Source: Isoptericola sp.
Lineage (GTDB): Bacteria > Actinomycetota > Actinomycetes > Actinomycetales > Cellulomonadaceae
Length of the DNA: 47,122 nucleotides
Direction of reading: 5' to 3'
Assembly: GCA_031180595.1 (NCBI GenBank)
Contig: JAPSLQ010000004.1
Span: 1 to 47,122, forward strand
In this document: positions 1 through 47,122 of the stretch, one piece after another
Numbering within the stretch: position 1 is the stretch's first letter
Layout: each line of letters starts with the position of its first letter
Translations under genes and position numbers: made by a program
Notes under the pieces: generated by a model
Databases searched by the model: none
Seen by the model: only the letters and a program-made list of their open reading frames with translations
Told to the model about the DNA's origin: nothing

Positions 1-2
1 AC

Positions 3-383
3 TACCTCGACGAGTCCGGCGGCCGGTACGTGCACGTCATCGCCGACGGCGGCGTCGGCCGCTCGGGCGACATCGTCAAGGCGATCGCGTGCGGCGCCGA
101 CGCCGTCATGCTCGGGGCCGCGCTCGCCCGCGCCTCCGAGGCGCCGGGCAAGGGCTGGCACTGGGGGTCCGAGGCCCACCACGCGCAGCTGCCGCGCGGC
201 GAGCGGGTGTCGGTCGGCACGGCCGGCACGCTCTCCGAGATCCTCTTCGGCCCGGGCCACCACGCCGACGGCACCACGAACCTCGTGGGCGCGCTGCGGC
301 GGGCGATGGCCACGACCGGCTACTCCGACCTCAAGGAGTTCCAGCGGGTCGAGGTCGTCGTCTCGCCGTACCAGCCGCGGTGA
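3..383 (+). CDS. GuaB3-family IMP dehydrogenase-related protein, C-terminal part (5' truncated by window)
   Basis: Only the last 126 residues are in the window. The open frame starts at base 3, and the true start lies upstream. Visible motifs are those of the phosphate-binding half of the IMP dehydrogenase barrel: [20 protein letters not shown] followed by [12 protein letters not shown], then the tail [20 protein letters not shown] typical of the actinobacterial GuaB3 paralogue. Classical IMP dehydrogenase makes XMP from IMP. GuaB3 proteins of actinobacteria have been linked to the reverse conversion of GMP to IMP, but that role cannot be told from this fragment. The stop overlaps the next gene by 4 bases (GTGA). 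guaA lies about 24 kb away in the same window. Confidence 0.9.
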
Positions 384-892
384 CCGCGGGACGCCTCGAG
401 CGTCCCGCCGACGCGTCGGCACCGGCGTCGATACCGGCGTCGATACCGGCGTCGGCACCGGCGTCGCCGGCCGGCCGCTTCCGCGAGGTCGCGGACGACG
501 ACGTCGAGCAGGTCGTCGGGTTGTGGCGCGCCTGCGGGCTGACCCGGCCGTGGAACGACCCGTACGCCGACGTGGCCGAGGCCCGGCGCAACCCCACGTC
601 GACCGTGCTCCTCGCGGGTGAGCAGGGCGCCGTGGTCGCGACCGTCATGGCGGGCACCGACGGGCACCGGGGCTGGCTGTACTACGTGGCCGTCGACCCG
701 GCCGCGCGAGGCCGCGGCCTCGGCCGGGCCGCCGTCGCCGCCGGGGAGGCGTGGCTGCGGACCGCGGGCGTCCGGAAGGTCCAGCTCATGGTGCGCTCGA
801 CCAACGCCTCCGTCGTCGGCTTCTACGAGCGCCTCGGCTACGCCGACCAGGACACGGCCGTCCTCGGCCGCTGGCTCGACGGGTCCCGCTGA
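380..892 (+). CDS. GNAT-family N-acetyltransferase (YpeA-like)
   Basis: 170 residues. The start is GTG at 380, chosen because its bases overlap the upstream stop (GTGA, translational coupling) and no other start codon is seen before the conserved domain. Residues 1-33 are a low-complexity Ala/Ser/Pro leader encoded by a 12-base tandem repeat. The GNAT domain follows: [20 protein letters not shown], then the acetyl-CoA loop [13 protein letters not shown] (R/Q-x-x-G-x-G/A pattern) and the C-terminal [11 protein letters not shown]. Small GNATs of this subgroup acetylate protein N-termini or small molecules; the substrate cannot be predicted. Probably co-transcribed with the GuaB3-type gene. Confidence 0.87.
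415..462 (+). repeat. 12-bp tandem repeat inside the GNAT gene
   Basis: Four head-to-tail 12-base units (415-426, 427-438, 439-450, 451-462) of the form GTCGRYACCGGC, with a partial fifth after them. The two inner units are identical, and so are the two outer ones. They stay in frame and encode alternating SAPA/SIPA motifs in a disordered N-terminal linker. Copy number could vary by slippage without shifting the frame. Confidence 0.85.
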
Positions 893-950
893 GAGCGAAC
901 GGTGCCGCGATCGGTGTGGATCGTCGCCCGGGGCTGTCGTCCCCGGCGCA

Positions 951-956
951 TAGGGT
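951..956 (+). promoter_or_regulatory. -10 hexamer, leaderless start of the ALDH-like gene
   Basis: TAGGGT with 6 bases before ATG 963 and no Shine-Dalgarno sequence. The layout implies that transcription starts at or beside the A of the start codon. Confidence 0.6.
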
Positions 957-962
957 GACGGC

Positions 963-2525
963 ATGCCTTCCACGCACGAGAGCGAGGGCGCTCTGGGCGA
1001 CCTCGTCGACCCGGAGCTGCCCGCCTCCACGTACGTCCTCGAGCCCGAGGTGGTCGCCCCGCTGCTCGCCCGCGTCGTCACGTCGCACGACGCCGGCACG
1101 CACCTCCCGGTGCACCCCTTCACCGGGGCGCCGCTCGCCGCGCTCCCGCTCTCGTCCGCCCGCGACGTCGCGGCAGCCGTGGAGCGCGCCCGCACCGCCC
1201 AGCGGTCCTGGGCGCGCGTGCCGGTGCGCGAGCGGGCCGCGGTGCTGGACCGGCTCGGCGCGCTCGTCCTGGAGCGGCAGTCGGAGGTCCTCGACCTGGT
1301 CCAGATGGAGTCGGGCAAGGCGCGGCGGGCCGCGTTCGGGGAGGTGGACCACGTCGCCCGGCTGACGCGCCACTACGCCCTGCGCGGTGCGCGGTACCTG
1401 GCGGGCCGGCGCGAGCCGGGCCTGACGCCGCTCCTGACGGGCGTGCGGGTCCACCGTCGCCCGGTGGGCGTGGTCGGCGTCGTCGCCGCGGGGAACCACC
1501 CCCTCGCGCTCGCCCTGGCCGACGCCGTCCCGGCTCTGCTCGCGGGCAACGCCGTCGTCGTCAAGCCGGACCTGCAGGCGACGCTGTCGGCGCTGTGGGT
1601 CGCCGAGCAGCTCGAGGGCGCCGGCCTGCCTGCCGGCCTGTTCGCCGTGGTCGCGGGCGGTGGCGAGGTCGGCGCCGCGCTCGTCGACCACGTGGACCAG
1701 GTCGCGTTCACCGGCTCGACGGCCACGGGCCGCACGGTCGCCGCCCGGGCCGGCGAGCGCCTCGTCGGGGCGACGCTCGTGCTCGGGGGCAAGAGCTCGT
1801 TCTACGTCGCTGCGGACGCGGACGTCCCGTCGGCGGTGCGGGCCGCGGTCCGGGCGTGCTTCTCGGACGCGGGCCCGCTCGGGCTGCCGGTCGAGCGCCT
1901 GGTGGTGCACGAGGCGGTCGCGGAAGAGTTCCTCGGCGGCTTCGTCGCGGCGGTCCGCGAGCTGCGGCTCGGGCCCGGGCTCGACTACTCGGCCGACGTC
2001 GGATCGCTCGTGTCGGCCGAGCAGCTCCACCGCGTGACGCGGCACGTCGACGACGCGCTCGCGCGCGGTGCCCGGGCGCTCGCGGGCGCGGTGCACCGAC
2101 CCGACGTCGGCCCGTACTTCTACGCACCGACCGTGCTCGACGACGTGCCGGCCGACGCGCTGTGCGCGACCGAGGAGACGTCCGGACCGGTCGTCACCGT
2201 GACGCGCGTGGCGTCCGACGACGAGGCCGTGCGGGTCCTGAACGACACCCCCCGCGGCCGCGAGGCGATCGTCTGGTCGGCCGACGTCGTCCGGGCGCGC
2301 CGACTCGCCGTCCGCGTCGGGGCGAGCACGGTCGTGGTCAACGACGAGCGGGGGCGCAGGTACGGCCGCGACGCTGTCGAGGCCGTGACCGACGCGCAGA
2401 CCGTCGCGGTGCGGCGCGGCACCCGGTTCGGCATCGGTCGCGAGAGCCGCTCCGCCGCCGCGGAAGAGCCGGCCGCCGCGCCGGCGGTCGCCCTGCGAGC
2501 GCTGCGGCGCCTGCGCGTCCCCTGA
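963..2525 (+). CDS. Aldehyde-dehydrogenase-family protein lacking both catalytic residues (probable pseudoenzyme)
   Basis: 520 residues, full length for the ALDH superfamily and closest in pattern to succinate-semialdehyde dehydrogenases. NAD(P)-binding landmarks are kept: Asn178 in VVAAGNHPLA, Lys201 in NAVVVKPDLQ, the FTGSTATGR loop (about 251-259), and the late EETSGPVV motif. The general-base Glu of the usual ELGGK motif is Val273 (LVLGGK). The nucleophilic Cys expected in the AGQLC context is Gly307 (AGPLGLPVERL). The 34-residue spacing between the two positions equals that between Glu268 and Cys302 in classical ALDHs, so the alignment is not in doubt. The frame is otherwise intact with normal codon use, so this looks like a maintained non-catalytic paralogue, not a decaying gene. 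It has a leaderless promoter and converges on the DUF218 gene with a 7-base gap. Confidence 0.9.
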   Translation: MPSTHESEGALGDLVDPELPASTYVLEPEVVAPLLARVVTSHDAGTHLPVHPFTGAPLAALPLSSARDVAAAVERARTAQRSWARVPVRERAAVLDRLGALVLERQSEVLDLVQMESGKARRAAFGEVDHVARLTRHYALRGARYLAGRREPGLTPLLTGVRVHRRPVGVVGVVAAGNHPLALALADAVPALLAGNAVVVKPDLQATLSALWVAEQLEGAGLPAGLFAVVAGGGEVGAALVDHVDQVAFTGSTATGRTVAARAGERLVGATLVLGGKSSFYVAADADVPSAVRAAVRACFSDAGPLGLPVERLVVHEAVAEEFLGGFVAAVRELRLGPGLDYSADVGSLVSAEQLHRVTRHVDDALARGARALAGAVHRPDVGPYFYAPTVLDDVPADALCATEETSGPVVTVTRVASDDEAVRVLNDTPRGREAIVWSADVVRARRLAVRVGASTVVVNDERGRRYGRDAVEAVTDAQTVAVRRGTRFGIGRESRSAAAEEPAAAPAVALRALRRLRVP

Positions 2526-2532
2526 CCGGGGG

Positions 2533-3156
2533 TCACACGAGCTCGCGCACCGCCGCCTTCCACGAGGCCGGCACCTCGCGCACGTGCCACCACAGCCAGT
2601 GCACGGGCCGGGCGCTCGCGGCCGACACCCCGACCCCGGCGGCGTCGAGCCCCGCCCGTGCACAGCTGAACAGCGCCCGGCGCAGGTGGTAGTCCTGCGT
2701 CACGACGACGGCCCTCGCCACGCCGTACGCCTCCCGGGCCCGCCGGCACGTCGTCGTGGTGTCGACGCCCCCGCGGTCCAGGACGAGCGCGCTCTCGGGC
2801 ACGCCGTGGGCGACGATCCAGTCCCGCATGGCGGCGGGCTCGTCGTAGGTGGTGCCGTCGGACTCCTCGTGCGCGTCGCCGCTGAGGATGACGGTGGGCG
2901 CGACGCCGCGCGCCCACAGCTCGGCGCCGGTCTCGACCCGGCGGCGCAGGTACGTCGACGGCGTGCTGTCGGGGCACAGTCCCGCACCGAGGACGACGAT
3001 CGCGTCCGCCGCGCCGACGGTGTCGGCCGACGGACGGACACGCACATGGCCCGTGGCCTGGACCCAGGCCACCGGCGCCAGGACCGCGAGCGCGAGGGCC
3101 GCGACACCGAGCCCGAGGACACGGCGTCGTCTCGTCGAAGGCGTCACGGACGGCAC
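2533..3156 (-). CDS. YdcF/SanA-like DUF218 membrane-anchored protein
   Basis: 207 residues. One N-terminal hydrophobic segment (about 12-31) acts as a signal anchor. The DUF218 fold follows: ADAIVVLGAGL, then RVETGAELWARG, VILSGD, EPAAMRDWIVAHGVP and VVVTQDYHLRRALF. Proteins of this family (SanA, YdcF, ElyC) act at the cell envelope, and some have been connected to vancomycin sensitivity or lipid-carrier metabolism; the biochemical activity is mostly unknown. The GTG start at 3156 comes one base after the stop of the DUF4031-HD gene, so it is the last gene of a gntR-HD-ydcF operon. A second GTG lies three codons in. Confidence 0.88.
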   Translation of the reverse strand: MPSVTPSTRRRRVLGLGVAALALAVLAPVAWVQATGHVRVRPSADTVGAADAIVVLGAGLCPDSTPSTYLRRRVETGAELWARGVAPTVILSGDAHEESDGTTYDEPAAMRDWIVAHGVPESALVLDRGGVDTTTTCRRAREAYGVARAVVVTQDYHLRRALFSCARAGLDAAGVGVSAASARPVHWLWWHVREVPASWKAAVRELV

Positions 3157-3157
3157 G

Positions 3158-4078
3158 CTACCTGCCGCCGTCGCGCAGGTCCCGCAGCTCGCGGCGCAGG
3201 TTCGCCTGCGCGGTCGCGGCCCACCGCTCGTGCCCGGCGGGCGTGCGGAACAGCGCGGGCAGGTTGAGCAGCTGCTGGAGCACGGCGGCGCGCCCGGTGC
3301 GGAAGGCCTCGTCCGGCACGTGGCCGTACTCGGCGCGGACCTGGTGGACGTACCGCGCGTACCGCGCCGCGGAGGAGCCCAGGATCGCGAGGTCGGCGTC
3401 GCACACGAGCGCCCCGGCCAGGTCCCCGGGCGCGGGGTCGTGGCGTGCCGTGAGCAGCACGAGCCGCACGACCTCCTCGACGTCGTCCGCCGGCGCGAGC
3501 GGGGTCAGCAGCTCGCGGGCGAGCGAGGCGGAGCGCTCCTCGTCGCGCCCGGCCTCGCCGTCGTGCACAGCGTCGTGGAACCACAGCGCGACGGCGGCGC
3601 GCCACCGGTGCTCTCGAGCCGCGGGCAGCGCGGAGGTCAGGACGTCGAGCGCGTCGAGCACGTCCGCGAGGTGGAGCCGCGAGTGGTAGACGCGGTGCGG
3701 CTCGCGCCACCGCTCGACGAGGTCCTCGCCGACCGCGCGGACCGGCCCGACCGGTGCCCCGCCGTCGGGCGGCCACAGCGCGTGCCACCGCGCGAGAAGG
3801 GCCGGGCGCGCTGCGCGGCGGCGCTCGCGACCGGGGACGCGCAGCCCGGACGCGGCGAGCCGGCGCGCCAGCTCCCGCCCGTCCACGGGCGCAGCACCGG
3901 CGCCGACGAGCTCGTCGTGGCGGTCCGCGGGCACGTCGTAGTGGTCGAGGTCGAAGCTGCGGTCCGGGACGCCGTGGGCCCGGGCGAACGTCCGCAGCTC
4001 GTGCAGCGAGGCGTCCGAGACGAGGTGCGACCAGTGCGTGCCGTGCGCCGGCCACGTCGGGGGGTCGAGGAGGATCAC
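3158..4078 (-). CDS. DUF4031 domain fused to HD-superfamily phosphohydrolase
   Basis: 306 residues. The start is GTG at 4078, two bases after the gntR stop, with GGAGG about 10 bases upstream inside the gntR end. Residues 1 to about 85 form a DUF4031 module beginning MILLDPPTWPAHGTHWSHLV. The rest is a predicted metal-dependent HD hydrolase (COG4339 type), with an early YHSRLHL histidine pair, WFHDAVHD, TARHDP, and VCDADLAILG, which supplies the last metal-binding Asp. The domain pair suggests a nucleotide or phospho-metabolite hydrolase, but no substrate is known. Being coupled to the gluconate regulator makes a carbon-metabolism role possible but unproven. Confidence 0.85.
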   Translation of the reverse strand: MILLDPPTWPAHGTHWSHLVSDASLHELRTFARAHGVPDRSFDLDHYDVPADRHDELVGAGAAPVDGRELARRLAASGLRVPGRERRRAARPALLARWHALWPPDGGAPVGPVRAVGEDLVERWREPHRVYHSRLHLADVLDALDVLTSALPAAREHRWRAAVALWFHDAVHDGEAGRDEERSASLARELLTPLAPADDVEEVVRLVLLTARHDPAPGDLAGALVCDADLAILGSSAARYARYVHQVRAEYGHVPDEAFRTGRAAVLQQLLNLPALFRTPAGHERWAATAQANLRRELRDLRDGGR

Positions 4079-4080
4079 CG

Positions 4081-4770
4081 TCAGTCCTCCGTCAGGGCGC
4101 GGCGCACCTCGCCGACGATCGCGGCCATGGCGGCCTCGGCGGCCGCGGGATCGCCGGCGGCGACGGCGCGTGCGACCTCCTCGTGCTGGTCGAGCGCCTC
4201 GGGCACGGGGGAGGCCGGCATGAGCCCGAGGTGGGTGCGGCCCGACAGGACGGCCGCGACGACCCCGGCGAGCGCCCCGAACAGCTCGTTGCCGCTGCTG
4301 CGCAGGACCAGCTCGTGCATCCGGATGTCGAGCGCGAGGAACTCGGTGAGGTCGCCGTGCTCGCCCAGCACGCGCATCTTCGTGGCAAGGTCGACGAGCT
4401 CGTCGCGGGTCTCGGGCGACGCGTGGCGCGCGGCGCCGGCGGCCGCCAGCGGCTCGACGGCGTGCCGCAGCTCGGTGAGCGTGCGCAGCTGCCGGTCGCG
4501 GCCCGGTCCCTCGAGCCGCCACCGGATCACGCGCGGGTCGAGCACGTTCCACGACTCCATGGGCAGCACGACGATGCCGACCCGCCGTCGCGAGCGCACG
4601 AGCCCCAGGCCCTCGAGGAGCCGCATGACCTCGCGCGCCACGGTACGGGAGACGCCGTGCTCCGCCCCGATCGCCTCGAGGGTGAGCGGGGTCCCGGGCG
4701 CGACGTCGCCGCTGGTGATCGACCGCCCGAGAGCGTCGAGCACGGCGCTGTGGAGAGCGGGCGACGACAT
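4081..4770 (-). CDS. FadR-type (GntR/FCD) transcriptional regulator, probable gluconate repressor
   Basis: 229 residues. An N-terminal GntR winged helix (about 5-70; LTLEAIGAEHGVSRTVAREV is the recognition segment, then RRRVGIVVLP as the wing) is followed by an FCD ligand domain (about 95-220). That domain keeps the acid/His pattern DIRMHELVL plus HLGL and DQHEEV, which bind a metal and a carboxylate effector in this family. It is divergent from gntK-gntP across two TGGTnnnACCA-type palindromes, one of which sits where its own -35 should be. It therefore probably represses both itself and gntKP, with gluconate or 6-phosphogluconate as inducer (inference). The start is ATG 4770, 6 bases after a -10 hexamer (leaderless). 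Confidence 0.9.
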   Translation of the reverse strand: MSSPALHSAVLDALGRSITSGDVAPGTPLTLEAIGAEHGVSRTVAREVMRLLEGLGLVRSRRRVGIVVLPMESWNVLDPRVIRWRLEGPGRDRQLRTLTELRHAVEPLAAAGAARHASPETRDELVDLATKMRVLGEHGDLTEFLALDIRMHELVLRSSGNELFGALAGVVAAVLSGRTHLGLMPASPVPEALDQHEEVARAVAAGDPAAAEAAMAAIVGEVRRALTED

Positions 4771-4776
4771 GGGCCG

Positions 4777-4782
4777 AGCCTA
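4777..4782 (-). promoter_or_regulatory. -10 hexamer of the gntR-type gene
   Basis: TAGGCT on the minus strand with 6 bases before ATG 4770. Operator 4803-4819 covers the expected -35 region. Confidence 0.6.
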
Positions 4783-4802
4783 CCCAGCCGCGCCTGACAG
4801 GC

Positions 4803-4819
4803 CATTGGTGACACCAATG
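4803..4819. promoter_or_regulatory. Operator 1, perfect FadR-type palindrome
   Basis: CATTGGTG-A-CACCAATG is a perfect 8+1+8 inverted repeat containing TGGTgacACCA, which fits the FadR-subfamily operator pattern GTnnnAC. It lies between the divergent regulator and gntK, overlapping the regulator's -35 region. Confidence 0.85.
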
Positions 4820-4826
4820 ACTTGCC

Positions 4827-4841
4827 ATAGGTGCTACCAAT
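4827..4841. promoter_or_regulatory. Operator 2, imperfect copy
   Basis: ATAGGTgctACCAAT has one mismatch between its half sites. Its centre (4834) is 23 bp from that of operator 1 (4811), about two helical turns, so two dimers could bind the same face of the DNA. Confidence 0.75.
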
Positions 4842-4890
4842 CGTGCATCCTCGTGCGACACGATCACCGACACGGAAGTCGACCACCCGC

Positions 4891-5442
4891 ATGGACACCG
4901 CCGTCACCCTCTCCGGGCACGCCGCCGATCATCACCGCACACCCGAGCACGTCGTCGTCATGGGCGTCGCCGGGTCGGGCAAGACGACGATCGCCGCGCT
5001 GCTCGCGGCACGGCTCGGCGTCGAGTACGCCGAGGCCGACCGGTTCCACTCGGACGCCAACATCGCGAAGATGAGCGCCGGCACCCCGCTGACCGACGCC
5101 GACCGTGCGCCCTGGCTGGCCGCGATCCGGGACTGGCTCAGCGCCGAGGCCGACGCCGGGCGTCCGGGTGTCGTGACGTGCTCGGCGCTCAAGCGGGCGT
5201 ACCGCGACGAGCTGCGCACCGCGCGCGGCCGCGTGCGGTTCGTCCACCTGACGGGCTCGCCGGAGCTCCTCGCCGAGCGCATGGCGCACCGCAGCGGGCA
5301 CTTCATGCCGACGTCGCTGCTCCCGTCCCAGCTCGCCACGCTCGAACCGCTGGCGCACGACGAGGAAGGCGTCACGGTCGACGTCGCCGCGTCACCCGAG
5401 GAGATCGCCGACGCCGTGCTCGCGCGGCTCGCCGGCTCCTGA
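4891..5442 (+). CDS. gntK: Gluconokinase
   Basis: 183 residues, usual length for the family. It phosphorylates D-gluconate to 6-phosphogluconate with ATP in the cytoplasm. The P-loop is VVVMGVAGSGKTTIAALLA (about residues 21-39), followed by YAEADRFHSDANIAKMSAGTPLTDADR, here shown by its key parts EADRFHS (substrate site) and MSAGTPLTD. CSALKRAYRD and FMPTSLLPSQLATLE are the later conserved motifs. The start ATG 4891 was chosen because it sits about 30 residues before the P-loop and after GGAAG; upstream in-frame GTG codons overlap operator 2. It is first in a two-gene operon with gntP, 39 bases apart, under the two operators. Confidence 0.93.
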   Translation: MDTAVTLSGHAADHHRTPEHVVVMGVAGSGKTTIAALLAARLGVEYAEADRFHSDANIAKMSAGTPLTDADRAPWLAAIRDWLSAEADAGRPGVVTCSALKRAYRDELRTARGRVRFVHLTGSPELLAERMAHRSGHFMPTSLLPSQLATLEPLAHDEEGVTVDVAASPEEIADAVLARLAGS

Positions 5443-5481
5443 TCCCGACCGCTCCATCCCACCGTCGACGAGGACACCACC

Positions 5482-6864
5482 ATGCCCCCTGAGGACTGGA
5501 CCCAGACCCTGACCGCCGGCCCGCTGCTGGCGATCGCCGCGGCCGCCATCGCGCTGCTGCTCTTCCTCATCATCAAGGTGCGCCTGCACGCGTTCCTGGC
5601 CCTGGTCGTCGTCAGCCTGCTGACGGCCGTGGCCGCCGGCCTGCCGAGCGGCGGCATCATCGACGTGCTGCTCGGCGGCTTCGGCTCGACGCTCGCCTCC
5701 GTGGCCCTGCTCGTGGGGCTCGGCGCGATGCTCGGGCGGCTCATCGAGACCAGCGGCGGCGCGAAGGTCATGACCGACGCGCTGATCGCGCGCTTCGGCG
5801 AGCGCCGCGCGCCGCTGGCGCTCGGCGTGGCGTCGCTGATCTTCGGCTTCCCGATCTTCTTCGACGCCGGCCTGGTCGTCATGCTGCCGATCATGTTCGC
5901 CGTCGCGCGCCGCCTCGGCGGCTCGCTGCTGCTCTACGGGCTGCCCGTCGCGGGGGCGTTCTCGGTCATGCACATCTACGTGCCGCCGCACCCCGGCCCG
6001 GTCGCCGCGTCCGAGTTCCTCGGGGCCAACATCGGCATGGTGCTGCTCCTGGGCGTGCTCGTCGCCGTCCCCACGTGGTACGTCACGGCGTACCTGTTCG
6101 GGCGTCTCGCGGGCCGCCGGCTCACGCTCCCCGTCCCCGCGATCCTCGGCCGCGCCGACGACGAGCAGATCGCGAACCCGCCCCGCTTCGGCACCGTCGT
6201 GGCCATCCTGCTCCTGCCGCTCGTCCTCATCTTCGCCAACACCGGCCTCGAGACCGCGGCCTCCGCGGGCTGGGTCGACCCGGAGAGCACGGTGGTCACC
6301 GTCGCGGGTGCGGTCGGTGCCACGCCCGTCGCCCTGCTCGCCGCGGTCCTCCTCGCGGCCTGGGTCCTCGGCCGCCGTCGGGGCGTCGAGGGCACGGCGC
6401 TCGAGAAGACGCTCGACTCCGCGCTCGGCCCGGTGGCCTCGGTCATCCTCATCACCGGCGCCGGCGGCATGTTCGGCGGCGTGCTGCGCTCGTCGGGCAT
6501 CGGCGACGCGCTCGCCGACGCCCTCGGCGACCTCGGCATGCCGGTCATCGTGGCCGGGTTCGTGATCGCGGCGGTCCTCCGTGTGGCGCAGGGGTCCGCG
6601 ACGGTCGCGCTCACGACGGCGTCCGGCCTGATCGCCCCGGCGGTCGCCGCCGGCGGGTTCGGCTCGGTCGAGCTGGCCGCGATCGTCATCGCCGTCGCCG
6701 CCGGGTCCGTGGTGCTCAGCCACGTCAACGACTCCGGCTTCTGGCTCGTGGGCCGGTTCTTCGACATGGACGTGCGCACGACGCTGCGCACGTGGACCGT
6801 GATGGAGACCGCGATCGGCGTCATGGGCTTCGCGATCGCGGGGCTCGTGTTCGCGATCGCCTGA
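5482..6864 (+). CDS. gntP: GntP-family gluconate:H+ symporter
   Basis: 460 residues, about 12 predicted membrane segments spread over the whole length. Family landmarks include LRVAQGSATVALTTASGLIA (about 371-390) and HVNDSGFWLVGRFF (about 413-426), both typical of GntP/GntT permeases, and FGFPIFFDAGLVVMLPI near residue 120-140. It imports gluconate for the adjacent GntK. It follows gntK in an operon. Its stop faces the ackA stop with a 42-base convergent gap, where I see no clear terminator hairpin. Confidence 0.92.
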   Translation: MPPEDWTQTLTAGPLLAIAAAAIALLLFLIIKVRLHAFLALVVVSLLTAVAAGLPSGGIIDVLLGGFGSTLASVALLVGLGAMLGRLIETSGGAKVMTDALIARFGERRAPLALGVASLIFGFPIFFDAGLVVMLPIMFAVARRLGGSLLLYGLPVAGAFSVMHIYVPPHPGPVAASEFLGANIGMVLLLGVLVAVPTWYVTAYLFGRLAGRRLTLPVPAILGRADDEQIANPPRFGTVVAILLLPLVLIFANTGLETAASAGWVDPESTVVTVAGAVGATPVALLAAVLLAAWVLGRRRGVEGTALEKTLDSALGPVASVILITGAGGMFGGVLRSSGIGDALADALGDLGMPVIVAGFVIAAVLRVAQGSATVALTTASGLIAPAVAAGGFGSVELAAIVIAVAAGSVVLSHVNDSGFWLVGRFFDMDVRTTLRTWTVMETAIGVMGFAIAGLVFAIA

Positions 6865-6906
6865 CGTCCACCGCCCCGTCGGCCGTCGGCTGGCCCCGGA
6901 AGCGGG

Positions 6907-8181
6907 TCAGCCGGCGGTGACCGCCGACGACGGCCGCAGGCCCTCGACCGCCTCGACGCACTGGCGCGCGATGGCCAGCTCCTCCATCGTGGGCACCACC
7001 ATGACGAGCGTCCGCGCCCAGTCGGGGGAGACGATGCGCGGCTCGGAGCTGCGCACCGCGTTGCGGTCGTCGTCGACGGCGATGCCCAGCGGCTCGAGCC
7101 CCTCGCACACGGCCGCGCGCACGCGCGCGTCGTTCTCCCCGACGCCCGCCGTGAACGCGAGGACGTCCACGCGGCCCAGGACCGCGACGTACGCGCCGAC
7201 GTACTTCTTGAGCCGGTGCACGTAGACGTCGAACGCGAGCGCCGCGTCCTCGTCGCCCGCGTCGATCATGCGCCGCAGCTGCCGCATGTCGTTCTCGCCC
7301 GAGAGCCCCTTGATGCCCGAGCGCTTGTTGAGCAGCGTGTCGAGGTCGTCGACGCCCATGCCGGCGTTGCGGGCGAGGTGGAACACGACGGCCGGGTCGA
7401 CGTCGCCCGAGCGGGTCCCCATGACGAGGCCCTCGAGCGGGGTGAGGCCCATCGACGTGTCGACGGGCAGGCCGCCGCGCACGGCCGACGCCGACGCCCC
7501 GTTGCCGAGGTGCAGCACGATCGTGTTGAGCTCCTGCACGCGCCGGCCGAGCACGCGGGCGACCTTCCCCGCGACGTACTGGTGGCTGGTGCCGTGGAAG
7601 CCGTACCGCCGCACGCCGTGCTCGCGCGCGACGTCGCGGTCGATCGCGTACGTGTAGGCGGCGGCCGGCAGCGCCTGGAAGAACGCCGTGTCGAACACGG
7701 CCACGTGCGGCACGTCACCCAGCAGCTCGCGCGCGACCTCGATGCCCTGGACGTTGGCCGGGTTGTGCAGCGGCGCGAGCGGCACGAGGTCGTGGATCGC
7801 CGCGACGACGTCGTCGTCGATCACCACCGGCCGGGAGAACCGCTCGCCGCCGTGCACGACCCGGTGCCCGACGGCGTAGATCCCCGCGTCGGCGAGGCTC
7901 GGCCCGATCTCGTCGAACAGCTCGAGCGCCAGGTGCAGCGCCGCCGCGTGGTCCGGCACCTGCTGCTCGCGCTCGGTCGTGTTGCCGCCGTACGTGTGCC
8001 GCACGAGGCTGGACGACTCGCCGATGCGCTCGACGATCCCGCTCGCGACCGCCTCACCGCCCACGGGGTTGACGAGCTGGTACTTCAGCGACGACGAGCC
8101 CGAGTTGAGCACCAGCACCGACCCGTGCGCCCCGTACGCGCTGTACGGGTTGGGCCGCTCCGACTCCGGGACGATGCTCAC
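6907..8181 (-). CDS. ackA: Acetate kinase
   Basis: 424 residues, slightly longer than the usual 400 because of about 17 extra N-terminal residues. It interconverts acetyl-phosphate plus ADP with acetate plus ATP. Motifs are [13 protein letters not shown] (start of the ASKHA fold), [34 protein letters not shown] and the late FTAGVGEND. The start is GTG 8181, overlapping the pta stop by 4 bases (GTGA), so it is translationally coupled and last in the xfp-pta-ackA operon. The open frame continues upstream, antisense to nothing real; only the part from 8181 fits the family. Confidence 0.95.
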
Positions 8182-10328
8182 GCGGACGCTTCCTCTCCGG
8201 GCGCGCTCACGCCCTGGGCCTGGATGGCCGTGATGGCCACGGTGTTGACGATGTCCTGCACGAGGGCGCCGCGCGACAGGTCGTTGACGGGCTTGTTGAG
8301 ACCCTGCAGGACCGGCCCGACGGCGACCGCGCCCGCCGAGCGCTGGACGGCCTTGTAGGTGTTGTTCCCCGTGTTGAGGTCGGGGAACACGAAGACCGTC
8401 GCGCGCCCGGCCACCGACGACTCCGGCAGCTTCGAGGCCGCGACCGACGCGTCGACCGCGGCGTCGTACTGGATCGGTCCCTCGACCGAGAGGTCGGGCC
8501 GGCGCTCGCGCACGAGGTCGGTCGCCTCGCGCACCTTGTCGACGTCGGCGCCCGTGCCGGACGTGCCGGTCGAGTACGACAGCATCGCGATGCGCGGCTC
8601 GATGCCGAACTGCGCCGCGGTCTCCGCCGACGAGATCGCGATGTCGGCGAGCTCGGTCGCGGTCGGGTCGGGGATGACGGCGCAGTCGCCGTAGGCGAGC
8701 ACCCGGTCCTCGAGGCACATGAGGAACACCGACGACACGACCGAGACGTCGGGGGCCGTCTTGATGATCTCGAACGACGGCCGGATGGTGTGGGCCGTCG
8801 TGTGCGCGGCACCGGAGACCATGCCGTCCGCGAGCCCGAGGTGCACCATCATCGTGCCGAAGTACGACACGTCGGTCACGATCTCGCGCGCCCGCTCGAC
8901 GGTCATGCCCTTGTGCGCGCGCAGCCGCGCGTACTCGGTCGCCAAGCGCTCGACGTGCTCGGGGTCGGTGGGCGAGAGCACCGCCGCGGCGGCGATGTCG
9001 AGCCCCAGCTCGGCGGCGCGGTGCCGGATCCGGGTCTCGTCGCCGAGGATCACCAGGTCGGCGATGCCCCGGGCCAGCACGGTCGACGCCGCGCGCAGGA
9101 TGCGGTCGTCGTCGCCCTCGGGCAGGACGACCCGGCGCCGGTCGCCGCGCGCCCGCTCGATCAGCTCGTACTCGAACATCAGCGGCGTGACGACCGGCGT
9201 GCGCGGCACGTCGAGCCGCGCGAGCAGGGCCTCGCCGTCGACGGACCGCTCGAAGAGCGCGAGCGCGGTGTCGATCTTGCGGGTCGACGCCGCGGTGACC
9301 GCACCGCGCGTGCCGGCCGCGGCCCCGGCCGCCCGGAAGGTGCCGAGCTGCGTCGTGATGATCGGCACGTGCGGCTCGAGCGCGGCCACGAGCCGCGCCG
9401 ACGCGCCCTCGGGCACGTACCCGCCCGTCAGCACGATGCCCGCGATCGACGGGAACGACGTCGCGCTCTGCACGGCGAGCAGCCCGAGCACGACGTCGGT
9501 CCGGTCGCCCGGGGTGATGACCACCGCGCCGTCGGTCAGCCGGCCGAGCATGTGCTCGAACGTCATGGCGCCCACGAGCAGGTCGAGCGCCTCGCGCCCG
9601 AGCAGGTCGGGGTCCCCGTGCAGCAGCTCGCCACCGACGGCGCGCCGCAGCTGCTCGACGGTCGGGGCCTGCAGGAACGGCTCCTCGGGGATGGCCCACA
9701 CCGGGAGGTCCGCGTCGCCGGCCAGTCCCGCGAGGTCGACGTCGCCCGCGACGTCGCGGCCGGCCTCGGCCCACTCGGAGCGGTTCACGACGACGCCGAC
9801 CGGCTGCGCGTGGTTGGCGTGCAGCTCGCCGAGGCTGAGGCGCACGAGCGTGCGCACCTCCTCGGGGGAGCGCCCGCGGCCCGAGACCACGAGCAGGACG
9901 GGTGAGCCGAGGTTGGCCGCGACGCGCGCGTTGAAGGCCAGCTCCGTGGCCCCGGAGACGTCCGTGTAGTCGGTCCCGACCACGACGACGGCGTCGCACC
10001 GCGCCGCGACCTCGTGGTACCGGGCGACGATGCGCGACAGCGCCGCCTCGGGGTCCGCGTGGACGTCCTCGTAGGTGACGCCGACGGACTCCTCGTAGGA
10101 CAGGCCGACGCCGTCGTGCTCGAGCAGCATCTCGAGCACGTGGTCCCGCTCGGCCGGGGTCGCGTCGTCGTGCGGGCGCGAGCTCACGCGCGAGACGGCG
10201 CGGAACACCCCGACGCGCTGGACCTGACGGACCAGGAGGTCGAGCACGCCGAGCGCGACGGCCGACTTGCCGGTCTCGCCCTCGGGCGACGCGATGTAGA
10301 TGCTTCGGGTCCTGCTGTTCGATGTCAT
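8178..10328 (-). CDS. pta: Phosphate acetyltransferase (long form)
   Basis: 716 residues, the three-domain form as in E. coli. An N-terminal P-loop-like domain ([16 protein letters not shown], about 8-23) is followed by a central DRTGG domain ([20 protein letters not shown] region) and a C-terminal PTA/PTB catalytic domain from about residue 390 ([19 protein letters not shown], then [20 protein letters not shown] and [11 protein letters not shown]). It interconverts acetyl-phosphate and CoA with acetyl-CoA and phosphate. The ATG at 10328 lies 4 bases after the xfp stop, and the 3' end overlaps the ackA start. Together with Xfp it gives acetyl-CoA without passing through pyruvate. Confidence 0.95.
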
Positions 10329-10332
10329 GCGC

Positions 10333-12822
10333 TCACTCGTTGTCGCCGCCGGTGTCCTGCGCGCCCGCGTACTGCGGGCCGCCTTCCGAGGTCGCGGTCT
10401 GGCCGACGTCGGGCCACACCCAGTCGCGGACCTCGGGGATGTCCTCGCCGTGCTCGCGGGTCCAGGCACGGGCGCGCAGCCGGGCGTCGACCATCTTCTG
10501 GCGCAGCCCCGCCTGCGCCTGGCCCAGCCCGGGCACGCGGTCGATGACGTCGATGACGAGGTGGTACCGGTCGACGTCGTTGAGCATCACCATGTCGAAC
10601 GGCGTCGTCGTCGTGCCCTCCTCCTTGTACCCGCGCACGTGGAGGTTCGCGTGGCCGCGCCGGCGGTACGTGAGGCGGTGGATCAGCCACGGGTAGCCGT
10701 GGTAGGCGAAGACGATCGGCCTGTCGCTGGTGAAGAGGCCGTCGAACTCGGTGTCCGACATGCCGTGCGGGTGCTCGCGCTCGTCCTGCAGCCGCATGAG
10801 GTCCACGACGTTGACCACCCGGACCTTCAGGTCGGGCAGCTCGCGCCGCAGGATGTCGGCCGCGGCGAGGACCTCGAGCGTCGGGACGTCGCCCGCGGCC
10901 GCGAGGACGACGTCGGGGTCCTCGCCGGGCACCTCCGTGCCCGCCCACTCCCAGATGCCCAGGCCGCGCGTGCAGTGCTCGATCGCGTCCTCCATCGACA
11001 GGAACTGGGGCGCCGGCTGCTTGCCCGCCACCACGACGTTGACGTACTGCCGGCTGCGCAGGCAGTGGTCGTACGTGCTCAGCAGCGTGTTGGCGTCCGG
11101 CGGGAGGTACACACGGACGATCTCGGCCTTCTTGTTGACGACGTGGTCGATGAAGCCCGGGTCCTGGTGGCTGAAGCCGTTGTGGTCCTGGCGCCACACG
11201 TGGCTCGACAGCAGGTAGTTGAGGCTCGCGATCGGCCGCCGCCACGGGATGTGGTTCGTGACCTTGAGCCACTTGGCGTGCTGGTTGAACATCGAGTCGA
11301 CGATGTGGATGAACGCCTCGTAGCAGTTGAACAGGCCGTGCCGCCCGGTGAGCAGGTAGCCCTCGAGCCATCCCTGGCACTGGTGCTCCGAGAGCATCTC
11401 CATGACGCGGCCCGCGCGGGCCAGGTGCTCGTCGACCTCGGGCCCGACGATCTCGGCGTCCCACTGCTTGTCGGTGGCGTCGTAGACGGCCTGCAGGCGG
11501 TTCGACGCCGTCTCGTCGGGCCCGAAGATCCGGAAGTTGTCCGGGTTGCGGCGGATCACGTCGGTGAGCCACGCCCCGAGGACGCGCGGCGCCTCGGCGA
11601 CGGCGCCGGCGGGCGCGGGGACGTCGACCGCGTAGTCGCGGAAGTCCGGCAGGCGCAGGTCGCGCAGCAGCAGACCGCCGTTGGCGTGCGGGTTGTCGCT
11701 CATCCGCAGGGGGCCCGCCGGCGTGACCGCGGCGATGTCGTCGAGCAGGCGGCCGTCGTCGCCGAACAGCTCCTCGGGGCGGTACGAGCGCAGCCAGTCC
11801 TCGAGCGTGCGCAGGTGCTCCTCGGTGTCGCGGGCGCTCGCGAGCGGCACCTGGTGCGCGCGCCACGAGCCGGTCGTCTTCTTGCCGTCGATCTCGGCGG
11901 GGCCCGACCAGCCCTTGGGCGTGCGGAAGACGATCATCGGCCAGCGCGGGCGCGACAGGTCGCCGTCGGCGGCGCGGGCCTTGATCGCCGCGATCTCGTC
12001 GAGCACCTCGTCGAGGAGCGCCGCGAACCGGCGGTGCACCTCGGCGGGTGGCTCGTCCGGGTCGTACCCGCCCTCGAAGAAGTACGGCTCGTGCCCGTAG
12101 CCGACCATGAGGTCGCGCAGCTCGTCGGCGGGGATGCGGTCCAGGACCGTCGGGTTCGCGATCTTGTACCCGTTGAGGTGCAGGATCGGCAGCACGACGC
12201 CGTCCTGCGCGGGGTTGAGGAACTTGTTGGAGTGCCAGCTCGTGGCGAGGGGGCCGGTCTCGGCCTCGCCGTCGCCCACGACGGCGGCCACGAGCAGGTC
12301 GGGGTTGTCGAACGCCGCGCCGTACGCGTGGCTCAGCGCGTAGCCGAGCTCGCCGCCCTCGTGGATCGACCCGGGCGTCTCGGGCGCCACGTGCGACGGG
12401 ATCCCGCCCGGGAACGAGAACTGCCTGAACAGCCGGCGCATGCCCTCGGCGTCCTGGGTGACGTCCGAGTAGACCTCGGAGTAGGTCCCCTCGAGGTAGG
12501 CGCTCGCCACCAGGCCGGGGCCCCCGTGGCCGGGTCCGGTGATGTAGATCGTCGACTGCTCGCGCGCCTTGATCGCGCGCGACAGGTGCGCGTAGAGGAA
12601 CGTCAGTCCCGGCGTCGTGCCCCAGTGCCCGAGCAGGCGCGGCTTGACGTGGTCGCGCGTGAGCGGCTCGCGCAGCAGCGGGTTGTCGAGCAGGTAGATC
12701 TGGCCGACCGACAGGTAGTTGGCGGCCCGCCACCACCGGTCGAGACGCTCGAGGTCGCCGGGGGAGAGCTCCGCGACGCCCGTGGAGCGCCAGGCGGACG
12801 AGCTCGTGGTCGTGGTGGTCAT
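10333..12822 (-). CDS. xfp: Xylulose-5-phosphate/fructose-6-phosphate phosphoketolase
   Basis: 829 residues, standard length. This ThDP enzyme cleaves xylulose-5-P (or fructose-6-P) with phosphate to acetyl-phosphate plus glyceraldehyde-3-P (or erythrose-4-P). Landmarks are [20 protein letters not shown], the GHWGTTPGL loop, [30 protein letters not shown], the ThDP/Mg motif [20 protein letters not shown], and GNPHAN-like SDNPHANGG. The start ATG 12822 has GGGAG 8 bases upstream; the longer open frame upstream lacks family similarity. It is first in the operon with pta and ackA. A perfect 18-bp palindrome lies in its leader. Confidence 0.95.
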
Positions 12823-12854
12823 CGCGCGCTCCCTGGGAGTGGGGGACCGGGATC

Positions 12855-12872
12855 GGCGGGCCGCGGCCCGCC
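12855..12872. promoter_or_regulatory. Perfect 18-bp palindrome upstream of xfp
   Basis: GGCGGGCCGCGGCCCGCC reads the same on both strands. It is centred about 41 bases before the xfp start codon, in the 184-base divergent gap between xfp and the SURF1 gene. It could be a repressor site or a strong mRNA hairpin; the GC bias of the genome lowers its significance. Confidence 0.45.
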
Positions 12873-12994
12873 GCGCCTTCATTCCACCCCAGGCACCGCC
12901 GCGGCGCAGCACGACGGGCGGACCGGGCGAGTGACATCGATCTGGCAGGTCGTCAGGTGCGTGCACCGATTCCGGCGCACGGGTCCCGGGCGGA

Positions 12995-13000
12995 TACCGT
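12995..13000 (+). promoter_or_regulatory. -10 hexamer of the SURF1 gene
   Basis: TACCGT with 6 bases before GTG 13007 (leaderless layout). Confidence 0.6.
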
Positions 13001-13006
13001 GGAGCC

Positions 13007-13918
13007 GTGACCAGCCCGGTGCCCGCGCGCAGGTCGTTCTGGGCGGTGGCCACCCAGCCCCGCATGATCGGCATCCTGCTCCTTCTCCTCCTCGCCGCCG
13101 CCGCGTGCGCGCGCCTGGGGGTCTGGCAGCTCGACCGCGCGTACGAGCGCGCCCAGCTGGCCGCCCAGCAGGAGGCGGCCGAGGCGCGGGCGTCCGGACC
13201 CTCCGGGCTCGGCGAGCTGCTCCCGCCGCAGACCGGCTTCCCCGGCGAGCTCGTCGGTCGGGAGGTGTGGGTCAGCGGCACCTACGAGGCCGAGGGCCAG
13301 ATGCTCGTCACGGGCCGCGCGCTCGACGGCCGGACCGGCTACCTGGTTCTCACGCCCCTGCGGGTGTCCGACGACGGCACGTCCGGCGAGTCGTGGGCGG
13401 CGCTGTCCGGTGCGCCGGTGCTGCCGGTGGTGCGCGGCTGGGTCGCCTCGCCCGACGAGGCGTCCGCGCTCGCGGTGCCCGACGGCGAGGTCCGCGTGAC
13501 CGGGTGGCTGCAGGCGTCGGAGTCGACGTCGGGCGTACCGGCCGGCGAGGACGACCGTGCCGACCAGGGCGGCCCGCCGACGACGGACGCGATCGCCACG
13601 GGCGCGCTCGTGAACAGGTGGGGCGGGCCCATCTACACGGGGTACGTGGTGCTCACGTCGTCCGACCCTGAGCAGGTGCCGCCCGCCGAGGGCGGCCCCG
13701 CGCCGCTGCCCCGCCCGGTGATCGAGGGCGGCTCGGGCGTCAACCTGCAGAACGTCTTCTACGCGCTGCAGTGGTGGGTGTTCGGGCTGTTCGCGGTCGC
13801 GCTGTGGGTGCGGCTCGTGCGCGACGAGATGGCGGGCGGGCGTCCAGCGGGGCCCCGGCGCCGGGACACGGGCTCGGACGACCCGGTCGGCGCGGGCATC
13901 GCCGGCCTGCCCGGCTGA
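13007..13918 (+). CDS. SURF1-family cytochrome oxidase biogenesis protein
   Basis: 303 residues. An N-terminal membrane helix (about 19-37) is followed by [12 protein letters not shown], the family's W-Q-x-x-R signature, then a soluble extracytoplasmic domain (about 45-250; [33 protein letters not shown]). A C-terminal helix (about 250-270; [20 protein letters not shown]) ends the conserved part. SURF1 proteins help insert heme a into aa3-type oxidases. The start is supported by the upstream -10 hexamer. The gene is divergent from xfp and its end faces thiE across 24 bases. Confidence 0.9.
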
Positions 13919-13942
13919 CGGGCACGGGCCGGCCCGGGCCCG

Positions 13943-14623
13943 TCAGCCCGCCGGAAGGCGCTCGCGCAGCTCGCGTGCGGCCCGCTCCGGGTCCGTCGCC
14001 TGCGTCAGGGCGCGCACGACGACGATCCGCTCCGCCCCGGCGTCGAGCACCGCGTCGAGGCGCTCCGCGTCGATGCCGCCGATCGCGAACCACGGCGTGG
14101 ACGGACGGGCGGCGGCGACCTCGCGCAGGAGCTCGAGCCCCACGGCGGCGCGCCCCGGCTTGGTCGGGGTGGCCCACAGCGGTCCGACGCAGAAGTAGTC
14201 GACGTCCGGGTCGGCGTCGGCGGCCGACGCCTGCGCCGCCGAGTGGGTCGAGCGCCCGAGGACCGGCCCGGGCCCGAGCAGCGTGCGCACGGCGGCGACC
14301 GGGAGGTCGCGCTGCCCCGTGTGCACGACGGGTGCGCCCGTGAGGGACGCGACGTCGGCACGGTCGTTGACCGCCCACAGCGCGCCGTGCTCGGTCGCCA
14401 CCCGCGCGACGAGCTCCTGCAGCTCGAGCTCGCGCGCGACGTCGAGCGTCTTGTCCCGCAGCTGCACGACGTCGACCCCTCCCGCGAGCACCGCGTGCAG
14501 GAAGTCCTCGAGGTCGCCGCGGTCCTCGCGCGCGTCGGTGCACAGGTAGAGGCGTGCGGCCCGGAGGCGGGTGCGCAGGTCGGCGCCGGCCGTCGCGGGT
14601 CCGGTGGACGAGGTCGTGGTCAC
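13943..14623 (-). CDS. thiE: Thiamine-phosphate synthase
   Basis: 226 residues. It joins the thiazole phosphate made by ThiG with the pyrimidine HMP-PP to give thiamine phosphate. Motifs are [54 protein letters not shown] and WFAIGGID, all in the expected TIM-barrel order. I place the start at GTG 14623 because TACGCT lies 7 bases upstream, the same leaderless layout as many genes here. GTG 14641 would add six residues but has no comparable signal. It is divergent from the riboswitch-controlled thiO operon. Confidence 0.93.
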
Positions 14624-14630
14624 GGCGGCC

Positions 14631-14636
14631 AGCGTA
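14631..14636 (-). promoter_or_regulatory. -10 hexamer of thiE
   Basis: TACGCT on the minus strand with 7 bases before GTG 14623. Confidence 0.55.
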
Positions 14637-14650
14637 GCCACCGGCCTCGG

Positions 14651-14656
14651 TAGGGT
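14651..14656 (+). promoter_or_regulatory. -10 hexamer of the thiO-thiS-thiG operon
   Basis: TAGGGT on the plus strand. It puts the transcript start near 14663, at the 5' edge of the TPP aptamer. It is 14 bases from the oppositely oriented thiE -10. Confidence 0.55.
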
Positions 14657-14663
14657 GGACCCC

Positions 14664-14745
14664 GCACGGGAGCCCCGGCCGGGGCTGAGAGGGCGCGGAG
14701 CGCCGACCGTCGAACCTGATCTGGGTCATGCCAGCGAAGGGAGCG
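14664..14745 (+). ncRNA. TPP riboswitch (THI element)
   Basis: All conserved blocks of the THI box appear in order: CGGGAGCC at the 5' side, the GCCCC/GGGGC stem, CTGAGAGG (14685-14692), GACC, AACCTGAT, CTGGGTCATGCCAGCG (14721-14736) and the closing AAGGGAG (14737-14743). Binding of thiamine pyrophosphate folds the aptamer and closes P1. The 3' conserved strand itself carries the Shine-Dalgarno sequence (AGGGAG, 6 bases before ATG 14750), so control is most simply by hiding the ribosome site of thiO. Confidence 0.96.
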
Positions 14746-14749
14746 CAGC

Positions 14750-15961
14750 ATGGAGACGTCGACCGGCTCGACGACCGACGTCGTCGTCGTGGGTGCCGGG
14801 ATCGTCGGCGCCGCGGTGGCGTGGCGTGCCGCGCGTGCGGGGCTCGAGGTCACCGTGCTGGACCCGGCGCCCGGTGACGGCGCCACGCGGGCGGCCGCAG
14901 GCATGCTCGCCCCGGTCAGCGAGACGTGGTTCGGCGAGGAGGCGGCGGTCCGGCTCGGCCTCGCCGGGCAGGCCGCGTGGCCCGGCTTCGCCGAGGAGCT
15001 GGCCGCCGAGACCGGGACGGACCCGGGGCTGCGGTCGACCGGCACGCTCGTCGTCGCCTACGACGCCGACGACGCCGCGCACCTGCGCCGCTGGCTCGCG
15101 CTGCACGCACGCTGGTCGCTCGGGTCGGTCGAGCTCGGCCCGGCCGAGGCCCGCCGGCGCGAGCCCTTGCTCGGGGCGCGCTCGAGCGGCGCCGCGTGGG
15201 TGCCGGACGACCACGTCGCGGACCCGCGCGCGACCCACGCCGCGCTCATGTCCGCCCTGCGCGCCCGCCGCGAGGCCTGCGTCGTGCGCCGGGCGGCCGC
15301 ACGCCTCGCGCTGGACGTGCGCGGCGCCGTCGCCGGCGTGGTCGACGACGCCGGGCGGACGCACCGGGCCGGTGCGGTCGTCCTCGCGTCGGGGTGGCGC
15401 GCGGCCGAGCTCGTGTCCGGCCTGCCCGTCGCGGTCCCGGTGCGGCCGGTGCGCGGCCAGACGCTGCGCCTCGACGCCGGACCCGAGGGGGCGCCCGCGC
15501 ACGTGGTGCGCGGCATCGTGCAGGGGCGGCCGGTGTACGTGGTGCCGCGGGCGCCCGGCACGGGGCGGGGCCCCGGCGCGACGCCCGAGCACCGCGAGGT
15601 CGTCGTCGGCGCGACCAGCGAGGAGGGGCCCGACGACCGCCGGGCCGCCGCCGGCGGGGTGTTCGCGCTCCTGCGGGACGCCCGCGCGCTGCTGCCCGCC
15701 CTGGACGAGGCCGCGCTCGTCGAGGCGACGCCGCGGGCACGGCCCGGGACGCCCGACAACCTCCCGCTCGTCGGCCCGACCGACGTGCCCGGGCTGCACC
15801 TGGCCGCCGGCCACTACCGCAACGGGGTGCTCCTCGCGCCCCTCACCGCCGAGGCCGTGGTCGCCGGGCTGGAGGGCGACGACCCGCCGCCCGCGCTCGC
15901 GGCCGCCGACCCGCGCCGCTTCGCGCCCGCGACCCCTCCGACCCCTCTGCCTGGAGCCTGA
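14750..15961 (+). CDS. thiO: Glycine oxidase ThiO
   Basis: 403 residues. This FAD-dependent D-amino-acid-oxidase-fold enzyme oxidises glycine to iminoglycine (dehydroglycine) for thiazole synthesis in aerobes. The dinucleotide-binding motif DVVVVGAGIVGAAVAWRAAR is at about 10-29, AAAGMLAPVSE at about 48, VRPVRGQTLRL mid-protein, and the C-terminal GHYRNGVLLAPLTAEAVV matches the family. The ATG 14750 follows the riboswitch Shine-Dalgarno sequence. It is first in thiO-thiS-thiG, 3 bases before thiS. No thiC or thiD lies in the window. Confidence 0.93.
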   Translation: METSTGSTTDVVVVGAGIVGAAVAWRAARAGLEVTVLDPAPGDGATRAAAGMLAPVSETWFGEEAAVRLGLAGQAAWPGFAEELAAETGTDPGLRSTGTLVVAYDADDAAHLRRWLALHARWSLGSVELGPAEARRREPLLGARSSGAAWVPDDHVADPRATHAALMSALRARREACVVRRAAARLALDVRGAVAGVVDDAGRTHRAGAVVLASGWRAAELVSGLPVAVPVRPVRGQTLRLDAGPEGAPAHVVRGIVQGRPVYVVPRAPGTGRGPGATPEHREVVVGATSEEGPDDRRAAAGGVFALLRDARALLPALDEAALVEATPRARPGTPDNLPLVGPTDVPGLHLAAGHYRNGVLLAPLTAEAVVAGLEGDDPPPALAAADPRRFAPATPPTPLPGA

Positions 15962-15964
15962 CCC

Positions 15965-17025
<1,061 letters not shown>

Positions 17026-17030
17026 CTCCG

Positions 17031-17095
17031 GCAACGTCGGTGCTGACTCTTTCCTCGAGCGGCCGGTTTACGGAAAGAGTCAGCACGCACGTTGC
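17031..17095. repeat. Long two-part hairpin between thiG and the DUF559 gene
   Basis: The inner arms 17040-17054 and 17072-17086 are perfect 15-base complements (GTGCTGACTCTTTCC against its reverse complement) around a 17-base loop. The outer arms GCAACGT (17031-17037) and ACGTTGC (17089-17095) extend the stem after a 2x2 internal mismatch. There is no T tract, so it is not a textbook intrinsic terminator. The arms are less GC-rich than the surroundings. The right arm is partly repeated at 18169-18193, beyond the next gene. Confidence 0.9.
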
Positions 17096-17148
17096 GGACC
17101 TGTGGATGATGACGGCCGGATGGGTGGTGCCTCTGGTGTCCTGGCCGC

Positions 17149-18168
17149 GTGCCTCGCCGCGCCGAACCCGTACCCCCGGAGGTGCTGCGTGTCGCGCGGC
17201 ACCAGGAGGGGCTCGTCACGCTGCGCCAGTGCCTGGCGCGCGGCATGACCGCCAGGCAGGTCACGCGACGGGCCGAGCGCAAGGAGTGGGAGCGCGTCGC
17301 TCGCGGCGTGTACGACACCGGGACCGTGCAGCCGGAGACGCTGTCGGCCGCCTACGACCACCGGAGGAGAAGGACCGCGCTTCTCGGCCCGCTCGCGCAC
17401 CCCGGGGCGGCGGCGGTGGGCGTCTCGGCGCTGGTTCTGCACGGCGTCCACGGTGCACCGATCGAGTTCGAGCCTGAGGTCGCCGTCGGGCTGGCACGGC
17501 CGCGGCTGGGCGACGGTCCGGTGCGGGTGCGCCGGATCCTCGTGCCGGAGACGGTCGAGGTCGACGGAGTTCCGTGCGCGCCCCTCGTCGACGCGTTCGC
17601 GCTCGCCGTCCCGCAGGTCGGCCGGCTCGACGCCGTCGCGATGCTCGACTCCGCGCGTCACCAGGGTCTGCTCTCGGACGAGGGCCTCAGGAGGGCGTGC
17701 CACGCCACCACGGGCCGTCCTGGGACCCGGCGCAGCCGGGAATGGTGGGGGCAGTCCGATCCGCGGGCGGAGTCACCGGCCGAGTCGTGGGCGCGACTGA
17801 CGTGCGCCGACCGTGGGTGCCCGCCCGACACGCTGCAGCTGTGGGTCGTGAACAGCCGTGGAGACCGGTTGGCACGCGTCGACATGGCGTGGGCCCTCCC
17901 CGGCGGCGGGGTGCTCCTGGTCGAGATCGACGGACGGGAGGTGCACAGCCGGCCGGAGGCGCTCGTGGGGGATCGGCGCCGCCAGAACCGGATCGACACA
18001 CGCAGCACCGTCGTGCGGCGCTTCACCGGCTCCGAGGCGCGCGACGGGACGGCGGCCGCCGAGGTTCGTCAGGTTCTGACGGCCGCCCGCTGGACCCCGC
18101 GCCCTGTGCCTGACGACGTCGCCTACTGCATCGAGCGTGCTGGTTTCGTCCCCAAGCCCTGGCTATGA
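17149..18168 (+). CDS. AbiEi-type N-terminal domain plus DUF559 (Vsr/PD-(D/E)XK-like) protein
   Basis: 339 residues. The N-terminal part (about 11-60: EGLVTLRQCLARGMTARQV, then WERVARGVYDTG) is the winged-helix domain found in AbiEi-type antitoxins. The C-terminal part (about 205-315) is DUF559, related to very-short-patch-repair and restriction nucleases, with the acidic pattern Glu212, Asp245, Glu259-x-Asp261 (EIDGREVHSR), His266, Asp275 and RRRQN. No AbiEii-type toxin gene is adjacent. Such orphan genes are frequent in actinobacteria and have no settled function. The GTG 17149 start has no evident ribosome site. The gene sits between the thi operon and moeZ, bracketed by related repeats, which suggests an inserted unit. 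Confidence 0.85.
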   Translation: MPRRAEPVPPEVLRVARHQEGLVTLRQCLARGMTARQVTRRAERKEWERVARGVYDTGTVQPETLSAAYDHRRRRTALLGPLAHPGAAAVGVSALVLHGVHGAPIEFEPEVAVGLARPRLGDGPVRVRRILVPETVEVDGVPCAPLVDAFALAVPQVGRLDAVAMLDSARHQGLLSDEGLRRACHATTGRPGTRRSREWWGQSDPRAESPAESWARLTCADRGCPPDTLQLWVVNSRGDRLARVDMAWALPGGGVLLVEIDGREVHSRPEALVGDRRRQNRIDTRSTVVRRFTGSEARDGTAAAEVRQVLTAARWTPRPVPDDVAYCIERAGFVPKPWL

Positions 18169-18193
18169 GGAAGGTTCCAGCACGGGGGTTGCG
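18169..18193 (+). repeat. 25-mer related to the right side of the thiG-proximal hairpin
   Basis: Begins at the base after the DUF559 stop. It aligns without gaps to 17072-17096, sharing GGAA, CAGCACG and GTTGCG (18 of 25 positions identical). Together they bracket the DUF559 gene as imperfect direct repeats. Confidence 0.5.
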
Positions 18194-18196
18194 TCG

Positions 18197-19420
18197 TCAG
18201 TAGGTGGGTACCGACGGGTCGACCTCGCGCGACCATGCCGCGATCCCGCCGGCCACCTCGCGGGCGTCCAGGCCGGCGTCGCGCAGGACGGCCGCCACCC
18301 GCGCGGCGCGGGGGCCGGCCTTGCACACCACGTGCACGGGCCTGCCACCGGCCCGCCGGGCGACGTCGGCGACGGCGTCGTCGGCGCGGTGCGGTTCGGT
18401 GAACGTCGTCGAGGGGACGACGTGGGCGCCGTCGAACGCCGCCACGGCGACCTCCCACGGCTCGCGCACGTCGAGGACGAACGGCTCGGGCGCGTCCCCG
18501 GACGCGGCGGCCGCCCGCAGCTCGGCCAGCTCGCGCGGCGCGGTCGTCGCTGTGCCCGGCGAGCCGGTCGTGGGCGCGGGCGCCGGGGACAGGCCGCAGA
18601 ACGTCGCGTACGCGGCGTCGTCGGGCAGCGCGGTGACGGGGGAGCGGGTCGGGTCGCGACGCACGGTCAGGTGCCGCCAGGTGAGCTCGAGCGCGTCGTG
18701 CACGGCCAGGCGGCCGAGCAGCGTGCGCCCCGCGCCGGTGATCAGCTTGACCGCCTCGGTCGCCATGACCGAGCCGATCGTGCCGCACAGCGCGCCGAGC
18801 ACGCCGCCCGTCGCGCAGTCGGGCGCGAGCGCGGGCGGCGGCGGCTCGGGGAACACGTCGCGGTAGGTCACGCCCTCGGCGGCGCCGGGCGGGGCCGCCC
18901 AGAACGTCGACACCTGACCCTGGAAGCGGTAGATGCCGCCCCAGACGACCGGGACGCCCGCCAGCTCGGCCGCGTCGGAGACGAGGTAGCGGGTCGTGAA
19001 GTTGTCCGAGCCGTCGAGGACGACGTCGTAGCCGGTCAGCAGGTCGACCGCGTTGCCGGAGCGCAGGCGCTCGCGGTGCTCGACGACGCGCACGCCCGGG
19101 TTGACGTCGGCGAGGGCTGCCGCGGCCGACGCCGTCTTGGGCGTGCCGACGTCCGAGGTGCCGTGCAGGACCTGCCGCTGCAGGTTGGAGGCGTCCACGA
19201 CGTCGTCGTCGACGACGCCGATCGTGCCCACGCCCGCCGCGGCGAGGTACAGCAGGGCGGGGCTGCCGAGCCCGCCCGCGCCGACCACGAGCACCCGGGC
19301 CGCGGCCAGCCTGCGCTGACCCTCGATCCCGATGCCCGGCAGCGACACGTGCCGGGCGTACCGGGCGAGCTCGTCGGCCCGCAGCTCCGGTCCCGGTTCG
19401 ACCAGGGGAGGAAGCGTCAC
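18197..19420 (-). CDS. moeZ: Adenylyltransferase/sulfurtransferase MoeZ
   Basis: 407 residues. The ThiF/MoeB-type adenylating domain (about 1-255: YARHVSLPGIGIEGQRRL, VLVVGAGGLGSPALLYLAAA, DGSDNFTTRYLVSD, and DCATGGVLGALCGTIGS) is followed by a C-terminal rhodanese domain (about 300-407: FVLDVREPWEV and the loop VVCKAGPRAARV with its active Cys). MoeZ adenylates and thiocarboxylates ubiquitin-like sulfur carriers such as ThiS and MoaD-type proteins. It converges on the DUF559 gene, with the thi operon just beyond. The start GTG 19420 is 7 bases after a -10 hexamer. Confidence 0.92.
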   Translation of the reverse strand: MTLPPLVEPGPELRADELARYARHVSLPGIGIEGQRRLAAARVLVVGAGGLGSPALLYLAAAGVGTIGVVDDDVVDASNLQRQVLHGTSDVGTPKTASAAAALADVNPGVRVVEHRERLRSGNAVDLLTGYDVVLDGSDNFTTRYLVSDAAELAGVPVVWGGIYRFQGQVSTFWAAPPGAAEGVTYRDVFPEPPPPALAPDCATGGVLGALCGTIGSVMATEAVKLITGAGRTLLGRLAVHDALELTWRHLTVRRDPTRSPVTALPDDAAYATFCGLSPAPAPTTGSPGTATTAPRELAELRAAAASGDAPEPFVLDVREPWEVAVAAFDGAHVVPSTTFTEPHRADDAVADVARRAGGRPVHVVCKAGPRAARVAAVLRDAGLDAREVAGGIAAWSREVDPSVPTY

Positions 19421-19427
19421 GGCAACG

Positions 19428-19433
19428 AGGGTA
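19428..19433 (-). promoter_or_regulatory. -10 hexamer of moeZ
   Basis: TACCCT on the minus strand with 7 bases before GTG 19420 (leaderless layout). Confidence 0.55.
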
Positions 19434-19460
19434 GTTGCCGATCCGCCGGTCGGACGCGGG

Positions 19461-21236
19461 CTACTCGTGCTGCCAGCTGTGCCACAGCCGCGCGTACTCG
19501 CCCTCCGCGGCCACGAGCTCGTCGTGCGGGCCGATCTCGGTGATCCGCCCGCCGTCGACGACGGCGACACGGTCGGCGTCGTGCGCGGTGTGCAGCCGGT
19601 GCGCGATCGCCACGACCGTGCGACCGGTGAGGACCGCGTTGAGCGAACGCTCGAGGTGGCGTGCGGCGCGCGGGTCCAGCAGCGACGTCGCCTCGTCGAG
19701 CACGAGCGTGTGCGGGTCGAGCAGCACGAGCCGCGCGAGCGCCACCTGCTGCGCCTGCGCGGGTGTGAGGCTGTGACCGCCCGAGCCGACCTCGGTCTCG
19801 AGGCCCTCGGGCAGCACCGCGGCCCACTCGCGCGCGTCGACCGCGCCGAGCGCCTCCCAGAGCTTCTCGTCCGACGCCGAGGTGTCCGCGAGCCGGAGGT
19901 TCTCCGCGAGCGTGCCGACGAAGACGTGGTGCTCCTGCGTCACGAGGGCCACGTGCTTGCGCAGGTCCTCGAGCGGCAGCTCGACGAGCGGCACGCCGCC
20001 CACCGTGACCGACCCGCCCGTGGGCGGGTGGATGCCCGCGAGCATGCGCCCGAGCGTCGACTTCCCGGCGCCCGAGGGTCCGACGACGGCGAGCCGCTCG
20101 CCGGGCCGCAGGTCCAGGTCGATGCCGTGCAGCACGTCGTGGCCCTCGCGGTACGCGTAGCGCACCCCGTGCGCGCGCACCTCGTCCGACTCGGGGACGG
20201 CGGTGCCGGCCTCCCGGTCCGGAGCCACCAGGCCGACGCCGACGAGGCGTGCGAGCGCGACGGCCGCGACCTGCAGCTCGTCGAGCCAGAACACGAGGTC
20301 GAACACCGGCCCGCCGAGCTGGTGCGCGTAGAGCGCGATCGTCGCGACGGTGCCGACCGTCGTCAGGTCCTGCGACGCGAGCCACGCGCCCCACAGCACG
20401 ACGACGATCGGCGCGACCGCGACCGCGGCGTCGAGCGACGGGATCAGCCGGAGCCGCAGCGCGAGCGTGTACTTCTCGGCCTCGAACGTCTCGGTGAGGT
20501 CCCGGCGCAGCCGACGGCGGACCTTCGCGCCGAGGTGCAGCGCGTCCGTGGTCCGCGCGCCCTCGACCGCCTCGGTGATCGTGCCGTTGACCGTCGCGTA
20601 CGCGGCCGACTCGCGCAGGTAGCCGGGCGTGGCGCGCTTGAGGTACCAGCGCGTCGCGACCCAGATGAGCGGCACCCCGGACAGCAGGCCGAACGCGACG
20701 AGCGGGTCGGTCAGGAACGAGGCGACGACCGTGAGCCCGATCGTCACGATGCACACGAGGACTCGCGGCACGCCGAACCGGACCGCGTGCTGGAGCTTGT
20801 TGACGTCGTTCGTGGTGCGGGCCACGAGGTCGCCCGTGCCGGCCTTCTCGACGACGGACAGCGGCAGCCTGGTCACGGTGCTCATGAACTCCTCGCGGAG
20901 CTCGGCGAACACCTCCTCGCCGAACACCATCGACACCTTCTGCGCGAACCGCGTCACCACGGCCTGCGCCACGACGGCGCCCACCAGCACGAGCGCGAGC
21001 ATGTCGACGTGGCCGAGCGTGGTGCCGGCGGCCACCTCGTCGATGATCCGGCCGAGCAGGAACGGGCCGGCGAGACCTGCCACGGCCGCGACGGTGTGCA
21101 GCGCGGCGATCGACCCGAGCGCGCGGCGGTGGCGGCGGAAGAGCCGGCTCACGGTGCGGTTGACCTCGGCGCGGTCGGCGATGGGCAGCAGGTTCGCGCC
21201 CGCCGTCGACGTCGCCGCGGGCGTGCTCGCGCTCAT
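19461..21236 (-). CDS. ABC exporter half-transporter, subunit with degenerate signature motif
   Basis: 591 residues. A six-helix type IV (exporter) membrane domain (about 35-330) is followed by a nucleotide-binding domain. Walker [10 protein letters not shown] (386-394), Q-loop (LVTQEHHVF), Walker B with catalytic Glu (TLVLDEATS, about 510-518) and switch His546 (AHR) are intact. The signature, normally LSGGQ, is LTPAQ (490-494, bases 19755-19769). ATG 21236 overlaps the stop of the partner gene (ATGA), so the two are coupled and surely form a heterodimer. The substrate is unknown; multidrug or lipid export is typical. Confidence 0.92.
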
Positions 21237-23035
21237 CGCGTCGCTCCTTCCAGCTCGTCGGTGGTGCCGGTCGTCTCGTCGGTGGTCGTCACGTCGGGGT
21301 CCTCGGCCATGCTGCGCCCGACGACGGCGCGGTAGCGGGCGCCGAGCTCGTCGTCGCGGTCGAGCAGCTCGGCGTGCGTGCCCGACGCGGTGACGCGCGC
21401 GTCGTCGTCGAGCAGGACGACCTCGTCGAGGTGGTCGAGCACGAGCGGGCTGGCGGTGACCACCAGCGTGGTGCGCCCGCGGCGCACGGCCGCGACGCGC
21501 TCGGCGATGCGTGCCTCGGTGTGCGCGTCGACGGCGCTCGTGGGCTCGACGAGCACGAGGATCTCGGGCTCGGTCAGCAGCGCGCGGGCGAGCGCGACGC
21601 GCTGGCGCTGCCCGCCGGACAGCGACCGGCCCTTCTCGGGCAGCTCGCCCGCGAGACCGCCGGGCACGCTGTCGAGCACGTCGTGCGCGTCGGCCGCGAA
21701 GAGCGCGCCCAGGAGCTCGGCCTCGGACGCGCGCCCGCGCGCGTCGAGCTCCTCGCCCAGGATGCCGGAGAACAGGTGCGGCGTGGCCTCGGAGACCACG
21801 ACGCGGTGCCGCAGCGTCTCCTTGTCGAGGTCGGCGAGCAGCACCCCGCCCAGCCGGACGGGCGTCGCGGCCTCGGCGTCGTCGTCGAACCGCCCCAGGC
21901 GGACGGCGACGCGCGCCGACGCGTCGGGGTCCGCCGAGACGAGGCCCACGACCCGGCCGGGCCGCAGCACGAGGCCGCTCGTCTCGTCGACGAGCTCCGA
22001 GCCCGCGGGCGGGGCGTCCGCCGGCGACGCGGGCTGCGGCGTCGCCTCGGTGACCTCCAGGACGCCGAGGATCTTGCGCGAGGACACGACCGCGCGGATG
22101 ACCATCTGGAGCATCTGCGTGGCGATCTGCACCGGCCACGAGAGGAACGCCGCGTACCCGTAGTAGGCGACGAGCTGGCCGCTCGTGATGTCGCCCACGA
22201 CGGCGGCACGGGCGCCGAGCCACAGCACGAGCGCGACGAGCAGCCCCGGCAGGAGGACCTGGAGGCCGTCGAGCACCGACTGCAGCACCGCGACCCGCAC
22301 GCCCTGGCGCCGGACCTCCTGCGACTGGCGCGCGTACCGCCCCGCGAACACGTCCTCGCCGCCGATGCCGCGCAGGATGCGCAGGCCCGAGACGGTGTCC
22401 GAGCCGAGAGCGGTGAGGCGGCCCGTCGCCTCGCGGTGCGTGCCCTGGCGCGACTGCAGCGGCTTGACCAGGAGCGCGAGGACTCCGGCGACGACCGGGA
22501 TGCCGAGCGTGAGCACGAGGCCGAGCGTCAGGTTCTGCGAGAGCACCACGACCGCGACCGCGACGTACGCGAGGACTCCGCCGGCGAACCGGCCCGCCAT
22601 CGCGAACATGTCACCCACGCGCAGGGCGTCGTTGGCGACGGCCGCGACGACCTCGCCCGTGGGCAGCCGGCGTGTGATCGCGTGCCCCGCGCGCGATGCC
22701 TTGTCCCCGATGAGCTGGGAGAACGAGAACGCCGCGCGCAGCCAGTTCTCGACGTCCCAGGTGTGGCTGAAGACGCCGGCGACGACGATGACCGCCGCGG
22801 CGCCGAGCATCGCGCCGCACCACGCCCACAGCTCGGGGCCGAACCCGTGGGCGAGTCCCTCGTCGATCGCCCGGCCGAGCAGCAGCGGCGCCGCGGCCGA
22901 GGCGAGCATCGCGACGACGCCCACGAGGAGCGACTTCGCGAGCACGTCGCGCTGCCGCCACGCCTGCCACGCGAGCAGGCGCGCCGGGGACGCGACGGGA
23001 GGGGTGCCCGTGTCGGGCAGGGGAAGGGGGCGCAC
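21233..23035 (-). CDS. ABC exporter half-transporter, subunit with degenerate Walker A and B
   Basis: About 600 residues with an exporter membrane domain (about 30-325) and a nucleotide-binding domain. The signature LSGGQRQR is canonical (bases about 21608-21622). Walker A has lost its Gly/Lys residues ([12 protein letters not shown], about 21910-21943). Walker B reads ILVLVEP with the Asp replaced by Val, the Q-loop Gln is Glu, and the switch His is absent (TASPL). It is therefore the non-catalytic partner that supplies only its signature. The start is either GTG 23035 (8 bases after TACGCT) or GTG 23041; I favour 23035. It is divergent from the DUF3817 gene. Confidence 0.9.
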
Positions 23036-23043
23036 GATCACCC

Positions 23044-23049
23044 AGCGTA
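23044..23049 (-). promoter_or_regulatory. Candidate -10 of the ABC exporter operon
   Basis: TACGCT on the minus strand. It leaves 8 bases before GTG 23035 and only 2 before GTG 23041, which favours the inner start. Confidence 0.45.
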
Positions 23050-23088
23050 GGCAGCGCCACCGACACGGGGCACCCGTTTTTCCTCGCC

Positions 23089-23094
23089 TACGAT
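23089..23094 (+). promoter_or_regulatory. -10 hexamer of the DUF3817 gene
   Basis: TACGAT with 6 bases before GTG 23101 (leaderless layout). A T-rich run just upstream could serve as part of a spacer or -35 region. Confidence 0.6.
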
Positions 23095-23100
23095 GCTCAG

Positions 23101-23505
23101 GTGACCTCGCCGCAGCAGCCCGCCCCCACGCCGACCGCCGACCAGGCCGCGACCGCGATCCGCAAGGCCCGCGGCGCGCTGTCCCGCTACCGGTTCATGG
23201 CGGTCCTCACGGGCGTGATGCTGCTGGTGCTGTGCGTCGAGATGTTCTTCAAGTACGTGGTGCCCGTCGACGCCGTCGTCGACTACATGGGCTGGGTGCC
23301 GTTCGCGCACGGATGGATCTACGTCGTGTACCTCGTCACGGTGCTCGACCTGTGGGCCAAGATGCGCTGGGGCTTCGGGCGCCTCGCCACGATGGTGCTC
23401 GCCGGCGTCGTGCCGGTGATGTCGTTCGTCCTCGAGAAGAAGGTGCACTCCGAGGCCGACGCCAAGCTCGCCGCGCTCGCCGAGCGCTACGCGACCGGGA
23501 ACTGA
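23101..23505 (+). CDS. DUF3817 integral membrane protein
   Basis: 134 residues with three predicted membrane helices (about 33-53, 70-88, 97-113). The pattern [42 protein letters not shown] and FVLEKKV is that of DUF3817, a small family often found close to guaA in actinobacteria. Its function is unknown. Residues 1-25 are Pro/Ala-rich and probably cytoplasmic. The next gene starts 28 bases later. Confidence 0.88.
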
Positions 23506-23533
23506 CCACGGCTCTGCAGGGGGACACACAGCC

Positions 23534-24205
23534 ATGCGTTCACGACTCGTCACAGCCGTCGTGCTGTCCGCGGCACTCCTGACCGGATGCACGGGAGGTG
23601 ACGGCGCCTCGGACGCGACGCCGGAGCCGGCCGGCACGCAGGCCGGTGCGGAGGGGACCGCGCAGGCCGACGGCACCGCGGGCACCGGCCCGGGATCGGC
23701 GTCGGCGGCCGACGCCGTGATGGCCGAGCAGACCCTCGCCACGCCGCACGGCGGCGGCGAGGCCCACGGCGGTGAGGTCACCGTCGCCCTCCGGTCCGTG
23801 GAGGTCGCCGGCGGCACGATGACGGTGCGGTGGGCGCTCACGTGGTCCGACGACGACGCGCCGGCCGACGCGGGGGCCAACTACTACGACATGGGGATCG
23901 TGCCCGTCACCACCGTCACCGACCGGGAGAACCTCAAGGCGTACCGGCCGTTCTGCACGGAGGGCTCGTGGCAGCCGGACACCGAGTCGGTGGGGGACCG
24001 GGCGGCCGCGCAGAGCCGCTGCCAGGCCACCATGCTGGTGTCGCCGCTCGAGAACGTCTTCTTCAAGTTCCCCAACCACGGCACGGTCGAGGCGTGGGCG
24101 GTCCTGCCGGCGCCCGAGGGTCGTCCCGAGACGGTCGACGTGGCCCCGGCGGAGGGCCTGCCCCTCTTCACGGGCGCGACCGTCACCTACCTCGACGAGG
24201 AGTGA
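23534..24205 (+). CDS. Secreted lipoprotein of unknown function
   Basis: 223 residues. A signal peptide ends in a lipobox LLTGC, so Cys19 would be lipid-modified. A flexible Gly/Ala/Thr linker (about 20-60) follows, then a domain (about 70-223) with alternating hydrophobic strands: VTVALRSVEVAGGTMTVRWAL, here broken as VTVALRSVEV and MTVRWALTW. Two further Cys residues (in RPFCTEG and SRCQATM) could form a disulfide. The ribosome site is GGGGGA, about 9 bases before ATG 23534. It is followed after 2 bases by an OmpA-domain gene and probably works with it at the cell wall. I do not recognise the family. Confidence 0.8.
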   Translation: MRSRLVTAVVLSAALLTGCTGGDGASDATPEPAGTQAGAEGTAQADGTAGTGPGSASAADAVMAEQTLATPHGGGEAHGGEVTVALRSVEVAGGTMTVRWALTWSDDDAPADAGANYYDMGIVPVTTVTDRENLKAYRPFCTEGSWQPDTESVGDRAAAQSRCQATMLVSPLENVFFKFPNHGTVEAWAVLPAPEGRPETVDVAPAEGLPLFTGATVTYLDEE

Positions 24206-24207
24206 GC

Positions 24208-24870
24208 ATGTCGCGCAGCGGTAGCGCGGCCGTCGTGGCCGCGGTCTTCCTGCTCGGCACGGGCGTCCCCGTCGCGCACGCAGCGCTCCCGCACGAGGCC
24301 TCGCCGGCGCCGTCGGGTGCCGGGGAGCCGGACCCGGAGCTCGTGGCCGAGGCGGCCGAGCATCTCGCGCAGGACCGCGAGCGGATCGAGGGCGTCGAGA
24401 TCACTCCCGAGATGCGCGCGGCCGCGGTCCTGGACCTGCGTGCGGAGGACGCGACGTTCGACCTGCGGCCCGACGACTCGACGACCTCGCTCGAGACGGC
24501 GCGCACCGAGGAGGAGGACACGGTCGTCACGCTGACCTCGGACCTGCTGTTCGAGTTCGGGTCGGCCGATCTCACGCCCGCCGCGCGCGACGCGGTCACG
24601 GCGCTCGCCGACGACATCCCCGAGGGTGCCGCGATCGAGGTCGACGGGCACACGGACTCGGTCGGCAGCGAGGAGCTGAACCTCGACCTGTCGCAGCGGC
24701 GGGCCGACGCGGTCGCCGACGTGCTGCGCGCGGCGCGCGCCGACCTCGAGCTCACGGTCACCGGCCACGGGGAGTCCCAGCCGGTCGCGGAGAACGAGGT
24801 CGGCGGCGAGGACAACCCCGCCGGCCGTGCCCTGAACCGCCGGGTCGAGGTGACGTACCCGACGTCGTGA
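24208..24870 (+). CDS. OmpA-family peptidoglycan-associated protein
   Basis: 220 residues. The signal peptide probably ends near AHA (about residue 25). A variable region of about 80 residues, rich in acidic residues, leads to an OmpA C-terminal domain (about 110-218). That domain shows DLLFEFGSADLTPAARDAV, the core VDGHTDSVGSEELNLDLSQR with the Asp/Arg diaminopimelate-binding pattern, VTGHGESQPVAENE and NRRVEV. Gram-positive cells lack an outer membrane, so this is likely a secreted cell-wall-binding protein. The 2-base gap to the lipoprotein gene indicates one operon. Confidence 0.88.
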   Translation: MSRSGSAAVVAAVFLLGTGVPVAHAALPHEASPAPSGAGEPDPELVAEAAEHLAQDRERIEGVEITPEMRAAAVLDLRAEDATFDLRPDDSTTSLETARTEEEDTVVTLTSDLLFEFGSADLTPAARDAVTALADDIPEGAAIEVDGHTDSVGSEELNLDLSQRRADAVADVLRAARADLELTVTGHGESQPVAENEVGGEDNPAGRALNRRVEVTYPTS

Positions 24871-24888
24871 CCGCCCACGGGCCGCGAC

Positions 24889-24894
24889 TATCCT
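24889..24894 (+). promoter_or_regulatory. -10 hexamer of guaA
   Basis: TATCCT with 6 bases before GTG 24901 (leaderless layout). Confidence 0.6.
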
Positions 24895-24900
24895 GGGACG

Positions 24901-26523
24901 GTGACGTCGCCCGCCACCGCCCCCTCCGCCTCCTCGACTTCGCCCGCCTCGACGGCGCCCGCCACGCCGCGGCCCGTCCTCGTGGTCGACTTCGGCGCCC
25001 AGTACGCGCAGCTCATCGCGCGTCGCGTCCGTGAGGCCAGCGTCTACTCCGAGATCGTGCCGCACACCTGGTCGGTCGAGCAGATGCTCGCCAAGGACCC
25101 GGCCGCGATCATCCTCTCCGGCGGGCCGTCGTCGGTCTACGCGACGGGTGCACCGTTCGTCGACCCGGCGCTGTTCGACGCCGGGGTCCCCGTGCTCGGC
25201 ATCTGCTACGGCTTCCAGGCCATGGCCAAGGCGCTCGGCGGCGAGGTCGCCCAGACCGGCCTGCGGGAGTACGGCGGCACCGAGGTCGAGGTGTGCTCGG
25301 CAGGCGTCCTGCTCGCGGGCACGCCCGACCACCAGACCACGTGGATGAGCCACGGCGACGCGGTGCACGCCGCGCCGGAGGGCTTCGAGGTGCTCGCGAC
25401 GTCGGCCGGCTCGCCGGTCGCGGCGTTCGAGGACCGCGGCCGCCGGCTCTTCGGCGTGCAGTGGCACCCCGAGGTCAAGCACTCCGCGCACGGGCAGACG
25501 ATCCTCGAGCACTTCCTCTACGAGGGCGCCGGGCTGGCTCCCGAGTGGACGGCCGGCAACGTCATCGCCGACCAGGTCGAGGCCATCCGCAAGCAGGTGG
25601 GCGACGCCCGCGTCATCTGCGGGCTGTCGGGCGGCGTGGACTCGTCGGTCGCCGCCGCGCTGGTGCAGAAGGCCGTCGGCGACCAGCTGACCTGCGTCTT
25701 CGTCGACCACGGGCTGCTGCGCGAGGGCGAGGCCGAGCAGGTCGAGCGCGACTTCGTCGCCGCGACCGGCGTCAACCTGGTGGTCCGCGACGAGCGCAAG
25801 CGCTTCCTGGACGCGCTCGCCGGGCACAGCGACCCGGAGACCAAGCGCAAGATCATCGGCCGTGAGTTCATCCGCGTCTTCGAGGACGCGGCGCGTGACA
25901 TCGTCGCCGACGCCGGGGCGCACGGGGAGCAGGTCAAGTTCCTCGTCCAGGGCACGCTCTACCCCGACGTCGTCGAGTCCGGCGGCGGCGAGGGCGCGGC
26001 GAACATCAAGTCCCACCACAACGTGGGCGGCCTGCCCGACGACCTGCAGTTCGAGCTCGTCGAGCCGCTGCGCACCCTGTTCAAGGACGAGGTGCGTGCG
26101 GTGGGGCTCGAGCTGGGCGTGCCGGAGGGCATCGTGTGGCGCCAGCCGTTCCCGGGTCCGGGCCTGGGGATCCGCATCGTCGGCGAGGTCACGGCCGAGC
26201 GGCTCGAGATCCTGCGCAAGGCCGACGCGATCGCGCGCGAGGAGCTCACGCGCGCGGGCCTGGACCGCGACATCTGGCAGTGCCCGGTCGTGCTGCTCGC
26301 CGACGTCCGCTCCGTGGGCGTCCAGGGCGACGGGCGCACGTACGGCCACCCGATCGTGCTGCGGCCCGTGTCGTCCGAGGACGCCATGACGGCCGACTGG
26401 ACGCGCCTGCCGTACGACGTGCTGTCGCTCATCTCGACGCGCATCACGAACGAGGTCGACGACGTCAACCGTGTGGTGCTCGACGTCACGAGCAAGCCGC
26501 CGGGGACCATCGAGTGGGAGTGA
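24901..26523 (+). CDS. guaA: GMP synthase (glutamine-hydrolysing)
   Basis: 540 residues. It converts XMP to GMP. The class I glutamine amidotransferase domain (about 22-215) has [19 protein letters not shown], the nucleophile Cys in [10 protein letters not shown], and the His-x-Glu in QWHPEVKHS. The ATP pyrophosphatase domain has the PP-loop [15 protein letters not shown] (about 240-254). The C-terminal dimerisation domain ends [16 protein letters not shown], as in all GuaA. The first 20 residues are a Ser/Thr/Pro leader before the conserved part; the start is supported by the -10 hexamer. Confidence 0.97.
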
Positions 26524-26540
26524 GCGCCGTCCGCGCTCGG

Positions 26541-26546
26541 TAGGTT
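26541..26546 (+). promoter_or_regulatory. -10 hexamer of the FAD/Fe-S oxidoreductase gene
   Basis: TAGGTT with 6 bases before ATG 26553 (leaderless layout). Confidence 0.6.
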
Positions 26547-26552
26547 GAGCGC

Positions 26553-29462
26553 ATGACTGTGCTCGACGGCGCGGTGCTCGACGACGACCCGGTGCTCGAC
26601 GGCGCGCTGCTGGACCCTCGCACGCGGGTGAGCAGCCGGGCGCTCGACCGGCTCGCGATGGCGCACGACGCGTCGCACTACCTGCTGGTGCCCGAGGTCG
26701 TCGTCACGCCGACCAGTGCGCGAGAGGTCGGGGACGTGTTCCGCGCGGCGCGTGCCGCCGGCCGGTCGGTCACGTTCCGGTCCGGCGGGACGAGCCTGTC
26801 GGGCCAGGGCGTCACGTCCGAGGTGCTCGTCGACACCCGTCGCCGCTTCCGCCGGATCGAGGTCGGCGACGGCGGCCGCACCGTCACGGTCGAGCCCGGT
26901 GCCACGGTGCGTCAGGTCAACGCCCGGCTCGCCCGGCTCGGGCGCAAGCTCGGCCCGGACCCCGCCAGCGAGATCGCGTGCACGATCGGCGGCGTCGTCG
27001 CCAACAACTCCTCGGGCATGGCGTGCGGCACGCACCACAACACGTACCGGACGCTGCGCTCGATGCGGCTGGTGCTGCCGAGCGGCACGGTCCTCGACAC
27101 GGGCGCACCCGACGCCGACGCGGTGCTCCGCGAGCACGAGCCCGGCCTGCACGACGGGCTGCTCGCGCTGCGGGAGCGTTTGCTGGCCTCGCCCGCGGCC
27201 GTCGCCGAGGTCCGCCGCCAGTTCTCGATGAAGAACACCATGGGCTACGGGATCAACGCGCTCGTCGACTTCGAGCGTCCGGCCGAGATCCTGGCCCACC
27301 TCCTCGTCGGCAGCGAGGGCACGCTCGCGTTCGTGGCCGAGGCGACGTTCGACACGGTCGAGGTGCTGCCGCACGCCGCGACGGGGCTCCTCGTGCTCGG
27401 CTCCCTCGCGGACGCGACCGCCGCGCTGCCGGCGCTCGTCGCCGCCGGTCTCGCGACGGTCGAGCTGCTCGACGCCGCGTCCCTGCGGGTCGCGCAGAGC
27501 GGTGCCGACGTGCCCGCGCAGATCGCGGCGCTCGACGTCGTCGCGCACGCCGCGCTGCTCGTCGAGGTGCACGCGGCCTCGCCCGCGGAGCTGGCCGCCG
27601 ACGTCGCCCGGTGCGAGGCGCTGTTCTCGTCCCTGCCGCTGGCGGCGCCGGCCGCGATGACGACCGACCCGGGGGAGCGGGCGGCGCTGTGGCACGTGCG
27701 CAAGGGTCTGTACACGGCCGTCGCGGGCGCACGCCCGTCGGGCACGACGGCGCTGCTGGAGGACGTCGTCGTGCCGGTCGACCGGCTCGGGGTCACGTGC
27801 GAGCGGCTCGTCGGCCTGTTCGCCGAGCACGGGTACGACGGGTCCGTGATCTTCGGGCACGCCAAGGACGGCAACATCCACTTCCTGCTGAACGAGCGGT
27901 TCGACGACCCGGCGTGCCTGGCGCGGTACGAGCGGTTCACGGCCGACATGGTCGACCTCGTGCTGGGACAGGGCGGCTCGCTCAAGGCCGAGCACGGGAC
28001 CGGCCGGATCATGGCGCCGTTCGTGCGCCGGCAGTACGGCGACGAGCTGTACGAGGTCATGCGGGAGGTCAAGCGGCTGCTCGACCCGGACGGGCTGCTC
28101 AACCCCGGTGTCGTGCTGTCCGACGACCCGGGCTCCTACCTGCGCGACCTCAAGCTCGTGCCGACCGTCGAGCACGAGGTCGACCGCTGCGTCGAGTGCG
28201 GGTACTGCGAGCCCGCGTGCCCGAGCAAGGACCTCACCCTGACCCCGCGTCAGCGCATCGTGCTGCGGCGCGAGCTTGCGGCCGCCGAGGCGCGTGGAGA
28301 CGCCGCGCTGGCGCGCGAGCTCCGCGAGGACTACGAGTACGACGGCGTCCAGACCTGTGCCGCCGACGGGATGTGCGGCGTCGCGTGCCCGGTCGACATC
28401 AACACGGGTGACCTCGTGCGGCGGCTGCGCGCCGAGCAGGCCGGTCCGGTCCTCGGTGCCGCGTGGTCGACGGCGGCGCGCGGCTGGCGCGCCGCGACGC
28501 GCTCCGGAGCCGCGGCCCTGAGCGTGGCAGACCGCATGCCCGGCCCGCTGGTCAGGGCTGCGACCGACGTCGCGCGGCGGGTGCTGGGGGACGAGACCGT
28601 GCCCCGGTACGACGACGCCCTGCCGCGCGGCGGCACCGCCCGCTCCCGCGCGACGGCGGGTCTCGCCGCGGCCGGGACGCCGGGCGCCGGCGGTGACGCG
28701 GTGCTGTTCGCCGCGTGCATCGGCACGCTGTTCGGCCCCGAGACGGCGCCGGGTCACGGCGGCCACGGCGGCCACGGCGGCCACGGAGGTGGCGAGGGCC
28801 TGGGTGCCACCCGCGCGCTGGTGCGGCTCGCCGAGCGCGCGGGTGTGCGGCTCGTCGTGCCCCAGGGGCTGGACGGCCTGTGCTGCGGCACGCCGTGGAA
28901 GTCGAAGGGGTACCTCGACGGCTACCGCACCATGACCGGCCGGGTGCTGCCCGCGCTGCTCGAGGCCAGCGACGGCGGCCGGCTGCCCGTCGTGTGCGAC
29001 GCCGCGTCGTGCACCGAGGGCCTGCGCACCATGCAAGAAGTGGCGGAGGCCGCGGGCCGGGACGCGCCTGAGCTCCGGTTCGTCGACGCGGTCGAGCTCG
29101 CGCGCGACCTGCTGCCGCGGCTCACGGTGAGGCGGCGCCTCGGCTCGCTCGCCCTGCACCCGACGTGCTCGACGACGCGGCTCGGGGTCGACGGCGCGCT
29201 CGCGGCCGTCGCGGCCGCGGTCGCCGACGAGGTCGTCGTGCCCGACGACTGGGGCTGCTGCGCCTACGCCGGGGACCGCGGTCTGCTGCACCCCGAGCTC
29301 ACCGCCTCGGCCACCGCGCGGGAGGCCGCCGAGGTCACGCGCCGCGAGTTCGACGCGTACGCCTCGGCCAACCGCACGTGCGAGCTCGGCATGACGACCG
29401 CGACCGGCCGCCCCTACCGGCACGTGCTCGAGCTGCTCGAGGAGGTCACCCGCCCGTCGTGA
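26553..29462 (+). CDS. Fused FAD-binding D-lactate-type dehydrogenase and GlpC-like Fe-S/CCG protein
   Basis: 969 residues in one chain. An N-terminal PCMH-type FAD domain (about 40-260: VTFRSGGTSLSGQ, then EIACTIGGVVANNSSGMACG) leads to the FAD-oxidase C-terminal domain (about 270-540; HAKDGNIHFLLNERF and EHGTGRIMAPF). Two 4Fe-4S motifs follow (CVECGYCEPACP and CAADGMCGVACP). Two CCG-type cysteine-rich modules end the chain (CCGTPWKSKG and CCAYAGDRG). Such fusions oxidise D-lactate or related 2-hydroxy acids and pass electrons to the respiratory chain; the exact substrate is uncertain. A His-Gly repeat lies in the first CCG module. Confidence 0.92.
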   Translation: MTVLDGAVLDDDPVLDGALLDPRTRVSSRALDRLAMAHDASHYLLVPEVVVTPTSAREVGDVFRAARAAGRSVTFRSGGTSLSGQGVTSEVLVDTRRRFRRIEVGDGGRTVTVEPGATVRQVNARLARLGRKLGPDPASEIACTIGGVVANNSSGMACGTHHNTYRTLRSMRLVLPSGTVLDTGAPDADAVLREHEPGLHDGLLALRERLLASPAAVAEVRRQFSMKNTMGYGINALVDFERPAEILAHLLVGSEGTLAFVAEATFDTVEVLPHAATGLLVLGSLADATAALPALVAAGLATVELLDAASLRVAQSGADVPAQIAALDVVAHAALLVEVHAASPAELAADVARCEALFSSLPLAAPAAMTTDPGERAALWHVRKGLYTAVAGARPSGTTALLEDVVVPVDRLGVTCERLVGLFAEHGYDGSVIFGHAKDGNIHFLLNERFDDPACLARYERFTADMVDLVLGQGGSLKAEHGTGRIMAPFVRRQYGDELYEVMREVKRLLDPDGLLNPGVVLSDDPGSYLRDLKLVPTVEHEVDRCVECGYCEPACPSKDLTLTPRQRIVLRRELAAAEARGDAALARELREDYEYDGVQTCAADGMCGVACPVDINTGDLVRRLRAEQAGPVLGAAWSTAARGWRAATRSGAAALSVADRMPGPLVRAATDVARRVLGDETVPRYDDALPRGGTARSRATAGLAAAGTPGAGGDAVLFAACIGTLFGPETAPGHGGHGGHGGHGGGEGLGATRALVRLAERAGVRLVVPQGLDGLCCGTPWKSKGYLDGYRTMTGRVLPALLEASDGGRLPVVCDAASCTEGLRTMQEVAEAAGRDAPELRFVDAVELARDLLPRLTVRRRLGSLALHPTCSTTRLGVDGALAAVAAAVADEVVVPDDWGCCAYAGDRGLLHPELTASATAREAAEVTRREFDAYASANRTCELGMTTATGRPYRHVLELLEEVTRPS
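28755..28790 (+). repeat. 9-bp tandem repeat encoding His-Gly-Gly
   Basis: Four units of CACGGCGGC (the last with two changes) inside the FAD/Fe-S oxidoreductase gene. They encode His at residues 735, 738, 741 and 744 separated by Gly-Gly, inserted just after the LFGPE segment of the first CCG module. Confidence 0.85.
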
Positions 29463-29465
29463 GGG

Positions 29466-29537
29466 GCGTCCGGACGGGTGCGCGAGAGCAGAGGGAGCGC
29501 AGCGACCGATTCATTCGAGCGCGCGCCGTCCGGACGC
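29466..29537. repeat. Inverted repeat between two convergent genes
   Basis: GCGTCCGGACGG (29466-29477) is complementary to CCGTCCGGACGC (29526-29537), with 48 bases between. Each arm also contains the self-palindrome CGTCCGGACG. It fills the gap between the oxidoreductase stop and the glycosyltransferase stop and may end transcription from both sides, though the loop is long and there is no T tract. Confidence 0.55.
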
Positions 29538-29540
29538 ACC

Positions 29541-30713
29541 TCAAGGTCGCAGTGCCGCCGCGCGGCGGTAGGCCTCCTCGGTGTCGGCGAGCACCCGAGG
29601 CCACGACAGCGGCAGCTCGGCGCCGCGGTTGTGGGCGATGATCCCGTCCAGGAGCTCCGGCTCCTCGACGAGCCGCACGAGCGCGTCGGCCATCGCCGCG
29701 TCGTCGTCGACCAGGAGCGCGTCGCGCCCGTCGACGAGCCGCTCGGCGACGCCGGACTGCGACCGGCTCACGACGGCGAGCCCGGCGGCCTGCGCCTCGA
29801 GGGCCGCGATCCCGAACGCGTCCTTGACGGCGGGGGCCACGAAGACGTCCGCCCGCGTGTAGAGGCGCTGCAGCTCGACGGGGGTGAGCCGCCCGACCAG
29901 CCTGATCACGTCGGAGAGCCCCTTCTCCCGGACGAGTCGCCGCGCGTCGTCGAGCTGCGGGCCGTCGCCCCCGATCGTCGCGACGAGCCCGCCCGGCGCG
30001 CGCCGCACGGCGTCGGCGATCGCCTCGACCAGGGGCAGCACGCGCTTGCGGGGCGCGAACCGCGTCGCAGAGACGACGTGGACCTCCTTGCCCTCGGCGC
30101 GCTCGTCGCGCTCGGTGCGCGGCAGCCGCCACGCCTCGACGTCGATGCCGTTGCCGAGCACGGACACGCGCCGGTCCACGGTCGCGGCGTCGAGCCCGGA
30201 CGCGGCGAGGACCCGCCGCAGCGGGGCCGCGGTCAGCTCGCTCACGGCCGACCACTGCACGGGCCACCGCGACCAGCGGACCGCCCGGTCGAGCCCGGCG
30301 AACGCGTGCTCCCACCTGCCCCACACGCTGTGCACCGTGAGGACGGCCGGGAGCCCGAGCCGGGTCACCGGCCGCACGGCGAGCTGCACCGTCGGCGCGA
30401 GGACGCCCATGTGCAGGTGCACGACGTCGGGCCGGCGCCCCGCGGCCTCCGCGGCACGCAGGTGCGCGGCCAGGTGCGAGGTGGAGCGCGGGTGGACCGG
30501 GAACCCGCCGGGGATCCGCGCCGCGACGCGGTGCACGGAGACGCCGTCGTCCCCGCGCTCGGTGCTGACGCCCGGGCCGCCGGCTCCCGGGGTCGTCGTG
30601 AGCACCTCGACGTCGTGCCCGGCCGCGGCCTGCCGGCCGGCGAGCCGGGCCACCTGCGTCTCGATCCCGCCGAGGAGAGGCAGGTACGAGTCAGTCACGT
30701 GGGTGATGCGCAC
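29541..30713 (-). CDS. Family 4 (GT-B fold) glycosyltransferase
   Basis: 390 residues. The N-terminal Rossmann half (about 1-185) starts RITHVTDSYLPLLGGIETQV with the acceptor-side Gly-rich loop GGIE, followed by VVHLHMGVL. The C-terminal half has RFAPRKRVLPLVEAI, IGGDGPQ, VRLVGRLTPVELQRLYTRAD and the EX7E segment FGIAALEAQAAGLAVVSR, which binds the sugar nucleotide. Close patterns are mannosyl- and phosphatidylinositol-mannoside-type transferases of actinobacteria. The donor and acceptor cannot be assigned. GTG 30713 starts the conserved N-terminus directly. Confidence 0.88.
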   Translation of the reverse strand: MRITHVTDSYLPLLGGIETQVARLAGRQAAAGHDVEVLTTTPGAGGPGVSTERGDDGVSVHRVAARIPGGFPVHPRSTSHLAAHLRAAEAAGRRPDVVHLHMGVLAPTVQLAVRPVTRLGLPAVLTVHSVWGRWEHAFAGLDRAVRWSRWPVQWSAVSELTAAPLRRVLAASGLDAATVDRRVSVLGNGIDVEAWRLPRTERDERAEGKEVHVVSATRFAPRKRVLPLVEAIADAVRRAPGGLVATIGGDGPQLDDARRLVREKGLSDVIRLVGRLTPVELQRLYTRADVFVAPAVKDAFGIAALEAQAAGLAVVSRSQSGVAERLVDGRDALLVDDDAAMADALVRLVEEPELLDGIIAHNRGAELPLSWPRVLADTEEAYRRAAALRP

Positions 30714-30751
30714 CGGGTCATCCTCGCACGCGGCAGGTGTCGCGACCTGGG

Positions 30752-30796
30752 CCTTCGCGTGGCGTTCGCGTGGCCTTCGGGTGGCCTTTCGCGTGG
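30752..30796. repeat. 11-bp imperfect tandem repeat in an intergenic region
   Basis: Four consecutive copies of a YYTTCGCGTGG-like unit (30752-30762, 30763-30773, 30774-30784, 30785-30796), the last with one extra T. They lie upstream of the glycosyltransferase start on one side and of a small possible gene on the other. The role is unknown. Confidence 0.6.
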
Positions 30797-30853
30797 CCTC
30801 GCGGTGCTGCGACGTGCGCCCGGGCTACGGTGGCAGGAGCGAGGGAGGCCGTC

Positions 30854-31015
30854 ATGTCCAGCACCGTGCCGCACCCGTCGCCCGAGCCGCACCCGTCACC
30901 CGGGCCGAGCCCGTCGCCGCGGCCGGGACCGGAGCGAACGACCCCGGTCCCGGCCGCGCCGCCGCCTGGCGGTCCTACGCCCGGGTCTCGTCCCGGCGAC
31001 GCCGCGCCGCGCTGA
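30854..31015 (+). CDS. Possible small proline-rich protein (53 residues)
   Basis: The ATG at 30854 is preceded by AGGGAGG with 5 bases of spacing and by a TACGGT hexamer at 30826-30831, so promoter, ribosome site and start line up. The product is about 40 percent Pro, with PHPSPEPHPSPGPSPSPRPG-type repeats (about residues 6-25), no hydrophobic segment and no Cys. Its last 41 bases overlap the 3' end of the minus-strand membrane protein gene. No family is recognised. Low-complexity GC-rich sequence readily gives such frames by chance, so this is a candidate only. Confidence 0.35.
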   Translation: MSSTVPHPSPEPHPSPGPSPSPRPGPERTTPVPAAPPPGGPTPGSRPGDAAPR

Positions 31016-31436
31016 GGAGCGACCCGAGCACGAGCAGCGCCCCCGCGACGCCGAGCAGCAGGATGGTGGCGAGCTCGACGTCGATGCGCGCGCCGGAGGC
31101 CTGCGCCAGCAGGCCGATGCCGACGGCGACGACGAGGAAGCCCCAGACGATCGTCCCCGTGCGCGGTCCCGTGCGGACCAGGGGCCGGCTCGGGGCGGGC
31201 GACCCCGGCGCCACCTGCCCGTCCCACCGCGGCTCGTCCCGCCAAGGCTCGTCCCGCCGCGGCTCGTCCCGCCGCGGCTCGTCCCGCCGCGGCTCGTCGA
31301 ACACCGAGAGCGGGTCGTCGTGCGGGCGCCCCTCGGCGGCAGTCGTCTCGGGCAGCCGCCGGGTGTCGCCCGGCTCGCCGATCACCTGGGTGTCGTCGGT
31401 CACGTGCAGCCGCTGGGTGTTCTTCTCGTCGCTCAT
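30975..31436 (-). CDS. Small membrane protein with DEPRR repeats
   Basis: 153 residues. A soluble N-terminal part contains VTDDTQVIGEPGDTRRLPET and then five consecutive RDEPR/DEPRR units (about 47-70) coded by 15-base tandem repeats. Two C-terminal membrane helices follow (about 95-113 and 118-138; TGTIVWGFLVVAVGIGLLA, VELATILLLGVAGALLVLGS), and the chain ends with a basic tail RRRRDE. ATG 31436 overlaps the stop of the PspC/LiaF-like gene (ATGA). It is therefore the second gene of an envelope-stress operon and may be a membrane partner of the first. The family is not recognised beyond its layout. Confidence 0.82.
   Translation of the reverse strand: MSDEKNTQRLHVTDDTQVIGEPGDTRRLPETTAAEGRPHDDPLSVFDEPRRDEPRRDEPRRDEPWRDEPRWDGQVAPGSPAPSRPLVRTGPRTGTIVWGFLVVAVGIGLLAQASGARIDVELATILLLGVAGALLVLGSLLSAARRRRDETRA
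31231..31299. repeat. 15-bp tandem repeat in the small membrane protein gene
   Basis: Units of GGCTCGTCCCGCCGC begin at 31231, 31246, 31261, 31276 and 31291 (the first and last diverge). On the minus strand they encode the charged DEPRR repeats. The array is in frame, so unit gain or loss would keep the protein intact. Confidence 0.85.
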
Positions 31437-32911
31437 CGGTTCTCCCTGATCGTGATCTCACCGGCGCTGCCGTCCACCGAGAGCAGCAGCTGGGCGCCGC
31501 CCAGCTCGTCGACCTCCGCGCTCGTGAAGTGCGCCCGGTCGGCCGAGACGCCCGCCTCCGAGCGGTACTCGCCGTCGACGCGCCACGTGACCTCGCCGGC
31601 GAGCATGCGGACGTCGGCCTCGACGGCCGCGTCGTCCGGGATGATGATCCGCGTGCTGCCGGCGGCCATCGAGACCGGCACGACGACGGGCTCGCCCGGC
31701 TCGACACCGGACAGGTCGAGCTCGGTGAGGTCGACCGTCACGTCGCCGAACTGGACGTGGACACCCTCGCCCGCCTCGGCCAGGCTCTGCGGGGTGATCG
31801 TCCCGCCCGAGACCACGGACGCGTGCTCCGGGACGTCCCACGGCGCGAGCGGGCCGCGGATGCCGGCGAGCGGCCACGCGGCGAGCGCCGCGACGATGCC
31901 GACGACGCCGAGCGCGGTGAGGCCGCCGCCGCGGCGCCCGCGCAGCCCGGAGACGACGATGGCGACGCCGACGATGACGAGACCGGTCCCGAGCCAGGCG
32001 GCGCCCCAGAACAGCAGGTCGAGGTTGCCGACCCGCTCTGCGACGAGCAGGAGCGCGCCGGCGAGCAGGATCAGTCCCACGACGACGCCGAACGTGCCTG
32101 CGCCCGCGGCGGGGACCCGCGGCCGCGGCTCGTGCGGCGCCGCCGGCGGGGCCGGCGGCACCGGCGGCGGCGGGGTCGCCGACGACGGCGAGCCCGCGGT
32201 GTACGGGGCGCCGTGCGTCGGCGCGGCCTGAGTCGTGGCCTGAGGAGCGGCCTGGTGAGCTGCCTGGGAAGCCGGGTAGGACGCGGCCGGCGCGGGCGTG
32301 TACGGCTCGGCGGTGGGGTGCGCCGGTGCGTACGGAGCCGGTGCGTACGGCGCCGGTGCGTACGGCGCCTGCGTGGTGCGAGCACGGCGGTCCCGCACCA
32401 GCTTGACCACGAGCACCACCACGCCGACCCAGACCGCGATCCACAGGAGGGCCTCGACCCAGCCGAAGAACCCGCCCCACCACGACCACGGACCGTCGCT
32501 CCACGCGAACCCGACCACGAGGGTCACGGCCGCTCCGAGGAGCGCGACGTCGAACTGGCCGCGCGTGGCCTCCTGCAGGTGGATCCGTCCGTCGCGACGC
32601 TCGGGCAGCAGCGCCCACGCGAGGGCGTAGACGACGAACCCGGCGCCGGTGAGGAAGAAGCTCAGGATCAGCAGCCCGCGCACCAGCAGCGGGTCGAGGC
32701 CGAAGCGCTCGGCCACGCCTCCGGCCACGCCGCCGACCCAGCGGTCGTCGGAGCGGGCGATGCCGGTGCGGCGGACCGAGTCGAAGAAGCCGGTGCGCGG
32801 CGGCTGCGCGCCGGGCGTGGGGCCGGGCGTCGGGGGGACGTCGCCGGCCGGTGGGGGGTTCCCGGGGTCGTGACCGGGGGCACCCGGTCGGGAGGTCTCG
32901 TCGGTGCTCAT
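31433..32911 (-). CDS. PspC-domain membrane protein with C-terminal LiaF-like sensor domain
   Basis: 492 residues. A Pro-rich leader (1-38) is followed by a PspC domain (about 45-105; DDRWVGGVAGGVAERFGLDP, then LLVRGLLILSFFLTGAG). Next come two or three helices around residues 125-170, a disordered Ala/Pro/Tyr linker with APYAP repeats (about 178-270), and three to four helices (about 275-365). The C-terminal soluble domain (about 375-492; VHVQFGDVTVDLTELDL, IIIPDDAAVEADVRMLAGEV) resembles the LiaF/DUF2154-type beta-helical domain. In other bacteria PspC and LiaF sense membrane stress. The gene is divergent from a PspC-type sensor kinase, so it is a likely target or modulator of that system. 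Confidence 0.88.
   Translation of the reverse strand: MSTDETSRPGAPGHDPGNPPPAGDVPPTPGPTPGAQPPRTGFFDSVRRTGIARSDDRWVGGVAGGVAERFGLDPLLVRGLLILSFFLTGAGFVVYALAWALLPERRDGRIHLQEATRGQFDVALLGAAVTLVVGFAWSDGPWSWWGGFFGWVEALLWIAVWVGVVVLVVKLVRDRRARTTQAPYAPAPYAPAPYAPAHPTAEPYTPAPAASYPASQAAHQAAPQATTQAAPTHGAPYTAGSPSSATPPPPVPPAPPAAPHEPRPRVPAAGAGTFGVVVGLILLAGALLLVAERVGNLDLLFWGAAWLGTGLVIVGVAIVVSGLRGRRGGGLTALGVVGIVAALAAWPLAGIRGPLAPWDVPEHASVVSGGTITPQSLAEAGEGVHVQFGDVTVDLTELDLSGVEPGEPVVVPVSMAAGSTRIIIPDDAAVEADVRMLAGEVTWRVDGEYRSEAGVSADRAHFTSAEVDELGGAQLLLSVDGSAGEITIRENR
32325..32369. repeat. 15-bp tandem repeat encoding APYAP
   Basis: Three units of GGTGCGTACGGCGCC (32325, 32340, 32355; the first with one change) in the linker of the PspC/LiaF-like gene. 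Confidence 0.85.
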
Positions 32912-32956
32912 GCCTCCATGGTGGTCGGCCCGCCGCCCCGGGGACATCGGGTGCTG

Positions 32957-33010
32957 CCCTGAGCCGACCCTGAAACCCCTGCCCGGAGGACCCTGAATGC
33001 TGGCCGGAGG
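32957..33010. promoter_or_regulatory. Spaced direct repeats between the pspC-like and sensor kinase genes
   Basis: CCCTGA occurs at 32957, 32968 and 32991, spaced 11 and 23 bases (about one and two helical turns). The last two copies are part of a longer unit, ACCCTGAA-n-CCGGAGG (32967-32989 and 32990-33010). The array lies 37-90 bases upstream of the kinase start and 46-99 from the pspC-like start, a fitting place for the LuxR-type regulator to bind and serve both directions. Confidence 0.5.
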
Positions 33011-33046
33011 GCCCCCGACGCCGCCGTGACGTGCCACGATCGGGGG

Positions 33047-34363
33047 GTGACCACCGACCGTCCCGCGCGTCTCCCGCTGCGCCGGCCCACCGAGGGCCGG
33101 TGGGTCGGCGGCGTGGCCGCGGCCCTCGCCGCCCACCTCGGCCTGCCCGTGGCGGCGGTGCGCGGCGTCCTGGTCCTGCTCGCGCTCGCGGGCGGTGCGG
33201 GTGCCGCCGCGTACGTCTTCTGGTGGGTCACCGTGCCGTCGGGCGACCCGCGCCAGGCCGCCGCCGACGCCGGCCCGGCCGCGCTGCAGCGCCTCGCCCC
33301 GCGGCTGCGGCTCGGCGGCTCGGTGTCGCAGCTGCAGACCCGGGACATCGCCGTGGGCGTCGCGCTGCTCGCCGGGGCTGCGGTGCTCGTCGCCGTGCGC
33401 GCCGGCTGGGACCCGCAGACGTCGTGGGTGCTGCCCGTCCTCGTCGCGCTCGGTGGGCTCGCGCTCGCGTGGAGCCAGCTCGACGCCGCGCAGCGTGGCC
33501 GATGGGTGGAGCGGGCCGGCGACGCCGCGGGCGGGACCCGGCGCTCCGCCGTGCTGCTGCGTCTCGCCGGAGGCCTCTTCCTCGTCATGGCCGGCGTGCT
33601 GCTCCTCCTCGCGCAGGGGACCCCCGCGCGGGTCATGGTCCAGGTCACCATCGCGTCGGTCGCGGTCCTCGCGGGCTTCGCGGTCGTGCTGGCGCCGTGG
33701 TGGCTGCGGATGGTGCGCGAGCTGGGCGACGAGCGCGCCGCGCGCGCCCGTGAGGCCGAGCGCGCCGACATCGCCGCCCACCTGCACGACTCCGTGCTGC
33801 AGACCCTCGCCCTCATCCGGGCGCGGGCGGGGGACGCCGAGGAGGTGGCGCGCATGGCCCGCGCCCAGGAGCGCGAGCTGCGCGAGTGGCTCTACGACGA
33901 CAGGACGGCCCCCGGGACGTCGCTCGCCGCGGAGCTGCGCGGGCTCGTGGGCGAGGTCGAGGACGGCCGCGCGGCCGCGATCGACGTCGTCGTCGTGGGC
34001 GACTGCGTGCCGACCGAGGCCACCACCGCGCTGCTGCAGGCCACGCGCGAGGCGCTCGTCAACGCCGTCGTGCACGGGCGACCGCCCGTGACCGTCTACC
34101 TCGAGGTGACCGACGCCGCCGCGGAGGTCTTCGTCCGCGACCGCGGCGACGGGTTCGACATGGCCGACATCGCGCCCGACCGGTTCGGCGTGCGCGAGTC
34201 GATCTGCGGGCGCATGCGCCGCCGCGGCGGCACGGCCGACGTCACGAGCCGGCCCGACTGGGGCACCGAGGTGCGCCTGCGCATGCCCCGCGACGCCGAG
34301 CCCGCCGAGGACTCGCCCGCCGAGCCGGACCGGACCGACCACCACGAAGGAGCCCGTACGTGA
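33047..34363 (+). CDS. PspC-domain sensor histidine kinase
   Basis: 438 residues. An N-terminal PspC domain (about 15-65; RWVGGVAAALAAHLGLPVAA, then VFWWVTVPSG) takes the place of a normal sensor. Four membrane helices (about 100-220) follow. The HisKA_3 dimerisation region is ERADIAAHLHDSVLQTLALI, with phospho-acceptor His247. The ATPase domain has REALVNAVVHG as N-box and DRGDGF as G-box. It is predicted to autophosphorylate and pass phosphate to the coupled LuxR-type regulator. The start is GTG 33047, 6 bases after CACGAT, a weak -10. It is divergent from the pspC/liaF-like gene, and the stop overlaps the regulator start (GTGA). Confidence 0.9.
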   Translation: MTTDRPARLPLRRPTEGRWVGGVAAALAAHLGLPVAAVRGVLVLLALAGGAGAAAYVFWWVTVPSGDPRQAAADAGPAALQRLAPRLRLGGSVSQLQTRDIAVGVALLAGAAVLVAVRAGWDPQTSWVLPVLVALGGLALAWSQLDAAQRGRWVERAGDAAGGTRRSAVLLRLAGGLFLVMAGVLLLLAQGTPARVMVQVTIASVAVLAGFAVVLAPWWLRMVRELGDERAARAREAERADIAAHLHDSVLQTLALIRARAGDAEEVARMARAQERELREWLYDDRTAPGTSLAAELRGLVGEVEDGRAAAIDVVVVGDCVPTEATTALLQATREALVNAVVHGRPPVTVYLEVTDAAAEVFVRDRGDGFDMADIAPDRFGVRESICGRMRRRGGTADVTSRPDWGTEVRLRMPRDAEPAEDSPAEPDRTDHHEGART

Positions 34364-35028
34364 GCCCGACGCCGACCCTGCCCGTGCCCGTGGTGCTCGT
34401 GGACGACCACCACATGTTCCGCACCGGCGTGCGCGCGAGCCTCGACGAGCGCGTGACCGTGGTGGGGGAGGCCGCCGACGTCGACGAGGCGGTGGCGGTC
34501 GTGCACGAGCGGACCCCGCCAGTGGTGCTGCTCGACGTGCACCTGCCGGGAGGCAACGGGGGCGGCGGGGCCGAGGTGGTGCGGCGCTGCGCTGACCTCC
34601 TCGGCGCGACCCGCTTCCTGGCCCTGTCGGTGTCGGACGCCGCCGAGGACGTCGTGGCGGTCATCCGCTCCGGTGCCCGCGGGTACGTCACCAAGAACAT
34701 CTCGGGTCCGGACCTGTCGGCCGCCGTGGTGCGCGTCGCGGGCGGGGACGCGGTGTTCTCGCCGCGCCTCGCGGGGTTCGTGCTGGACGCGTTCGGCACG
34801 GCCGCCGGCGACGTCGCAGTCGCCGACGACGAGCTCGACCGGCTCTCGCGCCGCGAGCAGGAGGTCATGCGGCTCATCGCCCGCGGCTACTCCTACCGCG
34901 AGGTGGCGAGCGAGCTGTTCATCTCGATCAAGACGGTCGAGACCCACGTGTCCGCGGTGCTGCGCAAGCTCCAGCTCTCGAGCCGCTACGAGCTCACGCG
35001 GTGGGCCGCGGCTCGGCGCCTGCTCTGA
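34360..35028 (+). CDS. LuxR/NarL-family response regulator
   Basis: 222 residues. The receiver domain (about 9-130) has acidic Asp15/Asp16, phospho-acceptor Asp59 in VVLLDVHLPGG, and the late Lys in ARGYVTKNISGPDL. The C-terminal LuxR helix-turn-helix (about 155-222) reads LSRREQEVMRLIARGYSYRE, then VASELFISIKTVETHVSAVL. GTG 34360 is coupled to the kinase stop. It is the natural candidate to bind the CCCTGA repeat array upstream of its own operon and the pspC-like operon. Its last 35 bases overlap, antisense, the end of cbiX. Confidence 0.93.
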   Translation: MSPTPTLPVPVVLVDDHHMFRTGVRASLDERVTVVGEAADVDEAVAVVHERTPPVVLLDVHLPGGNGGGGAEVVRRCADLLGATRFLALSVSDAAEDVVAVIRSGARGYVTKNISGPDLSAAVVRVAGGDAVFSPRLAGFVLDAFGTAAGDVAVADDELDRLSRREQEVMRLIARGYSYREVASELFISIKTVETHVSAVLRKLQLSSRYELTRWAAARRLL

Positions 35029-35737
35029 CGCGGTACCGGTCGACGACGACGTCGACCAGCTCGGCCGGTGCCTCCTCGTCGGCCACGAGCAGCGGACGGG
35101 TCGTGACGTCGCCGCCGGCGCCGGCGGCCAGGTCGGCGAAGAAGCCGGGCGCGAGCAGGTACGACGCGACGACGACGCGCGCTCCCGGGTGCTCGGCGCG
35201 GACCGCGGCGACGACGTCGCGCAGCTGCGGGGTGGCGTTGGCGATGTACCCCACGCGCACGGGACGGCCGAGCCGGGACGCGAGCCGCTCGCCCGTGGCC
35301 TCGCAGTCGGCGACCGCCCGGGCGTCGCTCGAGCCCGCCGCCGCGAGCACGACGACGTCGCCGTCCGCGAGGCCCCCGGGCGGACCCGCCTCGCCGAGCC
35401 GCCGCTCGAGCACGTCGACGAGCCGGTCGTCCGGTCCCAGCGCGCCTCCGAGCGTGACGTCCGCCCCCGCAGCCACGGCGGCGTCGACGTCCTCGCGCAG
35501 GTCGACGTGCACGTGGTAGCCCGCCGAGAGGAGCAGCGGCACGACGACGGTCGCGCGACCGGCCAGCCCGGCCAGGCACGTCGGCACGTCGGGCCGCTGC
35601 ACGTCGACGAACCCTGCGTGCACGGACGTCTCGCCCTCGAGACGTGCGGCGACGGCGTCCACGAGCGTGGCGACGGCCCCGGCGCCGGCGGGGGAGGCCG
35701 TGCCGTGGGAGATCGCGAGCAGCGCGGGTCGTTCCAT
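34994..35737 (-). CDS. cbiX: Sirohydrochlorin chelatase-like protein (CbiX)
   Basis: 247 residues, the two-repeat long form. Each half carries a chelatase-type motif: LLAISHGTASPAGA (with the metal-site His10) and VVLAAAGSSDARAVAD, plus VVVPLLLSAGYHVHVDLRED (second active His region) and VVVASYLLAPGFF. It inserts Fe2+ into sirohydrochlorin to give siroheme for the sulfite reductase encoded upstream on the same strand. ATG 35737 is 7 bases after a -10 hexamer, so it can be transcribed separately from cysG, 56 bases away. The 3' end overlaps the response-regulator gene by 35 bases. Confidence 0.88.
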   Translation of the reverse strand: MERPALLAISHGTASPAGAGAVATLVDAVAARLEGETSVHAGFVDVQRPDVPTCLAGLAGRATVVVPLLLSAGYHVHVDLREDVDAAVAAGADVTLGGALGPDDRLVDVLERRLGEAGPPGGLADGDVVVLAAAGSSDARAVADCEATGERLASRLGRPVRVGYIANATPQLRDVVAAVRAEHPGARVVVASYLLAPGFFADLAAGAGGDVTTRPLLVADEEAPAELVDVVVDRYRVRAGAEPRPTA

Positions 35738-35744
35738 GCCGTCC

Positions 35745-35750
35745 ACCGTA
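35745..35750 (-). promoter_or_regulatory. -10 hexamer of cbiX
   Basis: TACGGT on the minus strand with 7 bases before ATG 35737 (leaderless layout). Confidence 0.55.
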
Positions 35751-35793
35751 CGACCGCCGTCCGTCGCCCCGGTTGCCGGCTCGTGAACCCAGG

Positions 35794-37071
35794 TCACGAC
35801 CGGCTCACGGCCACGTCCCGCCCGCTGTGAGCGGCCCACGCCGGGCTCAGCGTCACGACGTCGCCCACGACCGTCACGGCGGGCGCACGCACCCCGGCGG
35901 TCGCTGCGCGCCCGGCGATGTCGGCGAGCGTCCCGACGGTCACCCGCTGCCGCGGCCCGTAGCCGTCCTCGACCACGGCGGCCGGGGTCGACGGCGCGCG
36001 CCCGGCGGAGACGAGTGCGGCCGCGGTCGCGGCGAGCCGGGTGACGCCCATGAGCAGCACGAGCGTGTGGTCGGGGCCTGCGGGCACCTGCCCGACGTCG
36101 TCGTGCCCCGTGAGGACGGTGAACCCGCGCGCGACGCCGCGGTGCGTGACGGGGATCCCCACCGCCGCCGGCACCGACACGGCCGAGGTCACCCCGGGGA
36201 CGACCTCGACCTCGATGCCGTGCGCGCGGCAGGCCTCGAGCTCCTCGCCGCCGCGGCCGAACACGTACGGGTCGCCGCCCTTGAGCCGCACGACGTCGCG
36301 CCCCGCGAGCGCGTGCTCGACGAGCAGCGCCGAGATCCGCTCCTGCGGCACCGGGTGGTTGCCGGAGGTCTTGCCGACGTCGACCACCTCGACGTCGTCG
36401 GCCAGGTCGTCGAGCAGGGCGCGCGGCGCCAGCCGGTCGACCACGACGACGTCGGCCTGGGCGAGCAGCCGCCGACCGCGCGTCGTGACGAGGCCGGGGT
36501 CGCCCGGCCCGCCGCCGACGAGGGCGACCCGGCCGACGCGCGGGTCGCCGTCGGGCGCGTGCTCGCGCGGGCGCACGCGCCGCAGCGGCAGGTCGCCCGA
36601 CTCGAGCGCGGCGGCGACGGCGTCGCGCACGCGCTGCGCCCGGCGCGGGTCCCGTCCGGCCGTCACGGCCACGGTCACCTCGCCGTGCTCGCCCCCGGAC
36701 ACGACGGGGGTGCGCGCGACGGCGGGCACCCACGCCGTCGCGAGGCGCGCGTCGCCGGCGGTGACGCAGAAGACGCGGGCGGCCTCGGCGTCGGCGGCCA
36801 CGGCCGTGTCGGCCTCCGGGTCACCCGTCGCGGTGTGCGCGAGCCACGCGCCGTCGAGGTCGCCGGGCGCGTACGCACGCGCCCGGTGCTCGACGGCGCC
36901 GGTGCGGACGAGCTCGTCCAGTCCCGCGACCAGACCGGGTGCGACGAGGCGGACGCGGGCACCGGCGTCGAGGAGCCCGCGCACGCGGCGCAGGGCCACG
37001 GGACCGCCGCCCACGACCACGACCAGCCGACCCGCCAAGCGCAGGCCGAGCGGGTAGGTCTCGCTCGTCAT
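35794..37071 (-). CDS. cysG: Siroheme synthase: precorrin-2 dehydrogenase fused to uroporphyrinogen-III C-methyltransferase
   Basis: 425 residues. The N-terminal NAD-binding module (about 1-155; LVVVVGGGPVALRRVRGLL, then VFCVTAGDARLA with the catalytic-type Asp) oxidises precorrin-2. The C-terminal SUMT domain (about 180-420) has VALVGGGPGDPGLVTTRG, VRLKGGDPYVFGRGGEEL, VVPGVTSAVSVPAAVGIPVT and VLLMGVTRL, and methylates uroporphyrinogen III with SAM. The segment that carries Ser128 in the E. coli enzyme reads VTAGRDPR here, and a separate chelatase (CbiX) follows, so iron insertion may be left to CbiX (inference). ATG 37071 overlaps the cysH stop. Confidence 0.92.
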   Translation of the reverse strand: MTSETYPLGLRLAGRLVVVVGGGPVALRRVRGLLDAGARVRLVAPGLVAGLDELVRTGAVEHRARAYAPGDLDGAWLAHTATGDPEADTAVAADAEAARVFCVTAGDARLATAWVPAVARTPVVSGGEHGEVTVAVTAGRDPRRAQRVRDAVAAALESGDLPLRRVRPREHAPDGDPRVGRVALVGGGPGDPGLVTTRGRRLLAQADVVVVDRLAPRALLDDLADDVEVVDVGKTSGNHPVPQERISALLVEHALAGRDVVRLKGGDPYVFGRGGEELEACRAHGIEVEVVPGVTSAVSVPAAVGIPVTHRGVARGFTVLTGHDDVGQVPAGPDHTLVLLMGVTRLAATAAALVSAGRAPSTPAAVVEDGYGPRQRVTVGTLADIAGRAATAGVRAPAVTVVGDVVTLSPAWAAHSGRDVAVSRS

Positions 37072-37985
37072 ACGTGCAGCCCGCACTCGACCTTGTCGAG
37101 GCCCGCCCAGCGTCCGGCGCGCGGGTCCTCGCCCGGCGCGACGCGACGGGTGCAGGGCGCGCAGCCGATCGACGGGTAGCCGTCGTTCAGCAACGGGTTC
37201 ACCACCAGCCGGTGGCGCAGCGCGAACGACACGAGGTCGTCGTCGCTCCACGCGGCGATGGGGTTGATCTTGACCAGGTTGTTGGACGAGTCCCAGGTGA
37301 CGAGCGGGGCGTGCCGGCGCGTCGCGGAGTCACCGCGGCGCAGGCCGGTGGCCCAGGCCTCGTACCCGGCGAGCGCCTCGCGCATGGGCTCGACCTTGCG
37401 CATGCGGCAGCAGGACTCGGCGTCGCGCTCGAACAGGTCCGGGCCGTGCACGGCGTCCTGCTGGGCCACCGTGAGGCGCGGGCGCACGTCCACGACCGTC
37501 ACGTCGAGCTCGTGCTCGACGGCGGCGCGCGTCCCGAGCGTCTCGGCGAAGTGGTAGCCGGTGTCGCCGAAGAGGACGTCGACCCACCGGAGCTGCCGGC
37601 TCACCAGGTAGGAGAGCACCGAGTCGGTCATCGAGGACGCGACCGCGAGGCCGTCGCCGAACTCGCGCACCGCCCAGGCGATGACCTCCTCGGCCGTCGC
37701 CTCGTCGGCCGAGCCGGGGCCCGAGCCGCCGAGCTCCTCCTGGCCGCGGCGCGCGACCTCCCACAGCTCGGCGTCGGAGCGGCGCCGCCGCGTCACGCCT
37801 GCGAGCCGGGCGCGGCGCTCGGCGCGGGCCCGCTCGCGTGCCGCGGCACGTTCCCGCGCCTCGGCCGCGGCCCCCACCAGCGGCGACGCCAGGGCGGAGC
37901 GGTCCGGTGCGGCCGGGCCGGCCGGCGTCCCCGGCGCGGAGCCGGCGTTGGGGCCGACGCCGAGGGAGACGGACACCGCGGTCAT
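37068..37985 (-). CDS. cysH: Adenylyl-sulfate (APS-type) reductase
   Basis: 305 residues. It reduces activated sulfate to sulfite. The first 70 or so residues are a low-complexity Ala/Arg-rich extension. The PP-loop-type domain follows (VASSMTDSVLSYL; DVLFGDTGYHFAETLGTR). The four iron-sulfur cysteines of the APS-type enzyme are present as CCRMRKVEP and CAPCTRRV, and the catalytic C-terminal Cys is in VECGLHV. The Fe-S cluster pattern argues for APS rather than PAPS as substrate. The ATGA overlaps on both sides (sulfite reductase and cysG) tie it into one operon. Confidence 0.92.
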   Translation of the reverse strand: MTAVSVSLGVGPNAGSAPGTPAGPAAPDRSALASPLVGAAAEARERAAARERARAERRARLAGVTRRRRSDAELWEVARRGQEELGGSGPGSADEATAEEVIAWAVREFGDGLAVASSMTDSVLSYLVSRQLRWVDVLFGDTGYHFAETLGTRAAVEHELDVTVVDVRPRLTVAQQDAVHGPDLFERDAESCCRMRKVEPMREALAGYEAWATGLRRGDSATRRHAPLVTWDSSNNLVKINPIAAWSDDDLVSFALRHRLVVNPLLNDGYPSIGCAPCTRRVAPGEDPRAGRWAGLDKVECGLHV

Positions 37986-39715
37986 CGGAGGGCCTCCTCG
38001 TCGGCGCGGTGGGCCCACTCGGCGAACGACTCGCCCTCGGCCCGCTCGGCGTCGAACTGCCGCACGACGCGCTCGACGTAGTCCGCGAGACCGTCCGCGG
38101 TGACCTTGAGCCCGCGCACCGTGCGGCCCAGGCCGCCCTCGGCGCGCTCGGCCGAGGCGAGGCCGCCGCCGAGGTGCACCTGGAAGCCGGGGACCTGCTC
38201 GCCGTCGTCGTCCATGACGATCTGGCCCTTGAGCCCGATGTCCGCCGTCTGGATGCGCGCGCACGAGTTGGGGCACCCGTTGACGTTGAGCGTGACCGGC
38301 GGCAGGTCGGTCAGGTCGCCGAGCCGCTCCTCGAGCCGGGTGATCGCGGCCGTGGCCGTGGCCTTCGTCTCGACGATCGCCAGCTTGCAGAACTCGATGC
38401 CGGTGCACGCGATGGTGTTGCGGCGGAAGAGGCTCGGGCGCGTCTGCAGGCCGAGGGCGTCCAGGCCGGCGACGAGCGGCTCGACGCGGTCCGGCGCGAC
38501 GTCGAGCACGAGCAGCTTCTGGTACGGGGTCAGCCGCACCCGGTGCGAGCCGTGCTCCTCGGCGAGGTCAGCGACCCCGGCGAGGACCTCCGCCGACACG
38601 CGGCCGACCGCGGGGGAGGCGCCGACGTAGAAGCGGCCGTCCTTCTGCTCGTGCACGCCGACGTGGTCGCCCGGGACCGGCGGGATCGGAGCGGCCGGGC
38701 CGTCGGGGAGCGGGTACCCGAGGTACTCGCTCTCGAGGACCTCGCGGAACCTCTCCACGCCCCAGTCGGCCAGCAGGAACTTCAGGCGCGCCTTGTTGCG
38801 CAGCCGCCGGTAGCCGTAGTCGCGGAAGATCTGCACGACGCCGTGCCAGACGTCGGGCGCCTGCTCCTGGGTGACGAAGACGCCGAGACGCTCCGCCAGG
38901 CGCGGCGCCGTCGACAGCCCACCGCCGACCCACAGGTCGTACCCGACGCCGAGCTCGGGGTGCTCCACCGCGACGAACGCGACGTCGTTGATCTCGTGCA
39001 CGACGTCGAGGCTCGGGTGGCCGGTGACCGCCGACTTGAACTTGCGCGGCAGGTTCGCGAGCGACGGGTCGCCGATGTACCGCTCCTGGATGGTCTCGAT
39101 GACCGGCGTCGGGTCGATGAGCTCGTCCTTGGCGACGCCCGCCACGGGGGAGCCGAGGATGACGCGCGGCACGTCGCCGCAGGCCTCGGTCGTCGACAGG
39201 CCCACCGCCTCGAGGCGCCGCCAGATCTCCGGGACGTCCTCGACCCGGACCCAGTGCAGCTGGATGTTCTGTCGGTCGGTGATGTCCGCGGTGCCGCGCG
39301 CGAACTCCTCGCTGATGCCCGCGATCACCCGCAGCTGGTCGGTGCTCAGGGCGCCGCCGTCGATCCGGACCCGCAGCATGAAGTAGCGGTCCTCGAGCTC
39401 GTGGGGCTCGAGCGTGGCGGTGCGGCCGCCGTCGATCCCGGGCTTGCGCTGGGTGTACAGGCCCCACCAGCGGAACCGCCCGTGGAGGTCGTCGCCGGGG
39501 ATGGAGTCGAAGCCCTCGACGGCGTAGGTGGACTCGATCCGCTCCCGCACGGCGAGCGGGTCCGACTCGGCCTTGAACTCCTCGTTGTGGTTCAGCGGCG
39601 TCGTCCCGTCGACCTTCCACTGGCCGTTGGGCTTGGCGGCGCGGGGCGGGCGGACGGGGCGGGTGGGGCGCTCGGCGGTCGCCGTCGGCGCGGGGGCGGT
39701 GGTCTGCGTCGTCAT
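37982..39715 (-). CDS. Siroheme and 4Fe-4S sulfite (nitrite/sulfite) reductase, SirA/NirA type
   Basis: 577 residues. It reduces sulfite to sulfide with electrons from ferredoxin. The two ferredoxin-like half domains and the cluster motifs ACTGIEFCKLA and NVNGCPNSCARIQ are intact. Tyr87 (RWWGLYTQRK) and Cys179 (STTEACGDVPR) are 92 residues apart, exactly as Tyr69 and Cys161 of the mycobacterial enzyme, which form a covalent link beside the siroheme. Position in the operon with cysH, cysG and cbiX favours sulfite over nitrite as substrate. ATG 39715 is preceded by GAGGAA 8 bases upstream, next to an attenuator-type stem. Confidence 0.93.
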   Translation of the reverse strand: MTTQTTAPAPTATAERPTRPVRPPRAAKPNGQWKVDGTTPLNHNEEFKAESDPLAVRERIESTYAVEGFDSIPGDDLHGRFRWWGLYTQRKPGIDGGRTATLEPHELEDRYFMLRVRIDGGALSTDQLRVIAGISEEFARGTADITDRQNIQLHWVRVEDVPEIWRRLEAVGLSTTEACGDVPRVILGSPVAGVAKDELIDPTPVIETIQERYIGDPSLANLPRKFKSAVTGHPSLDVVHEINDVAFVAVEHPELGVGYDLWVGGGLSTAPRLAERLGVFVTQEQAPDVWHGVVQIFRDYGYRRLRNKARLKFLLADWGVERFREVLESEYLGYPLPDGPAAPIPPVPGDHVGVHEQKDGRFYVGASPAVGRVSAEVLAGVADLAEEHGSHRVRLTPYQKLLVLDVAPDRVEPLVAGLDALGLQTRPSLFRRNTIACTGIEFCKLAIVETKATATAAITRLEERLGDLTDLPPVTLNVNGCPNSCARIQTADIGLKGQIVMDDDGEQVPGFQVHLGGGLASAERAEGGLGRTVRGLKVTADGLADYVERVVRQFDAERAEGESFAEWAHRADEEALR

Positions 39716-39731
39716 CGGGGGAGTTCCTCGG

Positions 39732-39791
39732 GGTCCTCGGGAGGGCGGGGACGCGCGACGACGAGTGGCTCAGCGGGGTGGGCCGAGGACC
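39732..39791 (-). promoter_or_regulatory. Attenuator-like stem between the Cys leader and the sulfite reductase gene
   Basis: CCGAGGACC (39783-39791, plus-strand reading) and GGTCCTCGG (39732-39740) form a perfect 9-bp stem with a 42-base loop. In the minus-strand mRNA the 3' arm ends 2 bases before the GAGGAA ribosome site (39724-39729). A second CCGAGGA copy covers that site, so the 5' arm could also pair with the Shine-Dalgarno itself. There is no T tract, so translational rather than intrinsic-terminator control seems likelier. Confidence 0.5.
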
Positions 39792-39849
39792 GACGGCGCG
39801 CGCCGGTGCTCAGGTCCGCCGGAGCGGTGGGGGGCTGAGGTGGGCGCGG

Positions 39850-39942
39850 TCAGCGACAGCAGCACAGACAGCTGCACATGCACGTGCACGCCGGCATCCC
39901 GTGACGGTTCGTCACGAGGCTCAGGTGCGCGGCCGTGGTCAT
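39850..39942 (-). CDS. Cysteine-rich leader peptide of the sulfur-assimilation operon
   Basis: 30 residues starting MTTAAHLSLVTNRHGMPA. Seven of the last twelve residues are Cys (positions 19, 21, 23, 25, 27, 28, 29), including a Cys-Cys-Cys run, and then Arg and stop. The -10 hexamer ends 7 bases before ATG 39942, so the transcript is probably leaderless. The stop lies 134 bases before the sulfite reductase start. Short, leaderless, Cys-ending uORFs ahead of sulfur genes are known in actinobacteria as cysteine attenuators: ribosome stalling at low Cys-tRNA changes folding of the mRNA and opens the downstream gene. The peptide itself probably has no separate function. Confidence 0.85.
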   Translation of the reverse strand: MTTAAHLSLVTNRHGMPACTCMCSCLCCCR

Positions 39943-39949
39943 GGCGACG

Positions 39950-39955
39950 AAGGTA
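39950..39955 (-). promoter_or_regulatory. -10 hexamer of the sulfur-assimilation operon and Cys leader
   Basis: TACCTT on the minus strand with 7 bases before ATG 39942. The next 105 bases to the divergent ATG at 40061 carry the promoter regions of both directions and nothing else I recognise. Confidence 0.6.
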
Positions 39956-40047
39956 TCCCGGGGTGGTGGTCCGGCGAAACCGCGTGTCCGCATGCTGGGA
40001 CCACGATGTGGGACGAACGGTGTCGGGCCACGTGAGAGGCCCGCGGC

Positions 40048-40053
40048 TAGGCT
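40048..40053 (+). promoter_or_regulatory. -10 hexamer of the small membrane protein gene
   Basis: TAGGCT with 7 bases before ATG 40061 (leaderless layout). Confidence 0.6.
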
Positions 40054-40060
40054 GGCGGCC

Positions 40061-40435
40061 ATGGAGCTCCTCTACAACGTCCTGGTCGTCCTGCACTTCG
40101 TCGGCTGGGCCATCGTCCTCGGTGGCTACCTCGCCTCGTTGCGCACGCCCGGTCTCTACCGCGGTGTGTTCCACGGGGCGGCGACTGCGCTCGTGGCCGG
40201 CGTCCTCATGGTCGGCGTCGCCGAGACGGGCGACGTCTGGGCGGAGGGCGAGGAGCCCTCCATGGGCAAGATCGGCGTGAAGCTCGCGGTCGCCCTCGTC
40301 ATCGCGGTGCTCGCCTTCCTCGCCAAGCGCCAGGGTGCCAAGCGCGACAACGGCACCGGCCCCGTCGCCCCCGGCCTCAAGCACACGATCGGCGCCCTGA
40401 CGCTCGTCAACATCGTCGTCGCGGTCTTCTGGTGA
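40061..40435 (+). CDS. Small integral membrane protein, function unknown
   Basis: 124 residues with four predicted helices (about 4-24, 41-57, 74-90, 105-124). Visible features are NVLVVLHFVGWAIVLGGYLA with a His in the first helix, GVFHGAATALVAGVLMVGVA with a second His, a polar loop with GEEPSMGKIGVKL, and GLKHTIGALTLVNIVVAVFW with a third His. Intramembrane His residues could bind heme or metal, but I do not recognise a named family. It is divergent from the sulfur operon and 16 bases before the DUF456 gene. Confidence 0.82.
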   Translation: MELLYNVLVVLHFVGWAIVLGGYLASLRTPGLYRGVFHGAATALVAGVLMVGVAETGDVWAEGEEPSMGKIGVKLAVALVIAVLAFLAKRQGAKRDNGTGPVAPGLKHTIGALTLVNIVVAVFW

Positions 40436-40451
40436 CGTCGGGAACGGTGCT

Positions 40452-40934
40452 GTGAGCGGGCCCGGCGAGGTGCTGGTCGGGCTCGCGATCCTCGCGGGCC
40501 TCGTCGGCACCGTCGTGCAGGTCCTGCCCGGCAGCGTCCTCGTGCTCGGGTCCGTCCTCGTCTGGGCGTGGGTCACCGGCGGCACGACGGCGTGGGTCGT
40601 GCTCGCCGTCGCCGCCGTCGCGATCGGGCTGGCCGAGCTGGGGCAGTGGGTCCTGGCCGGGCGGCACATGCGTCGGGCCGAGGTCCCGTGGTCCACCCTC
40701 GTGTGGGGCGGGCTGGCCGGCGTCGTCGGCTTCTTCGTGATCCCGGTGGTCGGCCTGTTCGTCTTCTTCGTGGGCGCGGTGTTCCTGGCCGAGCTGCTGC
40801 GCCGCCGGGACCGGGTCGCCGCGTGGCGTGCGACCCTCGCCGCCGTCCAGGCGACGGGCATCACGATCCTCGTCCAGCTGCTCGGCGGGCTCGTGGCCAC
40901 GGCCGCGTGGATCTTCGGGCTCGTGCTCACCTGA
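40452..40934 (+). CDS. DUF456 membrane protein
   Basis: 160 residues, almost wholly hydrophobic with about four to five helices. LVGTVVQVLPGSVLVLGSVL and AEVPWSTLVWGGLAGVVGFF with the Gly-rich VIPVVGLFVFFVGAVFLAEL segment match DUF456. Function is unknown. The GTG 40452 has a weak GGGAA upstream and lies 16 bases after the preceding stop, so both small membrane proteins are probably on one transcript. Confidence 0.85.
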   Translation: MSGPGEVLVGLAILAGLVGTVVQVLPGSVLVLGSVLVWAWVTGGTTAWVVLAVAAVAIGLAELGQWVLAGRHMRRAEVPWSTLVWGGLAGVVGFFVIPVVGLFVFFVGAVFLAELLRRRDRVAAWRATLAAVQATGITILVQLLGGLVATAAWIFGLVLT

Positions 40935-40955
40935 GGCGCGCCGGGCGGGTCCGGG

Positions 40956-40961
40956 TACCGT
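40956..40961 (+). promoter_or_regulatory. -10 hexamer of the S9 peptidase gene
   Basis: TACCGT with 6 bases before GTG 40968 (leaderless layout). Confidence 0.6.
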
Positions 40962-40967
40962 CTCCTC

Positions 40968-42998
40968 GTGCGACCCACCGACCTGCCGCTGATCCGTACC
41001 GTCTCCGCGCCCACCGTCCATCCGGACGGCTCCCGTGCCGTCGCCGCCGTGACCCGTCCGGACCTCGAGGCGGACGCGACCGTGGGCCAGCTGTGGACGG
41101 TGCCGCTGGACGGGCGTGGCGAGCCGCGCCGCCTCACCCGGGGCTTCCGGGACACGACGCCGCGCTTCTCGCCCGACGGGTCGCTCCTGGCGTTCCTCCG
41201 CGCGGTCCCCGGCGAGCCGCCGCAGCTGTTCGTCGTCGCGGCGGACGGCGGCGAGCCGGTGCAGGTCACCGACCGGACGCTCGGCGTCGCGGACTTCCGG
41301 TGGTCGCCCGACGGCGCGCGCCTCGCGTTCGCGAGCCGTGACCCCGAGCAGGGCCGGTACGGCACGGTCGAGGGCCTCGGCGCCGGCGCCGAGCCGCCGC
41401 GCCGCATCACCACGTGGCGCTACCGGCAGAACGGGGTCGGGTACCACCGCGACCGCCCCCAGCACGTCTTCCTGGTCGACGTCCCGGACGTGTGGGCCGA
41501 GCCCGTGGTGCAGCCCGCCCCGACGGCCGAGGGGGCGGCCGAGCCGCGACCCGCCGTCCCGGAGGCGACGCGCCTCACGGGCGCCGCCGTCGACCACGGG
41601 GGGTTCGCGTTCTCGCCCGACGGCTCCACGCTCGCGGTCGTCGCGGCCACGCACCCCGGCGCCGACGAGGACCTGCGCGACGACGTCCTGCTCCTCGACC
41701 TCGCCGACCTCCCCGACGACGGTGAGGCGAAGGCGGCGACCGCCGTCGGGCCGGAGGCGAACCTCGCGGTGCAGGGCGTCGTCTACGGCGAGGACGGTGC
41801 GCTGTGGCTGCTCGCCCAGGATCTCGGTCCCGGCGGCCGCGACTTCGTCGCGCGCAACGCGGCGCTGTACGTCGTCGAGCCCGGCGTCGACCGGCCCGTG
41901 CCACGCCGGGTGACCGAGCCTGAGGACCTCGACCTCGGCGGGCCGCTCGTGGTGACGGCGGGCGGCGTGCTCGCCGTCTCCGCGGTCCGCGGTACGCAGC
42001 AGCTCGTGCGCGTCTCGCCGGCGGGCGAGGTCACCGAGCTCACGTCCGGCCCCGTCGTGGTCGCGGGCGCGGGCGCGCTGCCCGGCGGCGGTGCCGTCGT
42101 CGCCTACGGCGACCCCGGCTCGTACGGTGACCTCGGGGTCGCGGGCGGCGCCGCGACGCCGGCCGCGCCGCACCGGCTGACCGACTTCTCGGCAGGGCTG
42201 CGCGCGACCGGCGTGGTCGCCCCGGCGGAGCTGGTCGTGGACGGACGCGACGGGTACCCGGTCCACGGCTGGGTCGCCGTGCCGGACGCGGGGAGGCACG
42301 GCGACGGGCCGCACCCGGTGGTCCTCATGATCCACGGCGGGCCGTTCGCGGCGTACACGCCCGCGCTGTTCGACGAGACGCAGGTCCTGACCGGCGCCGG
42401 GTACGCGGTCGTCTACTGCAACCCCCGCGGCTCCGCGTCGTACGGCCAGGCGCACGGCCGTGCGATCCGCCAGGCCATGGGCACGGTCGACCTGCACGAC
42501 GTGCTCGACTTCCTCGACGGGGCGCTCGCCGCCGACGCCCGCCTCGACGGCGAGCGCGTCGGCGTCATGGGCGGCTCCTACGGCGGGTACCTGACCGCGT
42601 GGACGATCGCGCACGACCACCGGTTCGCGGCGGCGATCGTGGAGCGCGGGTTCCTCGACCCCGACGCGTTCTTCGGCACCGCGGACATCGGGGCGTTCTT
42701 CGGGCTCGAGTACGTCGGCACGGAGGCCGAGCAGGTGGCCGCGCAGAGCCCGCAGGCCGTGGCGCACCAGGTCCGCACACCGACGCTCGTCGTGCACTCG
42801 GAGCAGGACCTGCGCTGCCCGCTGAGCCAGGCCGAGCGGTACTACGCCACGCTGAAGCGGCACGGCGTCGACACCGAGCTCGTGGTGTTCCCCGGTGAGG
42901 ACCACGAGCTCTCCCGGTCCGGACGTCCGCGCCACCGGCTGCAGCGGTTCGAGATCGTCCTCGAGTGGTGGGAGCGTCACCTCCCGGTGAGCCCGTGA
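40968..42998 (+). CDS. S9-family serine peptidase (acylaminoacyl-peptidase type)
   Basis: 676 residues, no signal peptide, so cytoplasmic. A beta-propeller with TolB-like blades (about 1-400; FSPDGSLLAFLRA, WSPDGARLAFASR, FSPDGSTLAVVAA) leads to an alpha/beta hydrolase domain (about 420-676). The nucleophile Ser is in GVMGGSYGGYLTAW, Asp in VVHSEQDLRCPLSQAE, and His in PGEDHELSRSG, the usual triad. The oxyanion segment is HGGPFAAYTP. Such enzymes remove N-acylated residues or short peptides. The GTGA overlap couples it to the downstream acetyltransferase, an intriguing pairing of an acyl-peptide hydrolase with an acetyltransferase. Confidence 0.92.
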   Translation: MRPTDLPLIRTVSAPTVHPDGSRAVAAVTRPDLEADATVGQLWTVPLDGRGEPRRLTRGFRDTTPRFSPDGSLLAFLRAVPGEPPQLFVVAADGGEPVQVTDRTLGVADFRWSPDGARLAFASRDPEQGRYGTVEGLGAGAEPPRRITTWRYRQNGVGYHRDRPQHVFLVDVPDVWAEPVVQPAPTAEGAAEPRPAVPEATRLTGAAVDHGGFAFSPDGSTLAVVAATHPGADEDLRDDVLLLDLADLPDDGEAKAATAVGPEANLAVQGVVYGEDGALWLLAQDLGPGGRDFVARNAALYVVEPGVDRPVPRRVTEPEDLDLGGPLVVTAGGVLAVSAVRGTQQLVRVSPAGEVTELTSGPVVVAGAGALPGGGAVVAYGDPGSYGDLGVAGGAATPAAPHRLTDFSAGLRATGVVAPAELVVDGRDGYPVHGWVAVPDAGRHGDGPHPVVLMIHGGPFAAYTPALFDETQVLTGAGYAVVYCNPRGSASYGQAHGRAIRQAMGTVDLHDVLDFLDGALAADARLDGERVGVMGGSYGGYLTAWTIAHDHRFAAAIVERGFLDPDAFFGTADIGAFFGLEYVGTEAEQVAAQSPQAVAHQVRTPTLVVHSEQDLRCPLSQAERYYATLKRHGVDTELVVFPGEDHELSRSGRPRHRLQRFEIVLEWWERHLPVSP

Positions 42999-43495
42999 GC
43001 GCCGCGCCGGGCACGGCGACGCTGCGCGTGCGGGTCGCCCGGCTCGACGACCTCGACGCGCGCACCGCCTACGCCGTGTGGCGGCTGCGCCAGGACGTGT
43101 TCGTGGTCGAGCAGGACTGCCCGTACCCCGACCTCGACGGACGCGACCTCGAGCCGGGCACGCGGCACGTGGTGCTCGAGCGCGACGGCGGCGTCGACGG
43201 TGAGGGCCCCACCGTCGTCGGCACCGCCCGCGTGCTCGACGACGGCGACGTGTGGCGGGTCGGGCGCGTGGTGTGCGCCCGCGTCGTGCGGGGCTCCGGG
43301 GCGTCCGGCGTGCTCATGCGGGCCGCGCTCGACGTGACCGACGACGCCGACCGCGCGTCCGGGTCGCCGCGCGACGTGGTGCTCGACGCCCAGTCGCCGC
43401 TGGTCGGCTGGTACGCACGGTTCGGCTTCGAGCCGGACGGCGACGAGTTCCTCGACGACGGCATCCCGCACACCCCCATGCGCTTGCGGCGCTGA
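42995..43495 (+). CDS. ElaA-like GNAT acetyltransferase
   Basis: 166 residues. The start pattern YAVWRLRQDVFVVEQDCPYP is diagnostic for ElaA-type GNATs. DDGDVWRVGRVVCARVVRGS holds the acetyl-CoA loop, and WYARFGFEPDGDEFLDDGIP ends the fold, with HTPM near the C-terminus. The substrate is unknown. GTG 42995 overlaps the S9 peptidase stop by 4 bases, so it is translationally coupled. Confidence 0.9.
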   Translation: MSAAPGTATLRVRVARLDDLDARTAYAVWRLRQDVFVVEQDCPYPDLDGRDLEPGTRHVVLERDGGVDGEGPTVVGTARVLDDGDVWRVGRVVCARVVRGSGASGVLMRAALDVTDDADRASGSPRDVVLDAQSPLVGWYARFGFEPDGDEFLDDGIPHTPMRLRR

Positions 43496-43557
43496 CGCCG
43501 CTCGGGCGGGGTCGACGCGGCCCACCGCGCGCGGCCCGGGGTGTCGGTCCGGGCGCC

Positions 43558-43563
43558 TAGGCT
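43558..43563 (+). promoter_or_regulatory. Candidate -10 of pcrA
   Basis: TAGGCT with 9 bases before ATG 43573. A leader of at most a few bases is implied. Confidence 0.45.
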
Positions 43564-43572
43564 TGTCCCACG

Positions 43573-46269
43573 ATGACCTCGCTCTTCGACAGCCTCTCGC
43601 TGCCCGGCTTCGCACCGACGTCGCGGGACGACACCGCGCGCCTGCCGTCCACCGCCCCACGCTGGGACGAGGAGGCTGCCGAGGGCGCGCCGGACTGGGT
43701 GCGCGACGCCGTCGGGCCGCAGGACCAGGGCGAGAACCGGCCCCGGGCGCGCGGCGCGTACTCCCACCTCGACCCCGACGCGCTGCTGGAGGGGCTCAAC
43801 CCGCAGCAGCGTGCCGCCGTCGTGCACCACGGCTCGCCCCTGCTCATCGTCGCCGGGGCGGGCTCGGGCAAGACGCGGGTGCTGACGCACCGCATCGCGC
43901 ACCTGCTCGCGACCGGCCGTGCGCGCGCGGGCGAGATCCTGGCGATCACGTTCACGAACAAGGCCGCGGCGGAGATGCGCGAGCGGGTCGAGCAGCTCAT
44001 CGGGCCGTCGGCGAGCCGGATGTGGGTCTCGACGTTCCACTCCGCGTGCGTGCGGATCCTGCGCAAGGAGGCCAAGACGCTCGGCCTGAGGTCCAGCTTC
44101 TCGATCTACGACGCGGCCGACTCCCAGCGCCTCATCACGCTCGTCACGCGCGAGCTCAACCTCGACCCGAAGAAGTACCCGGCGCGCTCGCTCGCCAACA
44201 AGATCAGCGACCTCAAGAACGAGCTGATCGACCCGGACACCTACGCCGCCACCTCCGGCGCGGACGCCACGGAGGAGGGCTGGCGCGAGCGTGCCGCCCG
44301 GGGCGGAGGCCTCGCCGCACCGTCGGTCCCCGAGTTCGACACCGTGCTGGCCGACGTCTACCGCCGCTACCAGGCCCGTCTGGCGCAGGCGCACGCCCTC
44401 GACTTCGACGACATCATCATGACGACGGTCAACCTGCTCCAGGCGTTCCCCAACGTCGCCGAGCACTACCGCCGCCGGTTCCGGCACATCCTCGTCGACG
44501 AGTACCAGGACACCAACCACGCGCAGTACGTCCTCGTGCGCGAGCTCACCGGCGTCCCGGCGAGGAACGAGCTCGCGAGCCCCGGAGGCCGGGCGCAGCC
44601 GAGCACCGTCGGGGGCGACCTCGACCCGGCCGAGCTGACCGTCGTCGGCGACGCGGACCAGTCGATCTACGCCTTCCGCGGCGCGACGATCCGCAACATC
44701 GTCGAGTTCGAGGAGGACTACCCGGACGCGACGACGATCCTGCTCGAGCAGAACTACCGCTCGACGCAGAACATCCTCGAGGCGGCCAACGCCGTCATCT
44801 CCCGCAACCCGGACCGCAAGCCCAAGCGGCTGTGGACCGCCGCCGGCGCGGGCGCCAAGATCGTCGGCTACGTCGCCGACGACGAGCACGCCGAGGCGCG
44901 CTTCGTGGCCGAGGAGATCGACCGGCTGGGCGACACCGAGGACGTCCGGCCGGGCGACGTCGCGGTCTTCTACCGCACCAACGCGCAGTCCCGCGCGCTC
45001 GAGGAGGTGCTCATCCGCGTCGGCCTGCCGTACAAGGTGGTGGGCGGCACGCGGTTCTACGAGCGCAAGGAGGTCAAGGACGCGATCGCCTACCTGCGGG
45101 CGCTCGCCAACGTCGACGACGACGTCAACCTGCGCCGCGTGCTCAACGTGCCCAAGCGCGGGCTCGGCGACCGGGCCGAGTCGCTCGTCGCCTCCTTCGC
45201 CGACCGCGAGCGCATCTCGTTCGGCGCGGCGCTCGAGCGCGCCGACGAGATCCCGGGCATGACCACGCGCACGCTCAAGCCGCTGCTGGCGTTCCGGGAC
45301 ATGATGGGCGAGCTGCGGGCGCTCGTCGACGACGGCGCGACGCCCGCCACGATCCTCGGTGCCGTCCTCGACCGCACCGGCTACCTCGCGGAGCTGCGCG
45401 CGTCGGACGACCCGCAGGACGCCTCGCGCGTGGAGAACCTCGCCGAGCTGCACGCCGTCGCGACCGAGTTCACCGAGCTGGACCCCGAGGGCGACCTGGC
45501 CGACTTCCTCGAGCGCGTGTCGCTCGTCGCCGACAGCGACCAGATCCCCGACGAGGACGTCGCCGACGGCGCGGCCGAGGAGGCGCCCAAGGAGGACGCG
45601 GGCGTCGTGACCCTCATGACGCTCCACACGGCCAAGGGCCTCGAGTTCCCGGTCGTGTTCCTCACGGGCCTGGAGGACGGCACGTTCCCGCACATGCGCT
45701 CGCTGCACGACGACGCCGAGCTGGCCGAGGAGCGCCGCCTCGCCTACGTGGGGCTCACGCGTGCGCGCGAGCGGCTCTACGTCACGCGCTCGGCCGTCCG
45801 CTCGGCCTGGGGCATGGCGAACGAGTTCCCGCCGTCGCGCTTCCTGGAGGAGATCCCCGAGCAGCTCTGGGACTGGCGGCGGCGCGAGTCGTCGACGCAG
45901 GTGCTGCGCCGCGGCGGCTCGGCGTGGGGCGACCGGCCGCGGACCTCGGGGACGTGGGGCGAGCGGCGCTCGGCCGAGACGCGCAGGCCGGGCACGGCGC
46001 GTCCCGAGACGGGCGTCGGGGGACGCCTGGGGCGCCCCAAGACCGCGCCGGCCGGTGCCTCAGGAGCGAGCTTCGGCTCCGCAGCACCGCGCAAGGACGC
46101 CGACGTCCCGAACCTCTCGGTGGGTGACAAGGTCACGCACGACGCCTACGGGCTCGGCACGGTCGTCGCGCTCGAGGGAGCGGGGCCCAACGCCGTCGCG
46201 AAGATCGACTTCGGCTCCGACGGCACCAAGCGCCTCCTGCTGCGGTACTCCCCGGTCGTCAAGCTCTGA
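43573..46269 (+). CDS. pcrA: ATP-dependent DNA helicase PcrA/UvrD
   Basis: 898 residues, superfamily 1A 3'-5' helicase for repair and replication restart. Residues 1-70 are a variable leader. Motif Q GLNPQQRAAV, Walker A IVAGAGSGKTRVLTHRIA (about 95-112), motif Ia FTNKAAAEMRERV, Walker B HILVDEYQDTNH, motif III VGDADQSIYAFRGA, motif IV LLEQNYRSTQNIL, motif V TLMTLHTAKGLEFPVVF and motif VI EERRLAYVGLTRARERLYV are all intact. An insert of about 25 residues precedes motif III. A disordered linker leads to a C-terminal Tudor-like domain (NLSVGDKVTHDAYGLGTVVA) known to bind RNA polymerase. Confidence 0.96.
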   Translation: MTSLFDSLSLPGFAPTSRDDTARLPSTAPRWDEEAAEGAPDWVRDAVGPQDQGENRPRARGAYSHLDPDALLEGLNPQQRAAVVHHGSPLLIVAGAGSGKTRVLTHRIAHLLATGRARAGEILAITFTNKAAAEMRERVEQLIGPSASRMWVSTFHSACVRILRKEAKTLGLRSSFSIYDAADSQRLITLVTRELNLDPKKYPARSLANKISDLKNELIDPDTYAATSGADATEEGWRERAARGGGLAAPSVPEFDTVLADVYRRYQARLAQAHALDFDDIIMTTVNLLQAFPNVAEHYRRRFRHILVDEYQDTNHAQYVLVRELTGVPARNELASPGGRAQPSTVGGDLDPAELTVVGDADQSIYAFRGATIRNIVEFEEDYPDATTILLEQNYRSTQNILEAANAVISRNPDRKPKRLWTAAGAGAKIVGYVADDEHAEARFVAEEIDRLGDTEDVRPGDVAVFYRTNAQSRALEEVLIRVGLPYKVVGGTRFYERKEVKDAIAYLRALANVDDDVNLRRVLNVPKRGLGDRAESLVASFADRERISFGAALERADEIPGMTTRTLKPLLAFRDMMGELRALVDDGATPATILGAVLDRTGYLAELRASDDPQDASRVENLAELHAVATEFTELDPEGDLADFLERVSLVADSDQIPDEDVADGAAEEAPKEDAGVVTLMTLHTAKGLEFPVVFLTGLEDGTFPHMRSLHDDAELAEERRLAYVGLTRARERLYVTRSAVRSAWGMANEFPPSRFLEEIPEQLWDWRRRESSTQVLRRGGSAWGDRPRTSGTWGERRSAETRRPGTARPETGVGGRLGRPKTAPAGASGASFGSAAPRKDADVPNLSVGDKVTHDAYGLGTVVALEGAGPNAVAKIDFGSDGTKRLLLRYSPVVKL

Positions 46270-46382
46270 GCAGCTTCGGCGCAACGCGAGCGCGCGGCGC
46301 CCCGGAGCGCGACGATGGAGCATGACAGTGCGGCAGGCGTCTGCGCGGCCCGTCCGACCCGGTCGGCGGGGAGGGCGGATCC

Positions 46383-47122
46383 ATGCCTCGCACCGTTGAG
46401 ACGCAGCGCCGCCGCATCCGAGGTGCCATCGCCAGGGCCGGCGCGACGGTCGACGACCTCTGGACGCGCTACCGCGCGGTCGGAGGGGATGCCGGGCACG
46501 ACGCCGTGCGCGCGTTCCTCGACGGGACCGACCAGCTCCAGGCGCACGACCGGGACCGGCTCGCGCTCGCGGCCGACGGCCTGCTCGACGAGGTGCTCGG
46601 CCGCGAGCGCATGACCGACCGGCGCGGCGCCGACGACCTGCCCGACGGACCGTTGGCGGCGATCGTCGAGCTGATGCTCGGCACGCACCTGGCCCCGCCC
46701 GAGAGCATCGGCGACGCGGTGGCCGCCGCCGCGGCGAGACTCGGCGTGGACGCGCTCGTGCACGTCATCGACTACCAGTCCAGGGTGCTGGTGCCCGTGC
46801 CCGCCCGGTGGGCCGACGGCGGCGAGCCCCTCCCGGTCGAGGGCACGGTCGCGGGGCGCGCGTTCCGGACGCTGCAGACCGTCACGTCGACGGCCGACGG
46901 CCGCCAGCGTCTGTGGGTCCCGGTCGTGGACGGCGTCGAGCGGGTCGGGGTGCTGCGCGTGACCCTGCCCGAGGGGGCGGACACCGCCGACCAGGCCCTG
47001 CGCCGCGCCTGCTGGTGGATCACGCACCTCCTGGGCCACCTCATGACCGCGCTCGACGCGTACGGCGACGGCCTCGACCAGCTGCGCCGGCGCCGGCCGC
47101 GCACCACCGAGGCGGAGCTGGT
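46383..47122 (+). CDS. Probable PP2C/SpoIIE-type phosphatase regulator, N-terminal part (3' truncated by window)
   Basis: The frame from ATG 46383 stays open to the window end (246 codons plus 2 bases), with GGAGGG 8 bases before the start. The N-terminal helical part (about 1-95) is followed by a GAF-like sensor segment (about 105-215; LGVDALVHVIDYQSRVLVPV, VEGTVAGRAFRTLQTV, RLWVPVVDGVERVGVLRVTL). The basic RRRRPRTTEAEL at the edge matches the linker that, in actinobacterial SpoIIE/PP2C proteins, leads into the phosphatase domain. The catalytic domain itself is outside the window, so the assignment rests on this layout. The 113 bases between pcrA and this gene show no clear terminator. Confidence 0.75.
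   Translation, partial: MPRTVETQRRRIRGAIARAGATVDDLWTRYRAVGGDAGHDAVRAFLDGTDQLQAHDRDRLALAADGLLDEVLGRERMTDRRGADDLPDGPLAAIVELMLGTHLAPPESIGDAVAAAAARLGVDALVHVIDYQSRVLVPVPARWADGGEPLPVEGTVAGRAFRTLQTVTSTADGRQRLWVPVVDGVERVGVLRVTLPEGADTADQALRRACWWITHLLGHLMTALDAYGDGLDQLRRRRPRTTEAEL

Follow-up and report, generated by a model that had tools for sequence, protein, structure and literature searches.

The window examined here, a stretch of 47,122 nucleotides from an Isoptericola sp. contig, carries on its reverse strand an operon that opens with sir (37982 to 39715, ATG at 39715), a gene of the sulfite/nitrite reductase family that NCBIfam models of nitrite and sulfite reductases match, in each case below the model's own cut-off. 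It is followed on the same strand by the PAPS/APS reductase gene cysH (37068 to 37985, the start being inferred from an ATGA overlap with the end of sir) and by a cysG-like siroheme synthase together with an ORF in another frame that weakly matches sirohydrochlorin chelatase (34994 to 37251, starts not fixed). Judging by the profile matches and by general knowledge, these genes serve the assimilation of sulfate to cysteine. In one genome (G016) the sir homologue has a single in-frame TAG.

Upstream of sir, and also on the reverse strand, lies a uORF of 30 codons plus TGA (39850 to 39942) that encodes the peptide MTTAAHLSLVTNRHGMPACTCMCSCLCCCR, with Cys at codons 19, 21, 23, 25, 27, 28 and 29 (39856 to 39888). 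The first-pass annotation had described a uORF of this length with seven Cys among its last twelve codons and a -10 hexamer 7 bases 5′ of its ATG, and both are present, the hexamer being TACCTT, of the TANNNT type (39950 to 39955, reverse strand). Given this spacing a leaderless transcript is expected, which would start at the ATG of the uORF, and in 62 of the 65 loci with a candidate leader TANNNT lies 5–9 nt upstream of where the leader starts, nearly always at 7 nt. No sigma-70 consensus pair was found in the region upstream of the uORF. Some 35 nt further upstream (39974-39981, reverse strand) lies a GGTTTCGC-like block that is common to many genomes of the window's genus, a possible -35 element or operator. 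The uORF peptide had no match among the NCBIfam and Pfam profiles; it is unmatched by NF042936 (the Ms4527A family) and has neither the HVDL motif nor a profile match of NF042934 (cis_reg_atten), and the peptides of five relatives were without a leader-family match as well. An Rfam scan found no element at the leader locus, and the TPP riboswitch that it placed in the window, with a score above the Rfam gathering cut-off, is elsewhere (14656-14759, forward strand).

Upstream regions of sir were gathered from a search of the family (sir in 116 of 150 genomes), from 80 named contigs and from later additions. A leader was counted when TANNNT lay 6–8 nt before an ATG or GTG opening an ORF of 12–60 codons with at least three Cys in its last 14 residues. 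Such leaders stand 5′ of sir at 105 of 218 loci (loci overlap between the sources), as against 1 of 218 for the antisense strand and about none in shuffled sequence, and because of this conservation we take the uORF to be real; with each sir locus counted once within the GTDB family, the number is 78 of 120. Labelling genera as g1 (the window's genus), g8 (Cellulosimicrobium-like), g23 (Oerskovia-like) and further g numbers for the rest, the leader is found in 17 of the 18 g1 loci, the 18th stretch starting inside the leader's last codons, and in every locus of g7 (13/13), g8 (16/16), g23 (7/7), g20 (4/4) and g24 (4/4). The strict rule found none in g17 (0/7), g21 (0/13), g10 (0/5) or g15 (0/4); leaders whose Cys lie further from the stop are present at two g15 loci and one g3 locus. 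Three loci (L010, L017 and L026) have the Cys codons in mid-leader and a stop further downstream, within the spacer. Carriers among the named loci, 9 of 80, are Promicromonospora, Oerskovia, two Sanguibacter, two Cellulosimicrobium, Isoptericola, Cellulomonas bogoriensis and one MAG. Counting back from the stop, Cys has a genus-mean frequency of 0.80, 0.78 and 0.63 at the second, third and fourth positions and of at most 0.33 from the fifth position on, and the last two or three Cys codons are likely the regulatory ones. Conservation of the ORF, of the -10 spacing and of the near-stop Cys codons across genera supports the earlier assignment of the uORF to the leaderless, Cys-ending attenuators. 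In the window's own genome, a pattern for poly-Cys ends had 94 matches, compared with 146 for the reversed control pattern.

Codons 9–15 of the uORF are predicted to form a hairpin, P0 (CUCGUGACG-AAC-CGUCACGGG, 39898 to 39918, reverse strand), both sides of which change together in relatives: CTCACGAC/GTCGTGAG, CTCGCGAC/GTCGCGAG, GATGTGACG/CGTCACATC and, in one relative, CCCACGGCC/GGCCGTGGG. GTG/CAC is exchanged for ACG/CGT or GCG/CGC and CTC/GAG for GAT/ATC, and the peptide over P0 shifts accordingly from LVTxRH to LTTTRR, LATRRE, DVTMRHI or PTAVGRG. A plain sequence alignment of 48 distinct leaders, all starting MTT or MTK (L032 left out, L018 and L019 included), has 89.7% of its P0 cells paired and two-sided changes in 7 of the 9 pairs, with 32 two-sided-change cells as opposed to 7.6 ± 2.1 after shuffling (0 of 500 shuffles as high). 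Its covariation score is 0.279, against 0.137 ± 0.012 for shuffles and at most 0.103 for slid partners, and on 11 hand-picked leaders, three of them from g1, the score is 0.440 against 0.193 ± 0.034. Leaders with other starts, namely those of g6, g9, g11, g14, g18, g25 and three of the four of g24, fall outside this set. A model of P0 finds 59 of the 150 genomes at E ≤ 5e-6, in one place each and always at the sir leader, many of these genomes being also in the model's own alignment. Weaker matches extend to 92 of 150 genomes at E 0.01 and are mostly unexplained, two of the six inspected being Cys leaders. The window's own genome holds one copy (2.2e-13, the next match at 0.015), and the next five places there have no Cys-ending ORF. 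On this comparative evidence P0 is the firmest new result, and the start of the uORF is, as the paired substitutions indicate, shaped by a conserved RNA hairpin and not by the encoded peptide. Standing 24 nt past the predicted leaderless start, P0 might aid ribosome loading or cause RNA polymerase to pause until the first ribosome, which is a guess.

Between the uORF and sir, the perfect 9-bp stem reported earlier beside the sir ribosome site is indeed there, with its 5′ arm GGTCCTCGG at 39783 to 39791 and its 3′ arm CCGAGGACC at 39732 to 39740 (reverse strand, as are all features that follow). A second CCGAGGA (39725 to 39731) overlaps the ribosome site as described, containing the sir SD, GAGGA, at 39729-39725, 9 nt before the ATG. 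The 5′ arm had been credited with two possible partners; both exist, and a further one, GCTGAG, lies at 39774-39769. Two other structures can be drawn. P1 has its 5′ side directly after the uORF stop (39835 to 39848, made up of CGCGCC at 39848-39843 and CTCAG at 39839-39835) and its 3′ side at 39799 to 39813 (CTGAG at 39813-39809 and GGCGCG at 39804-39799). GGCGCG is shared with the outer arm of a long, interrupted hairpin that we call the rod (39750 to 39804; 5′ arm 39804-39782, loop 39781-39775, 3′ arm 39774-39750), which is the proposed ON structure and whose 5′ arm also includes the 5′ arm of the SD stem. The reported absence of a T tract is borne out, with no terminator-like site between 39600 and 40100, and the combination of a GC hairpin and a T tract that marks an intrinsic terminator is missing at the leader. 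From the stop codon to the sir AUG and with no ribosome present, the minimum-energy fold of the window contains P1 and the SD stem, and the whole window leader is no more stable than its shuffles (z −0.63).

Comparative folding was carried out on an alignment of 31 sequences, drawn from 59 distinct regions after merging identical ones and all of them g1, g8/g12 or Oerskovia-like g23. The outer helix of P1, CGCGCC/GGCGCG, is paired in 31 of 31 yet invariant, and in other genera P1 does only slightly better than shuffled sequence (mean z −1.0 to −1.2). The rod has 97.8% of its cells paired on this plain alignment and two-sided changes in only 2 of 20 pairs, a level equalled in 56 of 500 shuffles, and sliding the partners by −3 gives a higher score (0.128 against 0.107). 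On a model-fitted alignment of 46, whose sources were chosen because they match the rod model, 10 of 19 pairs show two-sided changes (25 cells compared with 3.4 ± 1.9) and the score is 0.190, slid partners reaching at most 0.101, though such an alignment leans towards its structure. A rod model built from the 31 sequences also finds the element, mostly as the stretch from stop codon to ATG, in g3, g11, g24 and g25 at E 4e-5 to 0.03; among the 94 sources searched there were 36 matches up to E 1, several at chance level, and the window's own genome has one copy, the next place having E 1.7. Folding of the pooled alignment gave z −3.3, with none of 200 column shuffles as good; the excess of consensus structure is absent in g7 (z +0.7, +0.5) and weak in g1 alone (−0.3, −0.5). 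Single spacers fold with a mean z of −1.2 in g1, −1.8 to −2.7 in g8, g12, g20, g23 and g24, and +0.67 in g7. Crude duplex z-scores for P1, the rod and the SD pairing gave no overall signal (SD mean +0.49 over 72). The spacer of one g1 member (L127) reads GGCCGGTGGCC instead of GGTCCTCGGCC, a change that disrupts the tip of the rod as well as the SD stem.

Judged from these comparisons, the hairpins P0 and rod are the best-conserved structures of the leader, ahead of the 9-bp SD stem. Pairing of that stem is kept in 80.4% of cells among the 31 relatives, with no two-sided change, and its outer pairs fail in 11 to 15 of the 31; the stem does not covary. One A/G column of the 5′ arm keeps rod pairing in 31 of 31 and loses SD-stem pairing in 15 of 31. 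For the window sequence, shuffling seldom produces so long a helix between the 5′ arm and the 3′ tail (p ~0.01, duplex z −2.9), and complementarity is above chance in 9 of the 18 g1 rows (z −2.3 to −3.5), with z −0.1 to −2.1 in g8. Rows of g11, g24 and g25 do not exceed chance, nor do most Oerskovia-like ones (z −0.2 to −1.5), and a wider duplex test for the SD stem gave no excess (genus mean z +1.3).

Ribosome occupancy was imitated by masking the 5′ part of the spacer. For g1 and for g8, RNAalifold predicts P1 in RNA that begins with the stop codon, and trimming 17 nt from that point on makes it predict the rod; the pooled alignment yields the rod whether or not this 5′ part is kept. Masking to stop+14 raises the expected number of rod pairs from 4.8 to 10.4 in g1 (9.1 already at stop+4), from 14.3 to 20.0 in g24 and from 11.2 to 18.3 in g20, with no rise in g23 (10.9 to 8.6) or g7 (8.5 to 7.9). 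With the same masking and the RNA ending at AUG+12, the unpaired probability of the SD region in g1 goes from 0.39 to 0.47 and is up in 17 of 17, counts in which the members are related and not independent. The predicted opening is less uniform in g8 (10 of 16 up and 1 down at AUG+12; 5 up and 4 down at AUG+3), shows little or no clear change in g23, g24 and g20, and in g7 is mostly reversed in nascent RNA. It nearly disappears when 36 nt of sir coding RNA are included, and SD-opening energies under progressive 5′ masking are flat. Predicted SD release is clearly supported in the window's genus only. Translational control of the operon, which the first-pass annotation favoured, fits the missing T tract and the g1 folding; as the predicted effect nearly vanishes with sir coding RNA present, it is a possible and not an established output.

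With the ribosome edge taken as 13 nt past the start of the A-site codon, the footprint edges for stalling on the seven Cys codons run from −26 to +4 relative to the stop. Only Cys 28 and Cys 29 reach past it, by 1 and 4 nt (three codons would do so with a slightly longer footprint), and at most half of CGCGCC is covered; CTCAG never is, with a 13-nt lead. The first-pass annotation had stalling at low Cys-tRNA keep the ribosome site open. The 5′ arm of the SD stem begins 59 nt past the stop, beyond the footprint, which makes direct occlusion of the stem unlikely and means that a stalled ribosome must act by relay. We think it probable that the leader attenuates the sir operon in response to cysteine by ribosome stalling, through a relay in which RNA helices compete with one another, a reading that draws on the uORF, the -10 spacing, the terminal Cys codons, P0 and the rod as compared among relatives. 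In this way the leader would very probably allow sulfur assimilation to be turned on when the cell is short of cysteine. When charged Cys-tRNA is plentiful, the ribosome would complete the uORF and depart, CGCGCC...CTCAG would pair with CTGAG...GGCGCG to form P1, and with the rod thus blocked GGTCCTCGG would be free to pair with CCGAGGACC and the SD region. When Cys-tRNA is scarce, the ribosome would stall on the last Cys codons, reach into CGCGCC and weaken P1, so that the rod could form between GGCGCGCG with the bases beneath and CGCGCGTC with those adjoining, leaving the SD open. Alternatively, stalling could let CTGAG pair with CTCGG, again with the SD open.

The logic resembles that of ermC-type attenuators, in which a drug-bound ribosome stalls over segment 1, the other segments re-pair and the SD is freed. 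The four-segment arrangement is alike, and the RNAalifold results for g1 and g8, together with the pair probabilities, predict mutually exclusive helices, one of them favoured on covering the 5′ segment. Unlike ermC, the trigger here would be amino-acid starvation, the start is predicted to be leaderless, and there is the extra hairpin P0.

Other readings of the same leader have to be weighed against this relay. In the simplest, plain translational attenuation, the SD is hidden by nothing but the 9-bp stem, whose formation a stalled ribosome blocks directly. The stem is perfect in the window, exceeds chance in half of the g1 rows and belongs to the minimum-energy fold of the ribosome-free nascent RNA, and a translational mode is cited for M. 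smegmatis cysteine genes in PMC13236596. We nevertheless hold this reading to be quite unlikely, since the 5′ arm lies outside the reach of the ribosome, the stem does not covary and loses its outer pairs as noted above, and its complementarity is at chance level in the Oerskovia-like genus, g11, g24 and g25. Less remote, if still rather doubtful, is that the P1/rod switch governs Rho-dependent termination in the C-rich spacer and not access to the SD. This would suit the missing intrinsic terminator, a spacer that is 53% C and 27% G, and the weak support for SD exposure outside the window's genus, and such a mode was proposed for mycobacterial cys leaders in 2005 (PMC1262725, in the part consulted). 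Against it, the opening 120 nt of sir show almost the same excess of C over G (46% to 31%, averaged over 75 loci, rows with a short 5′ part, mostly g1, having been dropped), so composition does not single out the spacer as a Rho site, and the mycobacterial work is cited as translational in PMC13236596.

A conserved leader could also carry RNA structures that serve mRNA stability or leaderless initiation alone, with no cysteine switching. P0 is placed where 70S loading on a leaderless start could benefit, and the structures are kept even where SD pairing is not. Against this account stand the Cys codons fixed near the stop across genera and the sulfate-assimilation genes downstream, and we regard it as very improbable. 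The relay of competing helices remains our preferred reading.

Leaders at the same place are found outside the family. From 157 other genomes of the class with sir we sampled 69 (29 best-scoring and 40 hand-picked), of which 67 were usable, and an HVDL-type leader (NCBIfam NF042934 and NF042936) precedes sir in 52 of these 67 loci (L237-L296) and in 1 of 67 on the antisense strand. Since this leader is so common before sir in the class sample, a sir leader there seems ancestral. Within the GTDB family the HVDL motif was found at 0 of 120 sir loci, and the class-wide HVDL leaders gave no consensus hairpin. The window's leader is thus like NF042934 in its place before sir and differs in that the motif is absent from the family and the block LVTxRH is kept here as an RNA palindrome. 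We put forward, tentatively and with less confidence than the relay itself, a fuller version in which LVTxRH(E/G) would not be selected as peptide at all and would be the translation of the palindrome P0, a hairpin serving synchronisation or loading on a transcript without a leader; P0, P1 and the rod would make up a complete trp-like relay with SD access as its output, and an older HVDL leader would have been replaced in this lineage at the same operon.

Cys-ending leaders also occur in 6 of 32 regions upstream of a cystine-transporter-like gene across the family, in g21, g25, g9 and g14 (L315, L318, L319, L322, L326 and L328); the best NCBIfam match of the gene behind them is a cystine-binding protein, below the model's cut-off. 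In two g21 genomes, which have no sir leader, the Cys-ending leader before the cystine-binding-protein-like gene contains a P0-like palindrome, MTSAPVHHATTVACRRCCRR. The window genome's own cystine-transporter-like gene has no Cys-ending leader upstream.

Canestrari (2020) reportedly showed cysteine-responsive leaderless uORFs in mycobacteria. That work is cited in PMC13236596, PMC9094748 and PMC9031893. Leaderless polycysteine small ORFs acting as attenuators in mycobacteria, one of them before nirA/Msmeg_4527, are also described by Shell (2015, PMC4633059, in the sections seen), and this small ORF gives the pairing of gene and leader a precedent. The window's leader shares with the mycobacterial ones the uORF, here predicted to be leaderless, the Cys codons and the cysteine-metabolism operon, nirA being the same kind of gene as sir, and as in a polycysteine attenuator the uORF ends in conserved Cys codons ahead of a gene of cysteine metabolism. 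It departs from them in a peptide outside NF042936 and in P0 and the P1/rod relay, which the sections of PMC4633059 seen do not describe. Cys leader peptides were likewise predicted before cys operons of Mycobacterium and Propionibacterium acnes in the available part of PMC1262725; they too have a Cys run near the stop and no terminator. There, as far as that part goes, no conserved terminator-capable hairpin is given and the mode is left open, whereas here P0 and, on the fitted alignment, the rod covary. A literature search at listing level found no hairpin or Cys leader described in this family.

These results add a further lineage to those with leaderless Cys uORFs, its peptide belonging to none of the known leader families, and give covariation evidence for RNA parts of such a leader, suggesting how a stalled ribosome may act on pairing about 60 nt away. 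They are also a warning that what looks like a conserved motif of a leader peptide can in fact be an RNA hairpin, a point to bear in mind when small ORFs are annotated.
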